This document shows positions 1-35,220 of a stretch of 35,220 bases of DNA, in pieces (within the stretch, counting starts at the first letter, position 1; every line of letters begins with the position of its first letter). The stretch comes from Syntrophorhabdaceae bacterium (GTDB lineage: Bacteria > Desulfobacterota > Syntrophorhabdia > Syntrophorhabdales > Syntrophorhabdaceae), in assembly GCA_035541755.1 (NCBI GenBank), contig DATKMQ010000050.1:1-35220 (forward strand). Direction: 5' to 3'. The notes under the pieces were generated by a model that was not told where the DNA came from, made no database searches, and saw nothing but the letters and a program-made list of their open reading frames with translations. Position numbers and translations under genes: made by a program.

Positions 1-127
1 CCGGAGCATACCCGAGAAAGATCTTTAAGCGGCCGCCCTTTGTCTCTTCACGCTCCACTTCCTTGAGAAGGGCATCAGGATCGGGCCTCACCGTCGGATC
101 AAGACTGTCGTCCTTTTTCACCTGCAT
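1..127 (-). CDS. KdpD-like sensor kinase, N-terminal fragment (runs off the window)
   Basis: Read on the minus strand from an ATG at 125-127, the first 42 codons give a leader containing VRPDPDALLKEVE and then GGRLKIFLGYAP. This matches the start of KdpD proteins, where an RPDPD segment precedes the basic K-[IV]-F-[LF]-G strand that leads into the Walker-type loop (which would follow just beyond base 1). KdpD is the membrane histidine kinase that senses K+/turgor and controls the kdp K+ ATPase with KdpE. A Shine-Dalgarno-like GTGAGG lies at about 131-136 (minus strand), 4-5 bases before the ATG. Only the N-terminal end is visible, so a stand-alone KdpD N-domain/USP protein without a kinase cannot be excluded. 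The gene faces away from tatD, leaving a divergent non-coding region between them. Confidence 0.72.
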   Translation of the reverse strand, partial: MQVKKDDSLDPTVRPDPDALLKEVEREETKGGRLKIFLGYAP

Positions 128-309
128 TAAACCTCACCCACAATAGCGCTCCTTCTATTCCCTGTTGTCGAAACCGACTATAATTTTTCATGCATAGTCC
201 ATTCTATCATAATCGACAAAAATATGCGTTTTAAATGAGCCTTTGGTGAACGCTATATCTTGGATCAAGCTCTCACGGGAACGGCTATGACCTTTACAGC
301 CCTGAGCGA

Positions 310-362
310 GAGGGGGAGGCTCCGACAGCTTCGTTACTGGGGGATATGACGTGAGCCCCAGT
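310..362. repeat. 53-bp structured intergenic repeat, copy 1
   Basis: The first 22 bases (310-331) are identical to 398-419. After an exactly 21-base divergent middle, the last 10 bases (353-362, GAGCCCCAGT) are again identical to the second copy. GGAGGCTC near the 5' end can pair with GAGCCCC near the 3' end with one bulged A, so the unit can fold as a long-range stem. In this copy there is also an ACTGGGG (336-342) / CCCCAGT (356-362) inverted repeat. This is a candidate for a genome-dispersed small repeat family; function unknown. Confidence 0.7.
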
Positions 363-378
363 CTCAGGCGTAGCATGC

Positions 379-396
379 GTCTCGCATAAGCGAGAC
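379..396. repeat. perfect hairpin GTCTCGC-ATAA-GCGAGAC
   Basis: A perfect 7-bp inverted repeat with a 4-base loop lies between the two 53-bp repeat copies. No T-tract follows on either strand, so it is not an obvious intrinsic terminator. It may be part of a larger repeat structure made by the two flanking copies. Confidence 0.6.
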
Positions 397-397
397 C

Positions 398-450
398 GAG
401 GGGGAGGCTCCGACAGCTTGGCTTACGGAGGGGGCGACGCGAGCCCCAGT
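398..450. repeat. 53-bp structured intergenic repeat, copy 2
   Basis: This is the second copy, 88 bases downstream of the first and in the same orientation. It shares the 22-base 5' block (398-419) and the 10-base 3' block (441-450) with the same 21-base spacing. The middle differs but keeps a TTAC...GGGGG character. The conserved ends with a variable, equally long middle suggest an element constrained by structure. It ends only about 4 bases before the putative -35 of the tatD promoter. Confidence 0.7.
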
Positions 451-453
451 AGA

Positions 454-483
454 TTGCGCTGGTCGCAAAAAATATGTTATAAA
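454..483 (+). promoter_or_regulatory. tatD promoter (extended -10), start predicted at the ATG
   Basis: TTGCGC (454-459), 18 bases, then TATAAA (478-483) with the extended -10 TG at 475-476. The expected transcription start (about 6-7 bases past the -10) is 489-490, which is the tatD ATG itself. No Shine-Dalgarno sequence is visible before the ATG. A leaderless transcript is therefore inferred. Confidence 0.5.
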
Positions 484-488
484 ACACC

Positions 489-1274
489 ATGTTCGCAGAC
501 TCCCATTGCCATCTGGAAATGGAATCCTACGATGAGGACCGGGGCGACGTCATTAAGCAGTCTGTGCGGGAAGGCCTTCACTATATGCTTACCGTAGGCA
601 CGGAGGAAGCCTACTTCAACAAAGTCATCGAAATAATCGACGGCTTTCCGATGGTCTACGGCGCGCTCGGAATCCACCCCCACAACAGCAATGCCTACGG
701 TCCCGATGTAGCGGATAAGATAAGGCATCTGGCCGCGCATCCAAAAATAGTGGCCTACGGGGAAATAGGCCTCGATTACTTCAAGAACCATTCTCCGCGG
801 GAAGCACAGATCAAAGCATTCAGGCAACAACTGGAGCTGGCGCAAACACTTGGCCTGCCCATCATTGTCCATTCTCGTGATGCGAGAGAGGAAACCTATG
901 CAATTCTCAAAGAGGCGAGCGCGAATGAGTGCGGCGGAGTGATCCACTGTTATTCGTACGATCTTGATTATGTGAAAAAGTTTCTCCACCTGGGTTTTTA
1001 TATTTCCATACCGGGGACCATAACGTATACCAAAGCGCAGGAGCTCCAAAAAGTCGTTCAATACGTGCCTGACGACAGATTGCTCGCCGAGACCGACGCC
1101 CCTTTTCTCACACCCAGTCCCCACAGGGGCAAGCGAAACGTTCCTTCATACGTAAAGCTCACTATCGAAAAGATAGCCTTTCTGCGAGGCAAAGATTTAG
1201 AGGAACTCGGAACGGTTATGTGCCATAATTTTGAAAAGCTCTTTCTGAAAACACCGAAAGGAAAGAGAGCATGA
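489..1274 (+). CDS. tatD: TatD-family metal-dependent DNase
   Basis: A 261-residue TIM-barrel metallohydrolase of the TatD/YcfH family, which has 3'-5' exonuclease and D-aminoacyl hydrolase members and acts in the cytoplasm. The metal ligands are in place: H6 and H8 (DSHCHLE), E92 (GEIGLDY), H128 (VHSRDA), H153 (HCYSY) and D203 (ETDAPFLTP). Length is typical. The ATG at 489 is the only start that keeps the first metal-binding motif, and it lacks a ribosome binding site but sits at the predicted transcript start. The stop overlaps the next ATG by 4 bases (ATGA), so it is the first gene of the tatD-hydrolase-GerMN-serS operon. Proximity to an aminoacyl-tRNA synthetase is common for tatD. Confidence 0.95.
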   Translation: MFADSHCHLEMESYDEDRGDVIKQSVREGLHYMLTVGTEEAYFNKVIEIIDGFPMVYGALGIHPHNSNAYGPDVADKIRHLAAHPKIVAYGEIGLDYFKNHSPREAQIKAFRQQLELAQTLGLPIIVHSRDAREETYAILKEASANECGGVIHCYSYDLDYVKKFLHLGFYISIPGTITYTKAQELQKVVQYVPDDRLLAETDAPFLTPSPHRGKRNVPSYVKLTIEKIAFLRGKDLEELGTVMCHNFEKLFLKTPKGKRA

Positions 1275-1831
1275 AACCGGCACTTATCATCGTCGACATG
1301 CTCGAGGGTAACTTAAGCGGCGAAAAGAAGGGCGAGCGGGAAGAAGAGAAGATCGTACCCCGTGTGAGGGCCACGCTTAAGCGATGTCGCGACCTCTCAA
1401 TACCCGTGATTTTCGCCTGCGACAGCTTCCTCGAGGGAGATTTCATCTTCAAAGGCAGGATGAAGCCCCATGCGATCCGAGGAACCAAGGGGTCCCGACC
1501 GCTCTCCGATCTGGAAGTTGAGCCCACAGACATTATTCTGGAAAAAAGAAGGTTCAGCGCCTTTTTCAAGACAGATCTGGACCAGACGCTCAGGACTCTC
1601 GGCGTGGACTGCGTAGCAGTGGGGGGCATTAACACGCATTTTTGCGTGTTGGCGACTGCGTTCGACGCCATCTGCCACGATTTCTACACGATTATTCTGG
1701 AAGATGCGAGCGCTGCCTTTAAGAAGGATATTCACGAACACTGTGTCAACGCCTATAGAAACTCTGCCATATATCCTCTCCTCAAGGTCATGAAAGCGGA
1801 TGACTTCCTCAGGGAGGTCTCGGAGTCGTGA
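1271..1831 (+). CDS. isochorismatase-family cysteine hydrolase (nicotinamidase-like)
   Basis: A 186-residue cysteine hydrolase of the isochorismatase/nicotinamidase superfamily. The catalytic triad is visible as D9 (ALIIVDMLEG), K92 (LEKRRFSAFF) and C125 (INTHFCVLATAFDA), with the conserved G-G-x-[NT]-T-H-x-C-V-x-x-T-A context around the nucleophile. The substrate cannot be read from sequence. Nicotinamide is one option, but the canonical nicotinamidase metal-site DxHxxxH is not present: the segment after CDSFLEGDFIF holds only H67. A different amide or ester substrate is therefore more likely. It overlaps tatD by 4 bases and ends 3 bases before the GerMN gene, so it is co-transcribed with both. 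Confidence 0.87.
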   Translation: MKPALIIVDMLEGNLSGEKKGEREEEKIVPRVRATLKRCRDLSIPVIFACDSFLEGDFIFKGRMKPHAIRGTKGSRPLSDLEVEPTDIILEKRRFSAFFKTDLDQTLRTLGVDCVAVGGINTHFCVLATAFDAICHDFYTIILEDASAAFKKDIHEHCVNAYRNSAIYPLLKVMKADDFLREVSES

Positions 1832-1834
1832 AGG

Positions 1835-2422
1835 ATGCGTAAAAAGAAGAGACCCAATCTCTATCTGCGCCAGTATCGGGAGTTCGAAAACAAACCGCCC
1901 CGGGTGCGCAAATCCTTCCTTGCGGCCCTGGTCCTGGTTCTTTTTCTCATCGGGTTAGCCACGGCGTACCTTTACAAGGACTTATGGATGAAGAAACCGC
2001 AACAGATCATTACCTTTATGCAGAAGGACACCCTGCTCGTCTATGCGCCCAAGGACGAGGACAGGCTTGTCGAGAGAAAATTTGATATTCGAAATAACAT
2101 GGCCGATAAGGACAAAGGGGATCTGATTATGAAGAACCTGAAAAACCTTAAGGTCATCCCCGAAGGGGCCATGCTAAAAGACTTTACTGCAGATTCTGAC
2201 GGCATCATATACGTTAATTTCTCGAGAGCCTTTTTGGAAGCCAAACCATCGGCCATTTCGGAGATCTTGAGGACCTTCTCTATCGTCAACTCTTTTCTCG
2301 GAAACTTCAGGAACGCAAAGGGGGTTATGTTACTTATCGACGGACAGCCTGTCTACACACCGTCTGGAGCGATTTACGCGTACAAGCCGTTAGAATTTAA
2401 TCAAGATTTACTGGAGGACTAA
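1835..2422 (+). CDS. membrane-anchored GerMN-domain protein
   Basis: 195 residues. A short basic cytoplasmic head (MRKKKRPNLY) is followed by one membrane helix at about residues 27-47 and an extracytoplasmic domain. The domain ends with GVMLLIDGQPVYT.. and contains DSDGIIYVNFSRAFLE, the typical core of GerMN (SpoGerM N-terminal) domains. Such domains occur in spore germination GerM and cell-envelope proteins, including non-sporulating deltaproteobacteria, and probably have a structural or peptidoglycan-associated role outside the membrane. The gene follows the hydrolase by 3 bases, and its stop directly abuts the serS ATG, so the serS ribosome binding site (GGAGG at 2413-2417) lies within its last codons. 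Exact function unknown. Confidence 0.82.
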   Translation: MRKKKRPNLYLRQYREFENKPPRVRKSFLAALVLVLFLIGLATAYLYKDLWMKKPQQIITFMQKDTLLVYAPKDEDRLVERKFDIRNNMADKDKGDLIMKNLKNLKVIPEGAMLKDFTADSDGIIYVNFSRAFLEAKPSAISEILRTFSIVNSFLGNFRNAKGVMLLIDGQPVYTPSGAIYAYKPLEFNQDLLED

Positions 2423-3697
2423 ATGATAGACCCTAAAGTCGTCAGAGAAAATATCGGTGTCGTGGAAGAATCACTCAAGAAGAGGGGTACGGCTTTCGAC
2501 ACAGCCCGTGTGACCGCTATCGACGGAAAGAGACGGAGACTGATTCAGGAATCGGAGAAGATGAAGAATGAAAAGAATGCCCTCTCCGATGAAATCGCAC
2601 GGTCAAGAAAGGCTGGCCAAACTCCTCCGGAAAAGACAGAACACTTAAGGACACTGGGCAAACAGATCAGCGATCTCGACGAACAGTTAAAGGGCGTCGA
2701 GAAAGAATGGGAGGATACCCTTCTCATTATTCCTAATATCCCTCATGAGTCCGTTCCCGTAGGCACCACCGATGAAGACAACAAAGTAGTAAGGTACTGG
2801 GGCGAAAAGCCATCCTTCGCTTTTGATCCTCTCGCGCATTGGGACCTGGGCGAGGCACTCGACATCCTCGATTTCAAGAGGGCGGCGAAAATTACCGGTT
2901 CACGCTTCACACTATACAAATCGTATGGGGCGCTCCTTGAGCGCTCGCTCATCAATTTCATGCTTGATCTTCATGTACGGAAACACGGATATACGGAGGT
3001 CTTACCGCCTTTTATGGTCAACAGAGAAACAATGACAGGGACGGGCCAACTGCCGAAATTCGAGGAAGAACTCTTTCACCTCGAGGGTGTCGATTATTTC
3101 CTGATTCCTACGGCAGAGGTCCCGGTTACAAATATCCACAGCAACGAAATCGTGAAGGAGGAAGAGCTACCCATAAAGTACGTGGCCTATACCCCTTGTT
3201 TCAGAAAGGAAGCAGGCGCGCATGGCAAAGATACTCGCGGACTCACCCGGCAACACCAATTCAACAAGGTGGAACTCGTCAAATTTGCTAACCCGGATAA
3301 CTCCTACGATGAACTTGAGGGGCTTCTCCTCGATGCCGAAGACGTGCTCAAGAACCTCAACATTCATTACCGGGTTTCCCTCTTATGCACCGGTGATCTC
3401 GGATTCTCCTCGGCAAAGACGTACGATATAGAGGTGTGGCTTCCGGGACAAAATATATACCGGGAGATATCCTCCTGCAGCAATTTCGAGTCGTTCCAGG
3501 CCCGCAGAGCAAAGATCCGGTATCGAAAAACAAACGGCAAGGCGGAGTTGCTGCACACACTCAACGGATCGGGTCTTGCCATCGGGAGGACCGTCATGGC
3601 CGTCCTCGAGAATTACCAGACCAAAGAAGGCTTCGTTACCGTGCCTGAGGCCCTGCGGCCTTACATGTACGGTATCACACGGATCCCGCCCGTTTAG
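2423..3697 (+). CDS. serS: seryl-tRNA synthetase
   Basis: A 424-residue class II synthetase that charges tRNA-Ser (and tRNA-Sec) with serine. The N-terminal arm (about residues 27-105) is a long coiled coil that binds the tRNA extra arm. The catalytic core has motif 1 around [17 protein letters not shown], motif 2 [21 protein letters not shown] with the conserved FRxE and the QF, and motif 3 [18 protein letters not shown]. The serine-binding TAEVPVTN segment is also present. The start follows a GGAGG Shine-Dalgarno sequence with 5-base spacing. Its last 23 bases overlap, tail to tail, with the minus-strand HD-ATPase gene. Confidence 0.97.
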
Positions 3698-5969
3698 CGA
3701 GCAATTGATCTATGCGTTCGATGATTGCGGGATTCTCATCGATCTCCCTGATGTCAGCGAGCAGTTCATAGGAATTCTCCCCGAGAAAAGCGTGTAAGAA
3801 TTCTATCGCCTCGGCCCTTAAGCCCGTCTCCTCGCGTTCCTTCAGGGTGTTCATGGCGGCAATGATTGCCTTCTTCTTGCCCGTTCGGCTGATACCTTTG
3901 ATCAGAAGATCCTTGATCTCCCCGACATTCTCCTTTTTCAACTGGAGCAGAAGCGGATTGATCATATCTTTATCCTGGATATCGGTAATAAGTCCTACCG
4001 CTTTTGCCCTTCTTTCAACGTCGCTCATACGCATTAGTTTCAGGATCGGCTGAATATCTATGCCCTTTCCGTCCTTCTTTATCTTCTCAAAAAAACATCC
4101 GTAGTCTTTCTGGCGCTCAATAAGGCTCGCCAGGACAATGCCCGCTTCTTCTTTGGTAAAGGCCATGTGTTCCTTCCACTTCTCTATAAGGCTTAAGGCA
4201 GCGGCGTCGATGAGCACCCCGTTTAACGAGCTGTTCTTGAGGATCGTCCGGATCGTTCTCTTCTCCTCGAAAGCATCGAGCTTAAGGAAAGTATGGATCG
4301 GTTCTTTGAAATAGCGGCTGCTTAACGAATAGTAGGCGCCATCAAGCGTTTCGGTCTTCTTAAGGATATCCTTTTCGGTGAGCGTTTCCATATACCTTGC
4401 AATGGTTTCTTGGGGCAGAGCGGTCTCATAGAATATTTCCTCCACGCTATATCGTTCGGTCAGTCCCTGCTGTCCGTCGATGAAGTGGGCCATAATGGAT
4501 CGGAATTCAAAGCTGTCCCTGAATCCCTGAAACAGATCATCGATCACCCTGGCGGGATCCAGGTTTGCCTGCAAAAGCTCACATTCTATCGGTTTGTAGT
4601 GTGGAGTATCGTGTGATCCGACAGATGTCCCGTGAGGGGGCGTGGTCTTAATCTCAAGTAGCAACGGCCCATGTAGCGCGTCGAAAAAACGCTGCCAGCC
4701 GAAGAAGGTCTCTTTGTCGCCGCAAATAATCACGTAGATATTCTTCTCTTTGCGGCAAAAATCAAGAAATCTCTCGAATTTTTCTATCTCTTTTGCGTCA
4801 ATGGACACGAGCCTTTCCACGGAATCGATAACAAAAAAACAGGGTCCCTCTTCCAGGAGTTCTTTGCACGCGGAGACAATATCGAATTCTTGAGGACGGG
4901 AGGGCCCCGGCTTCTGCCCGATGGCATTTCTCAACTCCCCTGTCGGATGGGACCACATCTCGCAGTAAAAAACATTACTCACCATGCTCATAAGTTGTGA
5001 TATGACGAACGATTTGAGTACCGTGGTTTTTCCGACACTCGCGTCCCCGACAATAAGGGCATGCCCGTGATCAAAGAGCCTGTCAATAATGGCGTTTGCT
5101 TCTTCCCAGCGTTCAATGGGGGCTTCCTCAAACTCGCTGTATGCGGAGAGCTTAGGCGTGGCAGGAATATTCCTGCCAAAGGAAGAATCGAGGGCAATTT
5201 CCCAGACAATCTTTTTGTACTGAAAGCCCATTCTGCCGTTTACCTCGTTTTTGAATCGTACAAACATGTTCTCGACATACCTTCTGGCGTTCTCTATAGC
5301 GTGCAGTTCGTAAGGAAATCGGGCGCCATACCTTATGGTGATGACACCTGCATTGGCGTCAAGACCAATGGAGGCCCTGTGCGGTTTCAGTATGATCTGC
5401 GGACTCCCGTAGCGTTTGAGGGCCAGATATCTCATATCGGAATAGAACATATCAACGAGCAGGTGAGCAAAATTGAAAAGGTAGGCCAATGTCCTGGGGC
5501 TGCGGATGAGCGCTTTGGAACCCTCATCTACAATCTCCCACTCGGAGGGGATCTTCGTTACCGTGTGGGCAAGGACCAAATCATTGATAATCTCGATGGC
5601 GCTTTCCGGTATTCTTAGTTTCTTTCCTATTTCATAGTTGAGAAAGATTTGTTTTCCCGGATCATCTATCTGTTCCAAAATCTCTTTGTTAAGGCACCAG
5701 TCAACAGTTTTCGTTAATCCAATATCGTGCAGGTAAAGCGCTCCGAGTAGCGCAAATATCTCCCCTGAGAACATCTCTTCGCCGCGCTCCTTGGGGTCAG
5801 GGATCAGCTGTTCGAGAACGTCCTTCAGTGTCTCGACGTGGGGCCTGAGAGGCAAATTCGAGCCGGCAAAAACCTCTTGCTCGCAAAGAGCCCTCAGATG
5901 GAGAAACCTTTTGTGAAGCTTGAGCTCCCTCTCCTTTTCTCTCAGGACATCTTCGAGCTTAGCTTTCAT
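3675..5969 (-). CDS. HD-domain / P-loop ATPase / HEAT-repeat protein of unknown function
   Basis: A 764-residue soluble protein I cannot name. Residues 1-250 carry HD-type metal ligands: H44 (RPHVETL), H81-D82 (LYLHDIGL), H135 (LVLAHTVT) and D173 (LLVDMFY). Residues about 290-440 form a STAND/AAA-like NTPase with Walker [10 protein letters not shown] (308-316) and Walker [10 protein letters not shown] (acidic D382), then a sensor-like ICGDKE. Residues about 510-580 look like a winged helix. Residues about 630-755 are helical repeats of HEAT type. The order, catalytic domain - regulatory NTPase - winged helix - repeats, is that of STAND signalling and conflict proteins. Start at 5969 follows CGGAGG on the minus strand. 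It is downstream of secF (90-base gap) in the same direction, so it is possibly co-transcribed, and converges on serS. Confidence 0.8.
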
Positions 5970-6059
5970 AATCCTCCGAGATATGTCTTCCGGAAAGATC
6001 TGAGCGAATCTACGCGGGCGAGTTCTTGGGCTGAGGAATGGTAAGCTTCGGGTGATATT

Positions 6060-6968
6060 TCAACGGAGCTTTCTTCTCCAGAGGAAGATAAGGGGGCTAG
6101 CCACAAAAATCGAGGAGTAAGTTCCGATAAGCACCCCGATGAGGAGAGCTAACGAGAAATCAAAAAGTACCCTGCCCCCAAGGACGAGAAGGGCCGCGAT
6201 AACCAGCACCACAGTCATGGAGGTAATGATCGTTCTGCTCAAAACCTCGTTGATACTGTTATTGATAACATCTCCCAGATCTGACTTGGCTTTCATCTTG
6301 GCCATGTTCTCGCGGATCCTGTCATATACGACCACCGTGTCCGTCAATGAATAGCCGGCTATGGTCAGAAGCGCCGTAATAAAAAGGATATTCATCTCTC
6401 TGCCCAGCACGAAAAACAGCCCGAGCATGACGAGAACATCATGGAAGGTGGCGATGGTGGCGGCAACGCCGAAAACAAAGTTGAACCTCAAGGCGATATA
6501 TATGATGATGCCTATGAGCGACAGAATGACGGCAACGATAGCCGATCTCTTAAGCGTCTTTCCCACGGCCGGACCGACCATATTGCTGCTTAAGACCTCA
6601 TATTTTTTGTCCTGAAGGCTATTGCTGAATACCCGTTGAATCTTGTCAACAACCTTTTCTTTTTCCGTGTCGCTAATCTTCGTCTTAATGAAGAATTGAT
6701 TCGTACCACTCACCTGCTGTATCTGAACATCATGGATGCCATTATTTGTCAGCACGCTTCTCAGCTCCCCGATGTTCACAGATTGGTTGAAATTGATAAG
6801 GAGGTTTGCACCGCCGGTAAAATCTTCACTCAGGTTCGCTTTACCCATAGATACCATGATAAAGCCGATAATACCGAGCAAGACGAGTATCGCCGAAAAG
6901 ATAAACATCTTGTTTCTCATGCCGATAAAATCTATCTTTGTGCCTTTTATGATTTCCCGAAATTCCAT
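6060..6968 (-). CDS. secF: protein translocase subunit SecF
   Basis: A 302-residue inner-membrane protein that, with SecD, uses the proton-motive force to pull secreted proteins across SecYEG. It has an N-terminal helix (about 22-43), a periplasmic domain starting with FTGGANLLINF, and five C-terminal helices. The conserved SLTDTVVVYDRIREN segment in TM4/5 matches the family signature. Length is normal. Its ATG shares one base with the secD stop (TGATG at 6966-6970), indicating translational coupling. Confidence 0.96.
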   Translation of the reverse strand: MEFREIIKGTKIDFIGMRNKMFIFSAILVLLGIIGFIMVSMGKANLSEDFTGGANLLINFNQSVNIGELRSVLTNNGIHDVQIQQVSGTNQFFIKTKISDTEKEKVVDKIQRVFSNSLQDKKYEVLSSNMVGPAVGKTLKRSAIVAVILSLIGIIIYIALRFNFVFGVAATIATFHDVLVMLGLFFVLGREMNILFITALLTIAGYSLTDTVVVYDRIRENMAKMKAKSDLGDVINNSINEVLSRTIITSMTVVLVIAALLVLGGRVLFDFSLALLIGVLIGTYSSIFVASPLIFLWRRKLR

Positions 6969-8569
6969 CAGATGCTTAAACTCCTTGGCTTGTATTTTAC
7001 GACAATCCAGTCAAAGATCAGCTTCGATCCGAAGACGGCAGTAAAGAGGTTGATAACGATGCCGATACCCAGTGTCAGGGCAAACCCCTGTATGGGTCCG
7101 GTGCCGAAGGTAAACAGAACGACCGTGGTGATGAGGGTCGTGACGTGCGCGTCAATGATCGTAAGCCAGGCCCTGGAGTACCCGGCATCGATAGCAGCCC
7201 TCACGGTTTTACCGAGACGCAACTCCTCCCTGATCCTCTCAAAGATGATGACGTTCGTGTCTACGCCGATGCCCATGGTGAGGATAATGCCGGCAATACC
7301 GGGCAGTGTGAGGGTAAAGTTGAAAATGTTGAACACACCGAGGAGATAAATAAGGTTGAGGAACAGGGCTATGTCTGCAACAATGCCTGATAGCTTGTAA
7401 TAATAGATCATAAATAGAACCACGAGAACGGCGCCAAGGATGGCAGCCTGCATGCCCATCCTGATGGAATCCTGGCCTAAGGCCGGTCCGATGGTGAGGT
7501 TATGTACCACCTTCACAGGCGCCGGAAGCGCACCGTTTCTGAGGACATTGGCAAGGTCCGTGGCCTCATCGACGGTAAAATTACCAGTGATCTGGGCCTT
7601 GCCTCCGGATATTCTCGTTCGAATCACCGGGGCTGAATAGACCACATTGTCGAGAACGATGGCGAGCCGCTTGTCGATATTCGCGGCGGTGATTTTATCA
7701 AAACGATCCGCGCCTTCCTGATTGAACTCGATGCCCACCGCAATCTCGCTCCCTAAGCCGCCACGGCCCGATCCGTATTGTACCCGGGCATCCGTCAAAA
7801 GATCGCCCGTCAGATCGGCCTGCTTTTTCACGAGGATTGGTGATGTTGTAGCAACCCCGGTCTCCCGGTTCTTGCGTCTCTCCATGAGCAGCTCGTCGCC
7901 TTCGGGTACCTGGCCCGCCGCGGCTCTCGACATATTTTCTTCGTCGACCAGTTTAAACTCGAGCTGTGCTGTCCTTCCTATTAACTCAAGAGCCCTCTGA
8001 GGGTCTTTGACGCCCGGCAGCTGAACGACTATCTGGTTCGCCCCCTGCTGGACGATAACGGGTTCGGAGACGCCGAACTGGTCTATCCTATTCCGTATGG
8101 TTTCAAGGGCCTGGTGCACCGCGTTGTCCTTTATGGTAGACAGTTCTTTCTCTGGCAGCAGAAATTCAAGCTGAATCGTGTCTCCTTCAGTTTTTGACGT
8201 CCCCGCCTTCAGCTCGGAGAATCTGTTTCCTATAAGGTTATAAAGCTTTTCCTTCTGGTCCTGTCTCACAGTGATGAGCACCGAGTATTCCTTCTTGTCG
8301 AGGGCAAGGAAACGAATTCCCTCGGCAATCATCGCGTCTTTTAGGGCATTAAATTTCCGATCTACCATATTCTCCATGAGCTTTTCCATGTCAAGCTCGA
8401 GCAACAAATCCATGCCACCTTTCAGATCAAGTCCCAAGCGAATCTTACTCGACGGCAGATATTTCTTCATTTGGCCCTGCGGTTCGTACACGTTAGGCAG
8501 GAGAAAAACGGCGAAGACGATCAAAAACACAAGAATAAGTATGAATCTCAGCTTCAACGACTTAAACAC
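6968..8569 (-). CDS. secD: protein translocase subunit SecD
   Basis: A 533-residue RND-superfamily protein, partner of SecF at the SecYEG translocon. The D1 motif (RLGLDLKGGMDLLLEL) follows the first membrane helix. The periplasmic P1 head spans about residues 60-340 and includes IRNRIDQFGVSEPVI. The C-terminal half has five helices with the GVDTNVIIFERIREEL signature. The start is a GTG at 8567-8569 preceded by GAGGGTG on the minus strand. The next gene upstream is a histidine kinase, so the usual yajC (and tgt) is not adjacent. A good promoter lies in the 157-base gap. Confidence 0.96.
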   Translation of the reverse strand: MFKSLKLRFILILVFLIVFAVFLLPNVYEPQGQMKKYLPSSKIRLGLDLKGGMDLLLELDMEKLMENMVDRKFNALKDAMIAEGIRFLALDKKEYSVLITVRQDQKEKLYNLIGNRFSELKAGTSKTEGDTIQLEFLLPEKELSTIKDNAVHQALETIRNRIDQFGVSEPVIVQQGANQIVVQLPGVKDPQRALELIGRTAQLEFKLVDEENMSRAAAGQVPEGDELLMERRKNRETGVATTSPILVKKQADLTGDLLTDARVQYGSGRGGLGSEIAVGIEFNQEGADRFDKITAANIDKRLAIVLDNVVYSAPVIRTRISGGKAQITGNFTVDEATDLANVLRNGALPAPVKVVHNLTIGPALGQDSIRMGMQAAILGAVLVVLFMIYYYKLSGIVADIALFLNLIYLLGVFNIFNFTLTLPGIAGIILTMGIGVDTNVIIFERIREELRLGKTVRAAIDAGYSRAWLTIIDAHVTTLITTVVLFTFGTGPIQGFALTLGIGIVINLFTAVFGSKLIFDWIVVKYKPRSLSI

Positions 8570-8607
8570 ACGCCACCCTCATTGAGTGAATTGGATAAAA
8601 CATAGCA

Positions 8608-8637
8608 AAAATACATTGATATGAGCGGTTTTGTCAA
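8608..8637 (-). promoter_or_regulatory. secD-secF promoter
   Basis: On the minus strand TTGACA (8637-8632), an 18-base spacer and TATTTT (8613-8608) form a good sigma-70-type promoter. The predicted start at about 8601 leaves a leader of roughly 32 bases containing the secD Shine-Dalgarno sequence. secDF (and perhaps the HD-ATPase gene) can therefore be transcribed independently of the upstream kinase. Confidence 0.62.
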
Positions 8638-8690
8638 GAAAAATATCTCCCGGCAAGCCTTTCAAAAGTCTTATTTCACACGGACTTAAT

Positions 8691-8711
8691 ACGAGACGGG
8701 TGCGTTCTCGT
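8691..8711 (-). other. hairpin between kinase and secD (weak terminator/attenuator candidate)
   Basis: On the minus strand ACGAG and ACG pair with CGT and CTCGT around a CACC loop, with one bulged A, 16 bases past the kinase stop. No T-tract follows, so an intrinsic terminator is doubtful; it may be an mRNA-end or processing structure. Confidence 0.35.
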
Positions 8712-8726
8712 TCAATTATCCAAAGG

Positions 8727-11078
8727 TTAGCCGTCAAGGACCTCGCGCACTTTCCGCAAGAGCGTGTGTGAGATGATCGGTTTTGCGATGAAGTGGATAC
8801 CCTCTTCGAAGACACCCTTTTTATGGATAATATCTGCCGTATAGCCGCTCATGAATATCGTTTTGATGTCGGGTCGTATCCCCGTGATTTCTTCCTGGAC
8901 CATCTTGCCATTTTTTTTGGGCATGATCACATCAAGTACCGCCAGGGATATTTCCCCCTCCTTTTGTCGGAACTTGGCAACCGCGTCTTCTCCATCGCAC
9001 GCTTCGATCACGTGATACCCGTATTCCTCCAGGATATCTCTCGTCAACTCTCTCACGTGCGGATCGTCTTCTGCAACAAGGATAGTCTCTTGCCCCCCGC
9101 GGATTTCTTGGACAGGAGAATCAGCCCGCTTATCGTCGGAGGGCCTCTTGAGAGGAAAATAGATTTTGAAGAGGGTCCCTTTGCCGGGCTCACTCACCAC
9201 ATCTATCAGACCCTGATGCTGTCTTACGATACCGTACACGATGGATAGTCCGAGACCGGTGCCCTTTCCCACCTCTTTTGTAGTGAAGAAAGGTTCGAAG
9301 ATCTTCCTCGAGGTGTCCTTGTCCATTCCTGAGCCCGTGTCGGACACGGTGAGCAGGGCATATTTACGCGGCTTACTGTTGTAGAGTTTGGCCGGGTCTC
9401 CTTCGAGTGTTGCGATTTCGGTCCTTATCGTGAGAATGCCTCCGTCGGGCATAGCGTCCCGCGCGTTGGCAGCGAGATTCATGAGAACCTGGCTCAGCTG
9501 GCCGGAGTCGGCGAAAATCATTACAGCGGACTGATTGAATGCTGTCACCAGTTCAATATCTTCCCCGATGAGTCTCCTCAAGAGTTTTTCCACGTTCCGT
9601 ATGGTATCGTTGAGGTCGATGATCTTTGGTGCAAGCACCTGTTTGCGGCCAAAGGCGAGGAGCCCCTGTGTGAGATGGGTGGCCCTCTCTGCCGAACTCA
9701 TGATCGATTCGACATACTCCTTGAGCGGGCTTTCCGGATCCATCTTCATCTGCAGCATGCCGCTGTAACCGATAACGGTGGTGAGAATATTATTGAAATC
9801 ATGCGCGATGCCGCCTGCAAGCTGGCCTATGGCCTCCATCTTCTGGGATTGCCTCAGCTGTTCCTCGAGGTCCTTTCGGTCATCGATATCGAGGATCGAT
9901 AGAACGCTCTTCTTTGTGCCTGGAATCAACGCTACCGTCAGATAGACATCTTTTGTTACGCCTGATTTGTCGACAAACCGTGCTTCATACTGCTTGGGCG
10001 CGGCGAGTGGATTGATACGCCTCAAATAATGGTATTCTTTCATTTGTTCGGCATACGCCTTATCGAAGAACTCAATCCAGGATTTCTTCTTCTCTATATC
10101 CTGAAGGGAGTAGCCCGACAGTTTTTCAAATTCCGTATTGGCAAGGGATATTGTGGTATCGTCTTCTACGATAATGCTCGCGTTGCCTGTGTTCTCGAAG
10201 ATAGTTCGGTACATGTCCTCCGATTCCCTGAGCGCCCTCTCCGCTGATTCGCGTTTTACAAGCTCCTGCTGCAAATGTCTGTTTATCTCGCTCAACTCTT
10301 CGGTCCGCTTTTCGACGAGCTTTTCCAGGTGTCTCCGATAGTCCTTCAACTCTCCGTCTCTCTCCTGCATTTTTTTGAGCATCTCGTTGAAACCCTGCGC
10401 CAGGTAACCGGTTTCGTCTTTGTTGCGCGCCACGGCTCGTAAGGCATAATCTTCTTTCTTCGAGATGACGCCCATGAGAGATGTGAGCTCCAAAAGCGGC
10501 TCCGTTACTATCTTCTGCAACCTGGATGACAAGAGGTAGCTTATCAGCAAAGAGAGTGCCATGACGGCGCACAGCATCACTCCGTGCCGAAAAACCGTGA
10601 AATAGAACTTGTTCAGGTCATAAACCATGTACACCGCGCCGATGGGTTTCTCATCCGAAACAATGTTCTGGAATATGGCCAGATGCCGTATGCCGAAATG
10701 ATAGCCTTGCTCCCCCGAAGCGCCAGCCTGTGGCAATGGCTTATAATCGCCTCGCTGGTAGTGCGCAAATACCCTCCCCTCAACATCGTAGACGGCGGCA
10801 TACATGATATGAGGCATGAAATTTAAATGACCCAGGGTTTCTTCCATCCCTTGCCTGTCGTGGGTGACGAGCGCCCCGGCGCTACTCTTTCCCACGGTAT
10901 CCGCAATCCCCTTAAGCTCCTGCATAAGGACTGCTTTGGAAGAGAACACTTCATTTACAATAAATACAATACCGGCAAGAAAAAGCCCTGAAGCCGTAGT
11001 GAGAACGCACAGCAGAATCAACTTCTTTTTGATGGGTATGTTTCGAAAGAAACCAACGATCTCCAACCTTACCTCCAC
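8727..11078 (-). CDS. hybrid sensor histidine kinase (HAMP-PAS-HisKA-HATPase-REC)
   Basis: 783 residues. TM1 is at about 20-42, a periplasmic sensor at 45-157, TM2 at 162-184, HAMP at 185-240, then a coiled-coil linker, PAS at 285-400, HisKA with phospho-accepting H426 in GGIAHDFNN (the NtrB-like HDFNN class), and HATPase with the N, G1 (SDTGSGM) and G2 (GKGTGLGLS) boxes. The receiver at 665-783 has E670/D671/D672, phospho-accepting D716 (LAVLDVIMP), S744 and K766. It is a complete two-component hybrid with no separate response regulator or output domain in the window, so its partner is unknown. The GTG at 11078 has a poor ribosome site. GGAGGT at 11076-11071 sits 4 bases before an in-frame TTG at 11066-11064, which may be the true start (4 residues shorter). 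Confidence 0.93.
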
Positions 11079-11233
11079 ACCATTTGCATGTTGGTGCCTA
11101 ATGGTGGACGCGATTGTTCGTCATTCAAGAACCATGCGCAAAGGCCGTTATGCCGCAAATCTCATTTCAGGCTCTGTACCGTCTGTTAGTGCATCCAAAT
11201 TTGCTGGACTCCCTGACATTGTATAGTATATGA

Positions 11234-11263
11234 TACATTATTTCTAATCAATTGTATTATAAT
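11234..11263 (+). promoter_or_regulatory. possible ligA promoter
   Basis: A consensus -10 TATAAT lies at 11258-11263, about 25 bases before the ligA ATG. The -35 match at the right distance is poor (TACATT at 11234-11239). An alternative pair is TTGTAT (11219-11224), 18 bases, TCTAAT (11243-11248). The 209-base divergent gap (11079-11287) shows no other recognisable signal, and no clear Shine-Dalgarno sequence precedes ligA. Confidence 0.35.
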
Positions 11264-11269
11264 TAGTGA

Positions 11270-14014
<2,745 letters not shown>

Positions 14015-14018
<4 letters not shown>

Positions 14019-15271
14019 AAATACTCATTAAAGATGTTCTCCTCGGAGAAACTACAACGAACATTTTCATCAACAACGGCCTTATTGAAGAGATCGATCC
14101 CGGCTGCATGCGCAGGGCCGATAAAGTGATAAATGGAAGAAACAAGGCTGCCCTTCCCTCTCTCATCAACGGTCATACACATGCGGCCATGACTCTTTTC
14201 AGGGGCTACGCAGACGACATGCCTCTTAAGAGATGGCTCGAAGAAAAGATTTGGCCCCTGGAGGCAAAGCTCACTGAAGAAGACGTTTACTGGGGCGCAA
14301 AACTCGCATGCCTTGAAATGATCAAGAATGGTATCACCTCATTCAACGATATGTACTGGCACTGGGAAGCAACGGCTCAGGCGGCCTGCGATATGGGGAT
14401 ACGGGGATTTGTAAGCGCCGTTTTCATCGACATGTTTGACGAGAAGAAGAGTGACGAGCAGCTAGAGGAGAATACACGGCTCTTTGAGCTTTCAGACAAA
14501 TACAGGCCTAACGTCACGTTCACATTCGGTCCCCATGCTATCTACACCGTTTCAAAGAAAAGCCTTGAATGGATGAGAGATTTCTCTAAGCAGAGGGACA
14601 TTCTCATTCATATGCACCTCATGGAAACACAGCAGGAAATAGACTTCTCCATACAGAAGTACGGGGTCACGCCCGTCGAGTTCCTTCGTGACATAGACCT
14701 GCTTTCAGATCGCTACATAGGCTGTCACGGATGTATGCTCACCGCTTCAGACGCGTCCATCCTGAAAAAGACGGATGCAAAGCTCGTGCATGTTCCTGTC
14801 TCTAACCTGAAACTCTCGGTGGACAGTATCTTTCCCCACACCCTCATGGAATCGAATGATATCCCTTACTGCTTCGGCACGGATGGCTGCGCCTCGAACA
14901 ATCATCTCGATCTTATCGAGACGATGAAGTTCTCATCCCTTCTTGCAAAGTTTCTTTCCCATGATCCCACCATGCTTCCCGCAAGGCGGACGTTTGATCT
15001 TGCCACCGGGATCGCGGCCAGGATCTTTCATCTCGGTGAATGGCAGATTGAGGTCGGCAAAAGCCCCGACATTGTCCTTGTCGATATTGCGGGGCCCGAG
15101 TTCGTTCCCAACTTCGACATCTACTCCGATATTGTCTACGCGTCAAACGGCTCTATTGTGGACACGGTGATCTGCATGGGAGAAGTCATCATGGAAGAGA
15201 GATATATAGCGGCCGAAGAAGAGATCAAAGCGAAGGTGAAAACTCTCGCGAGGGCGCTCGTCACAAGATGA
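14015..15271 (+). CDS. mtaD: amidohydrolase, MTA/S-adenosylhomocysteine deaminase-like
   Basis: A 418-residue amidohydrolase of the MtaD/TrzN (COG0402) group. These enzymes deaminate the adenine ring of 5'-methylthioadenosine, S-adenosylhomocysteine or related nucleosides, releasing ammonia. Metal and catalytic residues are visible: H54-x-H56 (INGHTHAAMT), H201 with E204 (HMHLMET), H238 (GCHGCML) and D290 (FGTDGCASNN); H174 (GPHAIYT) is also conserved. The start is GTG, overlapping the phosphorylase stop. Together the two genes fit MTA to methylthioinosine to hypoxanthine plus methylthioribose-1-phosphate. The same family also includes aminodeoxyfutalosine deaminase of menaquinone synthesis, which I cannot exclude. 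It overlaps the next ATG by 4 bases. Confidence 0.88.
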
Positions 15272-15744
15272 GGTTTATCTGTGATATTACCCTCGGAAGA
15301 CTCGCCAAACGTTTGCGTATGCTTGGCTTCGACACGATCTCGTTTACGAAAGCAGAGGACACGCTCGAGCCATACAGGAAATTGGCAGACCCCCCTCTTC
15401 TACTGACAAAAAGGACGAAACCCATTGCCTATCAACCGGTGGTCTTCGTGAGATCAAATGACACGGAAGCACAGCTCAAAGAAATCGGACACCTGATACG
15501 GCCTGTACTTGACCGCGCCCGTTTCATGACGAGATGCCTCGCATGCAATACCCTTCTTCAGGCCGCGTCCAAAGAAGCTATCGAAGGGCTCATCCCCGAG
15601 TATACCTATCATCATCACAGCCGATTCAAAACATGTCCTCATTGCAAAAAGGTCTATTGGGAAGGCACTCATACGGAAGCGATGAGGAGTATCACGGAGG
15701 TTTTCCTGGCCGATACCGGGGATGAGCAGGGAAAGAAACGATGA
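15268..15744 (+). CDS. Mut7-C (DUF82) PIN-like RNase domain protein with zinc ribbon
   Basis: 158 residues. The N-terminal half, MRFICDITLGRLAKRLRMLG with D6 and D22, is the Mut7-C (formerly DUF82) PIN-like fold proposed to be a nuclease. The C-terminal half is a zinc ribbon with C90-x2-C93 (RCLACNTLL) and C123-x2-C126 (KTCPHCKKVYWEGTH). The LLTRD block usual for the family reads LLLTKRT here, so the Asp is replaced by R49 and activity may be altered. Substrate and role are unknown. It is translationally coupled on both sides (ATGA overlaps with mtaD and nth), so it is firmly part of the operon. Confidence 0.87.
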   Translation: MRFICDITLGRLAKRLRMLGFDTISFTKAEDTLEPYRKLADPPLLLTKRTKPIAYQPVVFVRSNDTEAQLKEIGHLIRPVLDRARFMTRCLACNTLLQAASKEAIEGLIPEYTYHHHSRFKTCPHCKKVYWEGTHTEAMRSITEVFLADTGDEQGKKR

Positions 15745-16427
15745 GACGCGCCAAACCAAGCAGAGTGCGAGTCGTGAGATTTCCTTTCGAGGAAATGATA
15801 GATATACTTCAAAGACTCTTCCCCGAAGATGTGCCTGCGGTGACGAGTATATCCCGGAAATCGAAGAAAGACCCGTTCCTCGTACTGGTCGGCACGCTCT
15901 TAAGCCTCAGGACAAAGGATGAACTCACGGAGAAGGTGATGGCAAGACTTCTAAAGCGGGCAAAGACTCCTCAAGATATCATGAGTATGCCCGAAAAGGA
16001 ACTTGCGGCACTTATTTACCCTGTAGGCTTCTACCGGAACAAATCTCGGACCTTGAAAGAGGTTTCCCGGATGGTAGCGGAAAAATACGGCGGACACGTC
16101 CCTGATTCAATCGATGAACTCCTGACCATGAAGGGCGTGGGGAGGAAGACGGCCAACCTCGTGGTCACCGAGGGGTTCGGCAAGCCGGGCATTTGCGTGG
16201 ACACACATGTTCACAGGATCTCAAACAGACTGGGGTTCATATCAACCAGGAACCCGCATGAAACTGAGGACGCTTTAAGACAGATACTGCCGCGGAAATA
16301 CTGGATCGTATACAATACCCTGCTTGTAACCTTTGGAAAGCGCATCTGTCGTCCCATATCGCCCTTCTGTAGTACCTGTCCGCTCTCCCACATGTGCAGG
16401 AAAATGGGCGTAGAAAAACACAGGTGA
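15741..16427 (+). CDS. nth: endonuclease III (DNA glycosylase/AP lyase)
   Basis: A 228-residue HhH-GPD DNA glycosylase that removes oxidised pyrimidines and cuts the abasic site in base-excision repair. The hairpin-helix-hairpin is MKGVGRKTANLVV with catalytic lysine K136, and the second catalytic residue is D154 in CVDTHVHRI. The [4Fe-4S] cluster ligands C203-x6-C210-x2-C213-x5-C219 are all present. The LLSLRTKD segment replaces LLSAQ(A)TD of the E. coli enzyme, as in archaeal and some anaerobe versions. Length is slightly above the E. coli protein because of about 15 extra N-terminal residues. It is the last gene of the ligA cluster, and no clear terminator follows. Confidence 0.95.
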   Translation: MRRAKPSRVRVVRFPFEEMIDILQRLFPEDVPAVTSISRKSKKDPFLVLVGTLLSLRTKDELTEKVMARLLKRAKTPQDIMSMPEKELAALIYPVGFYRNKSRTLKEVSRMVAEKYGGHVPDSIDELLTMKGVGRKTANLVVTEGFGKPGICVDTHVHRISNRLGFISTRNPHETEDALRQILPRKYWIVYNTLLVTFGKRICRPISPFCSTCPLSHMCRKMGVEKHR

Positions 16428-16494
16428 AATTGGTTCTTGTGTGAACACTCAGCGGGCAAAATATCAAGACTCTTTTCGATCATGGTTTTTTGCC

Positions 16495-16523
16495 TTTACA
16501 ATACGCGCTTTTTCTGGTAATTT
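16495..16523 (+). promoter_or_regulatory. candidate bamA promoter (extended -10)
   Basis: TTTACA (16495-16500), a 17-base spacer and TAATTT (16518-16523), with the extended -10 TG at 16515-16516. The predicted start at about 16530 is only about 4 bases before the bamA ATG at 16534, which has no Shine-Dalgarno sequence. This implies a nearly leaderless mRNA or a promoter used only for downstream genes. Confidence 0.42.
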
Positions 16524-16533
16524 TGCTAATCGT

Positions 16534-18783
16534 ATGGGAAAATTGAGAATCCTTCTCATCTCTTTGCTTATTATTGCGTGCCCGGCAAGCATTTTCGCCC
16601 TTGATGCCGACAGGATATTTAAAATCGAGATTGCCGGTAACGAGAGGATTGACACCGGCTTTGTCCTCAATGCCGTAAAATCGAAAGAAAACGAAGCGTA
16701 TAATGCGGATAAAGTCAAAGAGGACATGAAAAACATCTACAAGACCGGTTTCTTCAGTGACGTACAGATCGATGTAAAGGATACCGACAAAGGAAAGATC
16801 GTCACCTTCGTGGTGATCGAAAGGCCACCCATCAAGGCAATTTATATATCAGGAAACAAAAAGATTAAGACCTCGGATCTGGTAGAAAAACTGAAGATAA
16901 GGACAAATACCGTTCTCAACACGGATAGAATCAAAGAGAGCATCGACGAGCTCAAAAAATTCTATGCCAGTAAAGGTTACTACGCCACCGCTATTAACTA
17001 TGAAATCGATTACGGCGAGGAGTACAACGCTACCGTCACGATCACTGTTGACGAACCCAGTCAGGCCCACGTAAAAAAGATCGTCTTTGTTGGCAATAAG
17101 GCGTTTAAGCCGAGTGTTCTCAAAAGGTACATGCGCACAAAAGAAAAAGGGCTTTTCTCGTGGATAACCGGTTCAGGCATCCTCGACGAGGATAACCTTG
17201 AAGAAGACCGGAAGAATGTTGAGGCCTTTTATAACGATAACGGGTACGTGAGAGCCAACATAGGCGTGCCTGATATTGCCGTTTCTAAAGATGGCAAGTC
17301 TATCACCATTACATTAGGCGTGCAAGAAGGAGACATCTATAAGAACGGGACCATAGATTTCGCCGGCGATCTGATGTTTCCCAAGGATGAGCTTACGGGC
17401 AAATTGAAAAGTAAAACAGGGAATATTTTTCGATCGAGCCTCTATCATGAGGATGTTCTCACCCTCACCGATCTATATCAGGACAAGGGCTATGCCTTCT
17501 GTGATGTAGCTCCTCTTAACGTCATTGATGACAAGACAAAGACGGTAAATATGGTTTTCAACATATCCAAGGGGACGGAGGTTTACTTTAACCGGATCAA
17601 TATCATTGGCAATGCCAAGACACGGGATAAGGTCATACGAAGGGAGCTGAAGTTTGCCGAAGGGGACAGGTTCTCCTCGTCAAGCCTCAAAGAAAGCAAA
17701 AGGAAGCTCACCAACACGACCTACTTCAAAGACATTGACATGAAACTCATCAAGACCGAGGACCCCGCCAAGGCCAATATGGATATTTCTGTGGAAGAGC
17801 GCCCAACAGGAACGTTGAGCGTGGGAGTGGGTTATAGCACCGCAGAAAATGCCTTCGTGACCGGTACTATTTCCCAGGAAAACCTCCTTGGAACCGGAAG
17901 GAACTTATCTCTGGAGGCTTCTTTAGGCAGCATAACGCATGAATTCAGGATTTCGTACCTGGAGCCTTATATTTTCGACAAGAACCTCCACGCGGGCGCG
18001 AGCGCCTTTAACTTTACGAGAATCTTCGACACTTATGATTATAAACGGCAGGGCGGCAGCCTCTCACTTACCCGCCCTCTTACGGACTTTGTAAAGACGA
18101 CCGTACAATATAGGCTGGAAAATGTGGACGTCTATAACGTAGAAGATGATGCAAGCGCGTACGTCCAGAACCAGTCGGGATCGAGCGTCACGAGCGCCGT
18201 CTCCCTCACGTTGGCAAGAAATACCATCGATAATGTCATGAACCCCACGAAGGGCTCCCATTCAGCCATTACGGTCGAGTACGCTGGCGGACCGCTCCTC
18301 GGCGATAACAAGTTCGTATCCGTGGTCGGATATGCGGGCAAGTACTTCCCTGTATCGTTTTTGGACAGCGCCTTCTTCATCAAAGCCACCGCAGGCACGA
18401 TAAGACAGTACAGTGGGGTGAGTGTGCCGATTTTTGAGAAATTCTTCATCGGAGGCCTCAATTCCATACGAGGGTTCAAGTACGGAGAGGCTGGACCTAC
18501 GGACACGAACGGTGAAGTGATAGGTGGCATTAATGAGGCCTTCTGCAACCTGGAATGGATATTCCCCATTTTCAAACCGGCCGGGTTAAAAGGGGTCATC
18601 TTTTTCGATGCCGGAGACGGCTTCGACACCCTGGACAGTTTTTCTCTGAAGACAACGGGGGGGTTCGGTATACGCTGGTTCTCGCCCATGGGGCCTATTC
18701 GACTCGAGCTCGGATTCAATCTGAACCCTAAAGAAGATGAGAGAAAGAACGCATTCGAGTTTACCATCGGTACACAATATTAG
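16534..18783 (+). CDS. bamA: outer membrane protein assembly factor BamA
   Basis: An Omp85-family protein that folds beta-barrel proteins into the outer membrane. The start was chosen at 16534 because it opens directly with a signal peptide (MGKLRILLISLLIIACPASIFA); the in-frame GTG at 16441 would add 31 residues with no signal-like features. Mature residues then hold five POTRA domains (IFKIEIAGNERI, IKAIYISGNKKI, VKKIVFVGNKAF, YKNGTIDFAGDL, FNRINIIGNAKT mark their first strands). The 16-strand barrel starts near VEERPTGTLSVGVGY and has the conserved FIGGLNSIRGF and IRWFSPMGPIRLELG. It ends with the aromatic Y typical of outer-membrane barrels. Total is 749 residues. It is followed by skp with a 12-base gap. 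Confidence 0.96.
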   Translation: MGKLRILLISLLIIACPASIFALDADRIFKIEIAGNERIDTGFVLNAVKSKENEAYNADKVKEDMKNIYKTGFFSDVQIDVKDTDKGKIVTFVVIERPPIKAIYISGNKKIKTSDLVEKLKIRTNTVLNTDRIKESIDELKKFYASKGYYATAINYEIDYGEEYNATVTITVDEPSQAHVKKIVFVGNKAFKPSVLKRYMRTKEKGLFSWITGSGILDEDNLEEDRKNVEAFYNDNGYVRANIGVPDIAVSKDGKSITITLGVQEGDIYKNGTIDFAGDLMFPKDELTGKLKSKTGNIFRSSLYHEDVLTLTDLYQDKGYAFCDVAPLNVIDDKTKTVNMVFNISKGTEVYFNRINIIGNAKTRDKVIRRELKFAEGDRFSSSSLKESKRKLTNTTYFKDIDMKLIKTEDPAKANMDISVEERPTGTLSVGVGYSTAENAFVTGTISQENLLGTGRNLSLEASLGSITHEFRISYLEPYIFDKNLHAGASAFNFTRIFDTYDYKRQGGSLSLTRPLTDFVKTTVQYRLENVDVYNVEDDASAYVQNQSGSSVTSAVSLTLARNTIDNVMNPTKGSHSAITVEYAGGPLLGDNKFVSVVGYAGKYFPVSFLDSAFFIKATAGTIRQYSGVSVPIFEKFFIGGLNSIRGFKYGEAGPTDTNGEVIGGINEAFCNLEWIFPIFKPAGLKGVIFFDAGDGFDTLDSFSLKTTGGFGIRWFSPMGPIRLELGFNLNPKEDERKNAFEFTIGTQY

Positions 18784-18795
18784 CAAGGAGGCAGC

Positions 18796-19338
18796 ATGAA
18801 GTATTTTGTCGCAAGTTTTTTCGTTCTCGGAGTACTGTTGGCGCCGCACATTTCACATGGGCAGACCATGAACATCGTATATGCGGATTTGCAGAAGATA
18901 ATGCTCGAGTCCAACCAGGGCAAAGAGATTCAAACCACCCTCAAGGCTGAAGCGGACAAGCTAAAAAAGGACCTCGATACAAAACAGGACGAGCTGCAAA
19001 AACTCAAAGACGCCATTGAAAAGCAGGCAGCCACGATCACCCCTGAGGCACGAGCAGACAAAGAAAAACAGTATCAGGCCAAATTGAAGGATTACCAGAG
19101 ATTGGCCGGCGATTATCAGACCGAGTTACAGCAAAAGGATCAGGAATACACGCAGAAAATCTTGAAAGAAATCGAAACAATTGTCAAAAACCTGGGAGAG
19201 AAAGAGAAATACACACTCATCCTCGAAAAGAACCAGGCCGGGATACTCTTCGCTTCGCCGACGATCGATATTACGGACAAGGTCATCGCCCTCTTCAATG
19301 AAGCAGGGAAAAAGCAACAGCCAACATCCAAGAAATGA
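18796..19338 (+). CDS. skp: OmpH/Skp periplasmic chaperone
   Basis: 180 residues. It has an N-terminal signal peptide ([22 protein letters not shown]), then [20 protein letters not shown] at the start of the mature trimerisation domain, and a long, charged coiled coil (about residues 45-130) that forms the tentacles. It ends with [14 protein letters not shown], the returning strand and helix of the body. Skp holds unfolded outer-membrane proteins in the periplasm and delivers them to BamA. A strong Shine-Dalgarno sequence (AAGGAGG) precedes the ATG. The position between bamA and lpxD is the classical arrangement, and the stop overlaps the lpxD ATG by 4 bases. Confidence 0.94.
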
Positions 19339-20366
19339 TCCCCCTCAAGAAGATTGCCTCTTACCTGCACGGTCATTTGATTGGTAATGGCGAGATCGAG
19401 GTCAGTGGCATCTCAGGCATAAAGGATGCGAGAGCTGGAGAGATCACATTTCTTGCGCATGCCCGTTACAAGAAATTTCTCGCAAGCTGCAAAGCATCGG
19501 CAATTATTGTCGGAAAAGAATTTCCTCCCGGGGGCCTCGCAAATGTCAACCTTATTGTGGTAGAGCGGCCGGAACTTGCCTATATAAAGGCGGCGGAGCT
19601 TTTCGCACAACCGAGAGGGATGGAAGCCGGCGTCAGCAGGCTCGCTTTCGTATCAGGTGAGGCCAGGATAGCAGATGGTGTCTCTGTCGCCCCCTATGCT
19701 TTTGTGGACGAAAACGCCGTTATTCAGTCGGGTACCGTAATCTACCCATTTTGTTGTGTAGGCAAGAACGTGACAATCGATGAGGGCTGCACGCTTTATC
19801 CGCACGTAACCATTTACCCTGACGTAAAAATCGGCAAAAACGTCGTTGTACACAGCGGAACTGTCATCGGCAGTGACGGTTTTGGATATGTATGGGACGG
19901 ACAAGAGCACCGAAAGATCCCTCATCTGGGAACGGTCGTCATCGAAGACAACGTGGAGATAGGGGCAAATGTGACCATAGACAGGGGATCGCTGGGCACA
20001 ACCCGTATCGGAAGAGGCACGAAAATAGATAACCTTGTGCAGATTGCCCACAATGTTTCCATCGGTGAGAATTCTATAATCGTTTCTCAGGTGGGAATTT
20101 CCGGCAGCGCCACCATAGGAAAGAATGTTGTCCTGGCCGGTCAGGCCGGCATCGCCGATCATGTTACAGTCGGTGACAACGTTATGGCGGGGGGACGGGC
20201 CGGTATTACCGGGGACGTGCCATCCAATGCTATTATTTCAGGCACACCCCATATGCCCCACAGAGAATGGCTGAAACTGAATAGCTACCTCAAGAGATTG
20301 CCCCTTCTTTTTGAGAAGATGAAGAAGATGGAAGAGAAACTGCACCTGGAGGACGGGAATGATTGA
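19335..20366 (+). CDS. lpxD: UDP-3-O-acylglucosamine N-acyltransferase LpxD
   Basis: 343 residues. It adds the second 3-hydroxyacyl chain to the UDP-sugar in lipid A synthesis, in the cytoplasm, using acyl-ACP. An N-terminal uridine-binding domain (about 1-100; [15 protein letters not shown]) is followed by a left-handed beta-helix of hexapeptide repeats (about 105-300) and a short C-terminal helix. Catalytic H239 lies in [10 protein letters not shown], the same number as in E. coli LpxD. The SDGFGY segment is also conserved. The start overlaps skp by 4 bases and the end overlaps fabZ by 8 bases. Confidence 0.97.
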
Positions 20367-20793
20367 TATAAACGAAATAATGAAACTCCTCCCCCACAAA
20401 TATCCCTTTCTTCTCGTGGACCGGATAGTGGAATTGGAGCCGGCAAAAAGGATCGTAGGCATCAAGAATGTGACCTACAATGAACCGTTCTTCCCCGGTC
20501 ATTTTCCCACAAGGCCCATTATGCCGGGCGTGCTTATTCTCGAAGCCATAGCGCAAACGGGCGGTGTACTGGCGTTTACGTCTTTTCCCGGGATGGAGGG
20601 GTCGGTTTTCTTTACCGGCATAGACGACGCTCGTTTCCGGAAACCGGTTATCCCAGGGGACCAGTTGAAGCTTGTTGCGGAAGTCGTAAAACATAGGCGT
20701 GAAATATGGGTATTCGACGGAAAAGCGCTTGTGGACGATGATATAGTGGCTGAGGCGCGCATCATGGCCATGCTCAAAACGAACAAGGAGTAG
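20359..20793 (+). CDS. fabZ: 3-hydroxyacyl-ACP dehydratase FabZ
   Basis: A 144-residue hot-dog-fold dehydratase that makes trans-2-enoyl-ACP in fatty acid elongation and competes with LpxA for 3-hydroxyacyl-ACP. Catalytic H48 is in [15 protein letters not shown] and E62 in [11 protein letters not shown]. The opening [14 protein letters not shown] is the family signature. Length is normal. It overlaps lpxD by 8 bases and is separated from lpxA by 5 bases; an AAGGAG in its last codons serves lpxA. Confidence 0.97.
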
Positions 20794-20798
20794 AAACG

Positions 20799-21575
20799 GT
20801 GTTACATCACACGGCAGTAATAGACAGTCAGGCGCGGATCGATGAGGATGTTGACATAGGACCTTACTGTACCATCGATGGACCGGTCATCATCAAGAGG
20901 GGCACAAAGCTTATCAGCCATGTGGTGGTTCAGGGCGCCACAACGATCGGCGAGAACTGCACGGTAAGCCCTTTCGCCTCTATCGGAGGGGCGCCTCAAG
21001 ATATCACATACATGGGAGAAGAGACGCAGGTAGTCATCGGACACAACAATACCATTAAAGAATACGTTACGATAAACAGGGGTACCGTGCATGGCGGGGG
21101 CACGACTAAGGTAGGCGATCATAACCTGATCATGGCATACGCGCACATAGCTCATGACTGTGCCCTGGGCAACCATGTGATCATGACAAACGGCGCAACC
21201 CTGGGCGGCCACGTACAGGTGGCCGACTTCGCCACAATCAGCGCATTTTGCGCCATACATCAGTTCTGCAGAATCGGACAGTACGCCTTCGTGAGTGGAC
21301 TCACCGGCATTCCCAACGATGTCCCGCCTTTCGTTATTGCAGCGGGAGGAGCGGGCAACCGCGCCAAACTCTATGGGCTCAACGTTGTGGGTTTGGAACG
21401 TCACGGTTTCAAGAAAGAAGAAATATCACAGCTCAAGAAGGCTTACAAGCTGCTCTTCAGATCCGCCCTTCCCTTGAGCACATCCCTGAAAATCATCCAG
21501 GAAGAGATTCGGAGTGAACACATTGAAACACTCATCGACTTTATGAAAACATCAAAAAGGGGTGTATGTCGCTAA
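20799..21575 (+). CDS. lpxA: acyl-ACP--UDP-GlcNAc O-acyltransferase LpxA
   Basis: 258 residues. It performs the first step of lipid A synthesis, transferring a 3-hydroxyacyl chain to UDP-GlcNAc (or to UDP-GlcNAc3N if GnnA/GnnB act). A left-handed beta-helix of hexapeptide repeats is followed by an alpha-helical tail. The catalytic base is H119 in AHIAHDC (H125 in E. coli). The GGAPQD segment is also conserved. The start codon is GTG with AAGGAG 8 bases upstream. It overlaps the oxidoreductase gene by 10 bases. Confidence 0.96.
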   Translation: MLHHTAVIDSQARIDEDVDIGPYCTIDGPVIIKRGTKLISHVVVQGATTIGENCTVSPFASIGGAPQDITYMGEETQVVIGHNNTIKEYVTINRGTVHGGGTTKVGDHNLIMAYAHIAHDCALGNHVIMTNGATLGGHVQVADFATISAFCAIHQFCRIGQYAFVSGLTGIPNDVPPFVIAAGGAGNRAKLYGLNVVGLERHGFKKEEISQLKKAYKLLFRSALPLSTSLKIIQEEIRSEHIETLIDFMKTSKRGVCR

Positions 21576-22504
21576 AAGTCGCTCTGGTCGGCCTCGGCCA
21601 TATGGGGAAGATTCATTTCAATAAGCTCCTCACCATTGATGGCGTCGAGGTATCCGCGATCGCTGATACGAATACCGCTCTTGCCGGCGAGACCGCACAC
21701 AGGATGGGATTTAAACTCTATGAGCGATGGCAGGACACAATCCCTTTGTGCCAGGCGGCAATCATCGCTACGCCTACGGAAACACATCACACTATCGGCA
21801 AGGCCTTTCTTAATGCGGGCAAACACGTTTTCATGGAGAAGCCTATTGCGGTGAATACGGCTCAGGCGCAGGAGCTCATAGACAGCGCGGCTGCCCATAA
21901 TCTTGTATTCCAGATTGGCCACCTCGAACGGTTCAACCCCGCTTTCTCTCATGGCCGTCGTTTTGTTGAAAAGCCGATCCTTATCGAATCGACCCGAACG
22001 AGTCCATTCACCGGAAGATCGACCGACGTGGATGTGGTCCTTGATCTCATGATCCATGATCTCGATCTGTTGCTTTCCCTCGTGCCTGATGAGATCGGCG
22101 AAGTTCACGCGCAGGGCCTCTGTTTTATGACGGATAAGCTTGACGCGGTGAATGTAAGGATCGAGTTTTCGGGTGGCTGCATCGCAAACCTGATGGCAAG
22201 CAGAATCTCCTCCAGGAAAGAACGCATGTTGACAATATACGAAGAAGGCAAGTCTCTCTCCATAGATCTGCTCCAGGGGAAATGCACAAGTTTGGTGAAA
22301 AACCAAACGGGCTCAGTCGATACATCAGAATACGCCGCCTCGCGGCTTGACCCGGTTGAGGACGAATTGCTCGAGTTCATCGGTTCCATCCGGGACAAAA
22401 AAACCCCGAGCATCACCGGCATCGATGGATTAAAAGCCCTCGCGCTTGCCACAAGAATCAAAGAACACATCGCAGGGAAGAAGCGTGTCCCGATCATTCG
22501 ATAA
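21566..22504 (+). CDS. Gfo/Idh/MocA-family NAD(P)-dependent oxidoreductase in the lipid A cluster
   Basis: 312 residues. A Rossmann fold starts with ALVGLGHMGKIH, followed by the EKP motif with K92 (MEKPIAVN) and a C-terminal substrate domain with DLMIHDLDLLLSLV (catalytic-type Asp/His). It is wedged between lpxA and lpxB with 10- and about 20-base overlaps, so it almost certainly handles a UDP-sugar or lipid A precursor. GnnA, which oxidises UDP-GlcNAc at C3 to make the diamino sugar of some lipid A species, belongs to this family and is found beside lpxA; the partner transaminase GnnB is not in this window. A role specific to deltaproteobacterial lipid A is inferred, not shown. Confidence 0.88.
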   Translation: MSLKVALVGLGHMGKIHFNKLLTIDGVEVSAIADTNTALAGETAHRMGFKLYERWQDTIPLCQAAIIATPTETHHTIGKAFLNAGKHVFMEKPIAVNTAQAQELIDSAAAHNLVFQIGHLERFNPAFSHGRRFVEKPILIESTRTSPFTGRSTDVDVVLDLMIHDLDLLLSLVPDEIGEVHAQGLCFMTDKLDAVNVRIEFSGGCIANLMASRISSRKERMLTIYEEGKSLSIDLLQGKCTSLVKNQTGSVDTSEYAASRLDPVEDELLEFIGSIRDKKTPSITGIDGLKALALATRIKEHIAGKKRVPIIR

Positions 22505-23645
22505 TGAGATTGTTCTTATTACCGGTGAACTTTCCGGAGAGTTACACGCGGCGAACCTCGTAGGGCGCTTCAAGGGCCACCCTGAATTCACATTCAGCGC
22601 GGTCGGGGGCAAAAGGCTTGCTCAAGCGGGTGCCCGTCTTATCTGCGATTACCGGGATATTTCCCTCACCGGAGTCAGCGAAATATTCTCCAGGCTTCCC
22701 CATATTCTCAGGGCTTTCAGTGTGGTAAAGAAGTATATCCGGCAAAACAAACCTGCTCTGGTCGTCCTCGTGGATTTCCCCGGATTCAATCTGAGGATAG
22801 CCCGCTTCGCCAAGAGAAGCGGCATCCCCGTTGTATACTTCATTCCGCCCCAGATATGGGCGTGGAGAAAAAATCGTATCCGTGTTATCAAGAAATATGT
22901 GGATAGAGTGATCTGTATTCTCCCCTTCGAAAAGAGGCTCTATGATTCATACGGCATCGACGCCCTCTATGTGGGACACCCCTTCATCGATACGGTTCGG
23001 CCTTCCCTCTCAAGAGACGAGTTTCTCAAGGTCATTGGAAAAAATGAGGGCAACCCCGTTATCACGATCATGCCCGGAAGCAGGGAAAACGAGATCAAGA
23101 AACACCTGCCCGTACTGATCGACACAGTAAACATCATGAAAAAGAACCTTCCCGAAATGATCACGGTCCTGCCTTTAGCTGAAAATATACAGGAAGAGAT
23201 GCTCGCGCCCTTCAAAGAGGGCCTCAACAAAATAGTGTTGGTCAAAAACCATGCGTACGACGCACTGGCTCACTGCGATGCCGCTATTGTGGCATCAGGG
23301 AGTGTCACGCTGGAAGCCGCAATACTTAAGGCCCCTACAATCGTTATCTACCGGATTTCTCCTCTTTCCTACTTCATCGCGAAGATGCTCGTGAAAACAG
23401 ACTTCATCAGCCTTCCCAATATTATCGCCGAAAGAGAAGTTTTTCCAGAATTCATCCAGGACCTAGACCCCGAAAAGATTGCGGAAAGGGCTTTATATAT
23501 GGTACATAATGGGAAACAGGAGATAAGAAAAGGTATTGAGGGGATCACAGGAGAGCTTAATAAACACAATGCTTATGAAAATGCCAGAGACGGAATCGTC
23601 GAGTTTCTAGAGGAGAGATATGGCGCTCTATCGCAGACTCCTTGA
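22485..23645 (+). CDS. lpxB: lipid A disaccharide synthase LpxB
   Basis: A family GT19 glycosyltransferase that joins UDP-2,3-diacylglucosamine and lipid X into the tetra-acyl disaccharide at the inner membrane. Motifs are ITGELSGELHAANLV, VDFPGFNLRIA, FIPPQIWAWRKNRI, LPFEKRLYD, YVGHPFID, MPGSRENEIKKHLP and a C-terminal ASGSVTLEAA for UDP binding. The open frame extends to a TTG at 22446, but the GTG at 22485 places the glycine-rich start 7 residues later, as in other LpxB proteins, and gives the usual 386 residues. The start overlaps the oxidoreductase by 20 bases and the end overlaps msbA by 26 bases. Confidence 0.94.
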   Translation: MSRSFDNEIVLITGELSGELHAANLVGRFKGHPEFTFSAVGGKRLAQAGARLICDYRDISLTGVSEIFSRLPHILRAFSVVKKYIRQNKPALVVLVDFPGFNLRIARFAKRSGIPVVYFIPPQIWAWRKNRIRVIKKYVDRVICILPFEKRLYDSYGIDALYVGHPFIDTVRPSLSRDEFLKVIGKNEGNPVITIMPGSRENEIKKHLPVLIDTVNIMKKNLPEMITVLPLAENIQEEMLAPFKEGLNKIVLVKNHAYDALAHCDAAIVASGSVTLEAAILKAPTIVIYRISPLSYFIAKMLVKTDFISLPNIIAEREVFPEFIQDLDPEKIAERALYMVHNGKQEIRKGIEGITGELNKHNAYENARDGIVEFLEERYGALSQTP

Positions 23646-25371
23646 GTTTCTCAAACCCTACTGGGCAAAACTTGCCGTGGCCATGGCCTGTATGGCTGTG
23701 TATTCAGGCAAAAGTCCGCTCCAGGCATACATAGTGAAGTATGTCGTAGATGATGTCTTTGTGAACAAAAATGCGAAGATGCTCTACCTTATGCCGCTCG
23801 TTGTTATTCTTCTATTCCTGATAAGCGGTTTCTTTTATTATCTTCAAGCGTATTTCATGGGATATGTGGGTCAGAGGGTAGTCACGGATATCAGAAACCT
23901 CGTCTTCGCCAATCTCCAGAAACAACCCCTTTCTTTCTTTGACAAGACCCCGACAGGCCAGAGTATCTCGAGGATCATGAACGATGTAGGACTTATCCAG
24001 GGCACCGTATCAGACTCAGTGACGGCGATCCTCGTAGACGTGTTCAGTATCGTGGGTCTTATCGGCGTTGTTTTTTACCGTGACTGGAAACTTGCAACAA
24101 TCGCGTTCATCGTGCTTCCTTTCGCTATTTACCCCATCGTTTCATTCGGAAAAAAATTAAGAAAAGTCGGAATCAATACGCAGAAATCGGCGGCCCGCCT
24201 CACGAGCTTTCTCCATGAGACGATCACGGGCCAGCGCATCGTCAAGGCGTTCTCCATGGAAACGTATGAAAACGGACGGTTCAATGGAGAAAACGAACAG
24301 ATGTTTCGTATTATCATGAAACGAACAAAGCTTCGCGCCCTGTCTCATCCGATCATGGAAATCATCGGCGGTATCGCCGTCGCCGTCGTGATCTTGTATG
24401 GAGGAGGCGAAGTCATAGCCGGCCATTCAACGCCCGGTGACTTCATGTCTTTTACGGCAGCGCTTCTTTTCCTTTACGAACCTGTCAAGAGATTAAACAA
24501 AGAAAACCACAACGTCCAGCAGGGCCTCGCCGCGGCCCAGAGGGTCTTTGAGATAATCGATAGAAAGCCGGAAATAGAAGACAAACCGGGGGCCGCCGAA
24601 CTCGAAAATATTGACGGCGTCATCGAGTTTAAGAACGTGTCCTTCAAATACGATGAGAAGATGGTGCTCAAGAATATCAATCTGAGGATTGATAAGAATG
24701 AAGTTGTGGCCCTTGTTGGGGAAAGCGGGGTGGGCAAAACCACACTTGCCAATCTCATACCAAGATTTTACGATACGACTCAAGGCGGCATTGAAATAGA
24801 CGGATTTGACGTACGCAACGTATCATTGAACTCGTTGAGGAGAAATATCGCGCTCGTCACCCAGGACGTTATCCTCTTTAACGATTCAATCAGAAACAAT
24901 ATCGCTTACGGCGTGACTCCTGAAGAGGATAGGCTCGTGCATGCCGCCTCCATGGCCTTTGCCCACGAATTCATCGTCAAGTTTGCCAGAGGCTACGAGA
25001 CAGTGGTTGGAGAGAAGGGGGTCAGGCTTTCGGGCGGACAGAAGCAGAGGATTGCCATCGCGCGGGCCCTTTATAAGAACGCGCCTGTCCTGATCCTCGA
25101 CGAGGCCACAAGCTCTCTCGACGCCGTGTCCGAGATCGAGGTTCAGAAAGCGCTGGAGAACCTTATGAAAGGACGAACCACGATCATCATTGCACACAGG
25201 CTCTCAACCATTATGAACGCCAACAGGATCGTGGTCCTCGAAAAAGGCATGATCGCTCAGGTGGGCACCCACAAGAGCCTTATCGAGGCCGATGGCCCGT
25301 ATAAAAGACTCTATGAATTGCAGTTTAAAGAAGGCTCACAGAAGAAGATTATTCAAATCAGGAACAAATAG
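23620..25371 (+). CDS. msbA: lipid A export ATP-binding/permease protein MsbA
   Basis: A 583-residue ABC half-transporter that flips lipid A-core across the inner membrane as a homodimer. Six membrane helices lie in residues 1-320 (e.g. LYLMPLVVILLFLISGFFYYL). The nucleotide-binding domain at about 335-575 has Walker A GESGVGKTT, Q-loop LVTQDVILF, signature LSGGQKQRIAIARAL, Walker B VLILDEATSSLD and the H-loop IIIAHRLSTI. The ATG follows GAGGAGAGAT. Its position directly after lpxB supports MsbA rather than a drug exporter. Two bases separate it from the DUF374 gene. Confidence 0.95.
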   Translation: MALYRRLLEFLKPYWAKLAVAMACMAVYSGKSPLQAYIVKYVVDDVFVNKNAKMLYLMPLVVILLFLISGFFYYLQAYFMGYVGQRVVTDIRNLVFANLQKQPLSFFDKTPTGQSISRIMNDVGLIQGTVSDSVTAILVDVFSIVGLIGVVFYRDWKLATIAFIVLPFAIYPIVSFGKKLRKVGINTQKSAARLTSFLHETITGQRIVKAFSMETYENGRFNGENEQMFRIIMKRTKLRALSHPIMEIIGGIAVAVVILYGGGEVIAGHSTPGDFMSFTAALLFLYEPVKRLNKENHNVQQGLAAAQRVFEIIDRKPEIEDKPGAAELENIDGVIEFKNVSFKYDEKMVLKNINLRIDKNEVVALVGESGVGKTTLANLIPRFYDTTQGGIEIDGFDVRNVSLNSLRRNIALVTQDVILFNDSIRNNIAYGVTPEEDRLVHAASMAFAHEFIVKFARGYETVVGEKGVRLSGGQKQRIAIARALYKNAPVLILDEATSSLDAVSEIEVQKALENLMKGRTTIIIAHRLSTIMNANRIVVLEKGMIAQVGTHKSLIEADGPYKRLYELQFKEGSQKKIIQIRNK

Positions 25372-25373
25372 CC

Positions 25374-26038
25374 ATGGCGAAGCCCATAAAGTCTTTTCTT
25401 ATGCTGAAGATTTTCCCACCGCTTATCTGGCTTTTTCTCACGATCTTGAAATCGACCCTGCGTATAGAACACATCAATAAGGGGCAAATAGAAGACGCCT
25501 GGGCCAATGGAATGAACTTCATTATCTGCTTCTGGCACGGCAGGCTCCTTATGATGCCCTTCGCCAAAGAAAAGGGGGGCGGAAAGGTTCTCATTAGCAG
25601 GCACAGGGACGGCGAGTTGATCGCTCGTGTGGTGCGTCTCTTCGGATTGATGGCCATCAGGGGCTCTTACCGAAAGGGAAGCGTCTCATCGTTGAGAGAG
25701 ATTATCCGCGATCTTAAGGCGGGGGTCGATGTGGCAATAACACCAGACGGTCCGAAAGGGCCCGGATACAAAGTGAAAGAAGGCATCGTAGAGCTTGCCG
25801 GACTCTCCGGCAAGGCTATCGTTCCGCTCACGTACGGTGCCGGTAAAAAAAAACTTTTCATTCCTGGGACAGGTTTACTCTCCCCTACCCTTTTTCCAGG
25901 GTTGTCTTTCTCTGGGGTGACCCGATCTTTATTGACCACCCCATAAACCGTGAAAATATAGAAAAGAATCGTCGGGAACTGGAAGATACTCTGAACGCCC
26001 TCACGGCAAAGGCAGATAGCATGGTATGTGGCGATTAA
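25374..26038 (+). CDS. DUF374 lysophospholipid/lipid A acyltransferase-like protein, frameshifted at an A9 tract
   Basis: Frame 0 from ATG 25374 encodes a normal DUF374 N-terminus: one membrane helix, FIICFWHGRLLMMP, SRHRDGELIARVV, RGSYRKGS and ITPDGPKGPGYKVKEGIVELA. After the A9 run (25845-25853) it turns into non-family sequence and stops at 25946 (190 residues). The -1 frame after the run restores the family end: HSWDRFTLPYPFSRVVFLWG, then GDPIFID, to a stop at 26036-26038. One extra A, or a -1 slip, gives 221 residues, the usual length. The restored frame overlaps waaA by 13 bases like its operon neighbours, so the long product is likely the intended one. DUF374 includes LpxJ-type lipid A late acyltransferases; no LpxL-like gene is in the cluster. 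Confidence 0.82.
25845..25853 (+). other. A9 homopolymer / slippery site in the DUF374 gene
   Basis: Nine consecutive A residues are read as three AAA Lys codons in frame 0, followed by CTTTTC. Any A-AAA-AAA heptamer within it suits -1 ribosomal slippage, and A9 also promotes RNA polymerase or DNA polymerase slippage. A small CCTG/CAGG hairpin (25863-25873) and an ACCCT/AGGGT inverted repeat (25887-25902) follow. A sequencing or assembly indel is the simplest alternative. Confidence 0.85.
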
Positions 26039-27264
26039 TCTACAATGCCTTCGTTACACTCACCCTGCCCTTATTTGTGGCATTCGGATTGACAAAGCAG
26101 AAGATACGGAAAAATCTTTTCGAACGGCTTGTACCGCGCGCATCCGCCCACCCCTCCGTGAGGCCCATCTGGGTCCATGGCGCGTCAGTCGGGGAGGCCA
26201 TGATAGCCGAGAACCTGATACAGCAGATAATCAAGGCCGCCATCACCGATGAGTTTCTTATCACGACAAATACGTACTATACTAAAGACCTTCTCGCCAA
26301 GCGACAGGGCAATAAATCGTATGTTGCAGCCCTTCCTCTGGACATCATCTGGTCAGTGAAACGCTTTCTCAACCAGTGGGAACCGAGAGCTCTGCTCATC
26401 GTAGAAACCGAGATATGGCCTAACCTCGTTTGGGAGGTAAAAAGGCGAGGCTTGCCTGTCATCATCCTCAATGGAAGGATTTCCGACAGCACGTTGAGTA
26501 ATTACAGACGGATAGCTTTTTTCATGCGGACCGTGCTTTCTCAGGTAGACCTTGTCCTTGCCCAGTCTCAAGAGCACGTAGACCGCTTCATCAGCATCGG
26601 CATGGACCCCAAGCGCGTGATCAATGCGGGTAACATAAAATACTTCCGCGATATTGAAGAGAAGGCCTCCAACAACGAGAAAGAAAACATTGTCACCTTC
26701 GGGAGCATCAAAGAGAAGGAACTTCATGCGGTCTACGAGGTTACCCGCAAAATCAAGAGTGCCTTTCCGGGATATACGGTCTATATCGCCCCTCGCGAAC
26801 TGCATCTTACGAGCGATATAGTAAGAGATCTTTCACCCATGTTCCGTGTAGCTCGCCACTCTCACCTTCCGGATCGGCCACCCCCCGACATTGATGTGGT
26901 GGTGGTAGACACCATAGGAGACCTCTTCGGAATCTACGCAAGAAGTAAGATCGCCTTCGTGGGAGGAAGCCTCGCCCCTTACGGCGGTCAGAATCTATTG
27001 GAGCCGCTTTTCTTCGGAACCCCTGTTCTTTTCGGACCCTTCGTGGACAATTTCAGAAACATCGCTGATAGAATAATCGAGGCTAAAGCCGGCGGCATGG
27101 TGCAAGACGCCGACGAACTGGCGGGCAAACTTGCCGATATCCTGCATGACGATAACCTTCGGCGCGAGATGGGCGAGAGGGGAAAACTCATCATCAAGGA
27201 ACAAAGGGATGTGATGAACAAGACCGTCGAGTACATCGCAGCCGTCATAAAAGCTAACCGATAA
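26026..27264 (+). CDS. waaA: 3-deoxy-D-manno-octulosonic acid (Kdo) transferase
   Basis: A 412-residue GT30 glycosyltransferase that adds Kdo to lipid IVA at the cytoplasmic face of the inner membrane. The N-terminal anchor helix (about 5-22) is followed by the catalytic motif HGASVGEA with E57. Further family blocks are TTNTYYTKDLLAKRQ, VETEIWPNLVWEVKRRGLPV, NGRISD, VNAGNIKY-like (INAGNIKYF) and the CMP-Kdo binding end VGGSLAPYGGQNLLEP. Length is normal. The ATG overlaps the frame-restored DUF374 end by 13 bases; in frame 0 there would be a 79-base gap with no ribosome site. Confidence 0.96.
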   Translation: MWRLIYNAFVTLTLPLFVAFGLTKQKIRKNLFERLVPRASAHPSVRPIWVHGASVGEAMIAENLIQQIIKAAITDEFLITTNTYYTKDLLAKRQGNKSYVAALPLDIIWSVKRFLNQWEPRALLIVETEIWPNLVWEVKRRGLPVIILNGRISDSTLSNYRRIAFFMRTVLSQVDLVLAQSQEHVDRFISIGMDPKRVINAGNIKYFRDIEEKASNNEKENIVTFGSIKEKELHAVYEVTRKIKSAFPGYTVYIAPRELHLTSDIVRDLSPMFRVARHSHLPDRPPPDIDVVVVDTIGDLFGIYARSKIAFVGGSLAPYGGQNLLEPLFFGTPVLFGPFVDNFRNIADRIIEAKAGGMVQDADELAGKLADILHDDNLRREMGERGKLIIKEQRDVMNKTVEYIAAVIKANR

Positions 27265-27296
27265 GCCCTCCCCAGGCCGGAAGAAGAGGAGACAGC

Positions 27297-28052
27297 ATGG
27301 AAGAATTTTCGAAACTCGTAGGACTCATGGAAAGATTGCGCAGCGATGCGGGATGCCAATGGGACAGGAAACAAACTGTTCATTCCTTCAAGACATTTCT
27401 GCTCGAGGAGGTCTACGAAGCGATCGAAGCCATTGAAAAAAATGACGCAAAGTTGCTTCAGGAAGAGCTCGGAGATCTTTTGTTCCACATCGTTTTCATT
27501 GCCGAGATATGTAAGGAAGGGGGCCTCTTCAACATCGCGGATGTGATACGTCAGGTTTATGAAAAGATGTACAACAGACATCCCCATGTTTTTCAGGGAA
27601 AACCCATGGTCGAGTCCATCGAAGAGAAGTGGGAGGAACTCAAGAAACAAGAGAAGGCGGAATATGCTCCTCTGTCAGGTATCCCCCGGGCCATGCCGGC
27701 GCTGCTTCGCGCCTATGTCATAACGAAAAGGGCCGCGAAAGTCGGCTTTGACTGGAAGGAAATCCAGGATGTTTATGAGAAGCTCTTTGAGGAGGTGGGA
27801 GAGCTGAGAAAGGCGCAGGAGACCGGTGATCCCTCATCCATAAGGGAAGAGATAGGCGATCTCCTATTCACCGTGGTAAACATAGCCAGGTTTCTCGATG
27901 TGGACCCGGAAGACGCGCTCCGTTTCACCATAGAGAAATTTATACGTCGGTTTTCTTATATTGAAAAAAATACGGATATCGCAAATGCATCGCTTGAAGC
28001 GATGGATAGAATGTGGAACGATGTAAAAGATATGGAGAAGAAGGGGGGGTAA
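27297..28052 (+). CDS. mazG: nucleoside triphosphate pyrophosphohydrolase MazG
   Basis: A 251-residue cytoplasmic all-alpha NTP pyrophosphatase that hydrolyses (d)NTPs to NMP and PPi, a house-cleaning function. It has tandem MazG domains. The first (about 1-120) has LRSDAGCQWDRKQT and the metal-binding EExxE...ExxD arrangement LLEEVYEAIEAI / LQEELGDLL. The second (about 130-250) has LFEEVGELRKA / IREEIGDLL. Both sets of acidic ligands are intact. It follows waaA by 32 bases with GAAGAGGAG as ribosome site and is the last gene of the bamA-mazG block; a terminator overlaps its stop codon. Confidence 0.94.
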   Translation: MEEFSKLVGLMERLRSDAGCQWDRKQTVHSFKTFLLEEVYEAIEAIEKNDAKLLQEELGDLLFHIVFIAEICKEGGLFNIADVIRQVYEKMYNRHPHVFQGKPMVESIEEKWEELKKQEKAEYAPLSGIPRAMPALLRAYVITKRAAKVGFDWKEIQDVYEKLFEEVGELRKAQETGDPSSIREEIGDLLFTVVNIARFLDVDPEDALRFTIEKFIRRFSYIEKNTDIANASLEAMDRMWNDVKDMEKKGG

Positions 28053-28070
28053 TCTCCCCCTCCTGTTTTT
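28043..28070 (+). terminator. intrinsic terminator after mazG
   Basis: A G7 run (28043-28049) and CCCCC (28056-28060) form a GC-only stem around a short loop, then TCCTG and a T5 tract. The mazG stop codon lies in the loop. It ends the lipid A transcript just before the convergent cspA gene; on the opposite strand the T-tract is poor. Confidence 0.72.
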
Positions 28071-28272
28071 ATTCTGCTTTCATGACGTTTGATGCCTGTG
28101 GGCCTTTCGGTCCTTTCACGATCTCAAATTCGACCTTCTCGCCAGTCTTCAATGACTTGAAACCATCCTGCTGGATTGCAGAAAAATGAACAAACACATC
28201 TTCCCCATTGTCTTGCTCGATAAAACCATACCCCTTTGAGTCGTTAAACCATTTCACCTTACCTACTGGCAT
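28069..28272 (-). CDS. cold-shock protein (CspA family)
   Basis: A 67-residue single cold-shock domain, an OB-fold that binds single-stranded RNA and DNA and keeps mRNA unfolded. RNP1 is KGYGFIEQ (residues 13-20) and RNP2 is VFVHFSAI; the opening [12 protein letters not shown] and the closing GPQASNV are standard. A strong AAAGGAG precedes the ATG on the minus strand. A consensus promoter and a perfect hairpin lie 40-80 bases upstream. Whether it is cold-induced or constitutive cannot be read from sequence; the short leader (about 43 bases) is unlike the long cold-box leader of E. coli cspA. Confidence 0.95.
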
Positions 28273-28299
28273 ACTGCTGGGCTCCTTTCATTAAAGAAA

Positions 28300-28318
28300 T
28301 TTAAGCTTCGTGCTTAAA
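28300..28318 (-). repeat. perfect hairpin at the predicted 5' end of the cspA mRNA
   Basis: TTTAAGC (28300-28306) and GCTTAAA (28312-28318) form a perfect 7-bp inverted repeat with a 5-base loop. It covers the predicted transcription start (about 28316), so it could be an operator palindrome or a 5'-end stem that stabilises the mRNA. Confidence 0.5.
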
Positions 28319-28322
28319 GCCT

Positions 28323-28351
28323 ATATTATGCCTATTTAGAAAACCTGTCAA
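28323..28351 (-). promoter_or_regulatory. cspA promoter, near-consensus sigma-70
   Basis: On the minus strand TTGACA (28351-28346), exactly 17 bases, TAATAT (28328-28323). The predicted start is about 28316, giving a leader of about 43 bases. This is the best promoter in the window. Confidence 0.75.
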
Positions 28352-28516
28352 GCGAAATCGACAGTTTTTCCGAGGATTTTGTGAAAAGGGAATACAATGC
28401 AATGCGGGCCGCCACCATCAAGCTCTGGGCATGATTTCTGAGTCGCCTCGTTTTGACACAGGCATCTACGAATGTGGATTATTCCCTTTCATTCAATCAA
28501 AAGATGGAGTTTCCAT

Positions 28517-28545
28517 TTGAATAGCAGAGACGTAACGCGTATAAT
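28517..28545 (+). promoter_or_regulatory. cobA-hemD promoter with start at the ATG (leaderless)
   Basis: TTGAAT (28517-28522), exactly 17 bases, TATAAT (28540-28545). The predicted start at about 28552 coincides with the A of the ATG at 28553. No Shine-Dalgarno sequence lies upstream, which agrees with leaderless translation. Confidence 0.62.
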
Positions 28546-28552
28546 TCTAGCT

Positions 28553-30043
28553 ATGGGAAAGGTTTTTCTCGTAGGCGCGGGACCGGGCGACCTCAAGCTC
28601 ATTACTTTGAGGGGCCTCGAGCTTATACAGGTTGCCGATTCGGTCATCTATGATAACCTCGTCAACAAAGAGCTCCTGCGTTTCGCCAAGAAAGGTGCCG
28701 AGCTCATATATGTGGGAAAAGCTGCATCCCGGCACGAACTTCCACAACCGGACATTAATGCCCTCCTCGTGAATGAAGCAAGAAACGTGAACGTGGTTGT
28801 CCGGCTCAAAGGAGGCGATCCCTTTATTTTCGGTAGAGGCGGAGAAGAAGCCGAATACCTTATCGAGCGCGGCATTGATTTCGAAATCGTCCCCGGCGTT
28901 ACCTCCGCAATATCGGTGCCGGCGTACGCTGGCATACCGCTCACTCACAGAAATTACGCTTCAACGGTGGCTTTCGTCACAGGACACGAAGACGAAAAAA
29001 AGGGAGAGTCGACTATCAGGTGGCGCGAGCTTGCCCAAGGTCCCGATACGCTCGTATTCCTCATGGGTATCAAGAATTTGAAGGCCATCCAGGAAAGACT
29101 CATCACACAAGGCAGGGATCCCAAGACCCCGGCATGCGTGATCACTTCGGGGACATTGCCGGAACAGAAGGTGGTCGCGGGTGCCCTCAAGGATATCTGC
29201 GCGTTGGCCCGGCGGGAAAAGGTAAAGCCACCCGGCATCATCATCGTCGGTCAAGTCGTTAAACTCAGGAAGATTCTCACGTGGTATGAACAAAAACCCT
29301 TTTACGGGAAAACGATCCTCGTTACGCGCGCTGCTCATCAATCGAGAAAGTTCGGCGAACTCCTCACGGAAAAAGGGGCGTCTGTGGTCTATGTCCCCAC
29401 CATCGAGATTGTCCCCATAGAACCCAACACAAGACTAAGGCGGGCCATAGACGAGATTTCAGATTACTACGCCGTTCTATTTACGAGCGTCAACAGCGTC
29501 TCGATATTTTTCAATGATCTTATGGCAGCCGGCAGGGACGCACGTGTGCTTAAGGGCGTTAAGATCATCCCCATCGGCCAGGCAACGGCGGCACTCCTCG
29601 AAACCAGGGGTATCACGCCGGACCTCATGCCCGAAACCTTCACCGCGGAAGGTATCATCGCCGTGCTCGAGCGGGAACAGATTAAGAGGAAGAGGTTCCT
29701 TTTGCCGAGGGCGGAAGAAGCCCGCGATGTCCTGGTGGAATATATTCGAGACAAAGGCGCCTTATGCGACGTCATCCCCATCTATCGGGCCAATCTGCCT
29801 CGAAAGGTTGCGGCTATTCATGAACGATTCGACGTAGCCACCTTTACAAGCTCATCGACGGTAAACAATTTCGTGACCCTTTACGGAAAGAAAACCCTTG
29901 GCAAAGCGGTTGTGGCCTCCATCGGGCCGGTAACGAGCGAAGCCTTACGAAAACACGACATACGCGTTCATGTCGAAGCAACCAGGTACGATATATCGGG
30001 ACTCGTCGAAGCCATGGAAGCTTATTTCTTGAGAAAGAGATGA
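28553..30043 (+). CDS. cobA-hemD: uroporphyrinogen-III C-methyltransferase / uroporphyrinogen-III synthase fusion
   Basis: A 496-residue bifunctional tetrapyrrole enzyme. Residues 1-240 are SAM-dependent uroporphyrinogen-III methyltransferase (VFLVGAGPGDLKLITLRG, VIYDNLVN, VRLKGGDPFIFGRGGEEAE, GVTSAISVPAYAGIPLTHR). Residues about 250-496 are HemD, which closes and inverts ring D (TILVTRAAHQSRKFGELL, YYAVLFTSVNSV, FTAEGIIAVLE, FTSSSTVNNFV). Together they turn hydroxymethylbilane into precorrin-2 for sirohaem, cobalamin or d1-type haem. The start was chosen at 28553, where the family sequence begins; an in-frame ATG at 28472 would add 27 unrelated residues. No other haem or cobalamin gene is in the window. 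The end is 6 bases from the convergent radical SAM gene. Confidence 0.95.
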   Translation: MGKVFLVGAGPGDLKLITLRGLELIQVADSVIYDNLVNKELLRFAKKGAELIYVGKAASRHELPQPDINALLVNEARNVNVVVRLKGGDPFIFGRGGEEAEYLIERGIDFEIVPGVTSAISVPAYAGIPLTHRNYASTVAFVTGHEDEKKGESTIRWRELAQGPDTLVFLMGIKNLKAIQERLITQGRDPKTPACVITSGTLPEQKVVAGALKDICALARREKVKPPGIIIVGQVVKLRKILTWYEQKPFYGKTILVTRAAHQSRKFGELLTEKGASVVYVPTIEIVPIEPNTRLRRAIDEISDYYAVLFTSVNSVSIFFNDLMAAGRDARVLKGVKIIPIGQATAALLETRGITPDLMPETFTAEGIIAVLEREQIKRKRFLLPRAEEARDVLVEYIRDKGALCDVIPIYRANLPRKVAAIHERFDVATFTSSSTVNNFVTLYGKKTLGKAVVASIGPVTSEALRKHDIRVHVEATRYDISGLVEAMEAYFLRKR

Positions 30044-30049
30044 GAAGAC

Positions 30050-31207
30050 TTAGATGTAGTTCTCGAGAAACAGGGAAATTGCCTTTTCGACGCTGCCGGG
30101 ATCTCTTGACTCCATTTCCCTCATGTTCTTTTGTATCCTGAAGTAGGTCAGTTCATCTTTCAGATCGTCGATGCTTCTGTACGTGCCAGATCTTCTACCG
30201 AACCGGTAGACCAATCTCTCATCGTCATTCAAGGCAAAATAGCTGTCGATGACGGACAGCATCTTATCCTTGTCATGGGGAAGTCCGCCGTCGACGTCTT
30301 CCAAGAGATTCAGAATGTGGTCACTCTTAACCGTACTCGTAATATCTTGCAGGCCTTCTATGAGGAGCCTTTCCTCTCGGAGAATGTCTTCCTCGGTGGG
30401 AAGCACAAAATCGCCCGCCTTTAGCTTCTCATAGAGAGGCATGTTTCTCAGCACCTTAAGCGTCCGCAGTCTGATAAAATCCGGGTTGATCTTGTTAAGC
30501 GCGTCTGCCGTTTCTTGAGCGTGCTCCTTCCACCAGGTTTTTCCACCCAGGCCGAGCATGACATACTCTGAAAGCTCAATTCCCGATTCTTTAATCCTTA
30601 ATCCGGCCTCGATATGTCCGGCCTTGGTCACGCCCTTATTCATGTATTCCAGAAGCATGTCGCTTCCCGATTCGAGACCGACGTGAAGCCGGGTCAATCC
30701 GGACTCCTTCAGTCTCTTAAGACCATTCGTGGATAGCCGTTTTGCGACCGTGCTAGAGCGCGCGTAAGAAGTCACCCGCTCGATCGTGGGGAACGTCTCT
30801 TTGAGGTACGTGAGCGCCTGAACGAACACGTCGGGATTCATGGTCAGTGAATTGGCGTCCTGGATAAAGACGTGCCTGCCCCCGAAATATTTCCAGACGG
30901 CAACGCCTTTGTAGCACTCATTTATGATATAACTCGAGAAGATCTCTTCGACGAGAGATTCGGTAATGCGTCCGCCGTAGCCTTTTTCCAGAGAGATTTC
31001 TTCGATGTTGTCGCAAATGGCTTTTACAGTATCGATGTCCTTCTTGATATCTTCAAGTCTACGTTTCTCAAACTTTCTACCTTTGTAGAGATGACAGAAA
31101 GCGCACCTGTTCCATGTGCAATTTCTGGTAAACCTTATGAGGAGACTGTACGCTTCGTTTGGCGGCCTGATCGGGCCGATGTCGTATCGCAATGACCCGC
31201 TACTCAT
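30050..31207 (-). CDS. radical SAM protein (COG1032-like)
   Basis: 385 residues. The [4Fe-4S] ligands are C30-x4-C35-x2-C38 in FTRNCTWNRCAFCHLYKG, a cluster spacing seen in a COG1032/Elp3-like subgroup with CTWN[RK]C. The radical SAM barrel follows (EISLEKGYGGRI; SYARSSTVAKRL; LTRLHVGLESGSDMLLEYMNKG; YVMLGLGGKTWWKEHA). The C-terminal helical part (about 270-385) has no feature I recognise. There is no cobalamin-binding or TRAM domain. The reaction is unknown. The ATG overlaps the end of the small basic gene by 8 bases and has only a weak ribosome site, so translation is probably coupled. It converges on cobA-hemD. Confidence 0.9.
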   Translation of the reverse strand: MSSGSLRYDIGPIRPPNEAYSLLIRFTRNCTWNRCAFCHLYKGRKFEKRRLEDIKKDIDTVKAICDNIEEISLEKGYGGRITESLVEEIFSSYIINECYKGVAVWKYFGGRHVFIQDANSLTMNPDVFVQALTYLKETFPTIERVTSYARSSTVAKRLSTNGLKRLKESGLTRLHVGLESGSDMLLEYMNKGVTKAGHIEAGLRIKESGIELSEYVMLGLGGKTWWKEHAQETADALNKINPDFIRLRTLKVLRNMPLYEKLKAGDFVLPTEEDILREERLLIEGLQDITSTVKSDHILNLLEDVDGGLPHDKDKMLSVIDSYFALNDDERLVYRFGRRSGTYRSIDDLKDELTYFRIQKNMREMESRDPGSVEKAISLFLENYI

Positions 31208-31331
31208 TCCTGTCTACATGGATAGGAAAAGCCGGGGTAGACTGTTTGGACAGGATCTTCTTCCTTCTCTTTGCCTGACTGGTTTTCTTTCTCTTTCTCC
31301 GAAGCTCAGTTTTCTTCGTATTTGACGGCAT
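31200..31331 (-). CDS. 43-residue highly basic small protein
   Basis: MPSNTKKTELRRKRKKTSQA is followed by a further basic stretch and a STPAFPIHVDRNE tail; 15 of 43 residues are Lys or Arg. The ATG at 31329-31331 is preceded by a very strong Shine-Dalgarno sequence (AAGGAGGAGG, minus strand). The frame is open further up to 31385, but no ribosome site supports that. The TAG stop overlaps the radical SAM start by 8 bases. It resembles short basic proteins that bind RNA or the ribosome, and I recall similar hypothetical proteins ending in TPAFPI-like tails, but I assign no function. It could be a substrate or partner of the radical SAM enzyme. Confidence 0.65.
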   Translation of the reverse strand: MPSNTKKTELRRKRKKTSQAKRRKKILSKQSTPAFPIHVDRNE

Positions 31332-31367
31332 TGCCTCCTCCTTTTTCCGGGTACAGACTCGCTTCTT

Positions 31368-31385
31368 GTGGGCTTTAAGTCCCAC
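31368..31385 (-). repeat. inverted repeat upstream of the small basic gene
   Basis: GTGGG (31368-31372) and CCCAC (31381-31385) flank a CTTTAAG core that is itself nearly palindromic. It lies about 37 bases before the small-gene ATG, in its probable leader or operator. Confidence 0.4.
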
Positions 31386-31718
31386 GATGTCGGTTAGTCA
31401 CGCGTAGGCAGCATCAAGGGATCAGGCCATGAGGCTTTATGTCCCGTGCTTTTCGCATTTCACAGCCGTTCTCCGCGTAACCGCATCAACATACCACACA
31501 ACCTCAATGTTTTCAAGGGAATATATCGGACCGGTGCAGATGTAAAGACAACCTAAGCCTGCCTGCACATCTTACGGAGAGCACCCAAGGCATGACGGAT
31601 GTCACAAACAATATGGGCGTAGCCACCGCAAAAGCATTGACAACCAAACGGCCTTGGTAAATAATCAAATCAAATAGGAGCTGCCGGGCATGTTGTCCAA
31701 AGGAAAGGAGGCTAATCC
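31386..31718. other. divergent non-coding region between the small basic gene and the Panacea gene
   Basis: About 330 bases without a credible gene. I see a GTGCAG (near 31535) / CTGCAC (near 31563) inverted repeat and, on the right side, a promoter for the Panacea gene. No convincing promoter for the leftward small gene was found. Confidence 0.5.
31637..31665 (+). promoter_or_regulatory. promoter of the Panacea-domain gene
   Basis: TTGACA (31637-31642), exactly 17 bases, AATAAT (31660-31665). The predicted start is about 31672, giving a 47-base leader with an AAGGAGG ribosome site at 31704-31710, 8 bases before the GTG start. Confidence 0.6.
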
Positions 31719-32276
31719 GTGAAGTCCATACACTCCGTATTCGACATTGCCGATTACTTTCTCTGCGTGGCCGACGAGATGGGCTCACCCATAAGCAACC
31801 GGACGCTTCAGGAGGTGGTTTACCTTGCTCAGGCATGGCATCTCGGCATTTTCAAAACACCCCTCTTTGACGAAGATTTCCAGGCCTGGGACCATGGACC
31901 GGTGATCCCCGAACTTTACCAGCTATACAGAGAGTATAAACGTTTCGGGTATAAACCCGCAGTGAACAGGCTATCCGGAGCGCCCAACACGGAGAACAAA
32001 AAAAAGCTGCTCCAGGCGGTGGCGGAAGCCTATATGAGAGAGGACGGTTACGCATCCGGATACATCAGTGAAGAGCACGATCCTTGGCTAACAGCGCGAA
32101 AGACAAATACGTCGGACGGCTCCTATCATACTATTATTTCAAAGGATTCCATCCGGAAATATTATGAGAAGAAAATGGAACAGGCACATGCGGAAGCACG
32201 CCTGTCTTTAAACCGGATCGATGGGGCATCGCAAGCCCTTGAACCTGCTGACTATATCGCGCTTTGCCGCGACTAA
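31719..32276 (+). CDS. Panacea-domain (DUF4065 / SocA-GepA-like) protein
   Basis: 185 residues. The N-terminal two thirds match the Panacea domain: FDIADYFLCVADEMGSPISN at the start, LQEVVYLAQAWHL (normally LQKLLYYAQ..), PLFDEDFQAWDHGPVIPELY and a C-terminal helical part ending ...DGSYHTIISKDSIRKYY (the W..T..G....I.....IK.YF end of the family). Panacea proteins are the antitoxin part of many toxin-antitoxin pairs and include SocA, a ClpXP adaptor. No toxin-like gene is adjacent: left is divergent non-coding DNA, right is rpsB. It has its own promoter and a strong ribosome site, with a GTG start. It could be a domesticated, solitary regulator or a remnant of a TA pair. Confidence 0.85.
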   Translation: MKSIHSVFDIADYFLCVADEMGSPISNRTLQEVVYLAQAWHLGIFKTPLFDEDFQAWDHGPVIPELYQLYREYKRFGYKPAVNRLSGAPNTENKKKLLQAVAEAYMREDGYASGYISEEHDPWLTARKTNTSDGSYHTIISKDSIRKYYEKKMEQAHAEARLSLNRIDGASQALEPADYIALCRD

Positions 32277-32460
32277 CTCGATCCTGGCGGAAAGCTATCC
32301 TGAAAAATTCTCGCCCGTGTGACGCGACCATCAAGAAATTTGAGAGAGGCAATGGACCTTTGAATCACCACACAATTGCGAAGAGGAGCCCTTCAAGAAC
32401 CCCCGTACTCCACCTACGGTCTTTGAAGCGTCTCATTTAGCCCAATCCCCCACAATTTGC
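32277..32460. other. non-coding stretch after the Panacea gene, with an imperfect hairpin
   Basis: No gene is seen. An imperfect long hairpin at 32391-32428 (CTTCAAGA / TCTTTGAAG with one bulge, then CCGTA / TACGG around a 7-base loop) may end the Panacea transcript. It is followed only by CGTCTCATTTAG, without a real T-tract. Confidence 0.4.
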
Positions 32461-32489
32461 TTGAAATACTGAATGATATATGATATTTA
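32461..32489 (+). promoter_or_regulatory. rpsB operon promoter (extended -10)
   Basis: TTGAAA (32461-32466), exactly 17 bases, TATTTA (32484-32489) with the extended -10 TG at 32481-32482. The predicted start is about 32496, leaving a leader of about 95 bases. A TTGACA at 32521 has no -10 partner. Confidence 0.55.
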
Positions 32490-32510
32490 TACCTGCGTAG
32501 CAAATACACA

Positions 32511-32568
32511 CGCCTTTCAATTGACAACAAGGTGCGGTTATCCGTCTGTTGCCAAAGCGCGAAAGGCG
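32511..32568 (+). promoter_or_regulatory. structured leader upstream of rpsB (candidate S2 autoregulatory element)
   Basis: CGCCTTTC (32511-32518) is perfectly complementary to GAAAGGCG (32561-32568), and CAACA (32525-32529) inside the loop can pair with TGTTG (32547-32551). The structure ends about 12 bases before the AGGAGG ribosome site. Ribosomal protein S2 represses its own operon through the leader in other bacteria; whether this leader does so is inferred. Confidence 0.45.
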
Positions 32569-32590
32569 GAAGACGAAACCAGGAGGAAGC

Positions 32591-33385
32591 ATGTCAAATC
32601 TTACCATCAAACAATTGCTCGAGGCAGGGGTCCATTTCGGCCATCAGACCAAACGATGGAATCCCAAGATGAAACCGTACATTTTCGGAGCCAGAAACGG
32701 CATCTACATCATCGATCTGCAAAAGACCCTGAAGATGTTCAAAGAAGCCTACAACTTCGTTAAAGAGGTTGCTTCTCACAACGATTACATTCTGTTCGTG
32801 GGCACAAAGAAGCAGGCCCAGGAGGCAATAGCCGAGGAAGCCAAACGCTGCGGCGCCTTCTACGTGAACAACAGATGGCTCGGCGGCACCATGACCAACT
32901 TTCAGACCATCGAAAAGAGTCTGGACCGATTGAGAAAATATGAAGAGCTTAAAGAGAGTGATATTTACAAAGTACTTCCCAAGAAAGAGGCCATCGGTAT
33001 CGAGAAAGAAATCGAAAAACTGGAGAAAAACATAGGCGGCATCAAGGGCATGGAACGCCTTCCCGGGGCGCTTTTTGTGGTCGATCCAAAAAAGGAATAC
33101 ATAGCGGTCAAGGAGGCGAAAAAGCTCGGCATCCCAACCGTGGGGATTGTGGACACGAACTGCGATCCTGACGATATTGACTTCATCATCCCCGGTAACG
33201 ACGACGCGATCAGGGCCATTAAGCTCATCACCACAAAGATCTCTGATGCGGTTCTTGAGGGGAAAGCCCTTTACGTCGAAGAATTTCAGGGAAAGGAAGA
33301 AGGGCCCACTGAGGAACCCAAGCCCTTCGTGGATGAAAGTATTCTTGCAGAAGAGAAATACGACGATTTTGACACGAATTCGTGA
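32591..33385 (+). CDS. rpsB: 30S ribosomal protein S2
   Basis: 264 residues. The protein opens with [20 protein letters not shown] and [21 protein letters not shown], both universal in S2. It continues with [24 protein letters not shown] and the coiled-coil insertion (about 110-150), then [15 protein letters not shown] and [10 protein letters not shown]. The ATG at 32591 follows AGGAGG with 4-5 bases of spacing; the frame is open 14 codons further up to a TTG, but that would add unrelated residues. S2 joins the 30S subunit late. It is first in the rpsB-tsf-pyrH-frr operon. Confidence 0.97.
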
Positions 33386-33397
33386 GGAGGAAATTTT

Positions 33398-34003
33398 ATG
33401 GACATCAGCGCGGAAGCCGTAAAGAAACTAAGAGAGAAGACTGGCGTCGGTCTTATGGACTGCAAAGAAGCTCTCAAACAATCAAGCGGTGACATGGAGA
33501 AGGCGATCGATTATCTGCGGGAGAAGGGGCTTGCCAAACTTCAGAAGCGGATGGGAAAAGTGGCATCCGAGGGCCTCATCGCATCATATATCCACACAGG
33601 CGGTAAGGTCGGGGTCATGGTCGAGGTGAACTGCGAGACCGATTTCGTTGCGAACACTAAGGATTTTCAGGAATTTACCCGCGACATCGCTATGCAGATA
33701 ACCGCAGCAAATCCGTTCTATGTAAAGCGGGAGGATGTGCCCCAGGACGTTATCGATAAGGAAAAAGAGATCTATCGGAAACAGGCCCTTGAGTCGGGAA
33801 AACCGGAAAAGATACTCGACAAGATTGCCGACGGCAAGGTTGAGAAATTCTATCAAGAAGTCTGTCTCATGGAGCAGTCCTTCATCAAGAACCCCGATAT
33901 TACGGTCAACGAGTTGCTCGAGGAGTTGATCGTGAAAATGGGGGAGAAAATCCTTGTCAATAGGTTTGTGAGGTTCCAGTTAGGGGAGACGATTGAAGAG
34001 TAA
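33398..34003 (+). CDS. tsf: elongation factor Ts
   Basis: 201 residues. It exchanges GDP for GTP on EF-Tu. The N-terminal UBA-like domain has VKKLREKTGVGLMDCKEALK (the TGAGMMDCKKAL signature) and GDMEKAIDYLREKGLA. The core domain has VMVEVNCETDFVA with the TDFV segment that contacts EF-Tu, and the C-terminal helices end in NRFVRFQLGE. It is the short form (about 200 residues, as in Thermus), lacking the duplicated second core half of the 283-residue E. coli protein. GAGGAGG precedes the ATG. It overlaps pyrH by 11 bases. Confidence 0.96.
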   Translation: MDISAEAVKKLREKTGVGLMDCKEALKQSSGDMEKAIDYLREKGLAKLQKRMGKVASEGLIASYIHTGGKVGVMVEVNCETDFVANTKDFQEFTRDIAMQITAANPFYVKREDVPQDVIDKEKEIYRKQALESGKPEKILDKIADGKVEKFYQEVCLMEQSFIKNPDITVNELLEELIVKMGEKILVNRFVRFQLGETIEE

Positions 34004-34712
34004 ACCTGCATACAAGAGGGTCCTCATCAAGCTGAGCGGCGAAGCCCTTATGGGAGAAGAGGGCTACGGTATTGATGAGACCGTGCTCACTGAAATCGCC
34101 GGCCAGATAAAAGAGATTCGCGCACTCGGTGTACAAATCGGCGTGGTGGTCGGCGGCGGCAATATCTATCGGGGAAAAACGGGGGAAACACTCGGAACAG
34201 ACCGCGTAACAGGCGACCACATGGGCATGCTCGCGACTGTCATCAACGGGCTCGCACTTAAGGCCGCACTCGAATCCCTTGATGTAGACGCAGGAGTCAT
34301 GACCGCTCTCAACATGGAGAAGATTGCCGAGCCGTTCGTGCAGCGGAGCGCCCTCAAACAGTTGAAAGAAGGCACGATCCTTATTTTTGCCTGTGGCACG
34401 GGCAATCCCTATTTTACCACAGACACCGCCGCTGCGCTGAGGGCTATTGAAATTAAGGCTGACATCCTGTTTAAGGCAACGAAAGTTGATGGCGTCTACG
34501 ATAAAGACCCAAAACTCCACAGAAACGCCCGGTTCCACCCTGAAATTTCTTATAATGACGTTCTCAAGAAAGACCTTCAGGTCATGGATCTGACGGCCAT
34601 AACCCTTTGCAAAGAGAACCGGCTTCCTATCGTTGTGCTCAACATGCAAAAAAAAGGTAACCTCAAAAAAGCAGTCCTCGGTGAACGCATCGGGACAATC
34701 GTGGGGAGGTAG
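33993..34712 (+). CDS. pyrH: UMP kinase (uridylate kinase)
   Basis: A 239-residue amino-acid-kinase-fold hexameric enzyme that phosphorylates UMP to UDP and is usually activated by GTP and inhibited by UTP. Motifs are [62 protein letters not shown] and [14 protein letters not shown]. The likely start is a TTG at 33993 within the end of tsf, with GGGGAGA 5-6 bases upstream; the next in-frame ATG (34050) would remove the conserved KLSGEAL. Two bases separate it from frr. Confidence 0.95.
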
Positions 34713-34714
34713 AC

Positions 34715-35220
34715 ATGAGTAATGAGGCTATTGGAGAACTTGAAGATAAACTCAAAAAATCTGTAGCCGCGCTCAAAAAGGATTTTTCCAAGTTGAGAAC
34801 TGGCGTCGCTTCGGTTTCTCTCATTGAAGACATTAAGATCGATTACTACAATCAGCCCACACCGCTTAATCAAGTAGCAACTATCGGGGTGCCTGACAGC
34901 AGGACCATAACCATCCAGCCGTGGGACAATTCGGTCATTATGGAAATCGAAAAGGCGATTCAAAAATCGGATCTCGGGGTGAATCCCCTATCTGACGGAA
35001 AGATCATCAGGCTCGCCTTCCCAAAACTTACCGAAGAACGAAGAAAGGAATTGACCAAACTCGGCAGCAAGATGCTTGAAAATACACGGGTCGCGATGAG
35101 GAACGTCCGGAGAGATATCAATGAGAAACTGAAGAAGATGGAGAAAGACAAGGTTCTCTCACAGGACGATCTGAGAAAGAGCCAGGATGAGGTACAGAAG
35201 ATGACCGACAGGTATATCGA
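34715..35220 (+). CDS. frr: ribosome recycling factor (3' end beyond the window)
   Basis: 168 residues are visible from ATG 34715 (ribosome site GGGGAGGT). The sequence has the RRF features [79 protein letters not shown] and [12 protein letters not shown], then [20 protein letters not shown] and the last helix. RRF with EF-G splits the post-termination ribosome. About 17 residues are missing at the C-terminus if the length is the usual 185. It is the last visible gene of the rpsB operon. Confidence 0.96.

What the first reader, a model, noticed from the sequence alone, without database searches (positions are those of the whole stretch)
25374..26038. A9 tract splits a DUF374 lipid A acyltransferase-like gene: slippage, phase variation or error
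Frame 0 stops at 190 residues after a non-family tail, while the -1 frame right after the A9 run (25845-25853) encodes the exact family C-terminus (SWDRF, SRVVFLWGDPIFID) and ends inside waaA like the other overlaps of this operon. Both halves are clean family sequence with no other stop, so decay is recent or the shift is functional. A homopolymer in a surface-lipid gene is the classic shape of a phase-variable contingency locus; A-AAA-AAA also suits ribosomal or transcriptional slippage. DUF374 includes LpxJ-type late acyltransferases, and no LpxL-like gene is in this cluster, so the switch could set lipid A acylation.
Basis: partly seen in the sequence, partly recalled or inferred. Interest (0 to 1): 0.75.

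Follow-up and report, generated by a model that had tools for sequence, protein, structure and literature searches.

The report
Conserved slippage site in lpxJ gene
A run of nine A's splits the gene of a lipid A acyltransferase into two reading frames in this bacterium and in nearly 80 related species, so the active enzyme can only be made when RNA polymerase (or the ribosome) slips there: a conserved, apparently undescribed case of recoding in an outer-membrane lipid gene.

Summary
In the LpxJ-type (DUF374) gene, frame 0 ends after 190 codons, and A9 at 25845-25853 leads into a -1 frame that encodes the family C-terminus and ends 13 nt inside waaA. The same split at the same three Lys codons occurs in 40 of 44 species of the window's order, in 38 of 53 sequences of a second class of the phylum, and in 0 of 41 other DUF374 genes read. 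The -1 frame is under the same purifying selection as the upstream frame (pN/pS 0.25); the frame-0 tail is under none (1.4-1.5). The -1 segment carries the W-D pair whose mutation abolishes activity in Rickettsia LpxJ, so active enzyme needs the shift. Sequencing error, decay and phase variation are very unlikely. No downstream RNA structure or upstream Shine-Dalgarno-like signal is conserved, the run is always 9-10 A, and clade 2 mixes split and unsplit genes with equally long runs. This favours RNA polymerase slippage (one A added) over -1 ribosomal frameshifting, but no RNA data exist. It is a new member of a known kind (like Thermus dnaX, Shigella spa13) in a gene where I found no report of it.

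The parts
25374..25946 (+). frame-0 ORF of the lpxJ-type (DUF374) gene, 190 codons; stop TAA 25944-25946
   Evidence: PF04028 89 bits
25844..25844 (+). T directly before the run, invariant in 40 of 40 split genes of the order; makes TAA (25844-25846) in the -1 frame
25845..25853 (+). A9 slippery run over three Lys codons
25853..26038 (+). -1 frame segment T-F-H-S-W-D-R-F ... C-G-D-stop: C-terminal part of LpxJ including the essential W-D pair
26026..26038 (+). 13-nt overlap of the -1 ORF end with the waaA start
26026..27264 (+). waaA (Kdo transferase), downstream gene that could be translationally coupled
23620..25371 (+). msbA-like lipid A exporter, upstream neighbour conserved in both clades

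Best explanation
The A9 run is a conserved recoding site. Transcripts that copy nine A's are translated to a 190-residue protein that lacks the C-terminal part of the fold and the essential W-D pair. On a fraction, RNA polymerase slips on the run and adds one A. Normal translation of that mRNA gives full-length LpxJ (221 residues), and those ribosomes end 13 nt inside waaA, where they can restart. The shift thus sets how much active LpxJ (3' secondary acylation of lipid A) is made and, in this order, may tie it to Kdo transferase. Shown: the split, its conservation, selection on the -1 frame, and that the essential residues lie only in that frame. Inferred: that a shift happens, that it is transcriptional, its efficiency, and the coupling. 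I give about 0.95 to expression by recoding and about 0.75 to polymerase slippage as the main route; the score below is for both together.
For: Same split at the same codons in 40 of 44 species of the order and 38 of 53 sequences of a second class, 0 of 41 other phylum genes. pN/pS of the -1 frame 0.25, frame-0 tail 1.4-1.5. W-D of SWDRF is invariant in 51 sequences and matches W172-D173 of R. typhi LpxJ, whose alanine mutants are inactive (PMC6148475). AAA AAA AAA and the 5' T are kept far beyond codon usage. For the polymerase: run of 9-10 A kept although a ribosomal heptamer needs only 7 and A_AAA_AAG never appears; no RNA structure or SD-like signal; split and unsplit genes with equally long runs coexist in clade 2; two tRNA-Lys, UUU and CUU, as in Thermus (PMC5009743); polymerase insertions outnumber deletions on A7-A11 (PMC6260861) and every split gene needs an insertion. 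Nine A's in another gene gave about 40% shifted product in E. coli (PMC3711429).
Against: No transcript or protein data. All split genes need the same direction, which Antonov et al. read as a sign of ribosomal frameshifting (PMC3711429). The species are not independent, so the naive probability overstates. Some relatives are in frame, so the split is not indispensable.
Confidence: 0.72

Rival explanations
1. -1 programmed ribosomal frameshifting: tRNA-Lys pairs slip back on A_AAA_AAA within the A9 run of a uniform mRNA. The outcome for LpxJ is the same.
For: The heptamer A_AAA_AAA is present in all split genes; the direction is always the same.
Against: No downstream structure (mean z near 0) and SD-like 4-mers in only 7 of 40 and 11 of 38 genes; the run is longer than needed; A_AAA_AAG never appears; a second tRNA-Lys (CUU) exists.
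Confidence: 0.22
2. The recoding is tolerated, not regulatory: Lys codons drifted into a slippery run, a 1-nt deletion became fixed because slippage rescued the product, and the run is now kept only to preserve the rescue (as in insect endosymbionts). This is a rival on purpose and can be true together with the best explanation of the mechanism.
For: Mix of split and in-frame long-run genes in clade 2; several changes of state on the tree; endosymbiont precedent (PMC5009743); an LpxL homologue may soften the loss.
Against: Homopolymer indels are frequent, yet 40 of 44 species of the order stay split and only one has the in-frame A10; genomes are large and free-living, with 34-60% G+C in these genes; the 13-nt waaA overlap is kept.
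Confidence: 0.4
3. Phase variation by replication slippage: A9 is the OFF state of a contingency locus.
For: A homopolymer in a surface-lipid gene; one in-frame A10 in the order (L037).
Against: One run length in 39 of 40 split genes of the order; the shift state is shared across two classes; nucleotide-level constraint on the flanking T.
Confidence: 0.03
4. Sequencing error or a decaying pseudogene.
For: A lone frameshift in a metagenome-assembled genome is usually this.
Against: Same split in 78 genomes from separate assemblies, some nearly closed; purifying selection on both halves.
Confidence: 0.01

Closest known systems
Thermus thermophilus dnaX (polymerase slippage on nine A's)
   Same: A9 in the sense strand of a non-mobile gene, two tRNA-Lys, two C-terminal variants (PMC1088944; PMC5009743)
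   Different: There the long product is in frame and slippage gives the short one; here the genome encodes the short one and slippage must give the active long one.
Shigella spa13/spa32 (transcriptional slippage)
   Same: Slippage gives a needed C-terminal extension whose end overlaps the next gene and affects its expression (PMC5009743)
   Different: Plasmid-borne secretion gene, experimentally shown; here lipid A genes, not tested.
Magnesium chelatase and other GeneTack clusters (Antonov 2013)
   Same: Conserved -1 shifts at A7-A11 with tested efficiencies, about 40% with nine A's (PMC3711429)
   Different: Other genes. The paper names a 'Tetraacyldisaccharide kinase / acyltransferase' cluster, which reads as a junction of two genes, but I could not read its supplement.
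Buchnera and Blochmannia frameshifted genes rescued at poly(A)
   Same: Genomic frameshift at a long A run with function kept by polymerase slippage, 12-50% corrected transcripts (PMC5009743)
   Different: AT-rich, reduced endosymbiont genomes; here large free-living genomes over an order and a second class.

Membership tests
LpxJ / DUF374 lipid A late acyltransferase | PF04028 domain over its cut-off | tested here: met
   89 bits against cut-off 26.8
LpxJ / DUF374 lipid A late acyltransferase | W-H, D, D and W-D residues needed for activity in R. typhi LpxJ | tested here: met
   W54-H55, D79, D125 before the run; W-D only in the -1 frame; constant spacing. The frame-0 product alone fails this.
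LpxJ / DUF374 lipid A late acyltransferase | 3' secondary acylation of lipid A | not testable with these tools
   Inferred from family and lipid A gene cluster.
Programmed transcriptional slippage gene | Conserved homopolymer of about nine or more A/T at the frame change | tested here: met
   A9-A10 in every split gene with the full site readable
Programmed transcriptional slippage gene | New frame under protein-level selection | tested here: met
   pN/pS 0.25
Programmed transcriptional slippage gene | Transcripts with inserted or deleted bases | not testable with these tools
   No RNA data held.
-1 programmed ribosomal frameshift | X_XXY_YYZ slippery heptamer | tested here: met
   A_AAA_AAA inside A9
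-1 programmed ribosomal frameshift | Downstream structure or upstream SD-like stimulator (usual, not universal) | tested here: not met
   Mean z near 0; SD-like 4-mers in a minority
Phase-variable contingency locus | Run length varies, switching the gene on and off | tested here: not met
   Between species 39 A9 and 1 A10 among 40 split genes of the order; within a population not testable here.

The most novel reading that the evidence does not exclude
The split is a regulatory device: the slippage rate, which depends on polymerase state, temperature or nucleotide supply, sets the ratio of inactive to active LpxJ and, through the 13-nt overlap, the output of waaA, so that lipid A acylation and Kdo addition are tuned together by polymerase infidelity. 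The split may date to a common ancestor of two classes of the phylum.
Probability: 0.15. Interest if true: 0.8.

Novelty: new member of a known kind. Interest (0 to 1): 0.64.

Why it matters
Conserved recoding in non-mobile bacterial genes is known for rather few genes (dnaX, prfB, some secretion genes). This adds an outer-membrane lipid gene kept split over an order and a second class of bacteria, with a clear need for the shift because two residues essential in a homologue lie beyond it. Annotation pipelines will tend to call lpxJ truncated or a pseudogene in these lineages. The mix of split and unsplit long-run genes in clade 2 is a natural test of whether such splits are selected or only tolerated.

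Tried and rejected
Sequencing error, decay and phase variation: rejected by the relatives. Two separately translated halves: in the window the -1 frame has TAA at the start of the run and no ATG, GTG or TTG before W-D, so the C-part cannot be started on its own with W-D (read). Dual coding of the frame-0 tail: no constraint. Stimulatory RNA structure: none found. A general habit of slippage in this order: dnaX shows no conserved long A run in the 30 loci held, and KKK in waaA is rarely AAA AAA AAA. A first pattern search of the phylum used a wrong spacing and is uninformative. The test of clade 1 plus clade 2 as one group did not finish on the full tree; on a reduced tree it is not rejected (p-AU 0.71), so one or two origins remain open. 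The scan of genome contigs gave only three loci.

Full report
WHAT IS THERE. The window is one whole contig (C50, 35,220 bases) of a 3.85-Mb genome in 180 contigs. A relative in the same genus (G001) has a contig of the same length (41,641 bases) as PNOF01000018.1, labelled Syntrophus sp. SW.3.55. I take the order to be Syntrophorhabdales; that rests on my memory of GTDB and was not tested. The gene at 25374 lies in a lipid A cluster: lpxD, fabZ, lpxA, a Gfo/Idh/MocA oxidoreductase, lpxB, an msbA-like transporter, then this gene, then waaA and mazG. Frame 0 runs 25374-25946. The A9 run is at 25845-25853. The -1 frame after it stops at 26036-26038, 13 nt inside waaA.

THE SPLIT IS CONSERVED. 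I collected the homologous gene from the order (46 genomes), from a 395-genome sample of the phylum and from a second class (63 genomes) (DNA), and located both halves by tblastn. After removing duplicates, 44 species of the order have the junction: 40 are split at the same place with the C-terminus in the -1 frame. The four others are one in-frame A10 (G025), one interrupted run in frame (G006), one gene without a run (G043) and one A9 gene in frame through a nearby 1-nt difference (G039). In the second class 38 of 53 sequences are split and 15 are in frame, 8 of these with runs of 10-11 A. Among 41 other DUF374 genes of the phylum that were read none is split; these are the better-scoring ones, not all. 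One genome of the family (G013) has no match, and one (G061) is cut off before the site.

IT IS NOT THERE BY CODON USAGE. In the 40 split genes of the order all three Lys codons are AAA. AAA is 54% of Lys codons in the same loci, giving a naive probability near 1e-35 that ignores shared ancestry. The base before the run is T in 40 of 40, across AGT, GGT, CGT, TCT and TGT codons, although T is about 12-22% at comparable positions. In waaA of the same species only 2 of 20 KKK triplets are AAA AAA AAA. In 156 kb of loci, runs of at least nine A occur 42 times at this site and 8 times elsewhere.

SELECTION. In the order, the -1 frame after the run has pN/pS 0.25 (first 81 nt), equal to frame 0 upstream (0.25). 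The frame-0 reading of the same stretch gives 1.4-1.5. The stop of the -1 frame is exactly 194 nt from the run start in 40 of 40. So the protein that selection sees is the joined one, and the frame-0 tail is not selected.

WHY THE SHIFT IS NEEDED. In Rickettsia typhi LpxJ, alanine changes at W60, H61, D86, D132, W172 and D173 abolish activity (PMC6148475). W54-H55, D79 and D125 match the first four and lie before the run; W-D of SWDRF matches W172-D173 and lies after it. With three Lys the spacing agrees (D79, D125 and D166 against D86, D132 and D173); the match rests on spacing and motif, I did not align the Rickettsia protein. W and D are invariant in 51 phylum sequences. The joined protein (read with two Lys, 220 residues) is predicted at mean pLDDT 90 with the last strands and a long C-terminal helix in the -1 part; its closest solved folds are PlsC, PatA and LpxM. 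In the 190-residue product the tail falls to pLDDT 48-67. A separately started C-part is unlikely, since the -1 frame has TAA at the run and no start codon before W-D.

POLYMERASE OR RIBOSOME. Both machines can slip on A9. Favouring the polymerase: no structure downstream and no consistent Shine-Dalgarno-like element; 9-10 A kept where a ribosomal heptamer needs 7; the efficient A_AAA_AAG never appears; split and unsplit genes with equally long runs coexist in clade 2; two tRNA-Lys genes, UUU and CUU, as in Thermus, whose dnaX uses polymerase slippage (PMC5009743); polymerase insertions outnumber deletions on A7-A11 (PMC6260861), and every split gene needs an insertion. Against: the single direction, which Antonov et al. 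read as favouring ribosomal frameshifting (PMC3711429). I put polymerase slippage at about 0.75. E. coli tests of another gene with nine A's gave about 40% shifted product (PMC3711429), so a useful yield is plausible; the real yield here is unknown.

THE NEXT GENE. In the order the end of the -1 frame overlaps the start of waaA by 13 nt in nearly every species, while in the window frame-0 ribosomes stop about 80 nt before it; in clade 2 waaA mostly starts a few to about 200 nt downstream. In Shigella spa13 the same layout makes slippage affect the next gene (PMC5009743). Coupling of lpxJ and waaA is therefore a reasonable hypothesis, limited to this order and untested.

ORIGIN. On a protein tree of 136 sequences the order forms a starred clade (100) and the second class another (99), but their relation is unresolved. 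A tree that joins them is not rejected (p-AU 0.71, reduced set). Within the order at least 3 changes between split and unsplit are needed, within the second class 6. So the trait is old and has been lost or gained several times. Because homopolymer indels are frequent, 40 of 44 species staying split argues for selection on the split state, but neutral retention is not excluded.

VERDICT. A conserved recoding site in lpxJ, most likely polymerase slippage, for which I found no report in the papers I could search; supplements of the GeneTack study could not be read. New member of a known kind.

Noticed in passing
window 25844; loci of the order: The base 5' of the A run is T in 40 of 40 split genes although the codon changes (AGT, GGT, CGT, TCT, TGT). 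A weak base pair next to the run may ease slippage, or the TAA it makes in the -1 frame may matter; unexplained.
   Followed up: partly
L054, L139, L140 (G054, G093, G128) and L057 (G044): In two other families of the phylum the DUF374 gene sits in an open frame of about 620-685 aa; in L054 the sequence after the DUF374 part reads like WaaA, so lpxJ and waaA look fused there.
   Followed up: partly
L156, L171, L176, L182, L183, L184, L191 (second class): In-frame lpxJ genes that still keep an A10 run; if it slips, they would make a fraction of truncated product, the mirror image of the split genes.
   Followed up: partly
window 21566-22504: Gfo/Idh/MocA oxidoreductase between lpxA and lpxB, best NCBIfam hit UDP-GlcNAc 3-dehydrogenase but below its cut-off; it could belong to a GnnA-type path to 2,3-diamino sugar lipid A.
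   Followed up: no
G013 (same family): The only genome of the family with no DUF374 match (99% complete); it has the order's best-scoring PF03279 gene.
   Followed up: no
G000, loci L066, L073, L077, L078: Other A9 runs on the sense strand of long open frames in the same genome; whether they slip or are conserved was not examined.
   Followed up: no
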